Shown here: piece after piece, positions 1 to 64,000 of the stretch
Numbering within the stretch: position 1 is the first letter of the stretch
Layout of the letters: the number at the start of each line of letters is the position of its first letter
Assembly (NCBI GenBank): GCA_947628665.1
Contig: CANRAU010000009.1
Coordinates: 19,743-83,742, forward strand
Origin: an uncultured Clostridia bacterium
GTDB taxonomy: Bacteria > Bacillota > Clostridia > Oscillospirales > Acutalibacteraceae
Length of the DNA: 64,000 nucleotides
Reading direction: 5' to 3'
Position numbers and translations under genes: made by a program
The notes under the pieces: model-generated
What the model was told of the DNA's origin: nothing
The model's database searches: none
What the model saw: the letters and a program-made list of their open reading frames with translations, nothing else

Positions 1-331
1 TGTTGCGGCGCTCGTTGATATGCGGGGCGGGCGCGGCATTCTGCGGACGGGGAGACGCCGCCGTTTTCTGCGGATAAGGGGGTTGCACCGCCGCCGTATT
101 TTGCGCGGCGGCCTGCGGAGCGGATGTGTTCGTGCCGCCCGTGCCGCGCAGGTACTGCAGCGCGCAGGCATACGGATTCCCCAACTCCGTGCAGATTTGT
201 TCCTCGGTTTTGCCCTGTTCCTCCCCCACCTGGAAATGCTCCTCAAAATCGGCGACGATGTCGTCGCGCTCCGAGGGCGGCAGCGAGGAGAGATGATCGT
301 ACAGCTGCTGCAAAAATTCAAATTTTGTCAT
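1..331 (-). CDS. DUF1700/HAAS-domain membrane-associated protein (C-terminus cut by window edge)
   Basis: The minus strand reads from an ATG at 331 into an open frame that runs off the left edge, so it is missing from the ORF track. The visible 110 residues begin MTKFEFLQQLYDHLSSLP and continue with a short acidic helix-rich segment (SERDDIVADFEEHF) and ELGNPYACALQYL. This is the N-terminal HAAS/DUF1700 pattern. A Pro/Ala/Gln-rich linker follows, which normally leads to membrane helices outside this window. Proteins of this family are usually encoded directly after a PadR regulator, as here, and are thought to sense or respond to envelope stress. The 166-bp gap to padR contains an alternative upstream ribosome binding site whose frame stops just before this ATG. 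Confidence 0.75.
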   Translation of the reverse strand, partial: MTKFEFLQQLYDHLSSLPPSERDDIVADFEEHFQVGEEQGKTEEQICTELGNPYACALQYLRGTGGTNTSAPQAAAQNTAAVQPPYPQKTAASPRPQNAAPAPHINERRN

Positions 332-497
332 ATCCGTCACCCACGCCGAGCCTGCGCCGTACAAAGTCGGCCGCGCACGCCCGTTCTCCTTTCTTCGTAT
401 TTGTTTTGCGCACCGATCGCCGCGTCATGCGTTGTCTGCAAAAACAATTTGCCGACAACCGTCTTTTGCGCACGCGGCGCAAATTCCTCCCGGAAGC

Positions 498-815
498 TCA
501 CGTCGCATCACCTCCGATAAATGCGGAAACGCTCTGCGTGAACTCGCGCCACTCGCCTTCGAGATGCGCCTGCATTTCAACGCCCTTGCTCGTCAGTCTG
601 TAATACTTACGCGCAGGCCCTGTAGGAGATTCTTTCAAATACACCTCAAAATAGCCCTCTGCGCGCAGCCGTTTCAACAGCGGATAGATCGAGCCTTCGG
701 AAATATCGATCTTTTTGCCGACCGAATCCGCCAGCTCATAGCCGTATTTATCGCCCTGCTTGAGTAAGGACAGCACACAAAGCTCGAGAACGCCTTTTTT
801 AAATTGTGTGTTCAT
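498..815 (-). CDS. PadR-family transcriptional regulator
   Basis: A 105-residue protein starting [18 protein letters not shown], the typical PadR winged-helix N-terminus. It continues with [29 protein letters not shown] and [13 protein letters not shown], the recognition helix and beta-wing of the family. I chose the ATG at 815 over the longer ORF-track start because it has a strong GGAAAGGAG ribosome binding site just upstream. PadR proteins are dimeric repressors, often autoregulated and released by phenolics, drugs or envelope signals. The downstream DUF1700 gene is the likely co-regulated partner. The upstream promoter carries an AT-rich palindrome that could be its operator (inference). 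Confidence 0.92.
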
Positions 816-869
816 CGCCGGCTCCTTTCCGACAAAGCAGGCTTTAGCCCCTTGTCTTTTTACAGTAGC

Positions 870-898
870 AGTATAACACAAGCTACCTTGCAATGCAA
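870..898 (-). promoter_or_regulatory. Sigma-A-type promoter of padR with adjacent palindrome
   Basis: On the minus strand TTGCAT (893-898) and TATACT (870-875) are separated by 17 bp, about 55 bp upstream of the padR start. Just upstream of the -35 box, at 927-943, is a palindrome with arms CATAATT/AATTATG, a plausible autoregulatory PadR site. The operator role is inferred only from position. Confidence 0.6.
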
Positions 899-1023
899 TA
901 TACTTTGTAATATTTAATATTTTATTCATAATTTATAATTATGGAGTAAGAAGAAATAAAACGTGGGCTTGCGGTATCTCTCCCCCAGTCGCCTCCAGCG
1001 ACCCGCTTTCTCGCCGGAGAGAG

Positions 1024-1375
1024 GAAATACGCACCTGAACTTCTGTGAAAAATCTACTCTATAAAAATCTACTCTATATAAAACAGCCATGCTCTGCCAA
1101 ATGCGGCGTGCAACGCCGCATCGGGGAACCCCCGGTAGGGGTGCGGGTCGCCAGTGGCGACCTTTGCGGCGCAGCCGCAAAAGCACCGACCGAGCCGGCA
1201 GGCGAGAATTCCCCGCGTCAAAACAGTCCACCGGACTGTTTTGCCTCCCTTCCTGATCTCGCTGCCGCTTTGGGATTTCGCAGCCTGCGGGCTGCGAGGA
1301 GGGCTCTGCCCTCCACCCGCCGCCTTTTTGAAAAAAGGCGGGCGAAAAGCTTGAATTTGGGGTTCGGGAAGTAAG
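1024..1375 (+). repeat. Dispersed hairpin-mosaic repeat, copy A
   Basis: This non-coding stretch between padR and the ATPase gene is a chain of perfect or near-perfect palindromes: ATGCGGCG/CGCCGCAT, GGTCGCCAGTGGCGACC, TTTGCGGC/GCCGCAAA, then a conserved linker (GCACCGACCGAGCCGGCAGG), ACAGTCCACCGGACTGT at about 1222-1240, CGCAGCCTGCGGGCTGCG, and a tail CCGCCTTTTT/AAAAAGGCGG. The same modules recur at six other places in the window. The ORFs called across it are periodicity artefacts of the palindromes. The 5' edge carries ATCTACTCTATA motifs also found in the tandem repeats near 46.2 kb. Confidence 0.85.
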
Positions 1376-1399
1376 AGAAAAGGGCAAGCAAAAGAAAAA

Positions 1400-1425
1400 G
1401 CGGAAGCCGTAAAAACGACTTCCGC
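1400..1425 (-). terminator. Intrinsic terminator after the P-type ATPase gene
   Basis: The hairpin GCGGAAG...CTTCCGC has an inner CGT/ACG stem and an AAAA (TTTT) loop. On the minus strand it is followed by CTTTTTCTTTTGC. It lies 15 bp beyond the ATPase stop codon. Confidence 0.75.
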
Positions 1426-1439
1426 CGAAAGAGCAGATC

Positions 1440-4112
1440 TTATGCGGATTTCGCCGCTTTGCGCTTGTCGTGCAAACGCTCGAAGCACTTGACGACCTCC
1501 ACAAGCGGTATGATCGCAATCGCCAGCCCTAAAGCCACCGCGTACTCTTCCATGCTGATGTGACGGAAGCCGAACGCATCGCGCAGGAACGGTATGTAAA
1601 TAACCGCCGTGGTCGTGATAAGCGACGCCACCGTGGAAAGCAACAGGAATATGTTGTGGCTGCCGTGGAACATCATGGAGATGACCGAGCCCTTTTGCGA
1701 ACGCATGTTCAGCGAATGGAAGATTTCGCACATCGCCATGGTCAAGAACGCCATCGTCATGCCGTCGGGGCTTTCGGTGATCTCCCAGCGACCCACTTCC
1801 ATGAAGTGGCCGATGAAATACGCCGCAAGGGTCAAAAGCGTGACCAGCAAGCCCTGATAGGCGATCTCGCCGCCGACGCCGCCGGCAAAAATACCGTCGG
1901 TGGATTTCCGCGGCGGACGGCGCATGATGTCGCGTTCGGCCTTTTCCATGCTCAGCGCCAATGCGGGGAAGCAGTCGGTCACAAGGTTGATCCACAGCAA
2001 ATGCACAGGCTCCAAAATCGTGAAGCCCAAAATATTGGCGATGAAGATCGAAATGACCTCGCTCAAGTTCGACGCGAGCAGGAACTGAATGGATTTGCGG
2101 ATATTGTCGTAAATGCGGCGGCCTTCTTCCACAGCGGAAACGATGGTCGCAAAGTTGTCGTCCGCCAGCACCATATCGGCGACGTTTTTGGTGACGTCCG
2201 TACCCGTAATGCCCATGCCGACGCCGATGTCCGCGCTCTTGATGGAGGGCGCGTCGTTGACGCCGTCGCCCGTCATGGCCGTGATCATGCCGCGCGCGCG
2301 CCAGGCGTTGACGATGCGAACCTTATGTTCGGGCTGCACACGCGCATAAACCGAATACTGCGTGACCTTTTCCTGAAATTCCTCGTCGGAGATCTCGTTA
2401 AGCTGTGCGCCTGTGATCGCTTCGGACGCGTCGGAAATGATACCGAGTTCCATGGCAATGGCCACGGCGGTATCCTTGTGGTCGCCCGTGATCATAATGG
2501 GACGAATGCCCGACGTGCGGCATTCTTCGATCGCCGCTTTGACCTCGGGGCGCACGGGGTCGATCATGCCGACCAGACCTATGAAGACAAGTTCATTCTC
2601 CAGCGCTTCGGGGCTTTGATCCTCGGGGATGGCGTCGAACGTTTTATACCCGCAGGCCAGCACGCGCAGCGCGCGATCCGCATATGCTTTGTTCTGCGCC
2701 AAAATCTCGGCACGATCCTCGTCGGTGATCGGCTGCGGTACGCCGTTTTTCAGCACATACGCGCATTTCTTGAGGATCTCATCGGGCGCACCCTTGGTGA
2801 ACTGCAAAATGCCGTCGTCGGTCTTGTGGATCGTGGTCATCATTTTGCGCATGGAGTCAAACGGCGCTTCGCCGACGCGCGGCGCTTTTTTCAGCAGGTC
2901 GTTTTTATTCAAATTCAAAGAGAGCCCATAAGCGACCAACGCCGCTTCGGTCGGTTCACCGACCAGATTCCCCTCGTTGTCGATGTTGACATCCGTGCAA
3001 AGCGCCATGCCCTCGGCCAACAGCTTCTCGTTATCGCCGTAATGCTCGACGACCGTCATTTTATTCTGCGTAAGCGTGCCGGTTTTGTCCGAGCAGATGA
3101 TCTGCGCGCAGCCCAGCGTTTCCACCGCAGTCAAGCGGCGGATGATCGCGTTTCTGTGTGACATATTGGTCACGCCGATGGAAAGCACCACGGTGACCAC
3201 GGCCGCAAGTCCCTCGGGGATGGCCGCGACCGCCAAAGAGACCGCCAGCATAAAGGAGTGCAGCAGGAATTCAAAATTCAGGGTGCTGCCCACGATCAGG
3301 CAGCGGACAATATCGAATGCAAACATGAAGATGCAGATCCCGAGCACCAGCGCACTCAAAATCTTGCTCAACTGTGCGAGCTTCTTTTGCAGCGGCGTCT
3401 GCGAATCCTCCGCCGCGGCCAAAGCGCCGGCAATCTTGCCCATTTCGGTCTGCATACCGACTGCCGTCACGACGGCACGGCCGCGCCCGTATACGACGGA
3501 CGAGCCCATATACATCATGTTTTTGCGGTCGCCCAAGGGGACGTCCTTCTGATCGCCCAAACCGATGGCGGCGATCAGCTTGTTGACGGGTACGGATTCG
3601 CCCGTCAGCGCCGCTTCTTCGATTTTCAGGCTCGCGCTTTCGATGATACGCGCGTCTGCGGGGACGGCGTCGCCCGCTTCGAGCAGGATCACGTCGCCGA
3701 CGGTCAGATCTTCGCTCTTCATCTCCACGACCTGCCCGTCGCGCAGCACCTTAGAGGTGGCCGCAGACATTTCCTGCAAGGCTTCGATGGCCTTTTCCGC
3801 CTTGCTCTCCTGATACACGCCCAGCACCGCGTTGATGATCACAACGAACATAATAATCACCACATCGGTCGGCGGCTCGTGATTCATGATCGACGTAATG
3901 GCGGAGATCACCGCCGCCGCGATCAGGATCAGGATCATGGGATCGACGAATTGTTCAAGGAAGCGGCGAAGAAGGGATTTTTTCTTTCCCTCCTCCAGTT
4001 TGTTTTTGCCGTTTTTCTGAAGCCGCGCCTGCGCTTCGGCGGAAGTCAACCCCTGCTCGGAGCTGCCGACTTCTTGAAAGACGTCGTCAACAGAGTGCAA
4101 ATAATGCTGCAT
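1440..4112 (-). CDS. P-type IIA Ca2+/Mn2+-transporting ATPase
   Basis: An 890-residue polytopic ATPase of usual family length. In order it shows the cation-ATPase N-terminal domain, the actuator motif LTGESVP, the M4 metal-site motif IPEGLAAVVT, the phosphorylation site SDKTGTLTQNKM (near residue 345), the hinge MTGDGVNDAPSIKSADIG, and the M6 motif NLVTD. PEGL plus NLVTD place it with SERCA/PMCA-like Ca2+ pumps, some of whose bacterial members export Mn2+. The start has a clear AGGAGG site. The gene is monocistronic, preceded by a yybP-ykoY Mn2+-sensing leader and followed by a terminator, so Mn2+ export is the likely physiological role (inference). Substrate specificity cannot be read from the sequence alone. 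Confidence 0.93.
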   Translation of the reverse strand: MQHYLHSVDDVFQEVGSSEQGLTSAEAQARLQKNGKNKLEEGKKKSLLRRFLEQFVDPMILILIAAAVISAITSIMNHEPPTDVVIIMFVVIINAVLGVYQESKAEKAIEALQEMSAATSKVLRDGQVVEMKSEDLTVGDVILLEAGDAVPADARIIESASLKIEEAALTGESVPVNKLIAAIGLGDQKDVPLGDRKNMMYMGSSVVYGRGRAVVTAVGMQTEMGKIAGALAAAEDSQTPLQKKLAQLSKILSALVLGICIFMFAFDIVRCLIVGSTLNFEFLLHSFMLAVSLAVAAIPEGLAAVVTVVLSIGVTNMSHRNAIIRRLTAVETLGCAQIICSDKTGTLTQNKMTVVEHYGDNEKLLAEGMALCTDVNIDNEGNLVGEPTEAALVAYGLSLNLNKNDLLKKAPRVGEAPFDSMRKMMTTIHKTDDGILQFTKGAPDEILKKCAYVLKNGVPQPITDEDRAEILAQNKAYADRALRVLACGYKTFDAIPEDQSPEALENELVFIGLVGMIDPVRPEVKAAIEECRTSGIRPIMITGDHKDTAVAIAMELGIISDASEAITGAQLNEISDEEFQEKVTQYSVYARVQPEHKVRIVNAWRARGMITAMTGDGVNDAPSIKSADIGVGMGITGTDVTKNVADMVLADDNFATIVSAVEEGRRIYDNIRKSIQFLLASNLSEVISIFIANILGFTILEPVHLLWINLVTDCFPALALSMEKAERDIMRRPPRKSTDGIFAGGVGGEIAYQGLLVTLLTLAAYFIGHFMEVGRWEITESPDGMTMAFLTMAMCEIFHSLNMRSQKGSVISMMFHGSHNIFLLLSTVASLITTTAVIYIPFLRDAFGFRHISMEEYAVALGLAIAIIPLVEVVKCFERLHDKRKAAKSA

Positions 4113-4146
4113 ACGGATACCTCCTGTTTTTTCTGGACTGTGCTAA

Positions 4147-4264
4147 GAAAAAAGACCCGCGACAGAACCGAACGTCTGCCGAAGGTCTTGCTACCTGTAA
4201 AAGGCTCGCTGACCAGCCGCAAGCGACATGATGTTGACCAACGAGTAAAAGCTACTCCCCTTCA
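4147..4264 (-). ncRNA. yybP-ykoY manganese riboswitch with expression-platform terminator
   Basis: On the minus strand the leader shows the family hallmarks in order: AAGGGGAGTAGC, GGTCAACATCATGTCGC, GGTCAGCGAGCC and AGCAAGACCTTCGG. It ends in a hairpin pairing AAGACC with GGTCTTTTTT, a classic intrinsic terminator. The arrangement predicts Mn2+-dependent antitermination in front of the ATPase gene. It was identified by recall of the consensus; a covariance-model search was not run. Confidence 0.9.
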
Positions 4265-4320
4265 AAAAAGGATCTTGCTATCGATTTTCGCAAATGCCGA
4301 CAATCGGCTTTACTTCTATT

Positions 4321-4349
4321 AGCATACCATTTTCATGCGCTCTTGTCAA
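4321..4349 (-). promoter_or_regulatory. Sigma-A promoter for the riboswitch-ATPase unit
   Basis: On the minus strand TTGACA (4344-4349) and TATGCT (4321-4326) are separated by 17 bp. The -35 box overlaps the 3' end of the upstream gene (stop at 4346). The predicted start of transcription, near 4314, gives a leader of about 200 nt that contains the riboswitch. Confidence 0.8.
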
Positions 4350-5527
4350 GCACCTGTTTCGGCGATCCAGATATAATTCTCCACGCCCGCGCTCTCGAGC
4401 TTCTCCAGGTCGGCGCGGTCATAAATGATCGGTACAAAGCTCTTGGTGCTGTAGTTCTCTTCGAGCTTATCCCGAAGCGCCGAGCAGGCTAAGGGCAGAA
4501 GTGTTTCGGCAGACATATCCGCGCTGTACTTCGTCTGTCCGATCAGCGTCCCATCGGGCAGCGCGCTTCGGGCAAAATCCACCGCGCAAAACGCGGCCGC
4601 GCTGTCAAAAATCCCGCCGTCGTACAAAAGAGCGTCGCCGTTTAAGGCCGCGTACAGGGGCATCGCCACCGAAACAGGTACGTCCCCCGCCGCCGAGACC
4701 GCAAGCTCAATAAAATCGTGCAGAACCGCGTTGTGGCTAAAGAGACTTTCCGCTTCGCCCGGAAAAGCCGCGCGCTCGACATAGCGGCCGTTCGGGAACG
4801 AAACGCCGTCCAAGAGCACCGCGTCCGCACCGAATTCCACCGCTTTCTGCACGATGCCCAACAGATAATTCCGCGCCGTTTCGGAGTACGGATTCAGCCA
4901 CGGGTCGCCGTCGTTGCGGGCGCTGTCGTCCAGCCAAACGGTCACGCCGTCGGCCTCGGTCACCGCCGCGCCGGGCAGTCCGGCCGCCGCGAGCGGGTCG
5001 CGAAAGCAGTAGATCCGCACAAAGATACGGTAGCCCGCTTCCTTTAAACGCGCCACGGTCTGCGCCGCGTCGGCAACGGCGTTGCTCTCTGCGCCGATGT
5101 CTGCGGGCGTTCCGCCCACCTGCGTACACAAATACCCGTCGGCGTCCTTAAAATCCAGCAGCACGGCATTTGCACCGACCTCCGAAAGCGTGTTTTGGAA
5201 CAGATCGAATGCGATGCCGCCCGCAAGCTCATCCGCCGACATATACACCGTTTTCAGCTGCCCGCCCAAGTCATCCGCCGTATGCGCCGCGCCGTCGTCA
5301 AGCGGACGCCCGGACAATTTCAGCGCGACCGCCCCGACGACAAAAGCCAACACAAAAACCACCAGCAGCCCAATCGCATACACGATGGTGTTGGCACGTT
5401 CCTTTTTGCGGCGGGTGCGGCTTTCGCCGATCACATAGGTCGTACCCGTGCGCCGCCCGGGATAGTTTTTGGCAAAGGGATAATAGCTTTTTTTGCGTGG
5501 TTTTATATCTTTGTCATTTCTGAACAT
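4346..5527 (-). CDS. Membrane-anchored putative glycoside hydrolase (DUF4015-like TIM barrel)
   Basis: A 393-residue protein with a basic cytoplasmic N-terminus, a single membrane helix around residues 48-70 (YAIGLLVVFVLAFVVGAVAL) and a large extracellular domain. The barrel-like motifs GANAVLLDFKDADGYL, FVRIYCFRDPLAA, WLNPYSETARNYLLGI and GADAVLLDGVSFPNGRY match the DUF4015 (putative glycosyl hydrolase) family; the substrate is unknown. The start has AAAGGAAACGGCT upstream. It lies about 100 bp downstream of the Rnf-like genes on the same strand and could be transcribed with them. A role in wall or surface polysaccharide handling is inferred from location only. Confidence 0.75.
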   Translation of the reverse strand: MFRNDKDIKPRKKSYYPFAKNYPGRRTGTTYVIGESRTRRKKERANTIVYAIGLLVVFVLAFVVGAVALKLSGRPLDDGAAHTADDLGGQLKTVYMSADELAGGIAFDLFQNTLSEVGANAVLLDFKDADGYLCTQVGGTPADIGAESNAVADAAQTVARLKEAGYRIFVRIYCFRDPLAAAGLPGAAVTEADGVTVWLDDSARNDGDPWLNPYSETARNYLLGIVQKAVEFGADAVLLDGVSFPNGRYVERAAFPGEAESLFSHNAVLHDFIELAVSAAGDVPVSVAMPLYAALNGDALLYDGGIFDSAAAFCAVDFARSALPDGTLIGQTKYSADMSAETLLPLACSALRDKLEENYSTKSFVPIIYDRADLEKLESAGVENYIWIAETGA

Positions 5528-5625
5528 AGCCGTTTCCTTTTGGTGCGGCCGCGCAAGACAGCCTTTTCACACCGGATTTTCCGAAAAAGCGCGCGGTGAC
5601 CCTTTCCGCCGCACACAGTGTCGGT

Positions 5626-6219
5626 TCAAACGCCGAACCCCCTGCCGGTAATGCCCGTAAAGGTGAGCGCCAAGATCGCCGTATACAGGAACACGGCGGG
5701 CGTGCCGCGAAAACAGGCGGGGATGCTTTCGTTCTTTTGGATGGCGCGCAGACCGAAGCTGATGAGCAGCACGGCGAGCAGGAAGGCAAGCCCCGCGCCG
5801 ATGCCCGCGCCCAATGCCTCGAACGGTCCGAAAGCCGCGCGGTAATTGATGAACGGTACGGCCAGCACCAGCGTATTGAACGCCGCAATGCCGAGCCTGC
5901 GCACGGTGCGCGGCTGCGCGTGTACCACGAACAGCACGATGACCAGTGCAAGCAGATACACGATCACCAGCACGCCCGTAAAAATCAGCGCGTGCCAGAA
6001 AATATTTAAGCTGCGCACGGCGGCGATGCGGTCGAGCAGGACGCAGCAAAGCGACGCCACCGTGGAAAACAGCATGATAAACAAGCTCAGCGGCAAAAGC
6101 TGCTTTGGCTTCGCCGCCATACGAATGGCTTCATCCGCGCCGTAGCCGCCCGAAAAAATCAGATTCTGAAACAGGCAGGCGAAAAGCGCCGCCGAAAGCA
6201 TACTGCCTAAAATACTCAT
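5626..6219 (-). CDS. RnfA/NqrE-like membrane protein lacking Fe-S cysteines
   Basis: A 197-residue, six-helix protein of RnfA length. The C-terminal third aligns by eye to RnfA (IPACFRGTPAVFLYTAIL, LTFTGITG). In RnfA/NqrE two cysteines, in an N-terminal CP motif and in NCAVLGV, ligate an intramembrane [2Fe-2S] cluster. Here the first region reads FQNLIFSGGYGADEAI and the second AAFNTLVLAVPF, so both Cys positions appear lost. The start codon overlaps the upstream rnfE-like stop by 4 bp, indicating translational coupling. The family call is fairly safe. A conventional electron-transfer role is doubtful because rnfB, rnfC and rnfG are not adjacent. Confidence 0.72.
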   Translation of the reverse strand: MSILGSMLSAALFACLFQNLIFSGGYGADEAIRMAAKPKQLLPLSLFIMLFSTVASLCCVLLDRIAAVRSLNIFWHALIFTGVLVIVYLLALVIVLFVVHAQPRTVRRLGIAAFNTLVLAVPFINYRAAFGPFEALGAGIGAGLAFLLAVLLISFGLRAIQKNESIPACFRGTPAVFLYTAILALTFTGITGRGFGV

Positions 6220-7292
6220 ACGCCGCTCTCCTCCTTTGCCTGTCCTTGTTCGGCGTTCTTTGCCGTCTCCGGCTTCTCAACGTCTGCTCGCTCCCCGCCC
6301 GCGTCCTTTGCCGACGAAGGCGTTTCTTCGTCCGACGCCTCGGCGGGCGGCGCAGCTTCGGATTTTTCCTGCGCCAGCTTGTACGCGTCAAGCTCCGTAA
6401 GCATTTCGTCGAAGTCCAGCAAATAGCTCTCCCGCTTTTCGCGGTTCATATTTTTGGTCTGCTGCGTCGGAGACTGCGTTTCCTCTGCAAGGTGCGGCTC
6501 GATCTTGGCAGCCTTTTGCCGCGTGTGCTTTTTTGGACGTTCGGGACGCGCTCCCGGTTTCTTCGATCTTTCCGACGCCTGTGTCCCCTCGTCATACGGG
6601 TCAAATTCCGCATCGAGCAGGGTTTTGAGACGGCCGATGTGCGATTGCGAAACTTCCTCCAAACTGAATGCCGCTTCGGGGTGTGCATTCGGATAGCGCC
6701 TCGCGATCACGGCTTTCAGCGCCGCCGCAAAAAAGCCGAGCAGCAAAAGTCCGCCGAAGGGCAGCAAAAATCCGGGAAGCTGCACCGGCAAATGCAGCGA
6801 AACCGAATATACCGTACCACTGCCGAGGATCTCCCGCACAAGACCGACCGCCAGCACCACGACCGCATAGCCCGCAGCGGCAGAAAGCGCGTCGATGCAC
6901 GTATTTTTCGCGGAATTTTTGACCGCAAAACGCTCACAGTGCAGCGCGATCAGCGAATTCACCGCCAGCAACGGCAAAAAAATGCCCGCGCTGTTGGTCT
7001 CGTTGGGGGTGAAGTGTTCAAAGAACAAAAAGAACGGAATGTTGATGAGCATGCCGAAAAGCGCGTAGATCGGCACGCGGAAATAGCTTTTTAAGCGTTT
7101 CAGCGCGAGGCACGCAAACATCTCGATGAGCAGTAGCTCCGCGCCGGAGACCGCCGCAAGCATAATGGCGGATTTGAGCGACACCGCCATGGCCGCCGCA
7201 GGTGCGATCCCGATGGCTTCAAACAAGGCGGGATTTTGGATCACCGCACTGCTGCGCACGCGTGCGCGCAGTTCACCGTGTTCTCTATGCAT
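6216..7292 (-). CDS. RnfE/NqrD-like membrane protein with long charged C-terminal tail
   Basis: A 358-residue protein. The first 215 residues resemble RnfE: NPALFEAIGIAPAAAM near residue 20, GIFLPLLAVNSLIALHCERFAVKN near 95-115, and LVREILGSGTV. The canonical LGLCP and VNCIILG cysteines, which bind the [2Fe-2S] cluster, are replaced by IGIAP and VNSLIAL. An unusual hydrophilic tail of about 140 residues follows (K/R/E/P-rich, with a patch ending YLLDFDEMLTELDAYKL), absent from normal RnfE of about 200 residues. The reading frame overlaps rnfD by 8 bp and rnfA by 4 bp. The tail is probably cytosolic and could recruit a partner (inference). Confidence 0.72.
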   Translation of the reverse strand: MHREHGELRARVRSSAVIQNPALFEAIGIAPAAAMAVSLKSAIMLAAVSGAELLLIEMFACLALKRLKSYFRVPIYALFGMLINIPFFLFFEHFTPNETNSAGIFLPLLAVNSLIALHCERFAVKNSAKNTCIDALSAAAGYAVVVLAVGLVREILGSGTVYSVSLHLPVQLPGFLLPFGGLLLLGFFAAALKAVIARRYPNAHPEAAFSLEEVSQSHIGRLKTLLDAEFDPYDEGTQASERSKKPGARPERPKKHTRQKAAKIEPHLAEETQSPTQQTKNMNREKRESYLLDFDEMLTELDAYKLAQEKSEAAPPAEASDEETPSSAKDAGGERADVEKPETAKNAEQGQAKEESGV

Positions 7293-8361
7293 TTGTGCCG
7301 CCCCCTTCCCGCGCTTCGACCGTCTCCGCGCTCGCCGCCTGTTTTTCGCGGCGAACCGCCGCCCGTTTACGGCGTTCGCGCGCCGTCAGCGGCAGTTTAT
7401 CAAACACGGCGGACAGAACGTTTACAAGCAGCACGGCAAACACCGCGCCCTCTTCAAATTCGCCCAAATGGCGAAACAGCATACAGAAAAGCCCCGCCGT
7501 CACGCCGTAAAGGAGTCTCCCGTAAAAGTGTTTCGGCAAAAGCGCCTCTTCGGGCAGCAGAAACAGCGCGGTGAAAAACAGCATCCCGCCCGAAAGCTCC
7601 ATAAAGACCGATTGGAAACGCCCCGTTAAAATGCGCGGGAACAAAAAGGCGATGACCGCCGTCGTGGCAAGGCACGCCCCCGCCGCCGTAAACTGCCCGG
7701 GACGGCGAATCGCAAGGTACAGCAGCGCGCCGAGCAGCGCGATCATACAGCCCGTACCCATAGGCCCCGGGAAGCTGCCCAAAAGCACATCGATATAATT
7801 TGCGGCGGAGCTGCCCATAGAGGTGCTTTCCGACAGCATCTTCGCCAGAGAAGTTCCCGACGAGAAAGCGGACGCGCCGTAAGCGGCGACCGCTTCGCCC
7901 GCGTCGGGAAGCGCGGGATAGGCAAACATATACTGCGGCAGGCAGACCGTGACAAAGGCGAGCCCTGCCGCCACAGGGGAAAACAGGAGACTGCGCGTGC
8001 TGCCGAAGGGGACTTTGACAACCAAAATCGCAAAGGAAACGGCGAGAGGCCCTAACCACAGGGGCGAGGACGCGGGCAGACACAGCGCCGTAACAACGCC
8101 CGTGACCGCAGCAGACAAGTCGCGCAGCGTCGGCACAGTGCCGACGAGCTTGTCCCCGACGTACTCGCAGAGCATCGCCGTCAGCACCGTCAGCAAAAGG
8201 ATGCGCAGCACCCCGCCGCCGTAATAATACCATGCCATAACGACGGGAGCGGCGAGCATCACGAGGTTGTCCAACATATATTTTCGAGTGGTTTGCACGT
8301 CGGCTTTCAGCTGTGGTGTATACAAACGCCCGTCTTCGGGCGTATGGGCGTCTTGACGCAA
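7285..8361 (-). CDS. RnfD/NqrB-like membrane protein
   Basis: About 358 residues with multiple helices. KADVQTTRKYMLDNLVML matches the RnfD N-terminal region, and FGSTRSLLFSPVAAGLAF and FPGPMGTGCMIALLGALLYL match later RnfD segments. In the flavin-attachment region AFSSGTSLAKML aligns with the SGATPLA-type motif and seems to retain the Thr that accepts FMN in RnfD. I chose a TTG start at 8361 because GAGGTGG lies 5 bp upstream; the ORF-track TTG start at 8415 has no such site. It is first in a D-E-A cluster and diverges from the mecA-like gene across about 96 bp. Confidence 0.72.
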   Translation of the reverse strand: MRQDAHTPEDGRLYTPQLKADVQTTRKYMLDNLVMLAAPVVMAWYYYGGGVLRILLLTVLTAMLCEYVGDKLVGTVPTLRDLSAAVTGVVTALCLPASSPLWLGPLAVSFAILVVKVPFGSTRSLLFSPVAAGLAFVTVCLPQYMFAYPALPDAGEAVAAYGASAFSSGTSLAKMLSESTSMGSSAANYIDVLLGSFPGPMGTGCMIALLGALLYLAIRRPGQFTAAGACLATTAVIAFLFPRILTGRFQSVFMELSGGMLFFTALFLLPEEALLPKHFYGRLLYGVTAGLFCMLFRHLGEFEEGAVFAVLLVNVLSAVFDKLPLTARERRKRAAVRREKQAASAETVEAREGGGTNA

Positions 8362-8457
8362 AAAATCCACCTCATTTTCCAAGAATTTTGCATTGCAAAC
8401 GGCAAGTCCGCGCAATATGATGAATACAGAGCAGCTTTAAAATTGGGGGCAGCATAC

Positions 8458-9003
8458 ATGGAGTTACATAAGAGATCCGAAACCCGTTTGTTTGTTCAGC
8501 TCAGCCGGGCGGATCTGTCCGGCTATCGGCTTTCTTTCGACGAGCTCAGCGCCGAAGGGGAACGCACGGCGGCCGTCATTCAGGATATTTTGGCGCGCGC
8601 CGAGGAAATGCTCGACTGGGCGATCCCCGCGCGCAGCCGCGTGTGCATTGACGTGCTGCCCGAGGAAAACGGCGGCTGTATTTTTCTGTTCACGGTGCTG
8701 CGTCCGCCGAAAAGGCGATTCCGCGTCAAAACGCAGTCCGATATGCTGCTGTGCGTCTGCGCGGACACCGAGAGCTTTTTGCAGCTGCTCGGATACTGCC
8801 GCACAAGCGAGCTTTGCCCGCATGCCTCGTTTTTCCGACTGGATTCGCGCTATGCCGCGCTGTTTTGCTTTGTCGACCCGGTAAGCGCGCAAGCCATGCG
8901 GTTCTCCCTTTCGGAATTTGGGAAAATCTCCTCCGCCGACCGCTTCACGCAGCTGTTTTTGGAGGAACACGCAGAGCCCATCACCCTGCGGCAAGCGCCT
9001 TAA
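8458..9003 (+). CDS. MecA-like adaptor protein
   Basis: A 181-residue cytoplasmic protein starting MELHKRSETRLFVQLS; the ATG at 8458 follows GGGGGC, while the longer ORF-track start lacks a site. It has the MecA layout: an N-terminal half with LSGYRLSFDELSAE and ILARAEEMLDW, an acidic link (IDVLPEENGGCIFLFTVL), and a C-terminal domain with SFLQLLGYC, RYAALFCFVD and LSEFGKISSADRF, followed by LEEHAEPI. In Firmicutes MecA-type proteins deliver substrates to ClpCP. The assignment is by pattern only and is moderately sure. It converges with rpe and overlaps it by 23 bp. Confidence 0.6.
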   Translation: MELHKRSETRLFVQLSRADLSGYRLSFDELSAEGERTAAVIQDILARAEEMLDWAIPARSRVCIDVLPEENGGCIFLFTVLRPPKRRFRVKTQSDMLLCVCADTESFLQLLGYCRTSELCPHASFFRLDSRYAALFCFVDPVSAQAMRFSLSEFGKISSADRFTQLFLEEHAEPITLRQAP

Positions 9004-9640
9004 AGCGTGCAATCGCCGCGCCCAAATCGGCGTTGGCAAACAGCGCGCTGCCCGAAACGAACACATTTGCGCCCGCTTTGGCCGCAATCGGGATCGTTTG
9101 TGCCGTAATGCCGCCGTCGACCTGAATGTCCAGATCCGTTATGCCGCGCCGCGCACATTCGTCGCGCAGCTTTTCGATCTTGGGCATCATATCGGCCATA
9201 AAGCTCTGCCCGCCGAAACCCGGTTCTACGGTCATGACCAGCACCATGGCGAGCTTGTCTAAATACGGATACACCGTTTCAATCGGCGTGGCGGGTTTTA
9301 CGGCAAGCCCCGCCTGCCGACCGCTTGCCAGGATCGCGTCGACCGTTTCGCCCGTGTCGCTTTCGCTTTCGACATGAAAGGTGATCCTGTCCGCGCCCGT
9401 CTCCACAAAATCGGGCAAATGCGAAAGCGGCTCGGAGATCATCAAATGCACGTCAAAGGGGAGCTTCGTCACGCCGCGTATGCAGCGGATCACGGGCGCG
9501 CCCAGTGTGATATTCGGCACGAAATGCCCGTCCATAACGTCAATATGCACCATATCCGCGCCCGCCTCGGTCAGGCGGCGCAGTTCGCGCTCCAAATTGC
9601 CGTAATCGGCGGAGAGGATAGACGGAGAGATCAGCAACAT
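8981..9640 (-). CDS. rpe: Ribulose-phosphate 3-epimerase
   Basis: A 219-residue TIM-barrel enzyme interconverting ribulose 5-phosphate and xylulose 5-phosphate (pentose phosphate pathway, cytosol). Visible motifs are ISPSILSADYGNL, the metal/catalytic HIDVMDGHFVPNIT, FDVHLMI, VMTVEPGFGGQSFM, IQVDGGI and the phosphate-binding end NVFVSGSALF. The ATG at 9640 follows AAAGGGGG; the longer frame in the ORF track is spurious upstream extension. The gene lies 40 bp downstream of an exported protein of unknown function. Its 3' end overlaps the convergent mecA-like gene by 23 bp, so the two transcripts are antisense at their ends. Confidence 0.96.
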   Translation of the reverse strand: MLLISPSILSADYGNLERELRRLTEAGADMVHIDVMDGHFVPNITLGAPVIRCIRGVTKLPFDVHLMISEPLSHLPDFVETGADRITFHVESESDTGETVDAILASGRQAGLAVKPATPIETVYPYLDKLAMVLVMTVEPGFGGQSFMADMMPKIEKLRDECARRGITDLDIQVDGGITAQTIPIAAKAGANVFVSGSALFANADLGAAIARFKALAAG

Positions 9641-9680
9641 TGTACGTTCCCCCTTTGAAACAGGCTTTTTCGTGAAGCGA

Positions 9681-10463
9681 TCATGCCGCGCTTGCAGGCG
9701 CTGTACTTGTAGACGTCGTGCTGTCCGACGGCGCGCCGGTCGTATTGTTCGGCGCTTCGGTCGTACTTTGCGGCGCGGTGGTCGCGGTTTCGGGCGCGGA
9801 CGTGTTTTGCAGTGCGCTGATGTAGTACGCATCGTCCTTTTCGCGCAGGGTCACGCGCATATATTTGTCCGGTTCGGGCGCGATCATATTGCCCTCGCCG
9901 TCCTGCGCCCACTGGTCGCCGCCGAGATACCCGACGGTCAGTACGATTGTATCCCCACTCTTGTCACGGGCGATCACGCGCGGCGTATAGAGCGGCACGA
10001 TGCCCGTCAAGGGGATGGTATAGGTCTTTTTGGCCGCGTCGTACACAAATTCATAACCGTACCCCTCCACCGTGGCGTGGGTCGGCTGGATCTCCGTGCC
10101 GAACAGCTTTTGGAACTCAGCGGTCACGTCCGCTTCGGGAATGACCATGCCGCTGTCGTCGTATTCATAGCGGTCGGGCGGGAGATCGCTTTTGAGGATA
10201 GACCAAATCGAAATGTCAATCAGCTGTGCGGGATTCGCTTTCGTAATGTCGTCGAACGCGTCGGGGTCGTTCATGACCACAGGCGTGAGCAACCGATTGT
10301 AGTCGTCAAAATTGCGGCTCTTTTCCACCGCTTTCTGCACCGCGTGTACACCCGCGACCACGACCGTCACAGCGCCGACCACAGCGAGTACCGCAAGCAG
10401 CAGTCCCAACGGAAAAGCCCAGCGCCGCGCGCCGCGTTTATGTTTTCTGTTCTGATTTGCCAT
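9681..10463 (-). CDS. Single-pass membrane/exported protein of unknown function
   Basis: About 260 residues from the ATG at 10463 (MANQNRKHKRGARRWAF). A very basic N-terminus precedes one hydrophobic helix (GLLLAVLAVVGAVTVVVAGV). An extracellular domain follows with IWSILKSDLPPDRYEYDDSG, GTEIQPTHATVEGYGYEFVY and YTPRVIARDKSGDTIVLTVGYL, then a low-complexity Thr/Ser/Ala/Pro tail of about 45 residues. I do not recognise the family. The ribosome binding site is weak (CAGGGCG). The gene is upstream of and probably co-transcribed with rpe. The Thr-rich tail suggests an extracellular spacer or wall-spanning stalk (inference). Confidence 0.7.
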   Translation of the reverse strand: MANQNRKHKRGARRWAFPLGLLLAVLAVVGAVTVVVAGVHAVQKAVEKSRNFDDYNRLLTPVVMNDPDAFDDITKANPAQLIDISIWSILKSDLPPDRYEYDDSGMVIPEADVTAEFQKLFGTEIQPTHATVEGYGYEFVYDAAKKTYTIPLTGIVPLYTPRVIARDKSGDTIVLTVGYLGGDQWAQDGEGNMIAPEPDKYMRVTLREKDDAYYISALQNTSAPETATTAPQSTTEAPNNTTGAPSDSTTSTSTAPASAA

Positions 10464-10565
10464 ACGATCGCCCTGCGATACGGGATCGCGGCGATACGCT
10501 TTCCCTGCGCCGCCGTGTACGCCGTACCGTTTCCTTTCGTTTTGTTTTTGCGCGGTTCGTTCGCC

Positions 10566-10844
10566 TAAGCTGAGGGGAGTCGAACACAATATGGTTTTTA
10601 CGGGCATATTTTCGCAAATTCTGCTTCAAACGCCTTGGGAATACGAAAGTATGCCCTTCGGCGTTTTCATTGCCTCTGCAAAAATCTGTTCCGTAAAAAC
10701 TGCCTTGCATTCCACGTCGAGGAATTTTTGAGGGATTTTTGCTTTTTTCGACGTAGGCGGGCTGACGCCCGCCAAGGAGAAAAGGGCAAAAAGAGCCAAA
10801 AAGAACCGACGTGGGACATATCGGGTTCGATTCCCCTCAGCTTA
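10566..10844. mobile_element. MITE-like element with 20-bp terminal inverted repeats
   Basis: The left end TAAGCTGAGGGGAGTCGAAC (10566-10585) is matched at 10825-10844 by its reverse complement with a single mismatch. Outside these, GGTTCG is also mirrored on both sides. Inside, CCACGTCG (near 10712) pairs with CGACGTGG (near 10807), and GGCGGGC/GCCCGCC forms a central hairpin. The 279-bp element has no convincing coding capacity and fills the gap between proA and the upstream exported-protein gene. It touches the proA stop codon. The ends resemble tRNA T-arm sequence (GGTTCGATTCC), but no cloverleaf can be drawn. Confidence 0.5.
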
Positions 10845-10847
10845 CGT

Positions 10848-12092
10848 TCAGCGAACCTGCCCGTTTCCGTAAACCTTATATTTTATGCTCGTCAGCTGCG
10901 GCAGCCCAAGCGGCCCGCGTGCGTGCAGCTTTTGCGTGGAAATGCCGATCTCCGCACCGAAGCCGAATTCCCCGCCGTCGGTAAAGCGCGTGCTTGCGTT
11001 ATGGTACACCGCAGCGGAATCCACCGCGTTGAGGAAGCGTTCGGCGGCCTCGGCATTCTCGGTCACGATGCATTCGCTGTGTCCCGAAGAATATGTACGG
11101 ATGTGCGCGATGGCATCCTCCAAGGAATCGACCACCTTGATAGACAGGATATAGTCGAGGTATTCCGTGCCCCAGTCGGCATCCGTCGCGGGGACGATGC
11201 CCGGCAAGATCGCCTGCGCGCGTTCGTCACCGCGCAGCTCGGTATGCTTTTCGTCGAGCCGCGCCTTGATAAGCGGCAGGACGGTTTCGGCAATATCGGC
11301 ATGCACGAGCAGGCTCTCCGCCGCGTTGCACACCGACACGCGCGAGGTTTTCGCGTTAAAGGTGATCTCCGCCGCCATGGCGGGGTCGGCGTCCTTGTCC
11401 ACATAAATATGGCAGTTGCCCACGCCCGTTTCGATCACGGGTACGGTCGCGTTTTCGACCACGGAGCGGATCAGCCCCGCACCGCCGCGCGGAATGAGAA
11501 CGTCCACATATGCATTCAGCCGCATAAGCGCCGTCGCGCTCTCGCGCGAAGTATCCTCGACCAGTTGGATGCAGTCCTGCGGCAGGCCGACCTCCCGAAG
11601 CGCCGCGCGCATCACGTCCGAGATCGCGATGTTGGAGCGGATGGCCTCTTTGCCGCCGCGCAAAATCACGGCGTTGCCGGATTTGAGGCAAAGTGCCGCC
11701 GCATCGCTCGTGACATTCGGGCGCGCTTCAAAAATAATGCCCAAAACGCCGAGCGGCGTGGAAACCTTTTGAATGCGCAGACCGTTCGGCCGCCGCGTTT
11801 CGGAAAGCACGACGCCCACGGGGTCGGGAAGCGCGGCGACCTCCCGCACGCCCTGCGCCATACCGTCTATGCGCGCTTCGGACAGAGCCAGACGGTCAAG
11901 CAGCGACGCGGACAGCCCCGCCTGTGCGCCTGCATCTAAATCCTTTTGATTTTCGGCAAGGATCTGCGCACAGTTTGCCTGCAGCGCGTCGGCAATCGCC
12001 AAAAGCGCGCGGTTTTTGCGTTCCGTGGACGCCGTCATCAAGATACACGAGGCGCTTTTCGCCCGCATACCGTATGTTTCCAATGCTGTCAT
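10848..12092 (-). CDS. proA: Glutamate-5-semialdehyde dehydrogenase (gamma-glutamyl phosphate reductase)
   Basis: A 414-residue cytosolic enzyme of usual length, reducing gamma-glutamyl phosphate to glutamate semialdehyde in proline synthesis. Family motifs include VGVVLSETRRPNGL, GVLGIIFEARPNVT, SDAAALCLKSGNAVILRGG, VLIPRGGAGLI, the catalytic Cys region KTSRVSVCNAAE, GTEYLDYILSIKVV and the C-terminal STRFTDGGEFGFGAEIGIST plus GLPQLTSIKY. It lies downstream of proB with a 170-bp gap and probably forms a proBA unit. The start site is only weakly marked by a ribosome binding sequence. Its 3' end abuts the MITE-like element. Confidence 0.96.
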   Translation of the reverse strand: MTALETYGMRAKSASCILMTASTERKNRALLAIADALQANCAQILAENQKDLDAGAQAGLSASLLDRLALSEARIDGMAQGVREVAALPDPVGVVLSETRRPNGLRIQKVSTPLGVLGIIFEARPNVTSDAAALCLKSGNAVILRGGKEAIRSNIAISDVMRAALREVGLPQDCIQLVEDTSRESATALMRLNAYVDVLIPRGGAGLIRSVVENATVPVIETGVGNCHIYVDKDADPAMAAEITFNAKTSRVSVCNAAESLLVHADIAETVLPLIKARLDEKHTELRGDERAQAILPGIVPATDADWGTEYLDYILSIKVVDSLEDAIAHIRTYSSGHSECIVTENAEAAERFLNAVDSAAVYHNASTRFTDGGEFGFGAEIGISTQKLHARGPLGLPQLTSIKYKVYGNGQVR

Positions 12093-12262
12093 ATGCTCGG
12101 CCGGGATACCGAATCTCCGAAAGGGTCGGTATCGTTCCTTTCTTTGTTTGGATTTATGGGGTATGTGCCGCCCGCGCCGGGGGCGGGCGAAAACTTTTGT
12201 TTGCCTTTAGGTAAGCAGGGCAAAAATTTTATTTTTGTACGGCAAAAGGCGCGAGAACCCCT

Positions 12263-13057
12263 TTACTCCCCTTTTTGCCCGACAAAAAATGTGCCGACCT
12301 GTTTGCCGTCCAGCGCCTTATAAATATCCTCGGGCGCAGCGCCGTTCATAACGATCACATCAATGCCCGCAGACGTAGCCAGCCGCGCTGCATGGAGCTT
12401 TGTGACCATACCGCCCGTGGAAAACCGCGAGCCGTGGCCGCCCGCAAGCTCGAGCAGCTCGTCGGTGATCTCATGCACCTCGGGAATCAGCCGCGCATCC
12501 TCCTCTTCCTGAGGATTCGCGTCGTAAAGGCCATCGGTATCGGTCAAAATAATCAGCGCGTCTGCGCCGATGAGCCGCGCCACAATTGCGGAAAGGCTGT
12601 CGTTGTCGCCGTAGACGATCTCCTCCACCGCGACGCAGTCGTTTTCGTTGATGATCGGGATCGCCCCAAATTCAAAGAGCTTTTGGAACGCATTGATCAG
12701 ATTTGCGCGGCGTTCGGGATTTTCGACGTCGCTTTTGGTCATCAGAAGCTGCCCGACGCTGTGGCCGTATTCGGCGAAGAGCTTATCGTACATAAACATG
12801 AGTTCGCATTGCCCAACGGCGGCCGCGGCCTGCCGACCGGGCGTGTCCTCCGGCCGTTCGCGCAGCCCCAATTTCCCTACGCCCACGCCGATTGCGCCCG
12901 ATGTGACCAGCGCGACCTCCAGCCCCGCGTTCACAATATCGGACAGCACCGAAACGAGCTTGTGCATACGGCGTATATTCGTTTTTCCCGTGTCATAGGT
13001 CAACGTGGAAGTTCCCACCTTGACGACCAGTCGCTTTACTTGCTTTAAAACTGCCAA
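12263..13057 (-). CDS. proB: Glutamate 5-kinase (no PUA domain)
   Basis: A 264-residue amino-acid kinase that phosphorylates glutamate in the first step of proline synthesis. Motifs: VVKVGTSTLTYDTG, VTSGAIGVGVGKLG, GQLLMTKSDVENPERRANL, IINENDCVAVEEI, GDNDSLSAIVARLIGAD, LTDTDGLYDANP and GGMVTKLHAARLATSAGI. It stops after the kinase domain, so it lacks the C-terminal PUA domain of E. coli-type ProB, as in other short Firmicute forms. An in-frame stop just upstream leaves TTG at 13057 (or the adjacent ATT) as start, with GAAGG very close; the exact start is uncertain. Its promoter is described separately. Confidence 0.94.
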   Translation of the reverse strand: MAVLKQVKRLVVKVGTSTLTYDTGKTNIRRMHKLVSVLSDIVNAGLEVALVTSGAIGVGVGKLGLRERPEDTPGRQAAAAVGQCELMFMYDKLFAEYGHSVGQLLMTKSDVENPERRANLINAFQKLFEFGAIPIINENDCVAVEEIVYGDNDSLSAIVARLIGADALIILTDTDGLYDANPQEEEDARLIPEVHEITDELLELAGGHGSRFSTGGMVTKLHAARLATSAGIDVIVMNGAAPEDIYKALDGKQVGTFFVGQKGE

Positions 13058-13122
13058 AATCCTTCACCCGTTCACAAAAGCCGCAGCGCAGAGAGATCCG
13101 AAAGCGCATACGGATATAGCTT

Positions 13123-13151
13123 ATTTTATCATATTTTTATGTAAATCACAA
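13123..13151 (-). promoter_or_regulatory. Promoter of proBA
   Basis: On the minus strand TTGTGA (13146-13151) and TAAAAT (13123-13128) are separated by 17 bp in an AT-rich stretch, about 65 bp upstream of the proB start. No T-box-like leader is visible. Confidence 0.55.
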
Positions 13152-13198
13152 TATGCAAATTCACAAAGCGGGCGTTTTGCCGCCGAAGCATAAAATCA

Positions 13199-13222
13199 GA
13201 CCCGATGCAAAAGCATCGGGTC
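13199..13222 (-). terminator. Terminator of the ten-gene secreted-protein operon
   Basis: The perfect hairpin GACCCGATGC/GCATCGGGTC with a four-base loop is followed on the minus strand by TGATTTTATG. It lies 57 bp after the last gene of the operon and before the proB promoter. Confidence 0.85.
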
Positions 13223-13279
13223 TTGATGTTTGATTTCCTTCTCCCCACATCTAAGGTCAGAAATCTATGCATGGGGGAT

Positions 13280-14374
13280 TCAGACGCGCGTGGGTTCTTC
13301 TTCCTCATCTTCATCCTTCCTGCGTGCGATGATGAGCAAAAGCAGGAAGAAGGTCAACAGGAAGATCCCGCCCGCCACCAACGGGTACTCGCGAATCAGC
13401 GCGCCCGTTGTGGAGATCACAGGGTTGTCTGTGATGAAGTGCTTCTCCGTAGTGGGTTCTTCCGGCACAGGCTCTACAGGCGCTTGCCCGGGTACTACGG
13501 TAACGGTCCCGTCCGCATTGACGACAAAGTCGAGATAGAGATGTTCCGTATTTTCGGGAACGGTCACAAGCTGTGTGCCGTCCTCCAGCACGTCTACGGT
13601 TACTTCGGTTGCGTTCGGATCAACATGAACCGAGAAATTCGCAGAGCCGGCCACATTGCCGTCCTCATCGGAAATTTCTACAACATAGAAGCCGTCCTTG
13701 ACGTCGTCCGCATTGTATGCGCCGTCTTTATCCGCATCCGCCGTGATGTCGCCGAAGTTGAAATCCAAATGCGCCTTCGGGAACGGATCTTCGCCGCGAT
13801 GAACATGACCGCTCATGCCCATATGCGTACAGGGATCCCCCTGGTGATCATGGTCGCCGGGATTCGACGGGTCGTTCGGATTGGTCGAGCCGCCCGGATT
13901 TGACGGGTCGTTCGGATTGGTCGAACCGCCCGGATTCGACGGATCGTCCGGGTTGGTCGAGCCGCCCGGATTCGACGGGTCGTTCGGATTGGTCGAACCG
14001 CCGCCGTGTTCCGCGTCATCGCATTTTTCAAACGTAAATACGATGTCCATATCCGTGCTGATCTCGTTCAGTTTCAACTGCCCATAGCGTACTTGGTCGG
14101 TCACATCGACGCCGTTGACGGTTACCTTTTTCAGGTGGCTGTCATGCAGGCAGACAACGTCCAGACCTAAATTCGCAAAGCGGTCAACCGTGATCGTTTC
14201 GGGGTTTTGGAGACGACGACCATTGTTGAGAATGTACCCGCCGTAATTGAATGATACGGTAATTTCATGGGTGCTCGGGACTACGGTTTTCAAATTTGCA
14301 CTGTCGGCGAAAGCGCCAAGCTGCAACGAAAAACACAGCAGTAGGCAAAGTAGAATGCTGCAAGCTTTTTTCAT
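13280..14374 (-). CDS. Membrane-anchored surface protein with NPNDPSNPGGST repeats (last gene of the secreted-protein operon)
   Basis: A 364-residue exported protein starting MKKACSILLCLLLCFSLQLGAFA (signal peptide) after AAGGAGGTGG. An N-terminal domain of about 110 residues is followed by four 12-residue repeats of GGSTNP(N/D)DPSNP, a His/Asp segment (GDHDHQGDPCTHMGM), a second globular domain, and a C-terminal helix (VAGGIFLLTFFLLLLIIARR) with an acidic cytoplasmic end. No clear LPxTG is seen, so retention is probably by the membrane helix. It is the last of ten co-directional genes. Its anchor suggests it tethers or receives the small secreted proteins encoded just upstream (inference). 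Family not recognised. Confidence 0.75.
   Translation of the reverse strand: MKKACSILLCLLLCFSLQLGAFADSANLKTVVPSTHEITVSFNYGGYILNNGRRLQNPETITVDRFANLGLDVVCLHDSHLKKVTVNGVDVTDQVRYGQLKLNEISTDMDIVFTFEKCDDAEHGGGSTNPNDPSNPGGSTNPDDPSNPGGSTNPNDPSNPGGSTNPNDPSNPGDHDHQGDPCTHMGMSGHVHRGEDPFPKAHLDFNFGDITADADKDGAYNADDVKDGFYVVEISDEDGNVAGSANFSVHVDPNATEVTVDVLEDGTQLVTVPENTEHLYLDFVVNADGTVTVVPGQAPVEPVPEEPTTEKHFITDNPVISTTGALIREYPLVAGGIFLLTFFLLLLIIARRKDEDEEEEPTRV
13860..14003 (-). repeat. Four tandem 36-bp repeats inside the anchored surface protein gene
   Basis: Four in-frame 36-bp units encode GGSTNP(N/D)DPSNP. The units differ by only a few bases, so copy number can change by slippage without frameshift. Confidence 0.9.
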
Positions 14375-14410
14375 GAAACCACCTCCTTAATACTACTAAT
14401 CAATCGCAAG

Positions 14411-14902
14411 TTAAGCCGCTTCATAGGTAACCGTAAAGGTGACCGTGCCTGTGTATGCTGCGATCGGTGCATCCGCCCAATTTGCGATCGATACGCTGGG
14501 CTGCGTTTCGGGAGCCTGCTCGTTGCAGTCCGGCCCGAAGGTCGATTCTGCGCCGTTTTGGAGGGCAAAGGTCAACGTCTTTTCGGTCAGATTCGACGTC
14601 ATTTTCCCCCCGTTGTTTTCCTCGGCCTTAACCTTCAGCTGTGCGCCGAGCGCAAGCTGCGTGGTTACTTTATAGCCAAGCTCATACGAATCGGTATCGC
14701 CCCAGGCGATGGTCACTTCTGCAGGGTAGCTCACGGTATAGGTCGAGGGGTCTTTCCCCTCTTTATCGGTCGTTTTGGTCGTCACATTTGTCTGACCGGT
14801 CGGACCCGTATCCTTCGTGATCGTTTGATCTGCCGCGAAAGCGGGTACACAGACCGCAAACAGCATAACGAGCGCAACAATAAGAGAAATTGCTTTTTTC
14901 AT
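14411..14902 (-). CDS. Small secreted PADxxIxW-module protein, paralog 7
   Basis: About 163 residues from the ATG at 14902 (AGGAG 8 bp upstream; the ORF-track Met two codons earlier is too close to the site). The signal peptide MKKAISLIVALVMLFAVC ends PAFA. The mature domain of about 140 residues has YTVSYPAEVTIAW, YKVTTQLALGAQLKV and a C-terminal strand pair APIAAYTGTVTFTVTY. It is predicted all-beta, with no anchor, no catalytic motif and one Cys in the mature chain. Seven tandem paralogs and the C-terminus of the 1823-residue protein share this architecture. It is closest to paralogs 4-6. Function unknown; a structural subunit of a surface layer or fibre is my inference. Confidence 0.85.
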   Translation of the reverse strand: MKKAISLIVALVMLFAVCVPAFAADQTITKDTGPTGQTNVTTKTTDKEGKDPSTYTVSYPAEVTIAWGDTDSYELGYKVTTQLALGAQLKVKAEENNGGKMTSNLTEKTLTFALQNGAESTFGPDCNEQAPETQPSVSIANWADAPIAAYTGTVTFTVTYEAA

Positions 14903-14928
14903 AATCATTACTCCTATTCAAAACGCGT

Positions 14929-15423
14929 TTAATCAGTTGCGGGAATGTATGTAACCGTAAAGGTCATTGTGCCGACATATTCGGCGATCGGAACGCCCGC
15001 GAAGCTCGCGATTTGCACGGTGGGCTTCGTCACGGGGGAAGCCTCGTCGTTTACTTCGTGGAAGGTTGCGGCTTCGCCGTTTTGGAGGGCAAAGGTCAGG
15101 GTCTTATCCGTACCGACCGCCTTCATTGCGCCCGCATTGTCCGCCGCAACGGCAACCGTCAGCTGATCGCCCAGCAACAGCTGGGAGGTCACGGTATAGT
15201 TGACTTCCTTCTCAGCGGTGTCGTTCCAGTCGATCTGCACGTCCGCCGGAATTTTGATCGTATACGTATACGAGTCCGTCGCCGCGTCGATATTCGTCTT
15301 TACTTCCACTTTGCCTTCCTGCGGCACAGTATCCTTGGAAATCTCTTGCTCTACCGCAAAAGCGGGTACACAAACCGCAAACAGCATGGCGAAAGCAACG
15401 ACGAGAGAGATAACTTTTTTCAT
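14929..15423 (-). CDS. Small secreted PADxxIxW-module protein, paralog 6
   Basis: 164 residues. The signal peptide MKKVISLVVAFAMLFAVC ends PAFA, and CAGGAGCGA precedes the ATG. The module shows YTIKIPADVQIDW, VNYTVTSQLLLGDQLTV, LTFALQNGEAATFHEV (nearly identical to LTFALQNGAESTFGPD of paralog 7) and VPIAEYVGTMTFTVTYIP. No cysteine in the mature protein and no membrane anchor. The 26-bp gap to the next gene and the lack of internal terminators indicate co-transcription. Sequence divergence from neighbours is large outside the signature, so these are old duplicates rather than recent amplification. Confidence 0.85.
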   Translation of the reverse strand: MKKVISLVVAFAMLFAVCVPAFAVEQEISKDTVPQEGKVEVKTNIDAATDSYTYTIKIPADVQIDWNDTAEKEVNYTVTSQLLLGDQLTVAVAADNAGAMKAVGTDKTLTFALQNGEAATFHEVNDEASPVTKPTVQIASFAGVPIAEYVGTMTFTVTYIPATD

Positions 15424-15459
15424 AATGATCTCGCTCCTGTTAAAGCCTTATCAGACAGC

Positions 15460-15966
15460 TTATACGGGAACGTAGGTTACCGTGTAGGTCAGGGATACCT
15501 TATACACGGCAATCGGAACGCCGTCAAAGCTGTTGACTTGGATGGTGGGGGACTGCGGCGCGGTTGCGTTATCGTTGACCTCGCCGAATGTCGCTGCGTC
15601 GCCGCCCGTAAGCGTGTAAGACAGGAAGTTCACTTCGTCGCCGTCGGGTTTCATTTTGTTCTCGGCGTCGCCGTCGATCTTCACTTTCAGGGATTCGCCC
15701 TTTTGAAGCTGGGAGGTCACATGATAGGCTACATCCTGTGCCTTGGTGTTGCCCCAGGCGATCTCTACATCCGCGGGAATGGTCACGGTGTAGGAACGCA
15801 CTTCCTCGCCGGCTTCATTGGTTGTTTTGGTAAAAACATCTACTTTTTGGGGATCTTTCGGAGTCGGCTGTCCATCTGCGCCGCTTGTAATATCGGCCGC
15901 AAAAGCAGGAACGCAGACCGCAAACAGCATAATGACTGCCAGCAAAACAGAAATTGCTTTTTTCAT
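15460..15966 (-). CDS. Small secreted PADxxIxW-module protein, paralog 5
   Basis: 168 residues with signal peptide MKKAISVLLAVIMLFAVC...AFA after GAGGAG. The mature part begins with a Gly/Pro-rich segment (SGADGQPTPKDPQKVDVF) shared with paralog 4. It continues YTVTIPADVEIAW, VAYHVTSQLQKGESLKV, LSYTLTGGDAATFGEV and VPIAVYKVSLTYTVTYVP. In the last motif the usual TGTVTF is replaced by KVSLTY. Beta-rich, no anchor, no cysteine after the signal peptide. Same operon context as the other paralogs; function unknown. Confidence 0.85.
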   Translation of the reverse strand: MKKAISVLLAVIMLFAVCVPAFAADITSGADGQPTPKDPQKVDVFTKTTNEAGEEVRSYTVTIPADVEIAWGNTKAQDVAYHVTSQLQKGESLKVKIDGDAENKMKPDGDEVNFLSYTLTGGDAATFGEVNDNATAPQSPTIQVNSFDGVPIAVYKVSLTYTVTYVPV

Positions 15967-16008
15967 AATGGTCTACTCCTCACAAAAACTGTATAAAACT
16001 TACTTTCC

Positions 16009-16512
16009 TTACGCCGCAGGAGCCGTGTAAGTTACCGTAAAGGTTACAGATCCGGTGTACTTGGCGACTGCCTGATCGAAAGCATTCACCCTGACCTTGG
16101 GCTGTGCCGTGGGGGTCGTACCCTTGTCGTTAAGGCCTGTGAATTCCTGTGTGTCATTGTCGCTCAAGGTGAAATACAGATAGGTCACGCCGTCGTCCGA
16201 TTCCAGTTTCATTTTACCGCTGTCGTCCGCCTCCACGGCAACGGACAGCTTCGCGCCATATAACAAAACCGATTCGATGCTATACGCCAAATCGTGATCT
16301 GTCTTGTCGTCCCAGGAGATGCCGAGATCGGCGGGAATGGTCACGGTGTAGGTGCTGGTCACATCTGTAATGTCGGTATAAACATCGACCTGATACGGTC
16401 CTTCCGGAGTTGGCTGTCCGGTCGCGTCGTTTTTCACTTCAACCGCAAAAGCGGGTACGCAGACGGCAAACAGCATGCATACTGCCAATAAGACAGATAA
16501 GAACTTTTTCAT
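16009..16512 (-). CDS. Small secreted PADxxIxW-module protein, paralog 4
   Basis: 167 residues, signal peptide MKKFLSVLLAVCMLFAVC...AFA, start marked by GGAAAGGAG. The N-terminal mature segment NDATGQPTPEGPYQVDVYTD matches paralog 5. The module is YTVTIPADLGISW, LAYSIESVLLYGAKLSV, YLYFTLSDNDTQEFTG and AVAKYTGSVTFTVTYTAPAA. No anchor or enzyme motif. Its high similarity to paralog 5 marks a pair formed by a later duplication than the split from paralogs 1-3 (inference from visible identity). Confidence 0.85.
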   Translation of the reverse strand: MKKFLSVLLAVCMLFAVCVPAFAVEVKNDATGQPTPEGPYQVDVYTDITDVTSTYTVTIPADLGISWDDKTDHDLAYSIESVLLYGAKLSVAVEADDSGKMKLESDDGVTYLYFTLSDNDTQEFTGLNDKGTTPTAQPKVRVNAFDQAVAKYTGSVTFTVTYTAPAA

Positions 16513-16581
16513 TGCGCAAACTCCTTTCCGTACAAATTTAAAAGGGTTGCTTTTTCAGCATTCTGCCGAAAGAGGGGATAA

Positions 16582-17061
16582 TTATGCGTCAACAACGGCT
16601 ACGGTGAAGGTCAGGTGCGCTTCATACCCTGCAACAGGCGCGGTCTTCCAGTTTTCCTCGGTAATGCCGATGTTGAGCGTGTTGGTCTGGGTGGTGGTAA
16701 CAGTATCGACCGTCACATCCGTGTCGCCGCCGAGGGTGTAATCCAGCGTGTAATCCAAATATTTCATTTGCTCGTAGTCTTTATGCTTCGTAACCTTGAC
16801 GCTCAGCTGTTTGCCGGCTGCCAAATGGGTGGTGGAGGTGTACTGGATGTCGGTGTTCTTAGTGTTCCAACTGATGTGAGTCTCTGCGGGATATCTCACT
16901 TCGAACGTACCGCCCGCCATAGTTCCGGTGTCGACCTTTACCATCGCGTCGCCGGTATTCGCACCCTTATCTGTGAGCGAATTCTCTACAACAGCAAACG
17001 CGGGGATAGAAATTGCGCAGATCATAAGCACTGCAAGTGCAACAGAAAGAACTTTTTTCAT
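16582..17061 (-). CDS. Small secreted PADxxIxW-module protein, paralog 3
   Basis: 159 residues with signal peptide MKKVLSVALAVLMICAISIPAFA and an AAAGGAG site. The signature is VRYPAETHISW. Next come IQYTSTTHLAAGKQLSVKV, LDYTLGGDTDVTVDTVTTTQ, then the WxxxPVAGY variant ITEENWKTAPVAGYEAHLTF. The Trp-containing C-terminal motif is shared with paralogs 1, 2 and 7 and the giant protein. Predicted beta-sandwich, no anchor. A 69-bp gap separates it from paralog 4. Confidence 0.85.
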   Translation of the reverse strand: MKKVLSVALAVLMICAISIPAFAVVENSLTDKGANTGDAMVKVDTGTMAGGTFEVRYPAETHISWNTKNTDIQYTSTTHLAAGKQLSVKVTKHKDYEQMKYLDYTLDYTLGGDTDVTVDTVTTTQTNTLNIGITEENWKTAPVAGYEAHLTFTVAVVDA

Positions 17062-17150
17062 GATAAAACTCCTTTTTTTATATTAGATTGGGATTGCTTT
17101 GCGGAATGCTTGTAGGATTTGCTGATGGGGCTTGTAAATGAGGTAGTGGC

Positions 17151-17636
17151 TTACGCGCCCAAAACGTCGACGGTGAAGGTCAGGATGTCTTCATACTGAC
17201 CGACAACCGCTTGGTTCCAGTCGTCCGCCGTGATGTCAACGGAAATGGTCTTGTCGGCCGCAGGATAAATCACAGGGCCTGCGCTCGTGAACGCGGTATC
17301 GCCCGAAAGCGCATAGGGCAGGGCGAAGCTGTCCGAAACGGATGCCTGATAGGTCATTTCGTTGTCGCCCGCGACGTCGATTTGCAGGCTCTTACCGTAG
17401 CCAAGGTGGGATTCTACCGAATAGGTCAGTTCGGTGTTCTTGGCGCCCCAGGTGATCTCGGTATCCGCAGGGATGCTGACGGTGAACTTTTCGGCGGATT
17501 CGCCGTGTTCGTCGGTCATGGTCGTCTTAACGATGGTCGTACCCGAGCCGGGGGCAGTCAAGTCCGCGAATGCGGGGATCATCATAGCGAACGCCATAAC
17601 GAGCGCCAAGACAAGTGCGAGAGTCTTTTTCATCAT
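17151..17636 (-). CDS. Small secreted PADxxIxW-module protein, paralog 2
   Basis: 161 residues. The signal peptide MKKTLALVLALVMAFAMM ends PAFA. Two adjacent ATGs follow AGGAG and either could serve. The module shows FTVSIPADTEITW, LTYSVESHLGYGKSLQIDV, FALPYALSGDTAFTS, and a C-terminal ITADDWNQAVVGQYEDILTF. That last motif belongs to a general pattern (ITxxxWxxAxxGxYxDTLTF) that I recall from many exported beta-sandwich proteins of Clostridia. No cysteine, no anchor. An 89-bp gap follows before paralog 3. Confidence 0.85.
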   Translation of the reverse strand: MMKKTLALVLALVMAFAMMIPAFADLTAPGSGTTIVKTTMTDEHGESAEKFTVSIPADTEITWGAKNTELTYSVESHLGYGKSLQIDVAGDNEMTYQASVSDSFALPYALSGDTAFTSAGPVIYPAADKTISVDITADDWNQAVVGQYEDILTFTVDVLGA

Positions 17637-17669
17637 GTATACTCCTTTTCAAAAAATTTGTTTGCACCG

Positions 17670-18122
17670 TTATTTCACATATTCAGCGGTAAACGTCAGC
17701 GTATCGGTATGCTCGCCCGCGGCCGCCTTTTTCCACTGGTCTGCACCGATATTCACGGTAAGCGGGTAGCTCTTGCCGGCCTCGCCGGGGGCGAAGGTGA
17801 TACCGTCCGCACCTGCGAGCGTGTACGCGATCGTCTTTTGCGCGTCTGCCGTGTTGACGAGCTTGTAAGCGTTCTGCGACTCTACGCGCACGTCTACCTT
17901 CGCGGCGGGTTCGATCCAGAGGACAGTCGCCGCCACTTCGCCGATGGCGGTCGAAGACGCTTCCCAATCAATGGTGGTGTCGGCGGGGTAGGTTAGCTGA
18001 TAGGAAGGGCCGTTCCCGTCCGGGCCGTTTTCGGTATAAATCCTGGTGTCATCGGCAAAAGCGGGGATCGCACAAACCGCCAACATCAACAGCGCAAGGA
18101 CGAGCGAAAGGGCTTTTTTCAT
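17670..18122 (-). CDS. Small secreted PADxxIxW-module protein, paralog 1
   Basis: 150 residues from the ATG at 18122, which has AGGAG 9 bp upstream; the ORF-track TTG three codons earlier is less likely. The signal peptide is MKKALSLVLALLMLAVCAIPAFA. The module has YQLTYPADTTIDW, ATVLWIEPAAKVDVRV, IAYTLAGADGITFAPGE, and the C-terminal NIGADQWKKAAAGEHTDTLT. It is the shortest copy and directly follows the giant protein, 44 bp downstream of its stop. Function unknown; all copies together look like structural subunits. Confidence 0.85.
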   Translation of the reverse strand: MKKALSLVLALLMLAVCAIPAFADDTRIYTENGPDGNGPSYQLTYPADTTIDWEASSTAIGEVAATVLWIEPAAKVDVRVESQNAYKLVNTADAQKTIAYTLAGADGITFAPGEAGKSYPLTVNIGADQWKKAAAGEHTDTLTFTAEYVK

Positions 18123-18166
18123 GGTTCTCAACTCCTTTGCAGTAGATTTACTTTATTTGCTAAAGC

Positions 18167-21100
18167 TTATTGTGTACTGCCATCCGAATAGGTGACGGTA
18201 TAGGTAAGCTTCGTTTGGTATTTGTCGGGTACCTTGCCGGACCAATCGGTAACAGTTAGGGTGGGCTTGGGATCGGGCAACGTCTGCTCAGTCATTTGCC
18301 CCTCGAACCTCTTTTGGACGTCAAATTCCGCCGTCGTAAACGCGATCTTGGCGTTGGGGTCGTTGCTGCTGATTAGTTTGCCGGGCTCTGTGCCGGAGTC
18401 TTTGACCGAGACTTCGATATGTCCCTTAGACAAGGTGGTCAAGACCTTATAGGAGACGTCTTGTGCTTTGTCGTCGCCCCACTTAATGGGTATCTCGGCC
18501 GGAATCGACACGGTGTAGTTATCGCCGGGCGCGAAGAGAATCTTGATTTTCTTCGTCAACGGCTGCTGATCGCCGCCAAGAAGCGGCGTGCCATCGCCAT
18601 GGTAGAACTGCACGGTCAATGTATCCGACAGCGCAACCGGCACCTTGGGGTCGGCCGCCAAGCTCACGTTGAAGGTGAAGTTTAAGGGTGCGCCTTGTGT
18701 CGCCTTATTGTTCGCAACCTCGCCGATTTTCGTCTCTGTCTTTAAAGCCGAGGCGTCGTAGCTCGCATCCGCCGGTGTATTGGAGTCAGCCTTATTCGGA
18801 ACGGTCGATTCGCTGGAGGGACGCGTGATTGCTACCGTATAGGCAGCCTCAGGATTCGAGCCGCCCTGCATCGTGACATCCGACATCAGTTTGCCGTTTT
18901 CGGAGGTGACGGTTATGTAGCTGAGCGATTCGGTGTCCGTCTGCGAGGGCAGGAACACGGAATACTGCACGTTGTAGGTCGCCGAGCCTTGGAGTTCATC
19001 CGGCGTCAACGTGACGGTCGCCTCCTCAAGGTCTTTGTCGCTGTTCAGCGCGACCTGCTCGGCAGGGAACAGCGGATAAATACCGTCTGGATAAGTGTCC
19101 TCACCCTTTACCCTTGCATCGCCGTCTAATTTAACCTGGTCGGCTTCTTCGTGCCAAAGGTTATACAAATCCAAAATGCAGTAGTAAGCGGGAATGAGAG
19201 AATGGTACATTTCGTGCTGATCGTACAGCGTCTTCAGCTCAATGGTACTTTCGTTAAACAGCTTTTTGTTTTGGATGGCGTCCAGCGTTTTCGCGTAATA
19301 GTCCTCATACTTCGCTTTGAGATGGAGAACGCCGCCATCCAATTTTACGCCGGTGCTGTTCCAAGTCGTCGTATCATCATCCTCCGGCGTGTTTGCCGCC
19401 CCCGCACCGCACTGGTAAGAATTGACGTTGCAGCGAAGCCTCTGGAGCGTAACGATAATGCCATCGTTGTTTTCCTGACCGAGGTACAGTTCGCCGGGCA
19501 ACATTTTCATATTTCTAAGAATGTACTTGGCGTAATAACCGAGGTCTGTGTACGCTTGCCACGCTTTGGAAAGTGTGCTGCCGCTCGAGTCGTTCAAATC
19601 CGTCGCAAGGGAGAAGAAGAATTTACCGACTGCCGAATCATCAGGAGATGCGTTTCCCGGGTCGTGGTACAGTTCCTCAATCTGTGCGTACGCGGCATTT
19701 GCGGCAGTTAACTCGCCCGCCATATACACCAGACGCTTGGCGTTGGCGTAAGCGTTTTCGAGTTCTGCTTTTGAACCCGCCAACTGCTCTTTCTCGGTTG
19801 GGGACAAGCGTGCATAGCTCTTTTCATACAGGTCGATGATTGCTTGCGCAGCCGCTTCGTCCGTCAAACCGTACTTGGCATAGTCGATTGTCCCATCTTT
19901 TATGTTATACAGGCCGGACATCTCGTTCTCATGACCGTTTCCTGTATACGACTCTTTTGTTTTGGAATCCCAGCCTGCAATCGCAGCTTGAATCGCGCTC
20001 ACGTCCTGCTCGGCAGCGGGTCTACTGTGGTTTGTCGCCCAATCCTGATATGTCAGCAGCGTTTCATGCGCCTTTTTGACGGACTCATGCGTCGTTTGGA
20101 AAGCAGTCAAGCTATTGTAAGCCTGCAACGCCTCGTTGACAGCCGCCAGGAAAGCATCATAATTCTCCCCGTAAGAGTAGGGGTCGATTGCATTGACCTT
20201 TTCTTCGAACTTCAACGCGCTTGAGGACTTGGAATCCGTCAACGCTTCAAAGAACGGGTCTGTATTCGGCCGAGCCGATTTATAGGCATTTTCGTCGTAG
20301 GAGAAGCCGACATTGTCGATGGTGAACGAGCGTCCGTCCATCTGCTTCGCGGCCGCCGCGCCGTCGGTATTCTTCACGTCCAAAGGCGCAACGCCAATCT
20401 GAACGCGGTAGATGCCGTTCAAAGCCTCTTTGTCGGTGCTCATCGAATAGTTATAGTCTCTGCTTCCCACCGCGCCGCGCAAGCCCGACTTGAAATACTC
20501 CAGCGGAATCATGATATACCCGCGGTAATTGTCAAGGGACAGCTCCTCTACGCCGTCGTTGCCGCTCGAGCTGGAGGGCAGCGTATAAATTTTGTTGTCG
20601 ACGTTGCACTGTACCCATTCGCCGGTATTGGGGGACAGCAGCCAAAAGCGTCTGTTGGCTGCGTTGGAGCCGAAGTCGAGCGGGAAATCTTCAAATTCGG
20701 AAGGCGCGTCCGCAGCGTCGTTGACATTGTTCGGGCAATAGGCATGGAGCACAACGGACAAACGGAAATTGGAAAGCTGCGAGAAGTCGGCATAGAACAC
20801 CAGGCAGATGGGCGGGTCGGCGTTGTTATTTGCAATGGTAATGTCGCTGCTTGCGAAGTCGCCCAAGGAATCCAGTCCCGTGGTCTGCTTACGAAGCTCA
20901 GCGGGGTCATCGTTCTCCGCCCCCTTACGGGTAAAGGAAACCGCCGTATAACAGCCGTTGTTTTCAGAATAATACTGGCTGTCGATGGTCGTCGTCAAGC
21001 CGTGCGTACCCATAAAGCCGTTTTCGTCTACGGTCGCCCAAGCGGGGTCCCAATAGATGTCGCCGTTGCTCTTCAGGTTGTTGCCCAACGTATCGACAAC

Positions 21101-23638
21101 GTTGCTATCGCTTGTAGCGTTATCACTTGTATGCCCATTGAAGGTATGCATGGTCGAGCCGGTATAGGTGACCAAACTCTTTTTGAAGCGGTAGTCGGCC
21201 GTGGAGAGATCCGCTACATCGTCACGGTAGTAGTTACCGCCGAGACCCACATTATTCTGTTGCGAACCCGGGTTGCCCGCGTTTGTATCGTTTTCCAGCT
21301 GCCAAGCGCGCGTGCCCACAGTCTCCTGCTCAAAGTCGTTGAACATGATATAGGGCGTACTCGCCAAGGAATCGCCGACGGGAACGGAGTTTTCGCGCAG
21401 CTGGAACGCCATAAGCTGGACATAATCTAACAGCTTTTGCTCGTTCGCACGCCCGAATACGGTCAGCTGATCCAAGGAAAGATGCCGATAAATCTGCCAA
21501 ATCTTCGTAATGGTGTCCTTCGTAGTCTGCGGGATGGTCAGAAGATTTTCATCGGGTCCGGGCAGCTGCTCCAAATCGACAATAAGCGGCTGCACGATGT
21601 CGAGACCGTTGTTGTCCTTGTGGTACGTTGACGGCTCCGCGTTTTTACAGGCTTCCCTCGCATCGGTGAATTTCTTCCAAGCGGCACTCATATTGAGTTC
21701 CGCGGCCTTGGCCGCAAGTTGGTCATCTGTCAGAAACTCATTTCCTATCTCCTTGTTGGCCTCATACCCCTTCTGATAGGCTTGTATCATTTCCTCGATA
21801 TACGCCACTTCGTGGAAATCGCCCCAGTCGGGGTTGCTGTCAAACAATTCGTCGCAAGCGGTGAAAATGGCGCGCGGAATTGCCGTCTTTTGGTCATAGT
21901 AATCCGCCATGGGGTCGCCAATGTTGCCGGTGCCATCGTCGGGGTACGATCCCCCGTCGGTACGGTAAAAGAGGACGTTGTCGATAAAGAAAGACTTATC
22001 GACGGAGTCCGCGCTCGCGCTTTTATAGCTGAAGCCGCATGCCATCATGTCCTCAATGGCCTTGTAGGCGGTTTCACGGTTCGGAATATTGCCGTCCGCA
22101 TCCATCGTCGCGCGTTTGGGGTTATCGTTTGTGACATTCGTAGGGTCGAGATCCACAGCAAGCATTTTGCCGAATTCTTCAGAGTAAGTTTTTCGGGCTA
22201 GATCACTGCTTCCATGACCAAACTTAGCACACAAACCGAAGTGCTGCAGCAAGAGCGCATCCTTGATAGATGTGCCGGCAGGATCGATGGTTACTTCTTT
22301 GCCGAGACTGAAGTGCTTGTCGAACATTTCCTTCATTCTCGCACTCATTGACTCAGTATTCCACCCACTACCCCAATGCTCATTTAATTTAAAATCGTCA
22401 GTATAAGACTGGCTCCAATCATCGTTTTTCGCTGTGACTTTGGAATCCTCGGTCAGGCAGAAGAACTCAATCGGGATACGGATATAGCCGCGGTAATGCC
22501 CTAAATCAATCGTACCTTCCGGCATGCTCTGCTTGAGCCATGTGCCGTCGGCCTGCTGTATGTAGCAATATTCCGGCTTTGTCTCTTTCTCGGACGATTT
22601 TGTATAACCGAGCGTAGAGAAGACATCGCTGTCCGCCGTCAAATAGTCGGTTTCACCTCCACCGGGCGCATCCGCATGCACTTTGCCGCCATCCGAACGG
22701 TACAGGGTCTTTTCGTTGGACGTCATTTGGAAAGAAAGCCCTTGCAGCTCGACCTGCGAAAGGTCTACCCAGAACCAAACCTCTTCGGCGCCGCTATAGT
22801 CCCACATCTGCCGCGAGTAGCGCGTCATAAAGCCGGCGGGGTTTGCTTGCCGAATGGTGAAGCCGTAGCCGACGGTATCCTTGTTGTAATTCTCGCCCGC
22901 GCTCGCGCTCACGTTCTCCTTACCGGTTTGATCGGCCGCGCCGACAACATGCAAATCGCTCTCCGCGCCCTCCGTCAAAACATAGAAAGGCGCGGTAGAC
23001 CCCTCTAAACGATTCTGCTCCATATCCAACATCACGCGCGCGGCGGTTGCACCCGTCGTCAGCGGCGTAATCCCGTCGTAATTCGTGAACTTGGGTACGT
23101 TGGAAACGGCCGTATTCAGCGTTTTGGAGAACCAGCCTTCGCTGTCGTAAGCGGTGATGGAAACGCTGTAGGCGTGGTTGGGATCCAAGCCGTTTTCAAG
23201 CCCCTTAATCCCCTTGATTTCCTCAGCGGTAATGGTTGCCGTGCGGAGTTCTATTTGCTCCGCCGGCTCCGCTTCGGGCTCCTTTACGGTCTTGCGGAGA
23301 ATCACCTTGTCGGTGTGCGGCACTGCGTCTCCCACGTTGCCCATATCCACAAGCTCAAGCATATAGCCTTCAACCACTTTACCCGTCTCGTACTTATCGT
23401 TGTTGGTGGGTAAGGCTTTCGGGAAAGTGACGGAAATGTCACCCTCTCCCGTTTGATAAGCCGAATAGCTGCTCGCCGTCTGCGCCGCAGAATCATCCGT
23501 CGGAAACGTCGGCACGGGATCGTAGGTATGCTGCCATTCCGTCGCCGCAAGAGCCAACGGCAAAGACGTCACGAGCAAAACGACGCACAGCACGGCGGCC
23601 GTTACACCCTTTAGAAGCTTTTTGCTTTTCGTTTGCAT
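18167..23638 (-). CDS. Giant secreted protein (1823 aa) with two jelly-roll-like domains, helical stalk and C-terminal PADxxIxW module
   Basis: Begins MQTKSKKLLKG with a signal peptide ending ALAA; AAAGGAG precedes the start. Two long related regions each end in a YRGYI(R/M)IP(I/L)E(F/Y)F motif followed by a FFIDNVLFY or FTIDNVGFSY strand (near residues 400-560 and 1040-1125), a pattern common in jelly-roll carbohydrate-binding domains. A helical region follows with FIVAR-like segments (AFLAAVNEALQAYNSL, YARLSPTEKEQLAGSKAELE). The last 120 residues hold the same module as the seven small proteins: YTVSIPAEIPIKW, VSYKVLTTLSKGHIEVSV, TVTDWSGKVPDKYQTKLTY. There is no anchor helix or sorting signal. 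It may be the adhesive or capping component of a structure built from the small paralogs (inference). Confidence 0.8.
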   Translation of the reverse strand: MQTKSKKLLKGVTAAVLCVVLLVTSLPLALAATEWQHTYDPVPTFPTDDSAAQTASSYSAYQTGEGDISVTFPKALPTNNDKYETGKVVEGYMLELVDMGNVGDAVPHTDKVILRKTVKEPEAEPAEQIELRTATITAEEIKGIKGLENGLDPNHAYSVSITAYDSEGWFSKTLNTAVSNVPKFTNYDGITPLTTGATAARVMLDMEQNRLEGSTAPFYVLTEGAESDLHVVGAADQTGKENVSASAGENYNKDTVGYGFTIRQANPAGFMTRYSRQMWDYSGAEEVWFWVDLSQVELQGLSFQMTSNEKTLYRSDGGKVHADAPGGGETDYLTADSDVFSTLGYTKSSEKETKPEYCYIQQADGTWLKQSMPEGTIDLGHYRGYIRIPIEFFCLTEDSKVTAKNDDWSQSYTDDFKLNEHWGSGWNTESMSARMKEMFDKHFSLGKEVTIDPAGTSIKDALLLQHFGLCAKFGHGSSDLARKTYSEEFGKMLAVDLDPTNVTNDNPKRATMDADGNIPNRETAYKAIEDMMACGFSYKSASADSVDKSFFIDNVLFYRTDGGSYPDDGTGNIGDPMADYYDQKTAIPRAIFTACDELFDSNPDWGDFHEVAYIEEMIQAYQKGYEANKEIGNEFLTDDQLAAKAAELNMSAAWKKFTDAREACKNAEPSTYHKDNNGLDIVQPLIVDLEQLPGPDENLLTIPQTTKDTITKIWQIYRHLSLDQLTVFGRANEQKLLDYVQLMAFQLRENSVPVGDSLASTPYIMFNDFEQETVGTRAWQLENDTNAGNPGSQQNNVGLGGNYYRDDVADLSTADYRFKKSLVTYTGSTMHTFNGHTSDNATSDSNVVDTLGNNLKSNGDIYWDPAWATVDENGFMGTHGLTTTIDSQYYSENNGCYTAVSFTRKGAENDDPAELRKQTTGLDSLGDFASSDITIANNNADPPICLVFYADFSQLSNFRLSVVLHAYCPNNVNDAADAPSEFEDFPLDFGSNAANRRFWLLSPNTGEWVQCNVDNKIYTLPSSSSGNDGVEELSLDNYRGYIMIPLEYFKSGLRGAVGSRDYNYSMSTDKEALNGIYRVQIGVAPLDVKNTDGAAAAKQMDGRSFTIDNVGFSYDENAYKSARPNTDPFFEALTDSKSSSALKFEEKVNAIDPYSYGENYDAFLAAVNEALQAYNSLTAFQTTHESVKKAHETLLTYQDWATNHSRPAAEQDVSAIQAAIAGWDSKTKESYTGNGHENEMSGLYNIKDGTIDYAKYGLTDEAAAQAIIDLYEKSYARLSPTEKEQLAGSKAELENAYANAKRLVYMAGELTAANAAYAQIEELYHDPGNASPDDSAVGKFFFSLATDLNDSSGSTLSKAWQAYTDLGYYAKYILRNMKMLPGELYLGQENNDGIIVTLQRLRCNVNSYQCGAGAANTPEDDDTTTWNSTGVKLDGGVLHLKAKYEDYYAKTLDAIQNKKLFNESTIELKTLYDQHEMYHSLIPAYYCILDLYNLWHEEADQVKLDGDARVKGEDTYPDGIYPLFPAEQVALNSDKDLEEATVTLTPDELQGSATYNVQYSVFLPSQTDTESLSYITVTSENGKLMSDVTMQGGSNPEAAYTVAITRPSSESTVPNKADSNTPADASYDASALKTETKIGEVANNKATQGAPLNFTFNVSLAADPKVPVALSDTLTVQFYHGDGTPLLGGDQQPLTKKIKILFAPGDNYTVSIPAEIPIKWGDDKAQDVSYKVLTTLSKGHIEVSVKDSGTEPGKLISSNDPNAKIAFTTAEFDVQKRFEGQMTEQTLPDPKPTLTVTDWSGKVPDKYQTKLTYTVTYSDGSTQ

Positions 23639-23670
23639 AGTCGAAACTCCTTTCTTATAAGATAACGGCG

Positions 23671-24492
23671 TTATTTCGCCTTAATAATGGTTTTGAAATC
23701 CATATTGTTCAATGGCCTCTGCTCCTTGTCAAAGCTGTAAGGTCTGAAATGTACGATCACATTGTATTCCCCCGGATCCAGCGCGCGATTTAAGGTGAAT
23801 TTGGAAATCGCGTAGCCGGGCGGGAGCAAATCGGACGTATATAAAATGTCGCCCGTGCCTTTGCCCGTTTTTACATCCAGCATCTCGATCTCGATCTTGA
23901 AATAGCAGGGATTTTCTTTGGGATTGGAGAACACGAAGTTCTGCTCGCGCTGCCCCGCCACCAGATTCATCTCGGCTATGCCGTTGATCTTGATGTTCCT
24001 GCCCTGCGTCTCGGTTTTTGCCGGTACGGAGATGCTGCCTTCGCCGAGCTCCGCGTTGGAATCGATCACGCCCGGCGCCTGGGTCGTCGGTTCGGGCTTG
24101 CTGTTCGCCTTGATCGCGCGATACGACCCGAAGCCGATCGCCGCAAGCAAAAGCAACAAAATCAGCGCCCACAGCAGCCACAACAGCAACATGTCCTTTA
24201 CAACGGCAAGGTATTCATTCTCGCCGACGCATATATACCCACGCACAGACGTATGCGGCATTTTGACCGGCGCATAGACCGTCTCGACCACGCCGTCCTC
24301 CGAAGTCACGCTGCCGATCTCATCGCGACCCGACGAAATCTGCCCCACGACGGAAAATCCGCCCGCAGGATACATGGCCTCCATCTGCTTTTTGGTGTAA
24401 GACGGCGCTTCAAACGCCGTTTTGCGGTTTCGATAGCTTTTTTCGGCCGCTTCCGCCGCAGACGCTAATGAAAAAGAGCGATATTCCGACAA
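23671..24492 (-). CDS. Single-pass membrane protein with extracellular beta domain (first gene of the secreted-protein operon)
   Basis: About 273 residues. I chose the TTG at 24492 because GGAGGG lies 7 bp upstream; the ORF-track start lies inside the structured leader. A cytoplasmic part of about 110 residues includes AMYPAGGFSVVGQI and ENEYLAVVKD. A strong helix (LLLWLLWALILLLLLAAIGF) follows, then a Pro-rich linker and an extracellular beta domain with GIAEMNLVAGQREQNFVFSN, ILYTSDLLPPGYAISKFTLN and ALDPGEYNVIVHF. The C-terminal GYAI...L...GEY pattern is recurrent in Clostridial surface loci. As the first gene with a membrane anchor it could be the assembly base or export partner of the operon (inference). 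Confidence 0.75.
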   Translation of the reverse strand: MSEYRSFSLASAAEAAEKSYRNRKTAFEAPSYTKKQMEAMYPAGGFSVVGQISSGRDEIGSVTSEDGVVETVYAPVKMPHTSVRGYICVGENEYLAVVKDMLLLWLLWALILLLLLAAIGFGSYRAIKANSKPEPTTQAPGVIDSNAELGEGSISVPAKTETQGRNIKINGIAEMNLVAGQREQNFVFSNPKENPCYFKIEIEMLDVKTGKGTGDILYTSDLLPPGYAISKFTLNRALDPGEYNVIVHFRPYSFDKEQRPLNNMDFKTIIKAK

Positions 24493-24608
24493 AATTAGCC
24501 CTCCGAACTGTAAACTCCCGCGCATTTGCGCGTCATGCAGAAAAGTGCGGCTTTTGCACCCCCAAAGAATAGGGGGCATATGCCCTTTTACACAATTCCT
24601 CATTTTGC
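24493..24608 (-). promoter_or_regulatory. Hairpin-rich 5' leader of the secreted-protein operon
   Basis: Between the predicted transcription start and the TTG start codon the leader of about 115 nt holds four successive hairpins: GGGCATATGCCC, CCCCC/GGGGG with a TATTCTTT loop, GCAAAAG/CTTTT-CTGC, and CGCGCAAATGCGCG. The last is followed by GGGAGTTTACAGTTCGG and the GGAGGG ribosome binding site. I could not match it to a known riboswitch. A structured cis-regulatory RNA is likely but unproven. Confidence 0.5.
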
Positions 24609-24614
24609 ATTTTT

Positions 24615-24644
24615 ATTTTATTATTTTTTTAGGCATTCTGTCAA
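24615..24644 (-). promoter_or_regulatory. Strong sigma-A promoter of the secreted-protein operon
   Basis: On the minus strand TTGACA (24639-24644) and TAAAAT (24615-24620) are separated by 18 bp, the spacer being A-rich. This is the only good promoter seen upstream of the ten-gene run ending at the terminator near 13.2 kb. Confidence 0.75.
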
Positions 24645-25012
24645 GGCGCAAGAGGCAAAGTTCCGCCGTTGCAATGTAGAAATGCCGCTTTTGATTTTGT
24701 GCAAATTGACGGGCAAATAGACGTTTTGGGGTCGATTTGTCTATTTTTTCTATAAAAGGCGCGCAGAGCGGCATAGGAAGCGACCCCGTCTCCCCGCTCT
24801 CCCCAAGGGCGCGCAGGGAGATCCCGCTTTCCGGGCGCGGCGCATTTCGGCAAAATCCGCCGATCACAGCTTTGCGTCCCCGTAAACGAATATATTGTAC
24901 ATTTTAGACAAAATTGTTTCCTTGTACAAGACCTGCGGGGCATCCGACTGCGTCCGCGGGGTATCGGACGAAAAGCCTGCGCACACGCACCTGCGGAAAA
25001 GGGCATAAAAAT
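24645..25012. other. Non-coding gap upstream of the secreted-protein operon promoter
   Basis: The ORFs called here are basic, low-complexity frames without ribosome binding sites and appear spurious. Apart from a short AT-rich stretch near 24890-24930, I see no gene, RNA or repeat. Confidence 0.5.
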
Positions 25013-25042
25013 GATCGCCCGCCCTAAAAAGGACGAGCGACC
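25013..25042 (-). terminator. Terminator downstream of the ABC exporter genes
   Basis: On the minus strand GGTCGCTCGTCC pairs fully (with G-U wobbles) with GGGCGGGCGATC around a TTTTTA loop, and ATTTTTATG follows. It lies beyond repeat copy B, about 165 bp after the exporter stop. Confidence 0.6.
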
Positions 25043-25054
25043 GTTTTGTCTTTT

Positions 25055-25195
25055 TCTATGGAAATATAAAGTCCGAGGCGCGCCGCTTTGAAATTTGGCG
25101 TCCTGCGGGACGCGAGACGGGACTCTGTCCCGTCGCCTTGCCGTCTTTTGAAAAAGGCGGGCGGAAGCTCGGATTTGGCTTTTTGTAAGCGAGCG
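25055..25195 (+). repeat. Dispersed hairpin-mosaic repeat, copy B (short, diverged)
   Basis: Contains GCGTCCTGCGGGACGC, GACGGGACTCTGTCCCGTC and the tail module CTTTTGAAAAAGGCGGGCGG. These correspond to the last three modules of copies A, D, E and F but carry different stem sequences that still pair. It lies immediately after the ABC exporter stop codon. Confidence 0.7.
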
Positions 25196-25207
25196 GTGAA
25201 AGGCGCG

Positions 25208-27121
25208 TTACGACAGTTCAAACTGCCCCGTGTATAGCTGATAGTATTTGCCCTTTTGCGCGAGCAGATCGTCATGGTCGCCGCGCTCGATGATCTCGCC
25301 GTGTTCCAGCACAAGGATCGCATCCGCGTTGCGGACGGTGGACAGACGGTGCGCGATCACAAAGGTCGTGCGCCCCTGCATGAGCTGATCCATGCCCTGT
25401 TCGATCAGCCGTTCGGTGCGCGTGTCGATGGAGCTTGTCGCTTCGTCCAAGACCAGCACGGGCGGGTCTGCCACCGCCGCGCGCGCGATTGCCAGCAGCT
25501 GCCGCTGCCCCTGGCTCAAATTCGCGCCGTCGCCCGTGATGACCGTATCGTAGCCGTTCGGCAGGCGCGTGATGAAATCGTCCGCGTTCGCGAGCTTCGC
25601 CGCCGCCACGATCTGCTCGTGTGTCGCGTCCAAATTGCCGTAGCGGATATTCTCCTCCACCGTACCCGTAAACAGGTGCGTATCCTGCAAAACCATGGCC
25701 AGCGAACGGCGCAGGTCGCCCTTGCAGATCTTCTGAATGTTGATGCCGTCATAGCGGATCTTGCCCGACCGGATCTCATAAAACCGATTGAGCAAATTCG
25801 TAATCGTTGTTTTGCCCGCGCCCGTCGAGCCGACAAACGCGACCTTCTGCCCGGGCTTCGCATACAGCGAAACATCGTGCAGCACCGTCTTTTTGCCGTC
25901 GTAGCTGAACGTGACGTCCTCAAACTGCACGTCGCCCTCCAGCTTCTTATAGGTCACCGAGCCGTCCGCGCTGTGGGTATGCTTCCACGCCCAAAGCCCC
26001 GTATGCTCGGGACACTCGGTCAGCTCGCCCTTTGCATCATATTTCGCGTTGACGAGCCGCACATAGCCCTCGTCCGTTTCGGGCTTCGTATCCAAAATGT
26101 CAAAAATGCGTTCCGCGCCCGCCAAAGCCGACAGCACGGTATTGAACTGCTGCGAAAGGTTGGTGATCGGCTGTGCAAAGGTCTGCGTGTACTGCAAATA
26201 CGACAGCACCGTGCCGATGGTCATGCTGCCGCCGATGGCGAACGCGCCGCCGACCGCCGCGATGACCGCGTACACGACGTGCGAGAAGTTGCCCATGATC
26301 GGCATCAGCGCGCTTGCATAGGTGTTGGCGGAGGTCGCCGCGTTCTGCAATTCGTCGTTGAGCGCGCAAAAGTCCGCCATGACCTGCTGTTCGTGGTTAA
26401 AAACCTTAACGACCTTTTGCCCCTCTATGGTCTCTTCAATAAAGCCGTTGGCGCGTCCGAGCGCCGTCTGCTGCAAACGGAAATACTTCGCGCTCTTCGA
26501 CCCCATGCTTTTGATGATGAGCAGCATGATCGCGACGGATACCAGAATCACCGCCGTCAAGCGCAGGCTCAGCACCAGCATCATCACAAAGGTCGCGACC
26601 ACCGAGATCACGGACGAGACCGTCTGCACGAAGCCCGCGCTCAAAAAGTTGCGCACTGTCTCCACGTCGTTGGTAAAGCGGCTCATCAGCTCGCCGTGGG
26701 TATGCGTATCGAAATACGAGATCGGCAGATCCTGCATCACGTCGAACAGATCGCGGCGGATCGTATTGACCGTGGACTGCGACAGCGTGAGCATAATGCG
26801 TGCGTAGCCCCAGGAAGCGAGCGCGCTGAATGCAAACAACCCGCCCATTTTGACAAGCATCAGAATCAGCGGTCCGAAATCCGCGTTTTGCGCGCCTGCG
26901 GCGAGCATCGGGATCAGATAATCATCCGCCAGTATTTTAATAAAGTAAGAGGCAAGCACCGTCCCCGCCGTACTCAAAAGCACCAGCAGAACGACCAGAA
27001 TCAGCAGCCATTTGCGTTTGGCAAGATAGCCCATTAAGCGGAAAAAGGTCTTTTTGCCGTTTTTCGGCTTGCGGAAATTGCCCCTGCGGCCTTCGCCGCG
27101 CACGAATTTGGGTCCCGGCAT
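25208..27121 (-). CDS. ABC exporter subunit, permease-ATPase fusion with canonical ATPase site
   Basis: A 637-residue half-transporter: six membrane helices (about residues 30-330) and a C-terminal nucleotide-binding domain with Walker A FVGSTGAGKTT, the Q-loop MVLQDTHLFTGTV, signature LSQGQRQLLAIARA, Walker B VLVLDEATSSID with catalytic Glu, and the H-loop FVIAHRLSTV. An insertion of about 30 residues (ECPEHTGLWAWKHTHSADGS) sits between the two domains. It overlaps the stop of the partner subunit by 1 bp. Together they form a heterodimeric exporter of the BmrCD/LmrCD/TM287-288 type under a MarR regulator. Drug or peptide efflux is likely; the substrate is unknown. Confidence 0.93.
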   Translation of the reverse strand: MPGPKFVRGEGRRGNFRKPKNGKKTFFRLMGYLAKRKWLLILVVLLVLLSTAGTVLASYFIKILADDYLIPMLAAGAQNADFGPLILMLVKMGGLFAFSALASWGYARIMLTLSQSTVNTIRRDLFDVMQDLPISYFDTHTHGELMSRFTNDVETVRNFLSAGFVQTVSSVISVVATFVMMLVLSLRLTAVILVSVAIMLLIIKSMGSKSAKYFRLQQTALGRANGFIEETIEGQKVVKVFNHEQQVMADFCALNDELQNAATSANTYASALMPIMGNFSHVVYAVIAAVGGAFAIGGSMTIGTVLSYLQYTQTFAQPITNLSQQFNTVLSALAGAERIFDILDTKPETDEGYVRLVNAKYDAKGELTECPEHTGLWAWKHTHSADGSVTYKKLEGDVQFEDVTFSYDGKKTVLHDVSLYAKPGQKVAFVGSTGAGKTTITNLLNRFYEIRSGKIRYDGINIQKICKGDLRRSLAMVLQDTHLFTGTVEENIRYGNLDATHEQIVAAAKLANADDFITRLPNGYDTVITGDGANLSQGQRQLLAIARAAVADPPVLVLDEATSSIDTRTERLIEQGMDQLMQGRTTFVIAHRLSTVRNADAILVLEHGEIIERGDHDDLLAQKGKYYQLYTGQFELS

Positions 27122-28860
27122 CAGCTCTCGCCCCCTTCTATCGTTCCCTTTTGCTGGGAATGGTAAACTTCTCTGTAGATCATGCTGCGTTCAAGCAGCT
27201 CCTCATGCGTGCCGATGTCGGAAATTTTCCCGTTATCGAGCACAAGGATACGGTCGGCGTCGGATACCGAATTGATGCGCTGTGCGATGATGATTTTGGT
27301 GGTATTCGGCAAATTGCTGCGCAGGGCTTCGCGAATTTTGCTGTCGGTAAAGGTATCGACCGCGCTCGTGGAATCGTCCAAAATCAGGATCTTCGGTTTT
27401 TTCAGCAGCGCGCGCGCAATGCATAAACGCTGTTTTTGCCCGCCCGAGACGTTCACGCCGCCCTGCCCGAGGTCGGTGTCGTATCCGTCGGGGAAAGCCA
27501 TGATAAAGTCGTGCGCCTGCGCCGCTCTGCACGCCGCTTCGACTTCCTCGAGCGAAGCGTTTTTGTCGCCCCAGCGCAGGTTGTCAAGGATCGACCCCGA
27601 AAACAGCACGTTGCTCTGCAGCACCATACTGACCGCTTCCCGCAAATTTTCGAGCGTATATTCCCGCACATTGTGTCCGTCGACCAGCACTTCGCCCCCG
27701 GTCACGTCGTACAGCCGCGGAATAAGGCTCACCAACGTGGTTTTGGCGCTGCCCGTTCCGCCGATCACGCCGATGGTCTCGCCCGCATGAATATGCAGGG
27801 TAACGTGATCGACCACGTTCTTTTTCCCCTGCGCGTCGTATTTAAAGCACACGTCGCGGTATTCCACGTCGCCGTTTTCCACTTGCAGCGCGGGATCGGC
27901 CTGCGCGTCGTTCACGTCGGGCTTTTCGTCGAGTACCTCCTGAATACGCGACGCCGCCGCACGGCTCATAACGTAGTTGACGAACATCATGGCGATCATG
28001 ACGACCGAAATCAGAATCCGCATAATGTACGTGAGGATCGTAGCAAGGCTGCCGACCTCCATTTGCCCCGCGATAATATACCGCGAGCTGATATAGGCGA
28101 TCGCCAAAATCGTGCCGTACATCGTCAGCATCATCATCGGCTGCGCCGTGACCATCAGACGCTCTGCGGAGACCGCCGCGTGCATCAAATCGTCGTTCGC
28201 CTTTTTGAACTTCTGCTTTTCATGCGTGCCGCGTACAAAAGCCTTGACCACGCGAATGGCGATCAGGTTCTCCTGTACGGAGGCGTTGAGCCCGTCAAAC
28301 ATTTTAAACATACGCTTAAAGCGCTGCATGGCGATCGGCCCAAAAATCACAAGCGCCAAAAGGATCAGCGGAATGACCACCAAGAACACCTTGGAGACGT
28401 TCGTGTTGATGCGGAAGCTCATCACCAGCGCACAAATGAATTGCAGCGGCGCACGGAAAAAGATACGCAGCATCATTTGATACATATTCTGCACGGTCGT
28501 CACGTCCGTGGTCAAGCGCGTGACCAGCGACGCGGTGCTGAAGCGGTCGATATTGGCAAAGGAAAAGGTTTGGATGTTTTGGAACATGGCCTCGCGCACA
28601 CGCGCGCCAAGCCCCATGCTTGCCACGGCCGCCAGACGCGCCGCAAGCGCGCCGCACAGCAGGGAAGCCCCCGCCATGGCGACCATTTTCGCGCCCGTCG
28701 TCATAACGTACCGTATGTCGCCGCCCGTGATGCCGATGTCCACGATCCTGCCCATATACAGCGGGATCAGCACTTCAAACAGCACCTCGCCGGTCATCAG
28801 AAACGGGCAGATGATCGACTGCCAGATATACGGTTTGGCATATTTAATCAGTTTCCCCAT
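27121..28860 (-). CDS. ABC exporter subunit with degenerate ATPase site (partner half-transporter)
   Basis: About 579 residues from the ATG at 28860 (MGKLIKYAKPYIWQS), preceded by AGGAGGTAAGGA; the longer ORF-track start is a read-through into the MarR gene. It has six membrane helices, then Walker A VIGGTGSAKTTL (Ala where Gly is usual), signature VSGGQKQRLCIARA and Walker B ILILDDSTSAVD. The catalytic Glu is replaced by Asp. That is the hallmark of the non-hydrolysing site in asymmetric heterodimeric exporters and fits the canonical site in the next gene. The start overlaps the marR 3' end by 17 bp, so the three genes form one operon. Confidence 0.93.
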   Translation of the reverse strand: MGKLIKYAKPYIWQSIICPFLMTGEVLFEVLIPLYMGRIVDIGITGGDIRYVMTTGAKMVAMAGASLLCGALAARLAAVASMGLGARVREAMFQNIQTFSFANIDRFSTASLVTRLTTDVTTVQNMYQMMLRIFFRAPLQFICALVMSFRINTNVSKVFLVVIPLILLALVIFGPIAMQRFKRMFKMFDGLNASVQENLIAIRVVKAFVRGTHEKQKFKKANDDLMHAAVSAERLMVTAQPMMMLTMYGTILAIAYISSRYIIAGQMEVGSLATILTYIMRILISVVMIAMMFVNYVMSRAAASRIQEVLDEKPDVNDAQADPALQVENGDVEYRDVCFKYDAQGKKNVVDHVTLHIHAGETIGVIGGTGSAKTTLVSLIPRLYDVTGGEVLVDGHNVREYTLENLREAVSMVLQSNVLFSGSILDNLRWGDKNASLEEVEAACRAAQAHDFIMAFPDGYDTDLGQGGVNVSGGQKQRLCIARALLKKPKILILDDSTSAVDTFTDSKIREALRSNLPNTTKIIIAQRINSVSDADRILVLDNGKISDIGTHEELLERSMIYREVYHSQQKGTIEGGES

Positions 28861-29353
28861 ACCTGTCCTTACCTCCTGTACAGAATGTATCGTTGCGCGT
28901 TTCGTGCAGATCTTTCTCTTTTGGAATGTCCGCCGAAAGATTGGCGCATAAGCGGTCGAGATAACTGCCGAGCGCCGAAAGCTCCTCGGCGGAAAATCCC
29001 GCAAGCATTGTATGATCGATTTCGTCAAGGCATGCGTGAATGCGGCCGATCTGCTCGCGCCCGAGATCTGTAATGCTGACGCGGTTGCAGCGCAAATCGC
29101 TTTCGTCGACGGCCTTTTTCACAAGGCCGCTTTTTTGCATTCGTTTTAAAGACACCGCCACCGAAGCGGGCGAAACGTGCAGTGCGCGCGCAAGCTCATT
29201 TTGCGTGCAAGTGTCGTTTTTCACCAAAAGCTCCAAAATCGGCGGCTGCCCGAAATACACGCCGCTATCCTTGAGCGCGCGGCAATGCACATCATGCCGA
29301 ACCCATTCGAGATGATGGAGCTTTCGACAGATCTCCTCGTGCTGCCCGGACAT
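28844..29353 (-). CDS. MarR-family transcriptional regulator of the ABC exporter
   Basis: 169 residues with winged-helix motifs QPPILELLVKNDTCTQNELA, HVSPASVAVSLKRMQKSGLV and the wing DESDLRCNRVSITDLG, flanked by dimerisation helices. The start ATG follows GGAAAGGGGG. Its gene overlaps the first exporter gene, and MarR proteins next to drug exporters usually repress their own operon until ligand binds. A good promoter lies 50-80 bp upstream. The C-terminal 25 residues are polar and extend beyond the usual fold. Confidence 0.92.
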   Translation of the reverse strand: MSGQHEEICRKLHHLEWVRHDVHCRALKDSGVYFGQPPILELLVKNDTCTQNELARALHVSPASVAVSLKRMQKSGLVKKAVDESDLRCNRVSITDLGREQIGRIHACLDEIDHTMLAGFSAEELSALGSYLDRLCANLSADIPKEKDLHETRNDTFCTGGKDRYGETD

Positions 29354-29402
29354 ACGCGCGCCCCCTTTCCAAAAAAATATTTAGCCGTTTAACTGTTTGC
29401 CT

Positions 29403-29431
29403 ATTGTACGCCCGAAAGAGGGAAAAGTCAA
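29403..29431 (-). promoter_or_regulatory. Promoter of the marR-ABC operon
   Basis: On the minus strand TTGACT (29426-29431) and TACAAT (29403-29408) are separated by 17 bp. The region between -10 and the start codon contains AGTTAAACGGCTAAAT, AT-rich sequence suited to an operator, but no clean dyad. Confidence 0.75.
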
Positions 29432-29511
29432 CAAAAATATTGTGAACAATTTGGTCAAAAAAGAAAATTTTCGCGTTTTTCACAAAAAGTCTCGCTCTTT
29501 TTTCGATTTTG

Positions 29512-29535
29512 ACCCCATTTTGGGGACATTTTTGT
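29512..29535. repeat. Two abutting inverted repeats upstream of the phage-head cassette
   Basis: CCCCATTTTGGGG and GGACATTTTTGTCC share two G residues and lie about 65-80 bp before the terminase small-subunit gene. They may be operators or a weak terminator separating the marR promoter region from the phage genes. No convincing promoter was found for the cassette. Confidence 0.45.
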
Positions 29536-29597
29536 CCGCTTCGGGGTATAGGTGAAAGGGTCTTTCAAAAACAACATCGGAAAGGATGATCCGCACA

Positions 29598-30080
29598 ATG
29601 AAAAATACGCTTTCGCAAAAACAGCTTACGTTCTGCCGTCAGTATGTGCGCACGCGCAACGGGCGCGAGGCCGCCGCTTTCGCGGGGTTTTTGCTTTTTC
29701 CCGAAAAGGCCGCTGCACGGCTGCTGGCAGACGCGCGTATACAGGGCGAGATCCAAGCGCTGGAAGCGGACTGCCGCGCTTCGCGTGCAGAGCTGATCGC
29801 GGGCTATCGACGGCTCGCCTTCGGTTCGACGGCGGACGCGGTGCGCCTGCTTTTGCAGTGCGACGACGTCCCGCCCGACCCCGATACGCTCGATTTGTTT
29901 GCGGTCTCGGAGATCAAGCGGCCGAAAGGCGGCGGCATGGAGATCAAATTCTTTGACCGACAGCGCGCACTCGACAAGCTTTCGGAGCTGCAAAGCGGCA
30001 ACGCCGACAGCGCGCTGCCCTTTTACCGTGCGCTCGAACGCTCTGCGGCGGCGCTGCACGGAAACGGAGACGAGCTGTAA
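29598..30080 (+). CDS. Phage terminase small subunit
   Basis: About 160 residues from the ATG at 29598 (MKNTLSQKQLTFCRQYVRTR). GGAAAGG stands 9 bp upstream; the ORF-track Met at 29586 directly abuts the site. The N-terminal helix-turn-helix (LTFCRQYVRTRNGREAAAFAG), KAAARLLADARIQGEI and the following helical segment are typical of small terminase subunits that recognise phage DNA for packaging. It overlaps the large-subunit start by 1 bp. First gene of an eight-gene plus-strand cassette. Confidence 0.85.
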   Translation: MKNTLSQKQLTFCRQYVRTRNGREAAAFAGFLLFPEKAAARLLADARIQGEIQALEADCRASRAELIAGYRRLAFGSTADAVRLLLQCDDVPPDPDTLDLFAVSEIKRPKGGGMEIKFFDRQRALDKLSELQSGNADSALPFYRALERSAAALHGNGDEL

Positions 30081-31342
30081 TGCAGAGTACGGAATTTCAG
30101 AGCTTTTCTCAAAAACAGCTGATCCTGCTTTCCTGGTGGTGTGAACAAAGTCCCTTTCATACGTTTGACGCCGTCATTTGTGACGGCGCGGTGCGCAGCG
30201 GCAAAACCGTCTGTATGTCGCTTTCGTTTGTGTTTTGGGCGTTTTACCGTTTTTCGGATCAGGCCTTCGCCCTGTGCGGGAAAACCGTGACGGGGCTGCG
30301 GCGCAATGTGGTCACGCCTTTGCTGCCTCTGCTGCGGGAGTTGGGGTTTGAATGCCGCGAGCAGGTCTCCAAAAATATTTTGGAGCTGCGCAAGGGCGGC
30401 AGGACAAACCGTTTCTACCTGTTCGGCGGCAAGGACGCCTCTTCCGCCGCGCTCATTCAGGGGATGACCCTTGCGGGCGTAATGCTGGACGAAGCCGCGC
30501 TGATGCCGCGCTCGTTTTGCGAGCAGGCGATCGCACGCTGTTCGGTGGAGGGTTCGCGGCTGTGGTTCAACTGCAACCCCGAACACCCCGCGCACTGGTT
30601 TTACAGAGAATGGATCTTAAAGCGCGAACAGAAAAACTGCCTCTACCTGCACTTTACCATGCAGGACAACCCCTCCTTATCCGAAGCCATGCGCGAACGT
30701 TACAAAACGCTGTACAGCGGGGCGTTCTACGCGCGGTTTGTCGAGGGAAAATGGGTCGCCTGCGAGGGGCTGGTATACCCGTTTTTCGACGCGTCCTATC
30801 TCTATGACGTGCCAAAGTCCTTTGACCGCTTTATCGTCTCGTGTGACTACGGAACAGTCAACCCCACCTCTATGGGGCTTTGGGGACACAGCGGCGGACA
30901 CTGGTACCGCATCGACGAATTCTACCACAGTTCAAAAGCGAAAGGCTTTCAAATGACCGATGAGGAATATTACCGTTCGCTTTGCACGCTCATCGGCGGC
31001 AGAACCGTGGACTGTGTGATCGTAGACCCGTCGGCGGCGTCCTTTATCGAGTGCATCCGACGACATGGGGAATTTGCCGTGCGCCGCGCGGACAACGACG
31101 TCCTCGGCGGCATCCGCCAGACCTCGGACGCGCTCAAAAGCCGAGAGATCCGCATTTGCAAAACCTGTCCCGACATCATCCGCGAATTTTCGCTCTACCG
31201 CTGGGATGAAAGCGCGCGTTACGACGCGGTGAAAAAGGAAAACGACCACGCGATGGACGATATGCGCTATTTTGTCGCAACCGCGCTGAAAACCACGGAC
31301 GACGACTTCTTTGTCGTCGCCTGTCCGAGAGAAAGGAGGTGA
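30080..31342 (+). CDS. Phage terminase large subunit
   Basis: 420 residues. The packaging ATPase domain has Walker A GAVRSGKT at residues 36-43 and Walker B AGVMLDEAAL near 135. The RNase H-like nuclease domain shows acidic motifs in VSCDYGTVNPTSMGLW, VDCVIVDPSAASF and NDHAMDDMRYF. All catalytic elements appear intact, so the gene is not visibly decayed. It overlaps the small-subunit gene and is followed at once by the portal gene, whose AGGAGG site overlaps this gene's stop codon. Confidence 0.95.
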   Translation: MQSTEFQSFSQKQLILLSWWCEQSPFHTFDAVICDGAVRSGKTVCMSLSFVFWAFYRFSDQAFALCGKTVTGLRRNVVTPLLPLLRELGFECREQVSKNILELRKGGRTNRFYLFGGKDASSAALIQGMTLAGVMLDEAALMPRSFCEQAIARCSVEGSRLWFNCNPEHPAHWFYREWILKREQKNCLYLHFTMQDNPSLSEAMRERYKTLYSGAFYARFVEGKWVACEGLVYPFFDASYLYDVPKSFDRFIVSCDYGTVNPTSMGLWGHSGGHWYRIDEFYHSSKAKGFQMTDEEYYRSLCTLIGGRTVDCVIVDPSAASFIECIRRHGEFAVRRADNDVLGGIRQTSDALKSREIRICKTCPDIIREFSLYRWDESARYDAVKKENDHAMDDMRYFVATALKTTDDDFFVVACPRERR

Positions 31343-31346
31343 GTCG

Positions 31347-32513
31347 GTGTCGAAATTCCGAAAACAACCCGCTCCCGAAAAAACGCCTCTGCAAACGCCG
31401 GTTTTGGCGAGCACGGGCGCGTACGGTCTGTCCCCCTTTTCCGCTTTGGACAGCTACAGCCCGCCTCCGTATCTCAACAGCGACCTGTTTTCCACGCTTC
31501 GTGAAGCCATTCCCATCATCGATACCGCGATCTACAAGCTGGTGCGGCTGACGGGCGGCTTTCAGGTCGTCTGCGCGGACGAACGCTTTGACCCGCTGCT
31601 CGAGCGATTTATCGCCCGCGTCCCGTCGGACAGCGGCGGTATCTCCTTACAGAGCTTTGTCGACTGCTTTTTTGAGCAGCTTTTGACCTACGGTACGGCG
31701 ATCGCGGAAATGGTTCCCGACCCGGACGGCGGTATCGGGTATCTCTACAACGCCCCGCATACGGATTATCTGCTGCGGCGCAGCAAAACGGATTTTCGCC
31801 GCGTGGAGGTCTTAAAGGCCTCGCTCCCCGAAACGCCCCTGCCCCGACAGGATCTGCTGCTCATCAGCACCCTCCATCCGAAGCCCGGCCAAGTTTACGG
31901 CACGTCGCTGCTTGCGGGACTGCCCTTTGTCAGCCGGATCCTCATGCAGATTTACAACGCCATCGGGCAAAACTGGGATCGCGTGGGCAACGTTCGCTTC
32001 GCCGTAACCTACAAGCCCTCGGACGACGCGGGCGGCAAGGCGTACGCCAAGGAACGCGCCATGCAGATCGCTTCGCAGTGGGGCGAAGCCATGCGCAGCC
32101 GTGAAGTGCGCGACTTTGTCGCCGTCGGCGACGTGGACATCAAGGTCATCGGCGCGGACAATCAGATTTTGGACAGCCAAGTCCCCGTGCGCCAAATGCT
32201 CGAACAAATCGTGGCGAAGCTCTCCATTCCGCCGTTTATGCTGGGGCTTTCCTGGTCGACCACAGAACGCATGGCAGACGAGCAAACCGATATTCTGACC
32301 ACGGAGCTGGAATACTACCGCCGCCTGCTTACACCGGTCATCGAGACCGTGTGCCGCACGCATCTGCGCGCTTACGGCTGTACGGCGGACTGTTCGGTCG
32401 TATGGGACGATATAACCCTTAAGGATACCGTTGAGGAAGCCACCGCACGCCATTTGGACGCCGAGACTCAAAGCATTTTGGCAGGTCTCCCGCCGAAGGA
32501 CACAACAGAATAA
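31347..32513 (+). CDS. Phage portal protein
   Basis: 388 residues from a GTG at 31347 preceded by AAAGGAGG; the ORF-track start lies inside the terminase gene. Portal-type features are PLLERFIARVPSDSG, EQLLTYGTAIAEMVPD, LISTLHPKPGQVYGTSLLAG, LSIPPFMLGLSWSTTERMAD and the long helix DILTTELEYYRRLLTPVIE. It forms the ring through which DNA enters the capsid. Gene order terminase-portal-protease-capsid supports the call. Confidence 0.88.
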   Translation: MSKFRKQPAPEKTPLQTPVLASTGAYGLSPFSALDSYSPPPYLNSDLFSTLREAIPIIDTAIYKLVRLTGGFQVVCADERFDPLLERFIARVPSDSGGISLQSFVDCFFEQLLTYGTAIAEMVPDPDGGIGYLYNAPHTDYLLRRSKTDFRRVEVLKASLPETPLPRQDLLLISTLHPKPGQVYGTSLLAGLPFVSRILMQIYNAIGQNWDRVGNVRFAVTYKPSDDAGGKAYAKERAMQIASQWGEAMRSREVRDFVAVGDVDIKVIGADNQILDSQVPVRQMLEQIVAKLSIPPFMLGLSWSTTERMADEQTDILTTELEYYRRLLTPVIETVCRTHLRAYGCTADCSVVWDDITLKDTVEEATARHLDAETQSILAGLPPKDTTE

Positions 32514-32526
32514 GAAAGGAGTGCCT

Positions 32527-33495
32527 ATGCAAAAGCAATTTTCCATTCAGCCGCAGGACGCCGACGTCAGCCCCGAAATGCTCGAAAAAATCAACCGCTA
32601 TTCCCGCAAAACGCTGACAGCAAGCGAGGTTTTCGTGTTTTCCGCCGTACTTTGCGACAACGAGATCGACCGCGATTTTGAATGCTTTACGCCGGACGCG
32701 CTCAAAACCCTTGCGCCGCTGTTTGAAGGCAAAACCGTCATTCAAAACCACAGTATGCAGACCGACGATCAGAGCGCGCGCACGTTTTATACCGAAGTGT
32801 TGACCGATCCGTCGCGCACCACGGCAACGGGCGAGGCGTACACCTATTTGAAGGCTTACTGCTATATGCCGAGAATCCCCAAAAACGAAACTTTGATCGC
32901 CGAGATCAACGCAGGCATTAAAAAGGAGGTTTCGGTCGGCTGCGCCGTCGCAGAACACAAATGCTCGATTTGCGGCAGTGTGGAGGAGGTAAGCCCCTGT
33001 AAGCATCAGCGCGGCAAGCGTTACGGCGGTACGGTCTGTCACTACACGCTTGAAAAGCCGACAGACGCTTACGAGTGGTCGTTTGTCGCCGTTCCCGCAC
33101 AGAGAAACGCGGGCGTGACCAAGGGCTTTGCCGACGCGGACGCGCTTTGCAAGCAGTTCGGCGAAACAAACGCCGAGCAGATCACGGTCAGCCGCGAAGA
33201 GGCCGCGGGTTTTGCAGAGCTCGTTTCGTCGCTCAAAAGCGCCGCTGCGCTCGGAGAGGAATACACCGCTTTGCTGCGGGAAAAGGCCGTTTGCGCGCTG
33301 CTCGGGCGGCTGCCCGAACTGCAAAGCGAGCAGGCAGAATCCCTTTGCGCGCCGCTGAAGCCCGCCGAATTAAAGGCGCTTTGTGCCGCGCTTTCGGGAG
33401 ACGCCGCGCAAAAGAGCGCGCACCTGCCCCAGCTTTACACCGCCAAAGCGCGGGAAACGGACGTCCCCGCCGACAACAACGCGTTCAAATTTTAA
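32527..33495 (+). CDS. Putative prohead protease / head maturation protein
   Basis: About 322 residues from the ATG at 32527 (AAGAAAGGAG upstream). The N-terminal 200 residues contain VFVFSAVLCDNEIDRDFECF, TLAPLFEGKTVIQNHSMQTD, KKEVSVGCAVAEHKCSICGS with four Cys (a likely zinc site, together with the later CKH), and EWSFVAVPAQRNAGVTKGF. The C-terminal third is charged and helical, like a scaffold. Position between portal and capsid fits a protease-scaffold. The HNHS and EVSVG segments resemble the conserved blocks of phage maturation proteases, but I cannot name the catalytic residues with confidence. Confidence 0.65.
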   Translation: MQKQFSIQPQDADVSPEMLEKINRYSRKTLTASEVFVFSAVLCDNEIDRDFECFTPDALKTLAPLFEGKTVIQNHSMQTDDQSARTFYTEVLTDPSRTTATGEAYTYLKAYCYMPRIPKNETLIAEINAGIKKEVSVGCAVAEHKCSICGSVEEVSPCKHQRGKRYGGTVCHYTLEKPTDAYEWSFVAVPAQRNAGVTKGFADADALCKQFGETNAEQITVSREEAAGFAELVSSLKSAAALGEEYTALLREKAVCALLGRLPELQSEQAESLCAPLKPAELKALCAALSGDAAQKSAHLPQLYTAKARETDVPADNNAFKF

Positions 33496-33516
33496 ACACA
33501 GAAAGGATGTTATTCC

Positions 33517-34518
33517 ATGGCAAATTTTGAAACCATTAAGCTCGACAAGGGCTTATACACCTCCGGCAAAGGCTTTACCGCAGCCTTAGAAGAGGTCGAT
33601 CCCTCCGAAGACTATAAGGGGACGTCCCTCGAAGGTCTCGATGCGTTCGAGCGACAGCTCAAGCGTTTTGACATCAAGCTGCACGGCGCGGCGAGCGACT
33701 GCGTGGAAAAATTCTTCAAGACCACCGACAGCGCCGCGCTCTTCCCCGAATACATCGCCCGCGCGGTGCGCAAGGGCTTGGAGGAAGCCGATCTTCTGCC
33801 GTATATCGTCGCGACTACCACGAACATCAACGGTTTGGATTACCGCACCATTGCCTCCATTCCGACCGAGGCGGAAAAGGAACTGCAGGAGACCGAAGAG
33901 GGTTCGGCGATCCCCGAAACCGTCGTCCACACGCAGGAAAATCTCGTAAAGCTCAAAAAGCGAGGCCGTATGCTCGTCGCCTCTTACGAAGCCATTCGTT
34001 TCCAGCGTTTGGATCTGTTCACCGTTACCCTGCGCCAGATCGGCGCATACATTGCGCGCACCCAGCTCAAAGACGCCGTGACCGTGCTCAAGGACGGCGA
34101 CGGCAACAGCAACGCCGCGCCCACGACCTCTTTGGGCGGCAAAGCCGTTTCGTATGCCGCTTTGGTGGATTTCTGGAACAGCTTTGACCCCTATATGCTC
34201 AACACCATGATCGCCGCGCCCGATATGACGGCGGCCATTCTCAAACTCGCGGAAATGCGCGACGCGGCGGCGGGGCTTTCCTTCCACGGCGACGGCAAGG
34301 TCGTCACGCCTCTGGGCGCGAACCTCTTTAAGAGCAGCGCTGTCGAGGCAGGCACACTCATCGGTTTGGACAGGACCTGTGCTTTGGAGCAGGTCACGGC
34401 GGGCGGCATTCTCACCGAGTACGACAAGCTCATCGACCGTCAGCTGGAGCGCGCGGCGATCTCGCAGATCTCCGGATTCTCCAAAATCTATACGGACGCT
34501 TCGCGCGTGCTTTCTTAA
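33517..34518 (+). CDS. HK97-type major capsid protein
   Basis: 333 residues starting MANFETIKLDKGLYTSGKGF with AAAGGATG upstream. Features are an N-terminal region with DAFERQLKRFDIKLHG, IPTEAEKELQETEEGSAIPE, LKKRGRMLVASYEAIRFQRL, an A-domain segment NTMIAAPDMTAAILKLAEMR and C-terminal QLERAAISQISGFSKIYTD. Length and position after the protease-like gene are those of an HK97-fold capsid. No stop or frameshift is visible. Confidence 0.82.
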   Translation: MANFETIKLDKGLYTSGKGFTAALEEVDPSEDYKGTSLEGLDAFERQLKRFDIKLHGAASDCVEKFFKTTDSAALFPEYIARAVRKGLEEADLLPYIVATTTNINGLDYRTIASIPTEAEKELQETEEGSAIPETVVHTQENLVKLKKRGRMLVASYEAIRFQRLDLFTVTLRQIGAYIARTQLKDAVTVLKDGDGNSNAAPTTSLGGKAVSYAALVDFWNSFDPYMLNTMIAAPDMTAAILKLAEMRDAAAGLSFHGDGKVVTPLGANLFKSSAVEAGTLIGLDRTCALEQVTAGGILTEYDKLIDRQLERAAISQISGFSKIYTDASRVLS

Positions 34519-34539
34519 AGCACAAAAGGAGGCTCGTTT

Positions 34540-34908
34540 ATGATTGATGTGATCGGGGTAACGCGGCTGCTGACCCGTTTTTCCGCGTTGACGGAGGATT
34601 TGCTCGCCGACGCGATGCCTGTTGTCGCCGTCGCCTGCGCAGAATGCACCGACAAGCTCAAAAAGCCCGCATATGCCGAAGAACCCGCTGTGCTGGAGGC
34701 GGTCGCCGCGCTTTGCAATTACCGTCTGCTTCTGCGCAGCGAACAGGTGCGCGAGGGTACGACCGTTTTTAAAGCGGGTGACGTTTCGGCGACCGTGAAT
34801 TTGACGGTCATGCTCGAAACTGCGCGTGCGCTGCGCGACGATGCATTTTTGGCCGCGGCGCAGTTTTTTGAGGATTCGGATTTTTTGTTTACGCAGGTAG
34901 TCGCATGA
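34540..34908 (+). CDS. Head-tail connector-like protein
   Basis: 122 residues, helical N-terminus (GVTRLLTRFSALTEDLLADA), then AVLEAVAALCNYRLLLRSEQ and a beta turn FKAGDVSATVNLTVMLETA. It directly follows the capsid gene after AGGAGG, the usual place of a head completion or connector protein. No specific family is recognised. Its stop overlaps the next start (ATGA). Confidence 0.6.
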   Translation: MIDVIGVTRLLTRFSALTEDLLADAMPVVAVACAECTDKLKKPAYAEEPAVLEAVAALCNYRLLLRSEQVREGTTVFKAGDVSATVNLTVMLETARALRDDAFLAAAQFFEDSDFLFTQVVA

Positions 34909-35246
34909 GGCAGGGGTTCAACCGTTACGGAAAAAGCGTATACCTTTCGGACGGAGCGGGCTGGTATTCTCCGTACTTTAAGGCATTTTTGCAGCCGCTG
35001 CGTTACAAAAACAAAATGTATCTGGAAGGCCTCTATACGCCCATCGGCCGCGATATAAACGGCCTGTATTTGTACATCGGTCCGTCCGACCACGATTTGA
35101 CCAGGCTGTCGTCCGCGCACGCGCGTGTACACGACAGCGAAGCCCGAGAATATGTGATCCAGCGTGCGGAAAAGGTGTTCCGCGGGGATAAGATCTACTA
35201 TGTCTGGGCAATTTTAAAGGAAGTAAGTGAGGGAACAGCCAAATGA
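34905..35246 (+). CDS. Small phage structural protein of unknown role
   Basis: 113 residues, aromatic-rich beta protein (YGKSVYLSDGAGWYSPYFKA, GRDINGLYLYIGPSD, GDKIYYVWAILKE). It overlaps the preceding and following genes by 4 bp each, so translation is coupled. In comparable cassettes this slot holds a head-closure or neck protein (inference). Confidence 0.6.
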   Translation: MRQGFNRYGKSVYLSDGAGWYSPYFKAFLQPLRYKNKMYLEGLYTPIGRDINGLYLYIGPSDHDLTRLSSAHARVHDSEAREYVIQRAEKVFRGDKIYYVWAILKEVSEGTAK

Positions 35247-35674
35247 ATTTTTCCACCACCATCCTCCCGCTGCTGATTTTGGCGATCAAGGAAGACCCGA
35301 ATTTTGAGAATGCAACGGTGACCGCCGCCTACGAAAATGACATCAAGCCCTACCCCGTGACCAAGCCGATCGTGGCCGTGTCCATAGACAAAGAGGTCAT
35401 CGGCAGCCGAATCGTAACGGTCGCCGAAAACGGCGAGCGGACGCTTTCCAAGCAGCGGCAGATCGACCTGACGTTCAAGGTCAGCATTTTTGCGCCCTAT
35501 GAAAGCGGCGCGAACACCTGTTTTTCCATGTTTGAGAACATGTCTGCCATGCTGATGTTCAACGACGCTTTTCACATTGTCAACGGCCGCTGTTTCGACT
35601 GCAAGTACGTGCGCGACTGCAACGCCTTGCAGCTGGACGCGGAATTTATCTGGCGAACGTACAGCGACAGCTGA
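35243..35674 (+). CDS. Small phage structural protein, last gene of cassette
   Basis: 143 residues. MNFSTTILPLLILAIKEDPN, then beta-rich segments (PYPVTKPIVAVSIDKEVIGS, RQIDLTFKVSIFAPYESGA, FDCKYVRDCNALQLDAEFIW). The pattern recalls tail-terminator or completion proteins. No tail tube, tape measure, baseplate, holin or integrase gene follows; the cassette ends here at a terminator. Confidence 0.6.
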   Translation: MNFSTTILPLLILAIKEDPNFENATVTAAYENDIKPYPVTKPIVAVSIDKEVIGSRIVTVAENGERTLSKQRQIDLTFKVSIFAPYESGANTCFSMFENMSAMLMFNDAFHIVNGRCFDCKYVRDCNALQLDAEFIWRTYSDS

Positions 35675-35716
35675 TCTGCATCGGTGTGTAGGCTTCGGTA
35701 GCCGAATCTGCAAACG

Positions 35717-35742
35717 ACCCCGCGCCCAAAAGGGTGCGGGGT
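35717..35742 (+). terminator. Terminator of the phage-head cassette
   Basis: The hairpin ACCCCGCGCCC/AGGGTGCGGGGT is followed by TTTTCTTGT, 43 bp after the last cassette gene. Confidence 0.8.
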
Positions 35743-35848
35743 TTTCTTGTAGATAATTCTTAACTAAAACGTGCCGGGGCGGGCAGGCGCGAACAGGGGC
35801 AAACAAGTGCATATAGGTGTCAGCAGGAACAGGTCAAAACAGGAATGC

Positions 35849-36904
35849 TTACGACTGCCGCGTCCCTTCGGCGGGTTGTGGCGCGCGGACGAGACGAAAA
35901 GCGGCGGCGCGAATCAGGCGGTTATAGACGGCAAGGCCGACCCCCGTTTTGTCGGGACAGCGCGCATAAACGGTTTTTGCGCCCTGTTCGTCCAGCTCGC
36001 GCAGCGCGTCAAACAGGCGCGCGGCCTGCGCTTCGCCGTCATGCGCTTTGCCGTAGGCGACCGCGTGCGCAAAGAGGTTCTCCTCGCCCGAAAAGCAAAG
36101 CACGAAAGCGTCCTTGTCCTGCACATATGCGCAGAACGCCGCAAGCGTTCCCTCTACGATCGTAATTTCGGCACGCGGGGCATAATGCTTGTACTTCATA
36201 CCGGGGGATGCGGCGCGCACGCCCGCTTTCAGCTGATGCAACACCGCGTCGTCCACCTCGACCTCGCCCAAAACTTCGCGCAACTGCTCGACCGTCACCC
36301 CGCCCGGCCGCAGCACGCGCGGCACGACGTCCGCCAGCGTGATAACGGTGGATTCCACGCCAACCTGCGCGCTGCCGCCGTCCAAAATCAGCGGAACGCG
36401 CCCGTGCAGATCGTCCCAGACATATTTGGCATTGGTGGGGCTGGGACTGCCCGAAAGATTCGCGCTCGGCGCGGCCAGCGGCAAACCCGCTGCTTCGATC
36501 ACCGCCCGCGCAACGGGGTGCTTCGGCATACGCACGGCGACCGTGGAAAGCCCCGCCGAAACCGCATGGGAGATTTTCCCGCTTTTCGGCAAAATCATGG
36601 TCAGCGGTCCCGGCCAAAAGGCATCCGCCAGCCGCTTTGCCCCCTGCGGAACTTCGGTCACAAGTTCCCCTAAAGTCTCAAAAGCCGCAATATGCACGAT
36701 CAGCGGATTGTCCTGCGGTCGTCCCTTTGCGGCAAAAATTTTGGCCACGGCGGTCTCGTCGAATGCATTCGCCGCAAGTCCGTAAACCGTTTCGGTCGGA
36801 ATGGCGACCGTTTCGCCCGCGCGAAGCAGCTCGGCGGCGCGTTCTATGGCGGCGGTCTTCAGTTCGTGTTCACCCGTCCAAGCGGACAGCATTTCGGTAT
36901 GCAT
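35849..36904 (-). CDS. L-threonylcarbamoyladenylate synthase (Sua5/YwlC type)
   Basis: 351 residues. The YrdC domain (residues 15-205) shows VAIPTETVYGLAANAF, KIFAAKGRPQDNPLIVHI, RLADAFWPGPLTMILPKSGK, STVAVRMPKHPVAR and LAAPSANLSGSPSPT. A C-terminal Sua5 domain of about 120 residues follows (ASPGMKYKHYAPRAEITIVE, ELDEQGAKTVYARCPD). The enzyme makes threonylcarbamoyl-AMP for the t6A37 modification of tRNAs reading ANN codons. GGGAGGG lies 12 bp upstream of the start; a second Met four codons on is an alternative. Last gene of a run with uppP and prfA. Confidence 0.94.
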   Translation of the reverse strand: MHTEMLSAWTGEHELKTAAIERAAELLRAGETVAIPTETVYGLAANAFDETAVAKIFAAKGRPQDNPLIVHIAAFETLGELVTEVPQGAKRLADAFWPGPLTMILPKSGKISHAVSAGLSTVAVRMPKHPVARAVIEAAGLPLAAPSANLSGSPSPTNAKYVWDDLHGRVPLILDGGSAQVGVESTVITLADVVPRVLRPGGVTVEQLREVLGEVEVDDAVLHQLKAGVRAASPGMKYKHYAPRAEITIVEGTLAAFCAYVQDKDAFVLCFSGEENLFAHAVAYGKAHDGEAQAARLFDALRELDEQGAKTVYARCPDKTGVGLAVYNRLIRAAAFRLVRAPQPAEGTRQS

Positions 36905-36987
36905 CAGATTGCAAGCGCCCTCCCGCCCGCGCGGGAGCGTCCTTTCCGTGTATTTTCACTTCTCCTGCTTTCGTGGCAGAGCGTTCG

Positions 36988-37821
36988 TCAGGCGAGCAGC
37001 GCACGGATCGCAAAATACGCGACCACCACCGCGCCCAGCACAATGCGGTACCAGCCGAACACCTTGAAGTCGTGCTTTTTGATGTACCCCATCAAAAAGC
37101 GGATGATGCCCACCGAAACCGCGAACGCGACGACCATGCCGGTGAGCAAAATGCCGATCTCCAGACCCGAATAGTGAAAGCCGTATTTCACGAGCTTGAG
37201 CGCGCTTGCGCCGAACATTACAGGCACGGCCAAGAAAAAGGTGTACTCTGCGGCGACGGTTCTCGATACGCCCAAAAGCAGCGCGCCGAGAATGGTCGCG
37301 CCCGAACGCGAAGTCCCCGGGAACACGGCGGCGATCAGCTGAAACAGGCCGATATAAAACGCCACGGGATAGGTGATCTCGGAAATGGAGCGGATCTTCG
37401 GCGCTTTCTTTTGGTTGATGTTTTCGATGATCAGGAACGCTATGCCGACCACAATGAGCATAACGGAAACGGTCTGCCAGTTGTAAAACAGCGCCTCAAG
37501 CTGTTCGTCAAACAAAAGGCCGACCACCGCCGCGGGCAGGCACGATACCACGACCTTGAACCACATGGTGAATATGGGCTTTTTAATGAGCAGTTTGTTG
37601 TCGCGGATGCCGAACGGCCACAGCTTTTTCCAAAACAGAAGCACGACCGCCAAAATCGCGCCGAGCTGGATCACGACCAAAAACATACTGCGGAATTCTT
37701 CGGACACGTTCAAATGTAAAAATTCATCGACTAAGATCATGTGTCCCGTGCTGCTGATGGGCAGCCATTCGGTGACGCCCTCCACGATCCCCAATAAAAT
37801 GGCTTTCAAAATTTCCAACAT
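36988..37821 (-). CDS. uppP: Undecaprenyl-diphosphatase
   Basis: 277-residue polytopic enzyme recycling undecaprenyl pyrophosphate for wall synthesis; members confer bacitracin resistance. Diagnostic motifs are GIVEGVTEWLPISSTGHMIL (residues 12-31) and VFPGTSRSGATILGALLLG (near 166-184), which carry the catalytic Glu, His, Ser and Arg residues. The ATG follows TAGGAGG. It lies 42 bp downstream of prfA on the same strand. Confidence 0.96.
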   Translation of the reverse strand: MLEILKAILLGIVEGVTEWLPISSTGHMILVDEFLHLNVSEEFRSMFLVVIQLGAILAVVLLFWKKLWPFGIRDNKLLIKKPIFTMWFKVVVSCLPAAVVGLLFDEQLEALFYNWQTVSVMLIVVGIAFLIIENINQKKAPKIRSISEITYPVAFYIGLFQLIAAVFPGTSRSGATILGALLLGVSRTVAAEYTFFLAVPVMFGASALKLVKYGFHYSGLEIGILLTGMVVAFAVSVGIIRFLMGYIKKHDFKVFGWYRIVLGAVVVAYFAIRALLA

Positions 37822-37863
37822 GGCATACTGCCTCCTAAAACACGCAAACGCGCTTGGCCGCGT

Positions 37864-38940
37864 TTACCCTTCTGCCGCCGCGCCGAGCTTTTGCGCCGTA
37901 TCGGCGGTGATGAGCGCATCGATGATCTCGTCGAGATCGCCGTTTAAAATCTGCTCGATTTTATAAAGCGTCAGCCCGATGCGGTGATCGGATACGCGCC
38001 CCTGCGGGTAATTGTAGGTACGGATGCGCTCGCTGCGGTCGCCCGTACCGACCTGACTGCGGCGTTCGCCCGCGATCTCGGCGTCCTGCTTGGCGCGTTC
38101 GATCTCCAACAGGCGGGAACGCAGCACCTTGAGCGCTTTGTCCTTATTTTTGTACTGACTGCGTTCGTCCTGACATTCCACGACCATGCCCGTGGGCAGA
38201 TGCGTCACGCGAATGGCGGAAGAGGTTTTGTTGACCTTTTGCCCGCCCGCGCCGCTGGAACGGAACACGTCGATCTGCAAATCGGCGGGGTCAAGCTCCA
38301 ATTCGACCTCCTGCGCCTCGGGCAGCACCGCCACCGTCGCCGTGGACGTATGCACGCGCCCCTGGCTTTCAGTTTCGGGCACACGCTGTACGCGGTGTAC
38401 GCCGCTTTCAAATTTCAATCGGGAATACGCGCCCTCGCCCTCCACAGTCAGGGTCACTTCCTTAAAGCCGCCCAATTCCGTTTCGTTGGCGTTGATGATC
38501 TCCGTGCGAAAACCCTTGGCTTCGGCATACATGGTATACATCCGATACAGCGTCGCGGCAAACAGCGCGGCTTCCTCGCCGCCCGCGCCCGCACGGATCT
38601 CCAAAATCACGTTTTTGTCGTCGTTCGGGTCACGCGGCAGCAGTAGGATCTTCAGCTCCTTTTTTAAGTCCTCCAGCCCTGTAGCGGTCTCGTCGAATTC
38701 CTCCTGCGCCATTTCCCGAAGCTCTTTGTCGGTATCGCGCGCATCCAAAAGCGCCCGCGCTTCCTCGTTCTGTGCGCGCAGCGTTTGATATGTGCGGAAT
38801 TTCTCCACAATGGGCGTAAGGCGCTTGGCCTCGCGCATCAACGCGGTATAGCGCGTTTGGTCGGCGAGTACGGTCGGGTCGCAAAGCTGCTCGTTCACCG
38901 CCGTGAACCGTTCTTCGATGGCCTCTAATTTTTCAAGCAT
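37864..38940 (-). CDS. prfA: Peptide chain release factor 1
   Basis: 358 residues, usual RF1 length. It terminates translation at UAA and UAG. Visible are the class-I core [40 protein letters not shown], the catalytic GGQ in [17 protein letters not shown] near residue 230, and the C-terminal [20 protein letters not shown]. The start overlaps the stop of the DUF951 gene by 8 bp, so the two are translationally coupled. The usual neighbour prmC (RF methyltransferase) is not in this window. Confidence 0.97.
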
Positions 38941-39130
38941 GGTTTTCTTCGTCTTTCCGCAGTATTTTTTTGATATTTTTTTCGATCTTCACGCGCGGCG
39001 CCATGATTTCATGCCCGCATTTCGTACAGCGCAGGCGAAAATCCATCCCCACGCGCAGCACGGCAAATTCCCGATTGCCGCAGGGGTGGGGCTTTTTCAT
39101 TTCCAGCAGATCGCCGACACGTACATCCAT
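38933..39130 (-). CDS. DUF951 family protein
   Basis: 65 residues, [20 protein letters not shown], then [20 protein letters not shown]. The CG...CxxCGH arrangement suggests a zinc-binding mini-domain. This small cytosolic family is widespread in Firmicutes and its function is unknown. It is coupled to prfA by an 8-bp overlap, which hints at a translation-related role (inference). Confidence 0.9.
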
Positions 39131-39142
39131 ATAGAAGTCTCC

Positions 39143-40900
39143 TTACGACGGTTCGTTTTCGTCCGTTTGCACATTCGTACAGCCGCGCAGCACGCAGTTC
39201 TCGACGCCGTTCGCCGTTTCCCCGAGCAAGCGGTTGCCGCGTATCGTCAGTCCCTCGACGCTTTCGATGCAAAACGCCGCGCCGTTCGCCAAATGCACGG
39301 TGTTGTCCTCTATCGTGATGTTTTTGTGAACGGGGACGTCGGGCAACCGCCCGAGCGCCGTCACGGGATGCACATATACGGCGGGCGCGCTGTCGCGCGG
39401 TGCGGGGCAGAGGAAAAATTCGTTGCTGCGGATGGTCACGTCGCGCACAGGACCCGATTCATACCATTCGCCCGAATCGTTCGACAGGAAAATGCACGCC
39501 ATAACGGTGGTGGCAAAGCGGTTGTTTTCGATCAGCACCCGCCGACGCGTGGTACACAAGATCCCGCGCGTGGGGATGTGCGTAAACGTACAGCCGCGCA
39601 CCGTGACCTCGGGCGTATAGGTGCTGTTTTCCGCGACGTATTTCGGCTGCGCGCCGAGTTTTTCGCAAAGACAGGCGGGCAGCGGCCGGTCAAAGGCGAC
39701 GGTCATGGATTTTAAATCGTTTCCGTCCTCGCCGGGTGCGCCCGCTTTCGTTACGGTGTATACCGTCTCCTGCCCCTCTGCGGGCAAAAGGGTGTCGCGC
39801 GCATAGAAAATAACCTCGTCCCCGACATGGAACTGCGGGAAGCCGCCCTGCTGCCGATGCACATAGCGCAGGCGCAGCGTGCGGTCGTCGAGCATTTCCT
39901 CCACACGCGTAAACGTGCCGTGGATGTTGATCGGGTCGTCGTGCGGATGCGAAAACGTGCAGTTTTCAATTTCGATTTTGCCCGCCGCGCCCGAAACATG
40001 CAGGGAATCGGCGTAACCGGAGCAAAATCTTCCGTCCCCCGGCACGAAGCGGCAGTTTCGGAACGCAACGTTTTTGCACATTTGCACAAGCCACCCAAAG
40101 CCGTGCAGGAAATGGGGCGCGACCGAATCGACCGTGATCTGCTCGCTCTCCCAAAAGAATGCGCCTGCGGTGGGACGGTGTTTGGAGGCGCAAAGCTGGG
40201 CGACCGTCCCCACACTGCGCCAGGGCTTCGGCACAAATCCGAAGTAGGAGACAACGATCCTGCCCCGGTCGTCAACCCGAATTTTTCGAGCGCGGGAAAA
40301 CGGCATTTCCGTAAGTCCCGTGCGCCGCTGTATCCCCGACTGCGGATCGTAACAGACGGCGCACCAGCTTTCGTGGTTATTCCATTGTACGGCGTAGGGC
40401 TCGTTTGTATACGGACTTTTGGAAAAAATCCATTGGATGCGTCCGTTTTTCCATGCGAAATCACAGCCCTTTGCGGGGGTGAAAACCGCATATGTGCGCC
40501 CCACGTCGGTCACGGTCATTTGTGACACGGTGGGGCTTTCAAAATCCCATGCAAAATTTCGGAGGACGATGTTTTTCGAGCGCACGACGGCCAGAGCCAT
40601 CATATCGCCGTGGAACAGGATGCGGCAGCCGTTGCCCTCGATCGTCAGGCCGTTTTGCTCCTCCAGCAAAATGCCGATCGTTTTTTGCGGATAGTCTACG
40701 CTGTCGGTGTTGGAGGTATGGAATTCGCGTACCGAGCAGTGATCCTTATAGATATGCAGCTCCCCGTTTTCGGGCAGTTCAAGCGTACACGGCTCGCCTA
40801 AAGCGCGGATATGCGCCAACGCGTTTTGCAGTGCGCGCGTACAGTCGCCCGCTTTTGCTTCGGGCGTCGTTTGCAGGAAGTCTTGGAAATCCACACGCAT
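39143..40900 (-). CDS. Parallel beta-helix glycosidase, GH110-like alpha-galactosidase candidate
   Basis: 585 residues without a signal peptide, so probably cytosolic. The right-handed beta-helix is visible as repeated short strands (LTIEGNGCRILFHGD, NIVLRNFAWDFESPTVSQ, KIEIENCTFSHPHDDPINIH, VTVRGCTFTHIPTRGILC, VLIENNRFATT, ITIEDNTVHLANGAAFCI). SVREFHTSNTDS and HDDPINIHGTF resemble conserved blocks of GH110 alpha-1,3-galactosidases, from memory. It lies 12 bp upstream of the DUF951-prfA pair, an odd place for a glycan enzyme. Other beta-helix families remain possible. Confidence 0.6.
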   Translation of the reverse strand: MRVDFQDFLQTTPEAKAGDCTRALQNALAHIRALGEPCTLELPENGELHIYKDHCSVREFHTSNTDSVDYPQKTIGILLEEQNGLTIEGNGCRILFHGDMMALAVVRSKNIVLRNFAWDFESPTVSQMTVTDVGRTYAVFTPAKGCDFAWKNGRIQWIFSKSPYTNEPYAVQWNNHESWCAVCYDPQSGIQRRTGLTEMPFSRARKIRVDDRGRIVVSYFGFVPKPWRSVGTVAQLCASKHRPTAGAFFWESEQITVDSVAPHFLHGFGWLVQMCKNVAFRNCRFVPGDGRFCSGYADSLHVSGAAGKIEIENCTFSHPHDDPINIHGTFTRVEEMLDDRTLRLRYVHRQQGGFPQFHVGDEVIFYARDTLLPAEGQETVYTVTKAGAPGEDGNDLKSMTVAFDRPLPACLCEKLGAQPKYVAENSTYTPEVTVRGCTFTHIPTRGILCTTRRRVLIENNRFATTVMACIFLSNDSGEWYESGPVRDVTIRSNEFFLCPAPRDSAPAVYVHPVTALGRLPDVPVHKNITIEDNTVHLANGAAFCIESVEGLTIRGNRLLGETANGVENCVLRGCTNVQTDENEPS

Positions 40901-40962
40901 GGCCTGCTCCTTTCCGTCGGGGCGACCCGCATAGGGTAAGCCGCCGAACCGCCTGCGATGTG

Positions 40963-41460
40963 TTACGCCATCGTGAAGATCCCGTAGGTCACAAGCGACA
41001 TGATGACCCCCGCGATAAACACGCCCAGCGCAATGATCGGCAGGGAACGCTTCATGTCAATGCCCAAAAGCGCCGCCATCAGCGCGCCCGTCCAGCCGCC
41101 CGTACCGGGCAGCGGTATGGCCACAAACAAAAGCAGCCCCCATGATTTATAGCGCAGCACCTTGTCACGGTTGCGCTCGGTTTTTGTCTCTAATTTGGTG
41201 ATGATCTTTTCAAAAAAGGAAAACCGCCGCAAAAAGGCAAAGATTTTTTTGATGAACAAAATGATAAACGGGATCGGCAGCATATTGCCGATATAGCAAA
41301 TGGGGAAGGCTCTCAAAAAGGGGATCTCCAAAAGCCGCGCCGCGATCATGCCGCCGCGCAGCTCCAAAATCGGCAGCAGAGAGACGACAAACGCCGTCAG
41401 CTCCGGCGGAATTTTATCTTGAAACAGTTCTACGAAAAACTGCGCCAGTTCTTGTGCCAT
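40963..41460 (-). CDS. Small multidrug export protein family (membrane)
   Basis: 165 residues, about four helices. LPILELRGGMIAARLLEIPF, GNMLPIPFIILFIKKIFAFL, VAIPLPGTGGWTGALMAALL and the final helix match the Sm_multidrug_ex family, which resembles SNARE-associated/DedA-like proteins in the ELRGG and PGTGGWTG motifs. Function within the family is poorly known despite the name. It lies 19 bp after the Nudix fusion gene, probably in the same operon. Confidence 0.8.
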   Translation of the reverse strand: MAQELAQFFVELFQDKIPPELTAFVVSLLPILELRGGMIAARLLEIPFLRAFPICYIGNMLPIPFIILFIKKIFAFLRRFSFFEKIITKLETKTERNRDKVLRYKSWGLLLFVAIPLPGTGGWTGALMAALLGIDMKRSLPIIALGVFIAGVIMSLVTYGIFTMA

Positions 41461-41479
41461 AAGCTCTGCTCCCCCTCAT

Positions 41480-42214
41480 TTACATCAGGTCGTGTTCTTC
41501 CATAAACGCCTTTGCGCGCTGCAAAATGCTTTTGTCGTTCTCGTAATTGAGCGTTTTCAGACAGGCGTCGAATTCCAGCCAAATATAATCCTCGATCTCG
41601 CTTGGCTGAATGACCGTCTGCGTATCCGACGTGGTCGCGAGGAAGATCATGACCGTTTTGTCGATCCGCCCCTGAATGGTATAGACGGACTTCGCCTTGA
41701 AGCCCGGCAAAATCGTAATGTGCAGTCCCGTTTCCTCCAGCACCTCGCGCAGGGCAGTCTCCTCGTCGGTCTCGGTGTTTTCGACGTGGCCTTTTGGGAA
41801 ACCCCAATGGGCGCTGCGCTTGTTTTTGATGAGCAGGAAACGCTTTTGCCCGCCGATGTCGCGGAACACCACCGCGCCGCACGAACGCTCATAAAAACAA
41901 TCTATGGAAACGCCCCGCCCTTTATGCATAAATGCAACGGCGGGCGCAATGTCGTTGATGATAAACTGCTTGGATTTCGGGGCGACCACGAGGTAGACGG
42001 CGTGCCGACGACTGTCCTTGATCACCGCCGTGACGCGGCCGTCGAAATGGCGCACGGGGTGATCGACCCCCATAATGTATGCGCCCGCCACGGGCGAATG
42101 CGGTTCCAGTCCGTTTTCCACAACGCCGTAGTTCAGCAAATATTTTACATTGGTTTCCCGGTCAAAGCGGCCAAGGGGTTTGGTGACCCGAACTCTGACA
42201 AAATTGCCCAACAT
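41480..42214 (-). CDS. Fusion of inorganic-pyrophosphatase-like domain and Nudix hydrolase
   Basis: 244 residues. Residues 1-100 (MLGNFVRVRVTKPLGRFD, VKYLLNYGVVEN, VAGAYIMGVDHPVRHFDGRV, AVYLVVAPKS) resemble a short pyrophosphatase-like family of Firmicutes. Residues 105-244 are a Nudix domain with a perfect box, GHVENTETDEETALREVLEE followed by TGL, preceded by WGFPK as in Ap4A-type pyrophosphohydrolases. A dinucleoside polyphosphate or nucleotide clean-up role coupled to PPi or sugar-nucleotide handling is plausible but inferred. A TATAAT promoter is upstream. It starts a minus-strand run to the tsaC/sua5 gene. Confidence 0.82.
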   Translation of the reverse strand: MLGNFVRVRVTKPLGRFDRETNVKYLLNYGVVENGLEPHSPVAGAYIMGVDHPVRHFDGRVTAVIKDSRRHAVYLVVAPKSKQFIINDIAPAVAFMHKGRGVSIDCFYERSCGAVVFRDIGGQKRFLLIKNKRSAHWGFPKGHVENTETDEETALREVLEETGLHITILPGFKAKSVYTIQGRIDKTVMIFLATTSDTQTVIQPSEIEDYIWLEFDACLKTLNYENDKSILQRAKAFMEEHDLM

Positions 42215-42816
42215 CTGTTGTATGACTCCTTAACATCGGGCGACGGCGCGCCTGCAAAAATTTCCGCGCCCGCTTTCGTCTGCGCACACGAACCCGCGAC
42301 GCAAAGCGCGGGCGACCGCAAACAAAACAAATGCCCGATCCGTAAAACTGCCCCTATTATACAGGGAAAATTTGTCGGTTGCAAGTCCTTTTTCCAAGAG
42401 CGGGACAGGTCTTTGCGGAAAAGCCGCGCGGCGGTCGGTCGGCGCGCTGTCGGACTTAGCAAAATGCACAAGAAAAAAACTTAAAAACTGACTGCGCGAT
42501 TCCGAATTGTATATTTTGTAAAGTGTTCAAAACAGGCTGTAAGCTGTTAAAAGTTTCACAAAAGTTATAAACATTGGTTCAAAAGTCGGGTTTTCGCATA
42601 AATTTGGCGTGTTTTGGGGAACTTTTTAACATTTTGAACATGGTTTTGAACATTTCTGCGCAAAAGGAAACTATACTGTTTGTATAGTTTTGTAAGTTTT
42701 TAAATTTTGTTAAAAATCCCATATTGACAAAATCCGCACGGTTTTGCAAAAGGGAGATTCGTATATTTTCCCGTTAAAACCCAATACTATGAAAAACGAA
42801 AAGCGGAGGATACGGC
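42215..42816. other. Divergent non-coding region with AACTATAC/GTATAGTT dyad
   Basis: About 600 bp between divergent genes. The half near the Nudix gene is GC-rich; 42480-42780 is AT-rich with repeated TTCA/TTTTG motifs. A perfect inverted repeat AACTATAC-TGTTT-GTATAGTT at 42669-42689 lies 130 bp before the plus-strand gene and could be an operator. The short ORFs here are not credible. Confidence 0.5.
42356..42384 (-). promoter_or_regulatory. Promoter of the Nudix-to-tsaC run
   Basis: On the minus strand TTGCAA (42379-42384) and a consensus TATAAT (42356-42361) are separated by 17 bp. The 5' untranslated region is about 135 nt. Confidence 0.8.
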
Positions 42817-43080
42817 ATGGTCAAAGGGATCAATCGACAGGTGCTGGAAATACAGGAAACGGGGTCGCCATATTTTGATCGCGCGTTCTTTTTTGTAAAG
42901 CCGGAATTCGCCTTTACGGACGAAAAGCGACTGCGCAGGGCGGCGGAGGATGCGTTAAAGCACCCCGACCGTTTGCCGAAGACCCGTCGAAAGCGGATCA
43001 GGAGCGCCTGGCTTTGGGCGATCGGCTCGGGCGCGGCGGCGGGCGCGGGCGCGATCATCACGGCGCTTTGCGTGCATTAA
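42817..43080 (+). CDS. Small protein with C-terminal membrane helix, unknown function
   Basis: 87 residues with AGCGGAGG upstream of the ATG. Start MVKGINRQVLEIQETGSPYF, then KPEFAFTDEKRLRRAAEDAL, a basic stretch (KTRRKRIRSAWLW) and a Gly/Ala-rich hydrophobic end (AIGSGAAAGAGAIITALC). It looks like a tail-anchored cytosolic protein. I recall similar unnamed proteins in Clostridia but cannot give a function. It is isolated, divergent from the Nudix gene and followed by repeats. Confidence 0.75.
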   Translation: MVKGINRQVLEIQETGSPYFDRAFFFVKPEFAFTDEKRLRRAAEDALKHPDRLPKTRRKRIRSAWLWAIGSGAAAGAGAIITALCVH

Positions 43081-43136
43081 ATCTTATACGGCGTACAACG
43101 GATTTCAACATCCGCCGTGCGCCGATTTTTTCTGTC

Positions 43137-43409
43137 ACTTTCTGAAAGCCAAAACATAAGTTTTCGCCCGCCTTTTTCAAAAGGCGGTGAGGTGTCGGAG
43201 CGAAGCTCTGACTCGCCCCTCGCAAGGGGCGAAACACCCAAAGCGTCAGCAAAGCGCAGGAAGGGAAGAAAAACGTCCCAGTGGGACGTTTTTCGCGGGA
43301 ATTCTCGCCTGCCGGCTCGGTCGGTGCTTTTGCGGCGATGCCGCAAAGGTCGCCACTGGCGACCCGCACCCCTGCAAGGGGTTTCCCGATACGCCGCGTA
43401 GCGGCGTAT
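43137..43409 (-). repeat. Dispersed hairpin-mosaic repeat, copy C (inverted orientation)
   Basis: The modules appear in reverse order relative to copy A: CCGCCTTTTT tail, CGCCCCTCGCAAGGGGCG, the central palindrome ACGTCCCAGTGGGACGT (43271-43291), the reverse linker, TTTGCGGC/GCCGCAAA, GGTCGCCACTGGCGACC, and ATACGCCGC/GCGGCGTAT. The central stem and outer stem differ from copy A in sequence but remain perfectly paired. Confidence 0.85.
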
Positions 43410-43820
43410 TGTGAAAAACACTACAGAAAAAAACCTCCCGTATGGGAGATTCCAGCGTGTAGAAAAAGTATGTGCCACTCGGCAATATGCACAAAAGGAA
43501 TAAGATTATGGGGAACCCCCGGCGAGGGTTCCCCACCGAAAAACAGTCCACTGGACTGTTTTTCGCCCCTCCTGCGCTTTTTGGGGACAAAATTTCGCAG
43601 CCTGCGGGCTACGATGGGGGCGCCGCCCCTCAACCCCGCCGCCTTTTGAAAAAGGCGGGCGAAAACTTTTGGTTTGACTTTTGGCTAGTGAGAGGGAAAA
43701 GTCAGAGAAAAACTTTTCTTTCCTTTGTGCGTACTGGCGCGAGGAGCTTCGTGCATATAGCGCGCGGCGGATTGTAAAAAACACTACAAAAAAACCTCCC
43801 GTATGGGAGGTTTTTTCGTA
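43410..43820 (+). repeat. Dispersed hairpin-mosaic repeat, copy D, bracketed by a duplicated hairpin
   Basis: Contains the edge module GTAGAAAAAGTATGTGCC, GGGAACCCCCGGCGAGGGTTCCC, ACAGTCCACTGGACTGT (43541-43561), CGCAGCCTGCGGGCTACG and the CTTTTGAAAAAGGCGG tail. About 40 bp including AAAAACACTACA and the hairpin CCTCCCGTATGGGAG occur on both sides (about 43410-43450 and 43770-43810), like a target duplication. It is head-to-head with copy C. Confidence 0.8.
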
Positions 43821-43836
43821 TAGAACCAAAGGCAAA

Positions 43837-43864
43837 CGCCCGCAGAACGTGCGTTCTGCGGGCG
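43837..43864 (-). terminator. Terminator of the IPVTG surface-protein gene
   Basis: A long near-perfect palindrome with arms CGCCCGCAGAACG/CGTTCTGCGGGCG is followed on the minus strand by TTTGCCTTTGG. It lies about 100 bp after the stop codon. Confidence 0.75.
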
Positions 43865-43888
43865 CGTATAATTGGAGAGAATTCAGTC

Positions 43889-43946
43889 ACTTAGCTTAAG
43901 AGTCATTTTCTACTCTTGGCTTAAGAGTGTTTTCCTCACAGTTTAA
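43889..43946. repeat. Three short TTAAGAGT direct repeats
   Basis: CTTAAGAGTCATT, CTTAAGAGTGTTT and TTTAAGAGTGTTA are spaced about 29 and 25 bp between the surface-protein stop codon and its terminator. A regulatory or processing role is unknown. Confidence 0.55.
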
Positions 43947-43963
43947 GAGTGTTACCTCTCGAC

Positions 43964-45940
43964 TTATTCGTCGCGATCCTTCTTGGAACGGACAGCCATG
44001 GTGACAAACGCCGCAGCTGCCAGCAGGGAGATCGCGGAGAAACCGGTCACCGCAGCACCGGTTACGGGGATCTGCGGGAGAGTCTTATCCGGCTGCGACG
44101 GATTGGAAGGAGCCGCAGCATCTTTGGTCTCCGTTGCGCCGCAAACCGAGCAGGTTCTTACCTGTTTGCCGTTTTCTTCTTTCCACTCGCCATACTGATG
44201 GCCGGCAGCCTTCACGGTCGGGTCAAAAGCGTTGTTCGCAGCCGCGTCAGCTTCCGATTTGAAAGCAAGACCGCAGTCGTCGCAACGATAATACTCCACG
44301 TTGCCGTTTTCGGTGCAGGTTGCAGCCTTCGCTTCAACCTTGGTAAGCGACTGGTGACCCGTCGCGGGAGCAACAACAGACGTCAAAGCTGTTTCCTTAG
44401 CGGCATATATATCATCCGTAGCGAAATCCAGTCCGCAATAGGGGCAATGATAATAGGCAACCGTGCCGTCCGCCGTGCAGGTGGGCGCTTTCGCGGCAAC
44501 AGCCTCAAGATGACGGTGATGATGGACTTCGTCCATTTCCGCAACCAAACTGAGCAGGTGATCGGCAAGCGGCTCTCTGTCGGTTTCCAGAGCCGTCAAG
44601 ATCTCATTCTTGACATCCTCCGGCAACTGCATTTTGAGCGCATTCTCCAAAATGCCGGTCTGAATCGCCATTTTGATCAAGGTGTTGGTCTCTCTGTAGC
44701 AAATGAGGTTATCATAGAGATAATCATAGACGATCTTGACAACATCCGCCGTGGATTCCGCCTCAGCAACGCGGTCAAGCTGCATATGTCTGAATTTAAG
44801 ACTTACAATCGCCGTCATGGGCATAATCTGAGATTCTGTGGAGATGCCCAAAAGGCCCTTCGGGGCTTTGCCGTCGCCTTCCTCGCGATCCACAAACGTA
44901 ATGTCCAAGGGGGAATTATCGCCTAACAAAGTACCAATCAGGAAATTGACCAAGCCTTCGATGTCCAGTCTCTGCGGGTCGGTTTCATTTTCGGCTTCAC
45001 CGATAGTGGGAAGACCATTGATTACATCGGAGACACTCTGTAAGGTCTCTCCTATGTCGGGAAGATATGTCGGAAGGTCTTTTGCCATCTTCTGCACGGC
45101 AGACCCAATAAGCGCAATGCCCTGGTACACTTTCGCGCCGCTGTCTTTTTTCACTACGTTCTGAATCATACCCACAACGTTGTTGGAAAGATCCGGGAAC
45201 AGAGCGTTCACAACATTCTTGGTCATGTCAACAGCGAGCTGTTTCTGTTCAGCAGTTCCAAGCACGTCGCACTCTTTCGCTTTATGCCCTTGCTGGTCAA
45301 CGCCGAGACCTTCGCACAGCGCATCAAAGCCGTTCTGAATGTCAGCAAGCGGATGCTTCAGGACGAGCATATCCAACATCATAAAGATTCTCAAGTCAGA
45401 TTCAAAAACTGTGTCTACGAAGTTAAGCATTTCATTCCGGAACTCTTCCATAGAATTCACTTCAATGGGATGTTCCTTGAAGAATTTGGTGAAAGTGCCT
45501 TCTTCGGTAACATTGCCTTCGTCGTCTTTCACATCCGCGTCGATCTTAGTGCCGTCTTTCGTATACTTCGCCAAATCGGCAAAGCGCTCTTTGTTCAACT
45601 CGGTTGTTTCCGCGTATTTATCTGGGGCAGTCATGCTTGCCGTGCCTTTGGTGTAAAACTCAACCGTGTCGGCTCCGCCTACACCATACGGCGACCCAAA
45701 GACCGGCAAGGTCAAGCCCGGCAGCAGCTTGTAAAGGCTCTCAATCACGGAACCATTCAAGAGCTTCGCGCTTAAAACCGTGTTCACGTCGTCAAGCAAA
45801 AGCTCGACGTCTTCTTCGGTTACTTCATCGCTGTATGTGGGTTTGTAGGGGGCGGCCGCCGACGCCATGGTCGCGGCGAACATGGAAATGACCATGACAA
45901 ACGCCAACAGTACACTCAGAAGCTTTGTACTTTTTTTCAT
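43964..45940 (-). CDS. Wall-anchored surface protein with zinc-ribbon-like repeats and IPVTG sorting signal
   Basis: 658 residues from the ATG at 45940 (AAAGGAGAG upstream; the ORF-track start is an extension). Signal peptide MKKSTKLLSVLLAFVMVISM...ASAA. A helical domain of about 470 residues follows (EEDVELLLDDVNTVLSAKLL, HPLADIQNGFDALCEGLGVD). Then come three repeats of the type CTADGTVAYYHCPYCGLDF, CTENGNVEYYRCDDCGLAF and RTCSVCGATE. The C-terminus is LPQIPVTG, a hydrophobic helix and RSKKDRDE, a cell-wall sorting signal with IPVTG or an unusual LPQIP. Sortases are encoded 5 kb away. The gene has its own promoter and terminator. The helical domain is not recognised. Confidence 0.85.
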   Translation of the reverse strand: MKKSTKLLSVLLAFVMVISMFAATMASAAAPYKPTYSDEVTEEDVELLLDDVNTVLSAKLLNGSVIESLYKLLPGLTLPVFGSPYGVGGADTVEFYTKGTASMTAPDKYAETTELNKERFADLAKYTKDGTKIDADVKDDEGNVTEEGTFTKFFKEHPIEVNSMEEFRNEMLNFVDTVFESDLRIFMMLDMLVLKHPLADIQNGFDALCEGLGVDQQGHKAKECDVLGTAEQKQLAVDMTKNVVNALFPDLSNNVVGMIQNVVKKDSGAKVYQGIALIGSAVQKMAKDLPTYLPDIGETLQSVSDVINGLPTIGEAENETDPQRLDIEGLVNFLIGTLLGDNSPLDITFVDREEGDGKAPKGLLGISTESQIMPMTAIVSLKFRHMQLDRVAEAESTADVVKIVYDYLYDNLICYRETNTLIKMAIQTGILENALKMQLPEDVKNEILTALETDREPLADHLLSLVAEMDEVHHHRHLEAVAAKAPTCTADGTVAYYHCPYCGLDFATDDIYAAKETALTSVVAPATGHQSLTKVEAKAATCTENGNVEYYRCDDCGLAFKSEADAAANNAFDPTVKAAGHQYGEWKEENGKQVRTCSVCGATETKDAAAPSNPSQPDKTLPQIPVTGAAVTGFSAISLLAAAAFVTMAVRSKKDRDE

Positions 45941-46062
45941 GTGTGACTCTCCTTTTACACAAATTTGATTTATAAATTCACCGCGCTGCGGCGCGGCAGA
46001 TTTACCGAACGTTACCCGCACAGACCGTTTATGTTAAAAATCTGTCAATTCGACACGTTTAT

Positions 46063-46091
46063 ATTGTAGCATCGGCACAGAGGATTGTCAA
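46063..46091 (-). promoter_or_regulatory. Promoter of the IPVTG surface-protein gene
   Basis: On the minus strand TTGACA (46086-46091) and TACAAT (46063-46068) are separated by 17 bp. The leader is about 115 nt. Confidence 0.82.
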
Positions 46092-46163
46092 CAAAAAATA
46101 TGAAAAAAATATGAACTTTTTCAGGAAATGTTTACACGATCTCCCGTTCCGATTCCCATCGTA

Positions 46164-46490
46164 GGGAGCAACTTGTTTTACCCGACTTTCTGCGAAAAAA
46201 TCTACTCAATAAAAGTAGGAATTTTTTGCCAAATGCGGCGTGCTTCGCCGCATCGGGAAACCCCTTGTCAGAGGGAGCAACTTGTTTTACCCGACTTTCT
46301 GCGAAAAAATCTACTCAATAAAAGCAGGAATTTTTTGCCAAATGCGCCGCTGCGCGGCACATCGGGAAACCCCTTGTCAGAAGGAGCAACTTGTTTTACC
46401 CGACTTTCTGCGAAAAAATCTACTCAATAAAAGCAGGAATTTTTTGCCAAATGCGCCGCTGTGCGGCACATCGGGAAACCCCTTGATAGG
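46164..46490 (+). repeat. Three tandem 109-bp repeats forming the edge of mosaic copy E
   Basis: Three units of 109 bp, each with GGAGCAACTTGTTTTACCCG, AAAAAATCTACTCAATAAAA, GGAATTTTTTGCCAAATGCG and a hairpin. The hairpin is ATGCGGCG/CGCCGCAT in unit 1 and GCGCCGC/GCGGCAC in units 2-3. Each ends ATCGGGAAACCCCTTG. The ATCTACTC...GCCAAATGCGG order matches the edge of copy A at 1.05 kb. Confidence 0.9.
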
Positions 46491-46640
46491 GTTTCCCACG
46501 CCAAAACAGTCCACCGGACTGTTTTGCCTCCCTTCCTGATCTCGCTGACGCTCTAAGTATTTCGCCCCTTGCGAGGGGCGAGGAGGGCTCTGCCCTCCAC
46601 CCGCCGCCTTTTGAAAAAGGCGGGCGAAAACTTTACTGTC
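46491..46640 (+). repeat. Dispersed hairpin-mosaic repeat, copy E (core)
   Basis: After the tandem units come GGGTTTCCC, the central palindrome ACAGTCCACCGGACTGT (46505-46523), CTCCCTTCCTGATCTCGCTG (shared with copy A), CGCCCCTTGCGAGGGGCG and the tail CCGCCTTTTGAAAAAGGCGG. The GGTCGCC and TTTGCGGC hairpins and the linker are absent, so this copy lacks the middle modules. It ends about 75 bp before the lipoprotein stop codon. Confidence 0.85.
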
Positions 46641-46714
46641 GCTTTTGCCGGTGTGTGGGAAAAGGCGGCCAAAAACTTGCTATCGACAGACTGACGACCC
46701 GTATCCGCGTTCTG

Positions 46715-47623
46715 TCAGCTTTCTATTGTATAAGCGTTCAGCCACGTTTCCATCACTTTTTGAAACGCTTCCCCTTTCAACGCTTTCAGACAATCTATGC
46801 GGTAAGACGCAAATAAATTGCGTTCCTCGTCCGCGATATTCTCCCGCTGTACCGCAAAAATGGATTCCCCCGCTTCCACCACACCGGCTTTCCCGATCTC
46901 AATCGCCGAAACCTTCTCGAAAAAGCCCGACGGGTAATTGGTGTTCGTCCGCGACAGCACGACCGTCTCCGTATCGACGCTCGTATTCTCCATTTTCCCC
47001 GCCTGCGATTCCACAGACGCGCCGTTGTTCAGCTCCACCGCCGCCTTTTCAAAAGCCGAACGCAACGTCGCTTTTTCCACGTCCGAAAGCGGGACGGTGT
47101 TGCCGTTGTTGTCCGCCGTGGTCAAATAGCCCGTGACGGCCATAAACGCCACATAATTTTCATTGAAATACGCTTTGAGCGTTTCTTCCGCTACGGGCTC
47201 GTCCCCATCCGGCGCATAATAATCCGCCATCAGGGCGTCCCTGTACGCCTTTTGCGCTTCAACCTTATATATATCCTGCTTGCTGACGCCGACGGATGTA
47301 TAGTATGTGCCGAAAAGTCGCCAAAGCGCATTCACATTTTGCGAGATCGCCGATTTTTCGGCGGTGGTCAGCGTAAGCCCACGATCCGCAAAAATCGAAT
47401 TGACCGCAACGTATTCCCGAACGCTTTCCCTGACCGCCTGTTCCGTTTCCTCTTCCGCCGCATCGGGCGAAGCCCTGCGCGCCTCTTCCCTGAAATACAA
47501 AACCACGCCCGCATCGACCCGCGTGCCGTTCACCCGAAGCTCCGATCGCCCCGAACAGGCGGACAAAAAGAGCAGGCAAAGACACAAGAGAGCCGCGATC
47601 CCCGCGCTAAAGCCTCGTTTCAT
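46715..47623 (-). CDS. Lipoprotein resembling foldase (SurA/PrsA-like) without a clear PPIase domain
   Basis: 302 residues with a lipoprotein signal peptide, MKRGFSAGIAALLCLCLLF ending LSAC (lipobox; Cys near residue 22). VNGTRVDAGVVLYFREEARR and the helical region GLTLTTAEKSAISQNVNAL, EAQKAYRDALMADYY, LKAYFNENYVAFMAVTGYL follow the SurA/PrsA N-domain pattern. The C-terminal part (SGFFEKVSAIEIGKAGVVEA, ESIFAVQREN) echoes a parvulin end, but the usual catalytic motifs are not evident. It probably acts at the outer face of the membrane in folding exported proteins (inference). It is 16 bp downstream of degV. Confidence 0.7.
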   Translation of the reverse strand: MKRGFSAGIAALLCLCLLFLSACSGRSELRVNGTRVDAGVVLYFREEARRASPDAAEEETEQAVRESVREYVAVNSIFADRGLTLTTAEKSAISQNVNALWRLFGTYYTSVGVSKQDIYKVEAQKAYRDALMADYYAPDGDEPVAEETLKAYFNENYVAFMAVTGYLTTADNNGNTVPLSDVEKATLRSAFEKAAVELNNGASVESQAGKMENTSVDTETVVLSRTNTNYPSGFFEKVSAIEIGKAGVVEAGESIFAVQRENIADEERNLFASYRIDCLKALKGEAFQKVMETWLNAYTIES

Positions 47624-47639
47624 TTGCCTGTTCCCCCAT

Positions 47640-48491
47640 TCATTTTAACATGAATTCCAACGTAAAGGTCTTTTCGCCGCAGTGCGCGGTAATGGTACAG
47701 CCCACCGTCGAAACAAAATATTCTTTAAACCGAACCGTTTTGTGAATTTCCTTTTGCAGCGCTTTGAGCTGCGCGTCGCTCACACCCGCAGTATGGGACA
47801 AAAACGCCCGATCCGTATCGATCCGCCCCCGGTACTGTTCAAGCAGATCGCGCACATACTGCATTTGACAGTTTTCGATCTTGCCCCGATATTTCTTGCC
47901 GACGACCAGCGCGCCGTCGCGCATGACAATAGACGGTTTGATGCCCAACACATTCGCCCCGAGCGCGGTTAGCCCCGAACAGCGGCCGCCCTTGTGCAAA
48001 AATTCCAGCTTATCCAGCACAAACGTGGTGACGACCTTTTCGCGCTTGTATTCCAGCTCGTGCGCAATGGTCTGCGCGTCCGCCCCCGTGGCCGCGAGTT
48101 CCGCGGCCTTGATGCACAGCAGGGTGATGCCCGTGGTCAGGCTTTTGGAATCCACCACATAGACATTGTCGAACCCCTGCGCCGCGATCACCGCGTCCTG
48201 ATGCGTCGCCGAAAGCTTGGACGTAAAGCTGATATGCACGACCGAACTGCCGTCTGCGGTAAGCGTTCGGAAAAAATCCTCGTATTCCGCCACGGAGACC
48301 GCCGAGGTCTTTGCAAGCATCCCCGTTTCGCGGTAAAATCGAAACAAATCGTCGGGCGTGACATTGACGCCGTCCTCAAAGCAGTCGTCCCCCATGAGGA
48401 TATGCAATGGGATGACCCGAATGTCGTATTTCTCGCGTATTTCGGGAGGAACGTCCGCAGGGCTGTCAGTCGAAATGATGATCTTGTTCAC
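47640..48491 (-). CDS. DegV family fatty-acid-binding protein
   Basis: About 283 residues from the GTG at 48491, preceded by GGGAGGC; the longer ORF-track start is not supported. Motifs: IISTDSPADVPPEIREKYDI, MLAKTSAVSVAEYEDFF, VVHISFTSKLSATHQDAV, YVVDSKSLTTGITLL, VLDKLEFLHKGGRCSG and LGIKPSIVMRDGALV. DegV/FakB proteins bind fatty acids for phosphorylation by FakA; no fakA is in this window. The start overlaps the upstream membrane-protein gene by 26 bp. Confidence 0.93.
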   Translation of the reverse strand: MNKIIISTDSPADVPPEIREKYDIRVIPLHILMGDDCFEDGVNVTPDDLFRFYRETGMLAKTSAVSVAEYEDFFRTLTADGSSVVHISFTSKLSATHQDAVIAAQGFDNVYVVDSKSLTTGITLLCIKAAELAATGADAQTIAHELEYKREKVVTTFVLDKLEFLHKGGRCSGLTALGANVLGIKPSIVMRDGALVVGKKYRGKIENCQMQYVRDLLEQYRGRIDTDRAFLSHTAGVSDAQLKALQKEIHKTVRFKEYFVSTVGCTITAHCGEKTFTLEFMLK

Positions 48492-49194
48492 GCAAATATG
48501 CCTCCCAAACCTGTTCTTTTTTGGCCGCTTCCCGCTTTTCGCGTTCGATCTGCTCGCGCACGGCACGTCTGTTTTTCCCGATGCGTCCGTTCCTGTAAAA
48601 TGCGACCAGGAACATCCCCGCAAGCGCGCCCGCCGCCGTTACGATGAAATCGACCATGGTATCGACAAGCCCCGCGTCCGTTGCGGGCTTGGAGCATTGC
48701 AATTCCATGCCGTACAGGCGATCCATGGTGAATTCATAAATCTCCCACCCGACGGAGATGCCGAGCGCGAAGCACAGCGAAAACAGCGACGCCAGTGCGG
48801 GCGAGAGCCGCGCGTAACGCCCCTGTATGATCTGCGCGAAGGAATACCCGCCCCACGCGGCGATAAATCCCGCGCAAAAGTGCGTGACCAAATCGAAATC
48901 GTGAAAGTCCGTGCGGTTATTCAGCGTACTGCCGACGACGACGCCGATAAAAATAAACACATTGAGCATCGTCCCCAAAAGATAATCGACGCGCGTGATA
49001 AAGGAATTGCCGCCGAACACCTGAAAGAAATCCCACAAATGCGTAAACAGGATCGCAAAGACCGCTTCCAAAAATTCGACCGTCGAGCCGTGAAACAGCC
49101 CGTAAAGCCCCCAAAGCATGATCCCGACACGCAGGAAAAGCCACAGAATACGGTGACTTTTCGGCAGATATTCGGGGAAAGTATGATCTGTCAT
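48466..49194 (-). CDS. DUF2238-like (YjdF-type) multi-pass membrane protein
   Basis: 242 residues with about six helices. Family-like motifs are FLEAVFAILFTHLWDFFQVF, RVDYLLGTMLNVFIFIG, DLVTHFCAGFIAAWGGYSFA, ALGISVGWEIYEFTMDRLYG and the strongly conserved DTMVDFIVTAAGALAGM. The C-terminus is charged and cytosolic. The function of the family is unknown. It overlaps degV by 26 bp, so the two are translationally coupled; the lipoprotein gene follows. Confidence 0.75.
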   Translation of the reverse strand: MTDHTFPEYLPKSHRILWLFLRVGIMLWGLYGLFHGSTVEFLEAVFAILFTHLWDFFQVFGGNSFITRVDYLLGTMLNVFIFIGVVVGSTLNNRTDFHDFDLVTHFCAGFIAAWGGYSFAQIIQGRYARLSPALASLFSLCFALGISVGWEIYEFTMDRLYGMELQCSKPATDAGLVDTMVDFIVTAAGALAGMFLVAFYRNGRIGKNRRAVREQIEREKREAAKKEQVWEAYLREQDHHFD

Positions 49195-49307
49195 AGCTTA
49201 AAATCCTTTTTCCAAGTCGGGTGCGCGCAATCGTGCGCGTTTTTCTCTAAAAATATATTCTATCATCATTCGGGCGGCTTTGCAATGCGGCTTTGCGTTT
49301 TCGGATG

Positions 49308-49817
49308 CTATTTTAAATATTTTTTCAAACCCGTCTTTTCGACGGCAAGCATCAGCGGAACGCCGCCCGCAAAGCAGACGACCGCTTCTCCGAACGCGAC
49401 CCACAGCGCGTTGATCGGGTAGACGGAGAGAAAGCTCTCCGGCAAAAAGGCGGCGACCTCCGCCCCGACGATCAGCCCGTTGAACAGCACGGGAAAGCAC
49501 GCGGACAACAGCGGCAGGCCCTTTACGCGGATATTGCGCGTAAGGTACGAACAAGCCGCCGCACACAAAGTCGCCAGCGTCCCGCAAAGAATATCGACCA
49601 TGCCGTAAGGACTGCCGAGATTGCCGAGAAAGCAACCGACGGTAAGACCCGGAATGGCGGCGGGGGTGAACGCCGCGAGGACGGTCAACGCTTCGGAAAA
49701 GCGGAACTGCACCGCGCCATAGGCGAGGTTGACTGCGCTTGCGGCATAGGTCAGCGCGGCATACAACGCCGCAATGGCCGCGCCCTGTACGAGACGGATG
49801 GTTTTGCTCTGATTCAT
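49308..49817 (-). CDS. queT: QueT-type queuosine precursor ECF transporter S component
   Basis: 169 residues, six helices. QGAAIAALYAALTYAAS, GAVQFRFSEALTVLAAFTPA, AIPGLTVGCFLGNLGSPYG, DILCGTLATLCAA and PVLFNGLIVGAEVAAFL are typical of QueT, the substrate-binding membrane subunit that imports queuosine precursors with a shared ECF energising module (not in this window). The AAGGAGC site follows a leader with a good promoter, probably a preQ1 riboswitch. Confidence 0.92.
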   Translation of the reverse strand: MNQSKTIRLVQGAAIAALYAALTYAASAVNLAYGAVQFRFSEALTVLAAFTPAAIPGLTVGCFLGNLGSPYGMVDILCGTLATLCAAACSYLTRNIRVKGLPLLSACFPVLFNGLIVGAEVAAFLPESFLSVYPINALWVAFGEAVVCFAGGVPLMLAVEKTGLKKYLK

Positions 49818-49962
49818 TTTTCTTGCTCCTTAGTTTTGTTTGGCGTAGGGCAATATGAGCGAAGTACTATAGTTTTGGGGGCGCAAAGCACTCGTATCGT
49901 ACTGCCTGTTCCGCCGGTCGGGATGGTTTCGAACCGACCGCCCCGAAGCATATTTTCGGGAC
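49818..49962 (-). ncRNA. Structured queT leader, candidate preQ1 class III riboswitch
   Basis: The leader is about 145 nt long. It holds CCGAAAATATGCTTCGG and CGGTCGG...CCCGACCGG hairpins, a CCCCCAAAACTATAGTAC segment and, at the 3' end, CAAACAAAACTAAGGAGC. There GAGC can pair with GCTC upstream and mask the ribosome binding site. Gene context (queT), length and taxonomic setting match preQ1-III, and class I or II consensus cores are not seen. The class assignment is inference. Confidence 0.5.
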
Positions 49963-49968
49963 TGTGAC

Positions 49969-49997
49969 ATAGTATAATAAAGTTTGGGATTTGTCAA
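49969..49997 (-). promoter_or_regulatory. Promoter of queT
   Basis: On the minus strand TTGACA (49992-49997) and TACTAT (49969-49974) are separated by 17 bp. Confidence 0.8.
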
Positions 49998-50127
49998 GGG
50001 TCACGGCGATTTGCACAGCCGCGCGCAGGCTTTTTAAAAACCGACGGTTTCCCCGCGCTTTGGCGCGGACGAAAAAGCGCGCGAACCGCCCCTTTTGCGG
50101 GCTTGGGTTCTCCCTCCCCCGAAGCCA

Positions 50128-50515
50128 TTGAAAAACAGCCGCATTTCTGCGGCTGTTTTGCTTGTAGAAAAAGTATGTGCCATTTGGCAATATGCACAAA
50201 AGGAATAAGATTATGGGGAACCCCCCGGCGAGGGGTGCGGGTCGCCGGGGGCGACCTTTGCGTCAACGACGCAAAAGCACCGACCGAGCCGGCAGGCGAG
50301 AATGCGGGTGTCCGGTGGACACCTCTGCCGAAGGCAGAAGCACCGACCGAGCCGACAGGCGAGAATCCCCACCGAAAAACAGTCCACTGGACTGTTTTTC
50401 GCCCCTCCTGCGCTCTTTTGGGACAAAAATTTCGCAGCCTGCGGGCTGCGATGAGGGCGCTGCCCCTCAACCCCGCCGCCTTTTGAAAAAGGCGGGCGAA
50501 AACTTTTCGTTATTT
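50128..50515 (+). repeat. Dispersed hairpin-mosaic repeat, copy F
   Basis: Starts at a hairpin CAGCCGCATTTCTGCGGCTG (50136-50155). Then follow GTAGAAAAAGTATGTGCC, GGTCGCCGGGGGCGACC, TTTGCGTC/GACGCAAA, the linker, a second module pair GGTGTCCGGTGGACACC plus TCTGCCGAAGGCAGA, the linker again, ACAGTCCACTGGACTGT, CGCAGCCTGCGGGCTGCG and the tail. The GTC/GAC exchange in the TTTGCG stem relative to copies A and C is compensatory. The internal module-plus-linker unit is duplicated only here. Confidence 0.88.
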
Positions 50516-50548
50516 TGCTATCGCAACACAGTTTATCGACAGACTGAG

Positions 50549-50568
50549 CAGCCGCATTTCTGCGGCTG
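50549..50568. terminator. Terminator-like hairpin downstream of the pilus operon
   Basis: CAGCCGCATTTCTGCGGCTG lies 77 bp after the last sortase gene and is an exact duplicate of the hairpin at 50136-50155 on the far side of repeat copy F. The T-rich run follows on the plus strand, so minus-strand termination is uncertain. Confidence 0.5.
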
Positions 50569-50644
50569 CTTTACTTTCTTGTTTTCTGTTTTTCCTTTTT
50601 CGCTTTGCCGAAAGACCTGTCGGCGACGAGCGTTTTTGGACGCG

Positions 50645-51271
50645 CTATTGGGCGGTCTGCGTCTTTTCGGTCTCTGCGTTCAATACGCACCGAACGGTCA
50701 CTCTTGCGCGGCCGTTCCATGTGCAGGTGAAAAGGGTCAAATCCCAATCGCCGCTTTTCATTTCCTCGACCGCCGTGCCGGAAAGCGTTTCCATTTGCCG
50801 GATCGTATAGGAAAACACGTTGCCGTCCATGTCGGTGAATTGCACCGCGTCTCCGGCGGAAAGATTCTTTAACCGCCCGAAATGCGATGTGTAATTGTGT
50901 CCGCAAATCACCAAATCGTTCAGGTATGCCGAGCCGCAATACCGACAGGGCGCGGTTTTCATGCGCTTATAGTCCCAGCTGTCCATCACGGGAAGCTCCA
51001 AATCCAAAGACGGAATGTACAGCCTGCCGATATAGCGATACCCGTTGATCTCCGCCGTCGGCATTTCCCGATACGGGTCAAGCAGATAGGCGGGAACGCC
51101 GTCCGCGTTCAAAGCGCCGGAGGGGATCTCCTCCACCAGCCCCGCGACCTCGGCGTTCACCCGATAGTCATCCCAAATATTATAGCCGATCAGGGACACC
51201 GCCGCCAAAAGCAGGATGCTGCCCACGGCAATCAGCAAAAGCGCGATCCTTCGGTTACGCATCCGCATCAT
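50645..51271 (-). CDS. Sortase, non-class-C, last gene of the pilus operon
   Basis: 208 residues with an N-terminal membrane helix (IALLLIAVGSILLLAAVSLIG). The sortase barrel shows YIGRLYIPSLDLELPV, the catalytic His in DLVICGHNYTSHFGRL, and the catalytic Cys and Arg in LTLFTCTWNGRARVTVRC. It lacks the CTPYG motif of the pilus polymerases encoded upstream, so it may anchor finished pili to the wall. Three clustered ATGs are possible starts. It overlaps the upstream pilin gene by 17 bp. Subclass not certain. Confidence 0.88.
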   Translation of the reverse strand: MMRMRNRRIALLLIAVGSILLLAAVSLIGYNIWDDYRVNAEVAGLVEEIPSGALNADGVPAYLLDPYREMPTAEINGYRYIGRLYIPSLDLELPVMDSWDYKRMKTAPCRYCGSAYLNDLVICGHNYTSHFGRLKNLSAGDAVQFTDMDGNVFSYTIRQMETLSGTAVEEMKSGDWDLTLFTCTWNGRARVTVRCVLNAETEKTQTAQ

Positions 51272-52226
51272 GCCTCGGCTTCAAAAGCAGGAATATCCCG
51301 CTGAACAGCGCGATCGTGCCGAGCACGGCCAGCACGGGTACAGGCCACCACAAAAGCCCCGTTTGCGGCAGTTTTGTGTCGGACGAACCCGTCAGCGTTT
51401 GCGAATCCGTCGGCGTTTGCGAACCGGGAGGCGTTTGCGAAGGCGTATCGCTGCGCACGGTATTGGTCACGATGAAGGTGTCGCCCTGCTGCTGCATCTG
51501 CACGGTATAGTTCTGCGGAACGTCCTTTTCCGTCAGCTGCCAATCGTGATCGGCGTCCAGCTTTTCCCAGGTGTACGACCAGCCGTTGGCACTGTTTAAG
51601 GTCTGCTCCGCATAGACCTTGCCGTCGCAGAGCAGCTGCACCGTAATTTCGGACGGGCGCGCGGATTCGCTGCCCTTGTCGTTCCAGACTTTCAAAGCGC
51701 GGCGCACGATGGGTTCTTCCGGAATCAAAACGGCGTCATATTTCGGTTCGGTCGTCACTTGAAATTCGGACGTGCCGTCCGCTTTGGTAAACGGAACGGA
51801 GACGAGCGTAGACTGCGGCGAAATGCGCACTTTGTCTTTCTCCACGGGCGCGCCGACCACCATGTAAAGCCCTACCGTTAAATCCGAAAAGGTCACGCTG
51901 CCCGTTTCGTCCGTCTGCCCTGCGGCGATCGGCGCAAGCCCGTCGCGGGCGGCATAGGCCGCAAGCGTCGAAGCCAGCGTTTTCCACTCCGCGCTGTTTG
52001 GGTCTTCGGGCATGGTAACCGCATAATCGGAAAAAGGATAGGTTACGGTATACGCGCTTCCATCCCACACGGCCACCCTATAGATTTGAAACTGCGCCTG
52101 CGCGACCGGCTGATCCTCGTGGCGCAACAATACGGTGACAGAACCGTTTTCTGCGGCGAACGCCGGCAAAACGGCCGTCAGGCAAAGCAACGCCCCTATG
52201 AAGATGGACGCTAAGCGTTTTCTCAT
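51255..52226 (-). CDS. Anchor (basal) pilin with Cna_B domain and LPQTG signal
   Basis: 323 residues. Signal peptide MRKRLASIFIGALLCLTAVL...AFAA. An N-terminal SpaA-like prealbumin fold (VTVLLRHEDQPVAQAQFQIY, GSVTFSDLTVGLYMVVG) is followed by a Cna_B domain (RALKVWNDKGSESARPSEIT, VQLLCDGKVYAEQTL, WSYTWEKLDADHDWQLTEKD). Then come a Thr/Gln/Pro stalk, KLPQTG, a membrane helix and a short tail. It sits between the class C sortases and the last sortase, the usual place of the minor pilin that links the shaft to peptidoglycan. Confidence 0.9.
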   Translation of the reverse strand: MRKRLASIFIGALLCLTAVLPAFAAENGSVTVLLRHEDQPVAQAQFQIYRVAVWDGSAYTVTYPFSDYAVTMPEDPNSAEWKTLASTLAAYAARDGLAPIAAGQTDETGSVTFSDLTVGLYMVVGAPVEKDKVRISPQSTLVSVPFTKADGTSEFQVTTEPKYDAVLIPEEPIVRRALKVWNDKGSESARPSEITVQLLCDGKVYAEQTLNSANGWSYTWEKLDADHDWQLTEKDVPQNYTVQMQQQGDTFIVTNTVRSDTPSQTPPGSQTPTDSQTLTGSSDTKLPQTGLLWWPVPVLAVLGTIALFSGIFLLLKPRHDADA

Positions 52227-52238
52227 GTCATATCCCCC

Positions 52239-53138
52239 TTATGTGTGAGACAGATCCTCGGTTTTTTGTTTTGCTTTTTTCCTGCGGTGAACCATCACGG
52301 CAAGGACAACGATGCCTGCGCCAATCGCGGCAGGCAGGAAAAGGAACCAACGGTTCCATGTGGACATTAAGATTTTTTCAGCCGCAGAAGTGCTTTGCGC
52401 GTCGTTGGCGGGCGTTTCGATCCTGCGGGCGGTGACGACCAATCGGTGGGTGTTTACGCCGTAGGGTGTGCAGGTGATCAGCGTACACAGCTCCTGCCCT
52501 TCCTCGATTTGCATATCAGCAAGCTCTTCCGGGCTTGTGCGGTATATATTTTCCACTCGATACGTCAGCGTTTGATCGAGGACGTGCAGCGTGAACGTGT
52601 CCCCGACTCCCAATTTGTCCAAATCGGTGAAGAGCCGCGCGGACGGCAGACCGCTGTGTCCCGTAAGCACCGTGTGTACGCTTTTCCCCGGCACAGGCAG
52701 GCTGGACGCCTCCAAATGCCCCACTGCGATCTGCAAAACGCTTTCGGCCGTCCCGTGGTAGACGCCGAGAAAGATGTCGGATTTTTCGATTTCAATATAA
52801 CCGATCAAGCCTGTTCCCGTAACGTCCAAAAGGCTCTCGTATTCTTCCCGCTGCGCTGCGGTAAGCTCGCCGATATACGGCATGTGCCGCGCGAGATTTT
52901 CATTGTAGGCCTGTACTTCGGCCAGCATCCGTTGGCATTCGCTTTCGCCAAGCGACTCCACCTGTTGCTGATAATCGTGGATCGCCCGTTCGTTGCGCAC
53001 ATTGTTGTACATGTTAACAAGCGTCGGGTAGAGGATCAGCCCCAAGCCTATCAGCATCAGCGCGCTTACAAGGATCTTGGGAAGCAGGCGAGACGATTTT
53101 TTTGCTTTTTCTTTTGCTTTTGTTTTTTCCTGTTTCAT
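52239..53138 (-). CDS. Class C sortase (pilus polymerase), second copy
   Basis: 299 residues with two membrane helices. The extracellular transpeptidase shows GYIEIEKSDIFLGVYHGTAE, His in HTVLTGHSGLPSARLFTDLD, and Cys/Arg in LCTLITCTPYGVNTHRLVVT. The TCTPYGVNTHRL motif and C-terminal helix (RWFLFLPAAIGAGIVVLAVM) identify class C. It is 6 bp after the first class C sortase, with which it shares perhaps half of its residues by eye. Two polymerases often divide work between shaft growth and tip or base addition. Confidence 0.94.
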   Translation of the reverse strand: MKQEKTKAKEKAKKSSRLLPKILVSALMLIGLGLILYPTLVNMYNNVRNERAIHDYQQQVESLGESECQRMLAEVQAYNENLARHMPYIGELTAAQREEYESLLDVTGTGLIGYIEIEKSDIFLGVYHGTAESVLQIAVGHLEASSLPVPGKSVHTVLTGHSGLPSARLFTDLDKLGVGDTFTLHVLDQTLTYRVENIYRTSPEELADMQIEEGQELCTLITCTPYGVNTHRLVVTARRIETPANDAQSTSAAEKILMSTWNRWFLFLPAAIGAGIVVLAVMVHRRKKAKQKTEDLSHT

Positions 53139-53144
53139 AGCCGT

Positions 53145-54014
53145 TTATTTGCGCCGCCCGGTGCGTTTGACAGCCAAAAGGATCGAGAGGATCGCCGCAA
53201 GCGCAAGAACGATCACCGCCGCCCACAAGGTCATGGGGAGCTTCAGGGAAACGGTGTCTGCCGCTTTTCTGCTGTTTGCAAGCCCCGTCTGCGGCGTTTC
53301 GGTGCGCACGCCGCGCACCAAAAGCCTGTGCGTGTTGATCCCGTACGGGGTGCAGGTCATCAGCGTGCAGAGATCCGCTTCGGGATCGACCTCCTGCTTT
53401 TCGGCTTCCTCCGGCAAAACGACCATTACCGATTCCACCCGATAGGTCAGCTCCTCGCCGAGGACGTGCAGCGTGAAAGTATCGCCCGTCTCCAGTTGGT
53501 CAATGTTGCTGAACAGCTTGGAGGAAGGCAGGCCGCTGTGTCCCGAAAGGAACGTGTGCGTGCCTTTGCCGCCCACGGGCAGGGAAGAACCCGCCAGATG
53601 CCCGATCCCGCTCTGCAATACGGCTTCGTCCGTGCCGTGATAGACAGGCAGATAGATGTTGAGCTTTTCGATCTCCACATAGCCCATCATCCCCGTGCCG
53701 GACGGGTCGAGCAGGGATGTGTAACGCTTCGCCTGCTCTGCATTCAGCGTTCCAAAGCGCCGACTGTTTTGCACGAGCTCGCCGTTCCACGCGCGCGCGT
53801 CTTTCAGCATGTTCTGCACGGTCGTATCGTCTAACTTCTGAACGTTTTGTTGATAAGCGTCTATATCCTTTTTGTAATCCAGCGAATGGACGTAATTCGA
53901 GACAGTCGGATACAGCAGCAGGGAAAGTCCTATCAGGATCACGAGCGTGACGATCACGGCGGAAACGACCGTGTGGCTTTTCCGCTTCGTTCTGGTTTTC
54001 GTCTCTTGCTCCAT
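53145..54014 (-). CDS. Class C sortase (pilus polymerase), first copy
   Basis: 289 residues: N-terminal helix (VVSAVIVTLVILIGLSLLLY), the transpeptidase domain with GYVEIEKLNIYLPVYHGTDE, His in HTFLSGHSGLPSSKLFSNID, Cys/Arg in LCTLMTCTPYGINTHRLLVR, and a C-terminal helix with a basic end. It is encoded right after the backbone pilin, the common position of the shaft polymerase. The start ATG is preceded by GGGAGAG. Confidence 0.94.
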   Translation of the reverse strand: MEQETKTRTKRKSHTVVSAVIVTLVILIGLSLLLYPTVSNYVHSLDYKKDIDAYQQNVQKLDDTTVQNMLKDARAWNGELVQNSRRFGTLNAEQAKRYTSLLDPSGTGMMGYVEIEKLNIYLPVYHGTDEAVLQSGIGHLAGSSLPVGGKGTHTFLSGHSGLPSSKLFSNIDQLETGDTFTLHVLGEELTYRVESVMVVLPEEAEKQEVDPEADLCTLMTCTPYGINTHRLLVRGVRTETPQTGLANSRKAADTVSLKLPMTLWAAVIVLALAAILSILLAVKRTGRRK

Positions 54015-54094
54015 AAGGCTCTCCCTGCCGCCGTATCCGAGGCAGCATGAAAAACTGCCCCGGATACAAACGGTCTTAACGGTTCATTTCAAAT

Positions 54095-56005
54095 TTACGC
54101 GTTTTCCTGCCGACCGCGTTTCTTCGCGATGATCACCAGGTAAAGAACCGCGCCCGCGATCATAGCGCCGCCGACGACATAGAAGATCAAAGTCCCGATG
54201 CCGCCCGTAAAGGGTAAGGACGCCGCTTTCGTGTTGACAAGCTCCTGCCCGATCAGCCCGCTGTTGTACGTACCCGTATTGGTGGTTCCGTTGTAGGTCG
54301 TAACCGCATCGCCGTTCGCCTGATAGGTAAACTCGGAAAGCGCGGATTCGAGGATCGTCGCATTCACTTTCAGTTCAAAATCTTTCATGGTGTTATATCC
54401 CGCGGGTGTGATGATCTCGGAGAGGGTGTATGTATCCGCGTCAAGACCGACCACGTCGGGTATTTCGCCGAGGGTACCGGGTTCCGAAGAAGAGGTAAGG
54501 AGATAGTCTTTCAAAGCGTCAACTGCATCCTGCAAGTTCTTGCCCGCCTTGCCTTCGGTCATGTCTTTCTGATCCTCATAGGAGGCTTTGTCCCATTTTT
54601 CCTTGGCTTCGGTATACTTGGCTGTCAGAGCCTCGACCGTTGCCTTTTCTACCCAGCCGTCAAAAACACGCTTGTTGTCTACATCTTTGAATTTGGCGTA
54701 AGAACTGCCATCGGCGTTTTTCAGCACGAAGCCCGCGCCTCCCAGGCCGTTGGAGGATTCATCGACCTTTTTCAGGTCAAAGCCGAACGTGTAGACCTTA
54801 ACGGCGTCGGATGCGGATTTTGCGGTGCTCGCGGGATGGTTGAGGTCGTTTGCATATTCAAGAACCACCGCGTTTTGGTTGCCGGTGCTGCCGAGCGTGG
54901 CTTTCTCGTTCAACGCCGCTTTGTAGGTAACGGTGATTTTGGTATCGGCGGTGATGTCGCTAAAGCCGAGCGTTTTCAGATCGTTGATCACGACTTCAAA
55001 ACGGCAGCCGTCATCGAGGTTGGTCGCCGCATCGGCCTGCTTTTTGACGGTATACTGACCGTCTGTGAGGGTATGGTCGCCGACTTTTACCTCAAGCGCC
55101 GCCTTGGATTCGTCAAACGTCATCCCGTCGCCCATCGTATCATGGAACGTATAGGCGTAGCTGTGGAAATCTCCATAGTTTTTGGGAAGCGTCCCCTCGA
55201 GAACAAAGGTGACCAATTCGCCGATGTCGGCGGTGGCGGCTTTGTTGGCATTTACCGCATTGATCCATTTGGTAACCGAAGGCGCGGAGGCTTTCAGGTC
55301 AATTTCCTGATCGCCCAATACCGCCAAAATGTACTCGGAGATCGCATCTTTGGAAGTGTGCATATGCTCTGAGTCGCTGGTTTCCGCAATCAGATAATAG
55401 CCGGCTTCCGTTACCGTGATGTTGGAGACGTCGTCTTTCGGAGCGGCCGCGTTCACTGCGGTCGAGGCCGTACCCTTGGTCGTATCCAAATAGCCGTCGC
55501 TCGAGCCGGTGCCGGCCTTGCCGTCCACAATAAACTCGGAGAATCTCTCCAAGAAGTCGTTGCTGCGGCCAACCAGCAGCCGCGCGAGTTCTTCGGCTGC
55601 GTTCGCCTCGGAAGCGTCGGGCAGATCCGCAAACACATTTGCTTCCGCCTCAAAGAATTCGGGGAACTTTTCGCCGTCGGTGGCATAGTTCAAGTTCTTG
55701 AGCGCTGTCACCAAATCGTCGCTCTTGATGCCGGAGCCCCATTGGATGTCGGCCAAAACGTAGTTGTTCCAGTTTTCGGCGTTCCACTGTTTGTCTTTCG
55801 GCGGCTCAGTATCTTTGTGCGGCGTACCTTTAAACAGCTGGTAAGCCTTAAATTGGCCGTTATACATTTTCGGCAATCCTTGGTTGTTTTTGATCGTGAT
55901 GGTCAGGTTTCCGGCCGCCAGCGTCGGTACCATTGCTGAAAGCACCAGTAACAATGCCAACGCGAGGCTCAGCAGCCGTGAAAAGTTTTGCTTGGATGTT
56001 TTCAT
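54095..56005 (-). CDS. Backbone (major) pilin with LPFTG signal
   Basis: 636 residues from the ATG at 56005, which has AAGAGGTG upstream. Signal peptide MKTSKQNFSRLLSLALALLL...LAAG. Several Ig-like domains follow: VTKWINAVNANKAATADIGE (candidate pilin lysine region), ITVTYKAALNEKATLGSTGN, and a SpaA-type domain FDLKKVDESSNGLGGAGFVL with the isopeptide Glu region YTLSEIITPAGYNTM. The C-terminus is SLPFTGG, a helix and KKRGRQENA. Length, domains and place next to the class C sortases identify the polymerising shaft subunit. Confidence 0.92.
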   Translation of the reverse strand: MKTSKQNFSRLLSLALALLLVLSAMVPTLAAGNLTITIKNNQGLPKMYNGQFKAYQLFKGTPHKDTEPPKDKQWNAENWNNYVLADIQWGSGIKSDDLVTALKNLNYATDGEKFPEFFEAEANVFADLPDASEANAAEELARLLVGRSNDFLERFSEFIVDGKAGTGSSDGYLDTTKGTASTAVNAAAPKDDVSNITVTEAGYYLIAETSDSEHMHTSKDAISEYILAVLGDQEIDLKASAPSVTKWINAVNANKAATADIGELVTFVLEGTLPKNYGDFHSYAYTFHDTMGDGMTFDESKAALEVKVGDHTLTDGQYTVKKQADAATNLDDGCRFEVVINDLKTLGFSDITADTKITVTYKAALNEKATLGSTGNQNAVVLEYANDLNHPASTAKSASDAVKVYTFGFDLKKVDESSNGLGGAGFVLKNADGSSYAKFKDVDNKRVFDGWVEKATVEALTAKYTEAKEKWDKASYEDQKDMTEGKAGKNLQDAVDALKDYLLTSSSEPGTLGEIPDVVGLDADTYTLSEIITPAGYNTMKDFELKVNATILESALSEFTYQANGDAVTTYNGTTNTGTYNSGLIGQELVNTKAASLPFTGGIGTLIFYVVGGAMIAGAVLYLVIIAKKRGRQENA

Positions 56006-56076
56006 GGTTGTAATCACCTCTTAAAAAATTTTTGCTTTTTGCCTTTTTTTATATTTCCAAAAGGAGGATGCAAGGT

Positions 56077-59000
56077 TCACATAGATCGTTGCCTCCTTCT
56101 ACGGATACAGTAGTATGTGCAGGGCGGAACGGTCAGCAGCGCTATGCCGAGTACGGTCCACAGCAGCCAACCGAGACCTCCTGTAAACGGAACGTAAAAC
56201 GCGCGGCCGTTCACAAAGTGGAGGTAAATTTCGCTGTGATCGTGGTCAAGCGTTCCGCTTACCGCGCGGTGTCTTGCGTCGAAGCCGTCGCCGCTTGTGC
56301 TTGCCGCGATCTGCGCGCCCGTTTTGTCGAGTACCTCCTGCAGATGATAGCCGTCCGTCTTTTCCTCCGTCACGGTATAGTCCGTCCCGTAGGGAACATT
56401 CTCAAGGACGAGCTTTTGCTCGTGACAAAGGGCGAAGCTGCCGACGAGCGTACCGCCGTCTTCCGTGCGCCATTCGATCTCCACGGGGCTGCCGCCGCCG
56501 TCCGTCGCTTTCAGGGCTTCCGACGACAAAACCATGCCTTCGGAATTCGTCAGCCTGATTTGGAAGTTGAAGCTGTCGGTCAGGCACGGCGTGTCATTTT
56601 GAATGGTCTTTTCCACCGTGATCGAACCGATCCGGGTGTCGTTGTTGACAAAGGGAACGATCACTTCCGTGCCGTCGAGTTCGATGTCGTCCCCGCGCAC
56701 GCCGTCGGTCAAATATGCATAGGTAGCGCCGAAGCTGACCTTGCCCTCCAAATGGCTCTCGGTATTGTAGCTGTTGGTCGTGACGGTCAGCAGGATGTCC
56801 GGCTGGATACAGGCAAGATCCTCCGCGTCAAAGGACGAGGTGTCCTCGCGAATGGTGAATTGATACTGCATTTTCTTCGCGCCGACATTGCCGACGTGCA
56901 GTTCGCCGAGCGGAAGCGTGCGTTTTGTCCAGCCTTCCGCCGTTGTTTCCGAAGAAGCGGTATTGTCGATCGTAAACGTATATTTTCCGTCGCCGTCCGC
57001 ATGCCAGTCGGCCGGAAGCGTAAGCGTGCCGTCGGCAATGGCCGCTTTGGCAGCGGCGTCCGGCTCTATGGTAAAGGTAAAGCGTTCGGTCGTCCACAGG
57101 CGTCCCGTCAGTTCCTTGGTCAGCGACAGCGGGAAAGCGCCGCTTTCGTTATAGCTGTTGATAAAGTTCAACGTCACGTTGCCGCTGTTGTTTTCAAAGA
57201 ACGACCCTGCGCCGCCGGAATCGTATTTGTCGGGATCGGCCGAAACCGCCAGCGACAGCTTGCCCTCGTTGCTTGTGGCGACGACCGTGATCTCCGTATG
57301 GCCGAGCTTCGGATCCATGCCGCCCGAGCCGAGACCCTTTCCGCCCATTTCCGTGACGGTGAATTTGTAAGTCCCCGGGCTCTCAAACGTGACGGTCGGC
57401 AGGAAAGCGGTATATCGCTCGCCCATTTTGCCCTCGGTGGGACTGATCGCCACCGAGCCGTCGCCGTCGATTTTCGGCTTGTGCGCGTCGCCCGAACCGG
57501 GCCAGGAGGTCGGCGTGACGGTAAAGGTAAACGCCTCGTCTGCCAGCCAATCGCGCCCTTGCAGTGTTTTGGTCACGGTCGGCGTCCACTCGGTGGCTTC
57601 GGAATAGACGTTTTCAAATTTCATGGCGTGCGTGCCGGCGTGCGACTCATGCTTCACAATGAAGGTCACACCCTGGTTGGTTTGGAAGTCGTTAAAGGTC
57701 GATTCGTTGATCTCTGTTTCCCTGCCGTCTATGTAAACGAAATAGCTTCCGTCCCTGACGGTCACCTCGCGGATCTCGCCTTTATTGTTGACATAGTACT
57801 GGGAATAGGACGTGGTCGCGCCGGAGGAAGGATCGGGCTTTATGTCTGCGAAGATCGCCTCGGGATTCGTCCAGTCGGCGAAGCTCGTCACGACCCGCTG
57901 ATCGGTTTCGCAGGTGGCCTGCGGCGAAAGATGCTCGTCGATCGCCTCGGGCGCCGCCTTGTAGAGCCGAAGATCCATCTCGTCGATGATGCCGTCGGTC
58001 ACATCCTTGTTCGGGTCGTTGGGATCGGCTTCTACGCCGTCCGTAAGCGAGTTCTTGAGGATGATGACCATGGTGTATTTGGTTTTGTCGTATGTGATAC
58101 CGCCCACGCCGCTGTCGATTTCGTCAATGACCAGCTTGTAGACAATATCCTGCGTGCGGGATATCACGGGGTAAAACCGGGTGCTTGTCGTAAGCTCCGC
58201 GTCTTCCACGAAGTAGTTGCCCGCGCCGCCGGAAAGCTTATAATATTCGGCCATCGCCTCCGTGACGGACAGGACGACATTCTTTTCGCCTTCCTCTGGC
58301 GGCACAGGGTCGCCCTTTTTGTACCCGGTCGGCGCATCGTCGGTGGAGAAGATCCACTCGACGGGGAACGCGAGGTCTTTAAAGTCCATCTCCTCGAAAT
58401 GGAACGTATGCCCCTCGTCGACCTCTTTGGAGGGGTACGAAGGATCCACACTGTACCCGTTCGTCACATTGGTCTGGTTGAATACGATATGTTTGATCTC
58501 GGCGTAATTGTCGGTATTACCGTGCAGACCGCCGATGTAGATGTTGCCCTTTTCCAGCGCCTGCTGTGTCACCTCGTCATAGCCCGAGATCTCGACCGTG
58601 AAGCGATCCGTGTCGAGCCAGCCTTCTTTATACCCCTCGCCCTTGTTTATGATGTCGCCGTTTTCGTCCAAACGGCCGGTAAAGCTCTTTTCGATCGAGT
58701 AGCTCGTTTTCTGCGCGACGGGCTGTACAAAGTAGGTGTTGGTAAAGGTCGGCGCCACGCCCGCCCAGCTTCTGCGGCCGCTGTAGTCCGTCGGGTAAAC
58801 GGGGTTTTGCGCCTCGGCGTCTTTTGGATCCTGATAGTACATGCCGCGAACGTCCGCGTGCAGATAGGAGTTTTTCGTCGTCAGCGTCGCGCTGCTGTCC
58901 GTGTCGGGATTCGGCCTTCTGGTCACGTCCACGACCAGCGTAAACACGCGGTTGGTGCTGCGCATCGTGCTGTCGGTGGCGTCCGGATTCTCGCGCACGG

Positions 59001-62000
59001 TAAACGTGTACGTTCCCGCGGCGGGGAAGAAATGTGTATCGGGCGCGGGCGTCGCGTCGCCCGTGGTGGAGGTGTTCAGCATCGCGTCGTCGGGTTCTGT
59101 CTTGTTGTACCCGCCATCCTCCAATTCAATCGGGTCGTCGTTGACGATCAGCGAAACCGACTGCCGGGTATCCGGGAGCGACTCCTCCATATCGGGTTGG
59201 CCGTTGACCGAAATGATATTTTTCGCCTCGGGGCTGTTGTAGTTTACGGTGACGTCATCGACGCCTCCCGCACGGTTGATCGCCTCGATAAAAGCCTGCA
59301 TTTTCGCATAGAAAGCTACGCCGCTGTCTGTTCCTTTTTGAATCTCAAACTCTTTTTCGTCGATCTCGATGGCGCCGGGGTAATTGTAGGTATCGGCGGC
59401 AAAGGAAAGCAGCGTGTTCTCTTTCCAAAAAGCAAGGTCAAAGGTGAATTTGTCATGGCCGTTCCACGCGCGGCCGTTGATCCGCTTGCGGATGGCCATA
59501 TCGCCGTTTGCGGGGATGTTCGCGATATTCGCCAGCACATAACCGTCCGAACCGAAAACAAGGTTTTGGGTTTGATAAAGCTCCCAAACGGCGTCGTCGG
59601 TCATGTCAGCCGGACGATCCTTGTGGTATTCGGCGCATCCGTCCGGATGGATGATATACAGCGCCTCCATCACGCGGTAGCCTGCGGGGGCGAACACCTC
59701 GCGCAGGATGTAGTGCTTGTCGGGATCCAGTCCCGCGAAAGCCACACGGCCGTTGCCTCTGGTCGTCGCGCTGCCCACCTGGTGCGCGTCGAGCCATGCC
59801 ATGGCGTCACTGTCCCCCTTGTCGATGCGCGTCTGCACATCACTCAAGGTGAGAGACCCTTTCTCTTTGCCGACGCCGCTGCCGTCGCCGTCCAAATCGC
59901 TGTAAAGGCGGAACGTCGCGCCGGAAAGATAGTTGCCATCCTCGACCGCGCCGGTGTATTTCTGAATTTCGATCACGCCCGGGTCTTCGGCGTTGGTGAT
60001 ATTGATGGTGATTTCGGCGCTGCCCGTGTTGCGATCCAGCACGGCGTTGAACGGCGCCGCCGTTTCGCCCGCTGCGGGCTTAGAGCCTGCGGGCAAAGCA
60101 GACTTCCACCCGGTTATGTAGGACAGATCCTTCCAGTCCGACACGCCGTCGCGGTTCAGATCCTCAAAATCGAGTTGGTTGCGAACGCCGTCCCCGTTGG
60201 TGTCGGGCAAATCCACATAGAAATTGTCGCCGACAAAGTTTTGGTAATTGCCGGTCGTAGCGTCGTATTGGAACGTATGCTTAAACAGCTTCGTGCCGAA
60301 AATATAATATTCGGCCGCGACATACCAGTCCTTGACGGCCTGCCCCCCGACTTCCTCGAAAAGCAGTTCATACGAATGGGTCAGCTTGTCGATCTTCGCC
60401 AGCGGCCGCTCGTCGTAGACGTGGGACGTGTTGTCGGTGGTGGTGTAGCACAGCTCAAACACCGGGGTCGCTTCGATCGCGTCCGTCGAAGAAGCGCTGA
60501 GATCCCAGGTCTTTTGCAGCGTCAGCTTGGTGTACGGCCGGTAATAGTACCCCACGTCCACCGCCGTGACGGTGCCGTTGTCCTCGCCCACAATATTGCT
60601 GTTCGGGTTTATGGTGGAGGTGTCGTTGATCGTCAGCTTCTGCACCTCGACGCCGAGGCCGGCGGTGTCATAGGCGTACAGGCAGTAACCGCCGTATTGA
60701 TAGGTGTTCGACGTGGGCGGCACCGGCTTCGTTTGACCCGAAGTGAGGCAATAACTGCTGTTGGGTCGGACGACCTCATAGACAAACGTATCGCCGTTCT
60801 TATACGGAACATTGGTAAAGAAATATCGTCCTGCGGTCACGCCCTGCTTATAAAGCTCGTAGATCTCCCCCGTGAGATCGCCGACGGTATATGCCGTCAG
60901 CACCGTGCGCGACGCGCCGATTTTGTCCTGCGAATTGACCTTACTCGAATCTGTGGTCAGCTTGTAATAGGTCTTTGCGGGGTCGCGCGAGGTATCCGTC
61001 GTCCTTTTATAAAGGTTCAGGGTGACGTCGGAGAGAAGCGAGTCGCCGCCCGCCATCGAGTCGTAGAGGCCGTTTTTGTCATTGTCGTAGAAGACCTGCC
61101 CCGTCAAATTGAACGCCTGACCGTCCGCGATGGTGATGATCTGCGAGGTCGCTTCCATTTTCGCGGGTTCGGCGGGAATAAACGTCCAGAAATCGGAAAT
61201 GCCGTAGTCGTAGGTGTTGTTGCCGCCCGTAGAAATATCCACGGGGTGCTTTGCGCTGTCGAGGTAATCGATCATCGCCTGCTGGTCGGCAAAGCTTGAT
61301 TTGAAACCGCCGCCCGTATTGTAATATTCGATTTTATTGGTAACGTGGCTGTGGTCGCCGATGCGGACAAATTCTTTGGACGCGTCTTTTTTGGTCGTAA
61401 CGCCGTTGACATATGCTTCCGACGCGGCACGAACGTTGTACTCGCCGCCGGTATTTTGAATCATGTTGTTATAGCGGTAATATTCTCCGCCGTCGCCGTC
61501 ATTCACGACCAATGTCGGATTTGCCTGCCGCAGGGGCGTGTCGCCGTTGGCGGCCCGCACGTCGGCCTCGGTCAGCTTCGCGCTGCGGCCGACGCGTTCG
61601 CCGTAATAAATGGCGCTGTCGTCGTAATAGATGATGCTTTTGGTCGCATCCAGAATATTGCCGGCCTCATCCACCTTGTTGCCGTCGCGGTCGTAGATGG
61701 GACTTACTCTCGTGAACGTGAAGCCGCCCGTGGCGCTTTCCACATCGTGAACGGGGAAGTGGATCTCGCCCGCCTTGGTGGTCAGCGTCAGGATGTCCGA
61801 AATATTGTAATCGCCCGCCGGAATGACCTCACCGTTGCCGTCCTTGCCGTCCCAGTAAAAATAGTTGATGGAATAGGGCGTTACGGGTCCCGATATGGTG
61901 ACGGGCGCGTAAGTGTGCCCCGAGCCGTCTCCTTTTTTGACCGGATTCCCGTCGGCATCCGTCAGCTGTTCAAAGTCCAGCACCAGCGTCGCGGTGGTCG

Positions 62001-63378
62001 CCTCTTTGGTCTCAAAAGAAAAGTAGCCGCCGCGACCCTTGTAAGCGCCGGGAATCTCTTTGCCGTCTTTTTCAATGTGGTCTACAAACTGTATGTTTTC
62101 CGCAGGGTCGGGCTGTAGGGCGCGTGTATACAAATGCCCTTCCAGATCCGCGTTTGGCATTTCAAAGAAGATGTAGTAGCTTTTGGAAAGATCCGTATTG
62201 ACGCTGCCGGGGTACTTAAAGGAAGCGCCGAATTTTTTGTAGTCAAAATTTGCGTTTTTCAGCTCCTTGACCGATTTGTACAGGGTGCTGTTGGTGGCGG
62301 CGTCCGTCAGACCGTGGTTATCCGCAAAGAAGTTGTAGGTGTTGGGGCGCAGACCCTTCCACTCCCAGCGGTAAATGTAGCTGTCCGTCGTCAGGACGTA
62401 ATAGGTTTCGCGAACGTCGTAGCCGCCGTTTTGCTGCATGGAAAGGTAATCCGCGTACACACGGCCGGTCTCCTTGTGTCCCTGTTCGTTGAAAACGCTG
62501 ACGTCCCACGCGGCCACCAGCGCGCCATGCTGCGCGTCCGTGGGTTCATGGTATACGGTTGTACCGCTCTCTGTGTATTTTACCGGCGCGTAAAAGTTAT
62601 CCGCTACGTTCTTTTTGTCGGTGGAATCGACGGTATCGTTCTTGGTCGTCTGGCCGTCGTTATTGCTATAGTCGAAGGAATGAAATTCTAAGGTGTATAC
62701 GCCCGTCTCCCTGACCTCATACTGCAGCGGGACATAGGAATAGGCCTTGCCGGCGGAGGTCGTTTCCTCGTGTCCGTCGGGGCTTTCCATGGTTTTCGCG
62801 AGAACCTCCTGCTGGACGTTCGCGATATGCCCCGTCCCGTTCGGCCGTACATCGTAGAGGATGCGGTTGCCGCTCAAGTCCGTAAGCACAATATCGACCG
62901 TCGCGTCTGTAGCACCGAGCTTCGTGTGGTACTCTTCCTTCTGCGCCGCAGTCGCTTGCGCGGTTCCGTCCGCGTTCAGGATGGAGTTGCAAACGTCGGA
63001 GCCGAAGCAGATGGTATCGCCCTCAAACGCAAACACATGGATATAATTTCGGTACTGAACGCCGCCGAAAGACCCGCCCTGCCAATAAAGGTAGTTGCGG
63101 GCGGTCATGGCGTAGTCGATATTGCCGTTCGCCGAAGTCGCCCCGCTCCACTTGAGGGTTGTCATATCAAACTTTTTGGCGTACTCCGCCTGTCTTTCCG
63201 CCAGCTCCGCCTTGTAATCGTCGCCGGCGGCCGCCCCGGCATAAAGCCCGTCAAAGCCGGAAAGCAGGGGAAGCATCATGCAAAAACACAAAAAAAAGGC
63301 ACAAAATCTACGCGGCAAGCGTTTTGCTTGCCCCAAGACGTGCCGTCTGTTTTCTGTTTTTCTCACAATGCCTGTCAT
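56077..63378 (-). CDS. Giant pilus tip adhesin with isopeptide domains and VPFTG signal
   Basis: 2433 residues. A signal peptide region ends near GLYAGAAAG. An N-terminal adhesin region of about 700 residues is not recognised. SdrD B-like domain near 760 (LTGQVFYDNDKNGLYDSMAG), calcium-binding type repeats near 1065 (DTNGDGVRNQLDFEDLNRDG), SpaA domain near 1140 (IEIQKYTGAVEDGNYLSGAT), and at least four FctA/Spy0128-like isopeptide modules near 1290, 1560, 1935 and 2085 (MAIRKRINGRAWNGHDKFTF, TVTKTLQGRDWLADEAFTFT, SLTKELTGRLWTTERFTFTI). It ends with VPFTGG, a helix and CIRRRRQRSM. First gene of the pilus operon. Confidence 0.92.
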   Translation of the reverse strand: MTGIVRKTENRRHVLGQAKRLPRRFCAFFLCFCMMLPLLSGFDGLYAGAAAGDDYKAELAERQAEYAKKFDMTTLKWSGATSANGNIDYAMTARNYLYWQGGSFGGVQYRNYIHVFAFEGDTICFGSDVCNSILNADGTAQATAAQKEEYHTKLGATDATVDIVLTDLSGNRILYDVRPNGTGHIANVQQEVLAKTMESPDGHEETTSAGKAYSYVPLQYEVRETGVYTLEFHSFDYSNNDGQTTKNDTVDSTDKKNVADNFYAPVKYTESGTTVYHEPTDAQHGALVAAWDVSVFNEQGHKETGRVYADYLSMQQNGGYDVRETYYVLTTDSYIYRWEWKGLRPNTYNFFADNHGLTDAATNSTLYKSVKELKNANFDYKKFGASFKYPGSVNTDLSKSYYIFFEMPNADLEGHLYTRALQPDPAENIQFVDHIEKDGKEIPGAYKGRGGYFSFETKEATTATLVLDFEQLTDADGNPVKKGDGSGHTYAPVTISGPVTPYSINYFYWDGKDGNGEVIPAGDYNISDILTLTTKAGEIHFPVHDVESATGGFTFTRVSPIYDRDGNKVDEAGNILDATKSIIYYDDSAIYYGERVGRSAKLTEADVRAANGDTPLRQANPTLVVNDGDGGEYYRYNNMIQNTGGEYNVRAASEAYVNGVTTKKDASKEFVRIGDHSHVTNKIEYYNTGGGFKSSFADQQAMIDYLDSAKHPVDISTGGNNTYDYGISDFWTFIPAEPAKMEATSQIITIADGQAFNLTGQVFYDNDKNGLYDSMAGGDSLLSDVTLNLYKRTTDTSRDPAKTYYKLTTDSSKVNSQDKIGASRTVLTAYTVGDLTGEIYELYKQGVTAGRYFFTNVPYKNGDTFVYEVVRPNSSYCLTSGQTKPVPPTSNTYQYGGYCLYAYDTAGLGVEVQKLTINDTSTINPNSNIVGEDNGTVTAVDVGYYYRPYTKLTLQKTWDLSASSTDAIEATPVFELCYTTTDNTSHVYDERPLAKIDKLTHSYELLFEEVGGQAVKDWYVAAEYYIFGTKLFKHTFQYDATTGNYQNFVGDNFYVDLPDTNGDGVRNQLDFEDLNRDGVSDWKDLSYITGWKSALPAGSKPAAGETAAPFNAVLDRNTGSAEITINITNAEDPGVIEIQKYTGAVEDGNYLSGATFRLYSDLDGDGSGVGKEKGSLTLSDVQTRIDKGDSDAMAWLDAHQVGSATTRGNGRVAFAGLDPDKHYILREVFAPAGYRVMEALYIIHPDGCAEYHKDRPADMTDDAVWELYQTQNLVFGSDGYVLANIANIPANGDMAIRKRINGRAWNGHDKFTFDLAFWKENTLLSFAADTYNYPGAIEIDEKEFEIQKGTDSGVAFYAKMQAFIEAINRAGGVDDVTVNYNSPEAKNIISVNGQPDMEESLPDTRQSVSLIVNDDPIELEDGGYNKTEPDDAMLNTSTTGDATPAPDTHFFPAAGTYTFTVRENPDATDSTMRSTNRVFTLVVDVTRRPNPDTDSSATLTTKNSYLHADVRGMYYQDPKDAEAQNPVYPTDYSGRRSWAGVAPTFTNTYFVQPVAQKTSYSIEKSFTGRLDENGDIINKGEGYKEGWLDTDRFTVEISGYDEVTQQALEKGNIYIGGLHGNTDNYAEIKHIVFNQTNVTNGYSVDPSYPSKEVDEGHTFHFEEMDFKDLAFPVEWIFSTDDAPTGYKKGDPVPPEEGEKNVVLSVTEAMAEYYKLSGGAGNYFVEDAELTTSTRFYPVISRTQDIVYKLVIDEIDSGVGGITYDKTKYTMVIILKNSLTDGVEADPNDPNKDVTDGIIDEMDLRLYKAAPEAIDEHLSPQATCETDQRVVTSFADWTNPEAIFADIKPDPSSGATTSYSQYYVNNKGEIREVTVRDGSYFVYIDGRETEINESTFNDFQTNQGVTFIVKHESHAGTHAMKFENVYSEATEWTPTVTKTLQGRDWLADEAFTFTVTPTSWPGSGDAHKPKIDGDGSVAISPTEGKMGERYTAFLPTVTFESPGTYKFTVTEMGGKGLGSGGMDPKLGHTEITVVATSNEGKLSLAVSADPDKYDSGGAGSFFENNSGNVTLNFINSYNESGAFPLSLTKELTGRLWTTERFTFTIEPDAAAKAAIADGTLTLPADWHADGDGKYTFTIDNTASSETTAEGWTKRTLPLGELHVGNVGAKKMQYQFTIREDTSSFDAEDLACIQPDILLTVTTNSYNTESHLEGKVSFGATYAYLTDGVRGDDIELDGTEVIVPFVNNDTRIGSITVEKTIQNDTPCLTDSFNFQIRLTNSEGMVLSSEALKATDGGGSPVEIEWRTEDGGTLVGSFALCHEQKLVLENVPYGTDYTVTEEKTDGYHLQEVLDKTGAQIAASTSGDGFDARHRAVSGTLDHDHSEIYLHFVNGRAFYVPFTGGLGWLLWTVLGIALLTVPPCTYYCIRRRRQRSM

Positions 63379-63700
63379 AAGTCTTGAATACTCCCCTGTA
63401 AATTCGCAACATAAGCCAAACGTTGTTTTTTTCTTGTAAAGCGCGCCTCGATAAGCGCGTTGTTGTTGTCCGATCGGCCGCTTTCGGTTAATTTTCGTTT
63501 ATCTTTCCGTCAGCGGTTGCTTTCTTTTTGGGAACAGCGGCGGGAAACCGTTTTGACCTTCAAAGCGCAAAGCCCTGCGCGCTGTTCGCAAAAATATCCA
63601 AAATAATTATAAGAAAATTAACATATACCACCCAAAATGTCAAGAAAAAATTTTGAAGGTGGTTTAAAGGATTTTTGTTTAAAATATACTACCGGATCGG
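63379..63700. other. Pilus operon upstream region with long 5' leader
   Basis: About 230 nt separate the predicted transcription start from the adhesin ATG. It includes GCGCGCTT/AAGCGCGCC-type partial dyads and polypurine tracts but no riboswitch that I recognise. The ORFs here are not credible. Confidence 0.5.
63615..63643 (-). promoter_or_regulatory. Promoter of the pilus operon
   Basis: On the minus strand TTGACA (63638-63643) and TAATTT (63615-63620) are separated by 17 bp, in an AT-rich stretch. Confidence 0.72.
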
Positions 63701-63864
63701 CCGATTTGGCAATGCATGGCAGATAAACGGAACGCATCGAACATATATATGGGCAAAATGCAAATTTTCGCCCCTCCGCTTTTTAAGAAATTCGGCAAAA
63801 TGCGCATGGCGTTTTCGGGCGTTGGAAAGAAAGAATATGCACGATTTCCGTATGAAACCATAAA

Positions 63865-64000
63865 ACCTCCCTTTTTGGGGGGGAAGTTTCAGCGTGTAGA
63901 AAAAGTATGTGCCGCTTGGCAACATGCACAAAAGGCGTAAGACTATGGGGAACCCCCGGCGAGGGTTCCCCACCGAAAAACAGTCCACTGGACTGTTTTT
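63865..64000 (+). repeat. Dispersed hairpin-mosaic repeat, copy G (cut by window edge)
   Basis: Begins at a terminator-like hairpin (ACCTCCCTTTTTGGGGGG). Then come GTAGAAAAAGTATGTGCC, a TGCACAAAAGGCGTAAGACT segment almost identical to copies D and F, GGGAACCCCCGGCGAGGGTTCCC and the central palindrome ACAGTCCACTGGACTGT, where the window ends. Confidence 0.85.

Follow-up and report, generated by a model that had tools for sequence, protein, structure and literature searches.

The RnfD-, RnfE- and RnfA-like genes at positions 5626 to 8361 of the window (the whole 64,000-nucleotide stretch of DNA analysed here) are a paralogue of Rnf, called Rnf2 in what follows, which has been kept by selection and is not a broken Rnf operon. 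Our best explanation as a whole, to which we would give an even chance, is that Rnf2 is a redox-less Rnf paralogue that serves, together with partners, as a conduit for ions or solutes.

The Rnf2 locus

The trio and its neighbours in the window are:

7285..8361, reverse strand: D2, RnfD-like membrane protein, 358 aa (PF03116, E=9.2e-58)
6216..7292, reverse strand: E2, RnfE-like membrane protein, 358 aa (PF02508, E=6.5e-25)
5626..6219, reverse strand: A2, RnfA-like membrane protein, 197 aa (PF02508, E=2.9e-12)
4346..5527, reverse strand: DUF4015 protein, N-terminal TM helix and glycosidase-like domain (PF13200, E=3e-21)
8461..9003, forward strand: MecA-like gene, divergent (PF05389, E=6.5e-07)
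8981..9640, reverse strand: rpe (ribulose-phosphate 3-epimerase), marker of the conserved site, upstream of the trio in 110 loci

The three ORFs of the trio are adjacent, as the initial annotation had described, and they overlap, D2 and E2 by 8 bp and E2 and A2 by 4 bp (ATGA). D2 starts with a TTG codon preceded by the ribosome site GAGGTGG, and E2 is laid out as a membrane domain (residues 1–200) followed by a charged cytosolic tail. Pfam scores are above the gathering cut-offs for PF02508 (47.4 bits for A2 and 88.6 for E2, against 23.8) and PF03116 (196.4 bits for D2, against 27.7), while the curated NCBIfam cut-offs are far from reached (rnfA 39.9 against 229.3, rnfE 65.3 against 213.4 and rnfD 127 against 207 bits). 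The top matches among solved structures are RnfA for A2, RnfE for E2 and RnfD (7zc6/9eri) for D2, and AF2 models of moderate confidence match RnfA/NqrE in the case of A2 (pLDDT 70, TM 0.65–0.76) and RnfE/NqrD in that of E2 (pLDDT 77, TM 0.63–0.72). Judged at the level of sequence, the RnfA, RnfE and RnfD folds are shown to be retained in the trio.

None of rnfB, rnfC and rnfG is adjacent to the trio in the window. The DUF4015 gene is its usual downstream partner, scoring >60 bits in 68 loci from four families, and the MecA-like neighbour, conserved in 67 loci, probably lies outside the complex. Elsewhere in the window (14411–23638) there are seven tandem paralogous secreted proteins of ∼150–170 aa each, followed by a related protein of 1823 aa.

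Distribution and origin of Rnf2

The initial annotation had proposed a survey of the spread of cysteine-less trios, and such trios, poor in or devoid of the cluster cysteines, proved to occupy a fixed site at rpe in four families of the order (f1, f5, f23 and f26). Counts given here run over 114 loci; seven genomes are in this set twice, leaving ∼107 distinct loci. Rnf2 is present in nearly all genomes of the window's genus, which takes in Candidatus Fimenecus (a name carried by same-genus contigs), and in many genera of the family. The 80 contigs returned by our scan are nearly all metagenome-assembled Clostridia, many of them from gut, rumen or faeces. Gene order is fixed: rpe, often the divergent mecA-like gene, in some loci an RnfC-like gene, then D2, E2 and A2, often followed by DUF4015. 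One genus has a CAP-domain (PF00188) gene between D2 and E2 (L039:5439-6188), and a similar gap is seen in L184.

In a concatenated D-E-A tree Rnf2 is monophyletic with a support of 100 and nested within canonical Rnf; it was born by an old duplication within the order. Comparison of same-genus loci gives a median dN/dS of 0.15 for A2, 0.23 for E2 and 0.19 for D2 (0.09 for rpe), estimates by which the Rnf2 locus is shown to be under purifying selection. A broken or misassembled operon was rejected on the strength of over 100 intact syntenic loci and the low dN/dS. A functionless duplicate in decay would account for the loss of genes (B, G and then C) and for the disappearance of all cofactor sites, but is hardly credible given intact ORFs in a conserved order and site across the four families, dN/dS values of 0.15–0.23 and new residues that are invariant, and at the level of the family it is already refuted.

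Outside the order, 20 second-copy loci read from a class survey of 291 genomes were nearly all canonical Rnf or NQR-like with cysteines. A second type of cluster loss was seen in family f83, where two loci (L197:3085-7061 and L202:2998-7053) hold a C-D-G-E-A operon without rnfB. Here RnfA C25 is Tyr and C113 is Ser, and the RnfE cysteines are partly lost. This operon resembles Rnf2 in lacking RnfB and in its loss of cluster cysteines, but differs in keeping the RnfC NADH motif and the RnfD and RnfG flavin threonines, and in not being sited at rpe; it is tentatively placed as sister to Rnf2 at 83%, with both on long branches.

Canonical Rnf in the same genomes

The genome of the window (2.0 Mb, 99% complete) has on its contig 1 a complete canonical rnfCDGEAB operon that keeps all cysteines and is preceded by apbE, and the trio lies on a different contig. 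This second, intact operon, which the initial annotation had thought worth seeking, and the purifying selection on the trio both bear out its description of the trio as repurposed. Canonical Rnf accompanies Rnf2 in 64 of the 65 Rnf2 genomes checked, as would be expected if A2, E2 and D2 regulated or assembled the pump or joined it in mixed complexes. Canonical Rnf is, however, common across the order anyway, the two loci of the window genome are on different contigs, and one genome (G256; 99% complete, in 2 contigs) carries C2-D2-E2-A2 (L176:5820-9181) with neither a canonical Rnf nor any FMN_bind (RnfG) gene. Since G256 has Rnf2 only, Rnf2 can do without canonical Rnf, and a role as helper of canonical Rnf is improbable.

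Loss of the [2Fe-2S] cluster site

Ligand positions were aligned to the Rnf of A. woodii, of C. tetanomorphum and of the window genome itself. The four sites in the window are:

7203..7205, reverse strand: E2 Ala30, at the RnfE Cys25 position (Cys in 71/114 paralogues)
6954..6956, reverse strand: E2 Ser113, at the RnfE Cys108 position (Cys in 0/114 paralogues)
6130..6135, reverse strand: A2 Asp29-Glu30, at the RnfA Cys25-Pro26 position (Cys at the Asp29 site in 0/114 paralogues)
5872..5874, reverse strand: A2 Thr116, at the RnfA Cys113 position (Cys in 10/114 paralogues)

The replacement of the cluster cysteines read from the letters by the initial annotation is thus borne out by alignment, none of the four being kept in the window. 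Across Rnf2 the RnfA C25 position is taken by Ser, Thr, Asp, Asn or Ala. The window protein has lost all four ligands and most others retain one; as the four never occur together in the 114 loci, a four-cysteine cluster cannot form in any Rnf2 member. With RnfB and RnfG also missing, the trio cannot be a standard ferredoxin:NAD+ oxidoreductase, as had been argued at the outset.

Beside the lost C25, where canonical RnfA has Pro26, A2 has a Glu30 that is invariant in the window's clade (92/92), and we infer that this fixed carboxylate stands in for the charge of the cluster. Three new cysteines are near-invariant in the same clade (A2 C59, E2 C119 and D2 C140), occurring together in 72 loci. 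A mere shift of the ligands was rejected, the new cysteines numbering one per subunit; A2 C59 and E2 C119 are probably on opposite sides, going by the topology of RnfA and RnfE.

Flavin sites and the RnfC-like gene

To the initial annotation RnfD seemed to keep its FMN threonine, which is not supported: the Thr of D2 aligns with the flavin position only if read ungapped, and in an alignment uncertain by one residue that position is Ser in 96/113 paralogues. Of the flavinylation motif D....AT, neither Asp (-6) nor Ala (-1) is conserved. A flavin on D2 is unlikely on this evidence. None of the Rnf2 loci has an rnfB gene in its cluster, and the one found in the window genome sits in the canonical operon. 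The single FMN_bind gene of the window genome is likewise the rnfG of that operon, and redox supply by a free rnfG elsewhere was rejected, the canonical copy being the only one present in the genome.

The claim that the trio comes without B, C and G stands for the window's clade and, as regards B and G, for all Rnf2 loci, but fails for C among deep-branching relatives, where an RnfC-like gene occupies the same site in 12 loci. All eight [4Fe-4S] cysteines of both sites are kept in these twelve proteins and the FMN/NADH motif GGAGFPT is lost, so that redox activity may persist in one branch or another. The RnfC-bearing loci sit on several deep branches, so that the simplest order of events would have RnfC lost after the redox sites.

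A redox complex with other cofactors, be it a flavin attached to the Ser of D2, riboflavin in the same subunit or a metal site at the new cysteines, would make sense of these [4Fe-4S] sites, of the conserved Ser of D2, given that Ser is known to carry covalent FMN in some other protein families (PMC10979944), of the co-occurrence of the new cysteines, and of the one ApbE (L214:6225-7415) that G256 retains despite its absent RnfG. We nonetheless regard it as distinctly improbable: a standard cluster would need more than the one new cysteine that each subunit offers, unless it were shared between subunits, the flavin motif has not been conserved around the Ser, the locus has neither an RnfB electron donor nor RnfG, the window's clade is without RnfC, and the ApbE of G256 looks eroded by eye in a stretch that is usually conserved. 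Rnf2 is very probably a non-redox system.

Residues of the ion path

In A. woodii Rnf the residues of the Na+ path have been mutated, with RnfA T110G abolishing autotrophic growth (PMC11889175). By mapping on this complex, nearly all Rnf2 loci retain RnfE R67, most retain RnfE N107 and the gate residue L103, and 113 of 114 retain RnfA N112. RnfE E115 is present in 89/93 proteins of the window's clade and seldom in RnfC-bearing loci, and RnfA T110, T111, Q85, E88 and Y105 have been lost. The RnfA residues that face RnfB are also changed, K32 mostly and R154 almost always. That Rnf2 acts as an ion or solute conduit is, taken by itself, a reading we hold at slightly less than even chances; the retained path residues speak for it and the lost ones against it. 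Of the functions first guessed at for the trio, an ion channel or a scaffold is still plausible, and nothing specific was found in support of a flavin transporter.

The E2 tail and the DUF4015 partner

The E2 tail (window 6216–6690) is disordered with a conserved helix, the motif of which is:

6372..6428, reverse strand: E2 tail motif SYLLDFDEMLTELDAYKLA (in 31/89 long tails, against 0.22 expected after shuffling)

This motif is likely to be a docking helix within the disordered tail. Tails are long (median 149 aa) in f1 loci without RnfC and ∼20 aa in RnfC-bearing loci and in f26 and f23 loci, and within f1 the long tail is limited to loci without the RnfC-like gene. In the window's genus a conserved helix, for example YLDDFSDMLSELEDYK, lies at or close to the end of the tail.

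Many residues are retained in the DUF4015 partner, but its 'D.V.FP' motif, presumed catalytic in related glycosidase domains, is without a conserved Asp. In one locus of family f7 (L185:5500-6753) a DUF4015 gene lies directly 3' of a canonical rnfCDGEAB operon, a hint that the association with DUF4015 predates Rnf2.

These features would also suit a non-transporting scaffold or sensor, in which the trio only links the extracellular DUF4015 domain to a cytosolic partner of the E2 tail across the membrane: DUF4015 accompanies the trio in all four families, the loss of the Asp may mark it as a non-catalytic binding domain, and the tail bears a conserved helix. Such an arrangement is the less expected, however, where D-E-A persists without DUF4015, as it does at many Rnf2 loci, and a pure scaffold would have no need of the buried ion-path residues R67, N107 and RnfA N112 that have been kept. 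We consider it an unlikely alternative, if one to be taken seriously, to the conduit.

Comparison with known systems

With RnfABCDGE (A. woodii, C. tetanomorphum and the window genome's rnfCDGEAB) Rnf2 shares homologous D, E and A subunits in the same order and with the same folds, some of the Na+-path residues and, in deep-branching members, an RnfC homologue. It differs in lacking RnfB, RnfG and the four-Cys [2Fe-2S] site, in an eroded RnfD flavin motif, in the absence of the FMN/NADH motif from RnfC where RnfC is present, and in the E2 tail and DUF4015, which are new in Rnf2. Na+-NQR, which has its origin in an rnf duplication with loss of rnfB (PMC4014512), offers a parallel, since its NqrB, D and E have a membrane fold in common with Rnf2 and duplication and rnfB loss occurred likewise. 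In Na+-NQR, however, the cluster cysteines, the flavins and NqrC are still present and NqrF has been added, whereas Rnf2 has no complete membrane cofactor site and gained no reductase; of the Na+-NQR features looked at in Rnf2 loci, NqrC is unlinked and the cluster cysteines are not kept. In two-subunit Nqr/Rnf-like systems (PMC8238504, PMC10979944), as in Rnf2, the flavinylation site of the RnfD-like subunit is not conserved, but these systems combine that subunit with an RnfG-like flavoprotein and a domain that binds NAD and have no RnfA/E, making Rnf2 their reverse.

No description of a cysteine-free Rnf core was found in the open-access literature. The Acutalibacteraceae isolate BL-6 is reported to have 'only four genes' for Rnf subunits (PMC7764203), which may fit C2-D2-E2-A2.

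A putative mechanism

In the conduit that we favour, an old Rnf duplicate would have given up electron transfer, with A2 and E2 still pairing as a pseudo-symmetric RnfA/E dimer and D2 alongside. This core would go on providing a cation (Na+ or H+) or a small solute with an alternating-access route. A cytosolic partner would dock at the helix of the E2 tail and an outside ligand at DUF4015, suggesting that gating or drive may come from partners or the membrane gradient, instead of from redox chemistry. Somewhat more tentatively, we propose that Rnf2 represents an undescribed Rnf-derived class, widespread among Clostridia of gut and rumen, in which a carboxylate has taken the place of the cluster and a redox pump may have become an ion or solute transporter driven by partners or a gradient.

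Implications

Rnf and NQR are the textbook redox-driven pumps, and how they couple electrons to Na+ is still argued. Rnf2 is a natural lineage, kept by selection, that has dropped the redox parts and partly kept the ion path, and so shows which residues matter without electrons, making it a simple test system for coupling in Rnf and NQR. If our reading is true, it would be a natural experiment on the relative shares of 'ion path' and 'redox engine' in Rnf. For the organisms themselves, wherever Rnf2 genes annotated as 'electron transport complex subunit' are counted as Rnf the respiratory capacity of gut Clostridia is overstated, and the four Rnf genes of BL-6 may be such an overcount.

Follow-up and report, generated by a model that had tools for sequence, protein, structure and literature searches.

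Two repeats, copies D and F, in the window (the whole 64,000-nucleotide stretch of DNA that was analyzed) are very probably MITEs that were moved by an IS1182-family transposase, with a target hairpin chosen for its structure and the whole palindrome duplicated. The duplicated unit is the hairpin, with the element junctions at its feet, and the MITE ends are shared with IS1182 elements that duplicate hairpins in the same way. Terminator hairpins are already known as targets of IS1182 elements. A preliminary description of this DNA had proposed an element that targets terminators and duplicates them, and this proposal was supported genome-wide, by IS1182 relatives with the same ends and by an empty site with a single hairpin. 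Features of copies D and F, and of a third copy, are as follows:

43432..43451, no strand assigned: copy D left hairpin AACCTCCCGTATGGGAGATT, inside a longer duplicated stretch that starts near 43400
43453..43674, plus strand: copy D left end CAGCGTGTAGAAAAAGTATGTG and MITE interior; the normal right end is absent
43764..43812, no strand assigned: right copy of the duplicated stretch of copy D, complete terminator AACCTCCCGTATGGGAGGTTTTTT
50134..50157, no strand assigned: copy F left hairpin AACAGCCGCATTTCTGCGGCTGTT, with the A-tract kept on the outer side
50158..50546, plus strand: copy F, a 389-bp IS1182-type MITE with left end TTGCTTGTAGAAAAAGTATGTG (diverged CAGCGTGTAGAAAAAG) and right end GTTTATCGACAGACTG
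50547..50570, no strand assigned: copy F right hairpin AGCAGCCGCATTTCTGCGGCTGCT, with one stem pair G-C versus A-T of the left copy
63863..63889, no strand assigned: left hairpin of the third copy, AAACCTCCCTTTTTGGGGGGGAAGTTT, paired with AAACCTCCCTTTTTGGGGGAGGTTT at the start of contig C18 in this genome
63890..64000, plus strand: third MITE copy, left end and interior, cut by the contig end

In copy F, the sequence CAGCCGCATTTCTGCGGCTG was found at 50136-50155 and again at 50549-50568, as the preliminary description stated, and the full duplicated hairpin is 24 nt long (50134-50157 and 50547-50570). One base pair distinguishes the left hairpin from the right, and the change is compensatory (A-T on the left, G-C on the right), which suggests that the hairpin is still in use. 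The element is located at the 3′ end of a sortase-like cluster on the minus strand (50645-54014), composed of three sortase-like genes and a gene for an LPQTG-ended surface protein (51255-52226), all named from motifs only. The hairpin sequence differs between the D and F loci, in agreement with the earlier description. At copy D, CCTCCCGTATGGGAG also occurs twice (43434-43448 and 43795-43809), within a larger duplication of approximately 46-49 nt with 92% identity (43400-43448 versus 43764-43809) that reaches beyond the hairpin and takes in TTGTRAAAAACACTACA upstream. This copy has a normal left junction, in which AACCTCCCGTATGGGAGATT is followed by C and CAGCGTGTAGAAAAAG. The usual right end (...TTTATCGACAGACTG) is missing, and positions 43675-43763 have no match to the MITE family; the first part of this segment resembles an end of a second repeat family, seen in L006. 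A reverse-oriented copy of that second family adjoins copy D on the left (43126-43403). The longest stop-free run in copy D has 104 codons, and no transposase is present. Given that the right end is missing and the duplication exceeds the hairpin, copy D alone is a poor example; we read it as damaged or mosaic, an insertion that was rearranged afterwards. The argument rests on copy F and the remaining family. The third copy, which starts at 63890, is truncated by the end of the window, which is also the end of contig C9.

In the 2.0-Mb genome to which the window belongs, copies of the MITE left end (GTGTAGAAAAAGTATGTG...) number at least 23 and those of the right end (...GTTTATCGACAGACT) 25, many of them at contig edges. 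Similar to bacterial MITEs in general, these elements are short (mostly 255-390 bp), multi-copy and intergenic, have imperfect terminal inverted repeats (CAGYSTGTMGAWAAA) and lack a transposase gene; however, the usual short target duplication of fixed length is replaced here by a complete hairpin of variable length. Among the 98 genomes searched, the left end was present in four, all of one genus: the genome of the window, G002 (46 copies), G001 (two copies) and G035 (one copy). Related copies were detected in G038. In addition, MITEs with unrelated interiors and CAGNSTGTCGAAAAAGT-like ends were found in G031, G019 and G009 with the same flanking hairpin duplication. Since these MITEs have only the ends and the hairpin duplication in common, it is the ends rather than the interior that carry the hairpin-duplicating property. 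A terminal-repeat screen of the genus yielded MITEs, some with different interiors, and chance matches in coding DNA. None of the copies examined had a transposase between the ends, and the unpaired ends in G002 and those on short G000 contigs were MITEs too.

The generality of the duplication was assessed with 63 distinct two-ended MITE copies from the genome of the window and four congeners, for which the 45 bases outside each end were aligned. The same locus-specific hairpin abuts both ends in 51 of the 63 copies, with a flank-to-flank match above the 99.9% quantile of 3,906 mismatched left/right pairs. A clear duplication was absent in 12 copies, some of which are probably the result of recombination or decay. 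What is duplicated is the whole hairpin, 19-40 nt long, and the length of the duplication tracks that of the hairpin. In a register test, a frame of the duplication length was slid along the reconstructed target of 57 elements (48 MITE and nine IS). Mean folding energy was lowest at shift 0 (-15.2 kcal/mol, versus about -1 at a 12-nt shift), and in 49 of the 57 duplications a hairpin covered the full length, leaving no more than two bases unpaired at either end, which identifies the duplicated unit as the hairpin itself. This test was used instead of a boundary measure based on foot position, which was dropped as folding with the A- and T-tracts places the feet outside the duplication. In the genome of the window, nine left and nine right ends are situated at contig edges, with their mates lost in assembly. 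A partner check of these ends gave seven unique strong hairpin pairings (C13-C34, C31-C35, C3-C18, C9-C18, C32-C29, C33-C14 and C33-C35) and an eighth, weaker one (C20-C14) that was slightly below the threshold, yet best in its row and column. The pairing C9-C18 corresponds to the copy at 63890, whose second hairpin is at the start of C18. The hairpin can therefore be used as a barcode that pairs both sides of an element and joins contigs broken by repeats (seven joins here), and it also exposes recombination between copies, as in L160 and L174.

Because IS1272, a member of the IS1182 family, was already known to target terminator hairpins, IS1182 transposases were sought in 300 genomes of the bacterial family. 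A match was detected in 80 genomes, 17 of them above the curated cut-off, and several of the IS1182 elements combine ends CAGNCTGTCGAAAAA with flanking repeats in the form of exact hairpins, such as AAAGCTCCGTGTTACACGGAGCTTT (25 nt), ATACAGCATAGTTAAGATAGCTATGCTGTAT (31 nt) and ACCGCAGATTTTCTGCGGT (19 nt). The MITE left end CAGCGTGTAGAAAAAGT agrees with the IS1182 end CAGCCTGTCGAAAAAGT at 15 of 17 positions, a match that came after the family had been chosen for its targeting, without fitting of the ends. Whole-hairpin duplication is common to the MITE and to autonomous IS1182 elements. The duplication abuts both ends exactly in nine of 11 two-ended IS copies (exact hairpin duplications of 19-32 nt); in the other two, L160 and L174, the hairpins on the two sides are both complete but not the same, a pattern expected when IS copies recombine. 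The IS1182 transposase scored 400 bits with NF033551 (cut-off 270) and was also above the cut-offs of PF13751, PF05598 and PF01609.

The same terminal repeat and hairpin duplication were observed in Cetobacterium somerae (22 nt), Enterococcus raffinosus (22 nt) and E. casseliflavus (19 nt), as well as in Rhizobium sp. Q54, where a 25-nt hairpin is duplicated between nodT and the elongation factor P gene. ISEfa7-like and Thermocaproicibacter-type IS of the IS1182 family resemble the MITE of the window in the terminal repeat (CAGNCTGTNGANAAA), the terminator-hairpin target and the exact hairpin duplication. They are about 1.5 kb long, autonomous and encode the transposase, whereas the MITE has 250-390 bp, no transposase and an interior that is a palindrome mosaic unrelated to the IS. 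Hairpin duplication was not seen in distant IS1182 members from Sinorhizobium, Sphingobium and Myroides (approximately 26-28% identity), and on this small sample the trait appears characteristic of a single branch of the family. Searches of the genome of the window with PF01609 and PF05598 were empty, with no IS1182 transposase found, and a PF13751 search of 39 genomes of the genus gave only one IS5-like element with unrelated ends (GGCACCACCGCACAAT); the mobilizing enzyme of these MITEs is absent, extinct or unassembled. A single IS1182 element of a different appearance, L168 in G352, has ends CGAGGTGTTGACAAA and lies between GCCAAGTT and AACTTGGC, possibly by insertion into the center of a palindrome without duplication, or possibly as an element with longer terminal repeats.

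A strain-level empty site was available for the autonomous relative. In E. raffinosus Er676, a copy of TGGTATATCCATCGGATATGCC borders the IS at either end. The plasmid NZ_CP072889.1 of E. raffinosus F162_2 has one copy of TGGTATATCCATCGGATATGCC and no IS, and matches Er676 without a difference over 140 bp spanning the junction. Nothing was lost and exactly one hairpin was gained on insertion. The copies of the window itself and those of G178 were compared with other species only. A single hairpin or terminator-like stretch without an element was found at hisF in G376 and G278, at the gene beside L005 in G037, G025 and G003, and at the L162 site in G377; these comparisons are weaker, since hairpin sequences differ between species. 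When the joined flanks of G000 loci were compared with the genus, no alignment across a junction was obtained, only single terminators after the same gene, and a plasmid empty site was looked for and not found for the Cetobacterium IS. None of the empty or orthologous sites examined carries two hairpins, in line with the earlier suggestion that the resident terminator is what becomes duplicated.

Long target duplications of fixed length are known in other IS families (IS1202 type), and a conventional DDE element with a long fixed stagger and a mere preference for terminators might leave repeats of this size. However, duplication length in IS1202-type elements is nearly constant for each transposase, whereas here it ranges from 20 to 30 nt for one identical IS. 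G178, a near-complete genome with a transposase at 100% identity to one recorded for a Thermocaproicibacter melissae plasmid, contains a 1,526-bp IS with the same ends in five copies, and four identical copies have duplications of 20, 21, 22 and 30 nt. Four lengths from one enzyme exclude a fixed stagger, and the duplication ends coincide with the hairpin feet; we consider this explanation very unlikely. We give just as little weight to an origin without transposition, by segmental duplication or gene conversion that put hairpins around an old intergenic repeat. Copy D, with its longer 46-nt duplication and no right end, would fit such an origin, and the repeats have common modules and can recombine; the hybrid IS copies L160 and L174 show that copies do so. 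Nevertheless, dozens of unrelated hairpins are duplicated at exactly the same two junctions, the elements have terminal inverted repeats, the loci are unlinked and come from several phyla, and the empty site is exact.

Hairpin replacement, in which the target hairpin is removed and the flanking hairpins are owned by the element or are of other origin, has a precedent within the IS1182 family. IS1272 and TnSha1 target terminator hairpins of any sequence, as do the elements described here, but the hairpin is deleted or replaced and no target duplication arises (PMC4923244, PMC5678879). Wan et al. (2017) described IS1272 as a case of hairpin replacement and considered duplication of the whole stem-loop only as a hypothetical pathway b in their Fig. 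13 (PMC5678879); the finding of palindromic targets in the IS1182 family is attributed to Siguier et al. (PMC5678879, PMC4923244). In our data, however, each locus has its own hairpin, the same one on either side, and the hairpin that gets duplicated is retained at the empty site, which refutes replacement for the sampled subgroup and makes it slightly less credible still than the two explanations above. No open-access paper was found on whole-hairpin duplication or on such MITEs, in a search that covered few subscription journals. ISfinder is said to list variable direct repeats for IS1182. Class C group II introns insert after terminator hairpins, and such an intron, or another retroelement that inserts beside terminators, could be responsible for the location of the repeats. 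Yet introns do not duplicate the hairpin, no Rfam match was found over 40000-64000, and the elements have terminal inverted repeats and an IS1182 transposase partner, so that the probability of this origin is close to negligible.

The relation to gene ends that had been anticipated was observed: copies are located at gene 3′ ends, with 24 of 54 scored copies between convergent genes, 25 between tandem genes and five between divergent genes (chance expectation for the latter, about a quarter). After insertion, the right hairpin retains the T-tract (4.8 T in 8 nt, versus 2.9 after the left hairpin), and the left hairpin retains the A-tract (4.8 A versus 2.7). A bidirectional terminator thus becomes two complete ones, each for the transcript that has crossed the element. 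The earlier notion that the element restores the terminator holds in that both halves are complete, with the refinement that they lie on opposite sides of the element. The difference in stability between left and right hairpin copies was not significant (Wilcoxon p = 0.18), and decay of one hairpin copy therefore has no support.

In the mechanism we propose, an IS1182-family DDE transposase would act in trans on the MITE ends CAGYSTGTMGAWAAA and pick its target by structure, as a palindrome that is normally an intrinsic terminator at the 3′ end of a gene. Joining would occur on both strands at the feet of the hairpin, and repair of the gaps would then duplicate the whole palindrome, which would make the target duplication as long as the hairpin (19-40 nt). 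The recognized form may be a palindrome extruded as a cruciform, or a single-strand hairpin attacked in ssDNA during replication or transcription. The feet of a cruciform are adjacent whatever the stem length, which would explain variable duplications with one enzyme. At convergent genes with a bidirectional terminator, each direction would keep a complete hairpin and U-tract beyond the element, and insertion should therefore be nearly silent. More tentatively, and with slightly less than even confidence, we suggest that this IS1182 branch may represent a structure-guided DDE transposase that reads the junction of an extruded hairpin or cruciform rather than sequence, attacks its feet and copies any terminator that it enters, and that the MITEs may have spread through gut Clostridia because their insertions are transcriptionally silent. 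Transposons are usually harmless by way of a fixed safe site, or they damage what they hit. Here, any hairpin would be a target and would be rebuilt by the insertion itself, a third route to harmlessness that could explain the filled gene ends. That target length varies with the same enzyme makes the reading of DNA secondary structure by a DDE transposase testable.

Other repeats were also observed. The second repeat family is found in the window at 1080-1381 (plus strand), 25094-25183, 43126-43403 (minus strand) and 46163-46660 (plus strand); its interior has palindromic modules as in the MITE (CGAAAAACAGTCCACTGGACTGTTTTTCG-like, CGCAGCCTGCGGGCTGCG and CCGCCTTTTGAAAAAGGCGG) and its ends are different. 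At 46163-46693, three tandem 109-bp units precede a copy whose final sequence, CTATCGACAGACTG, is a normal MITE right end. A duplicated hairpin is absent next to it, and the copy appears to be a chimera of the MITE and the second repeat family. Outside the window, L202 and L075 of G002 are MITEs of 536-575 bp with an extra foldback insertion of about 275 bp inside one module. L019, a MITE at the end of contig C33, has six or more tandem units of a 63-bp module (GCGGGTGTCCGGTGGACACCTCTGCCGAAGGCAGAAGCACCGACCGAGCC...), which run as far as the contig end; ordinary MITE copies have zero or one of this module. The minus strand at 14655-18519 has five or more paralogous genes in an array, alike in their signal-peptide starts and with domains that are repeated, and tandem 18/36-bp repeats (CGCCCGGATTCGACGGGTCGTTCGGATTGGTCGA), probably coding, are present at 13819-14034.
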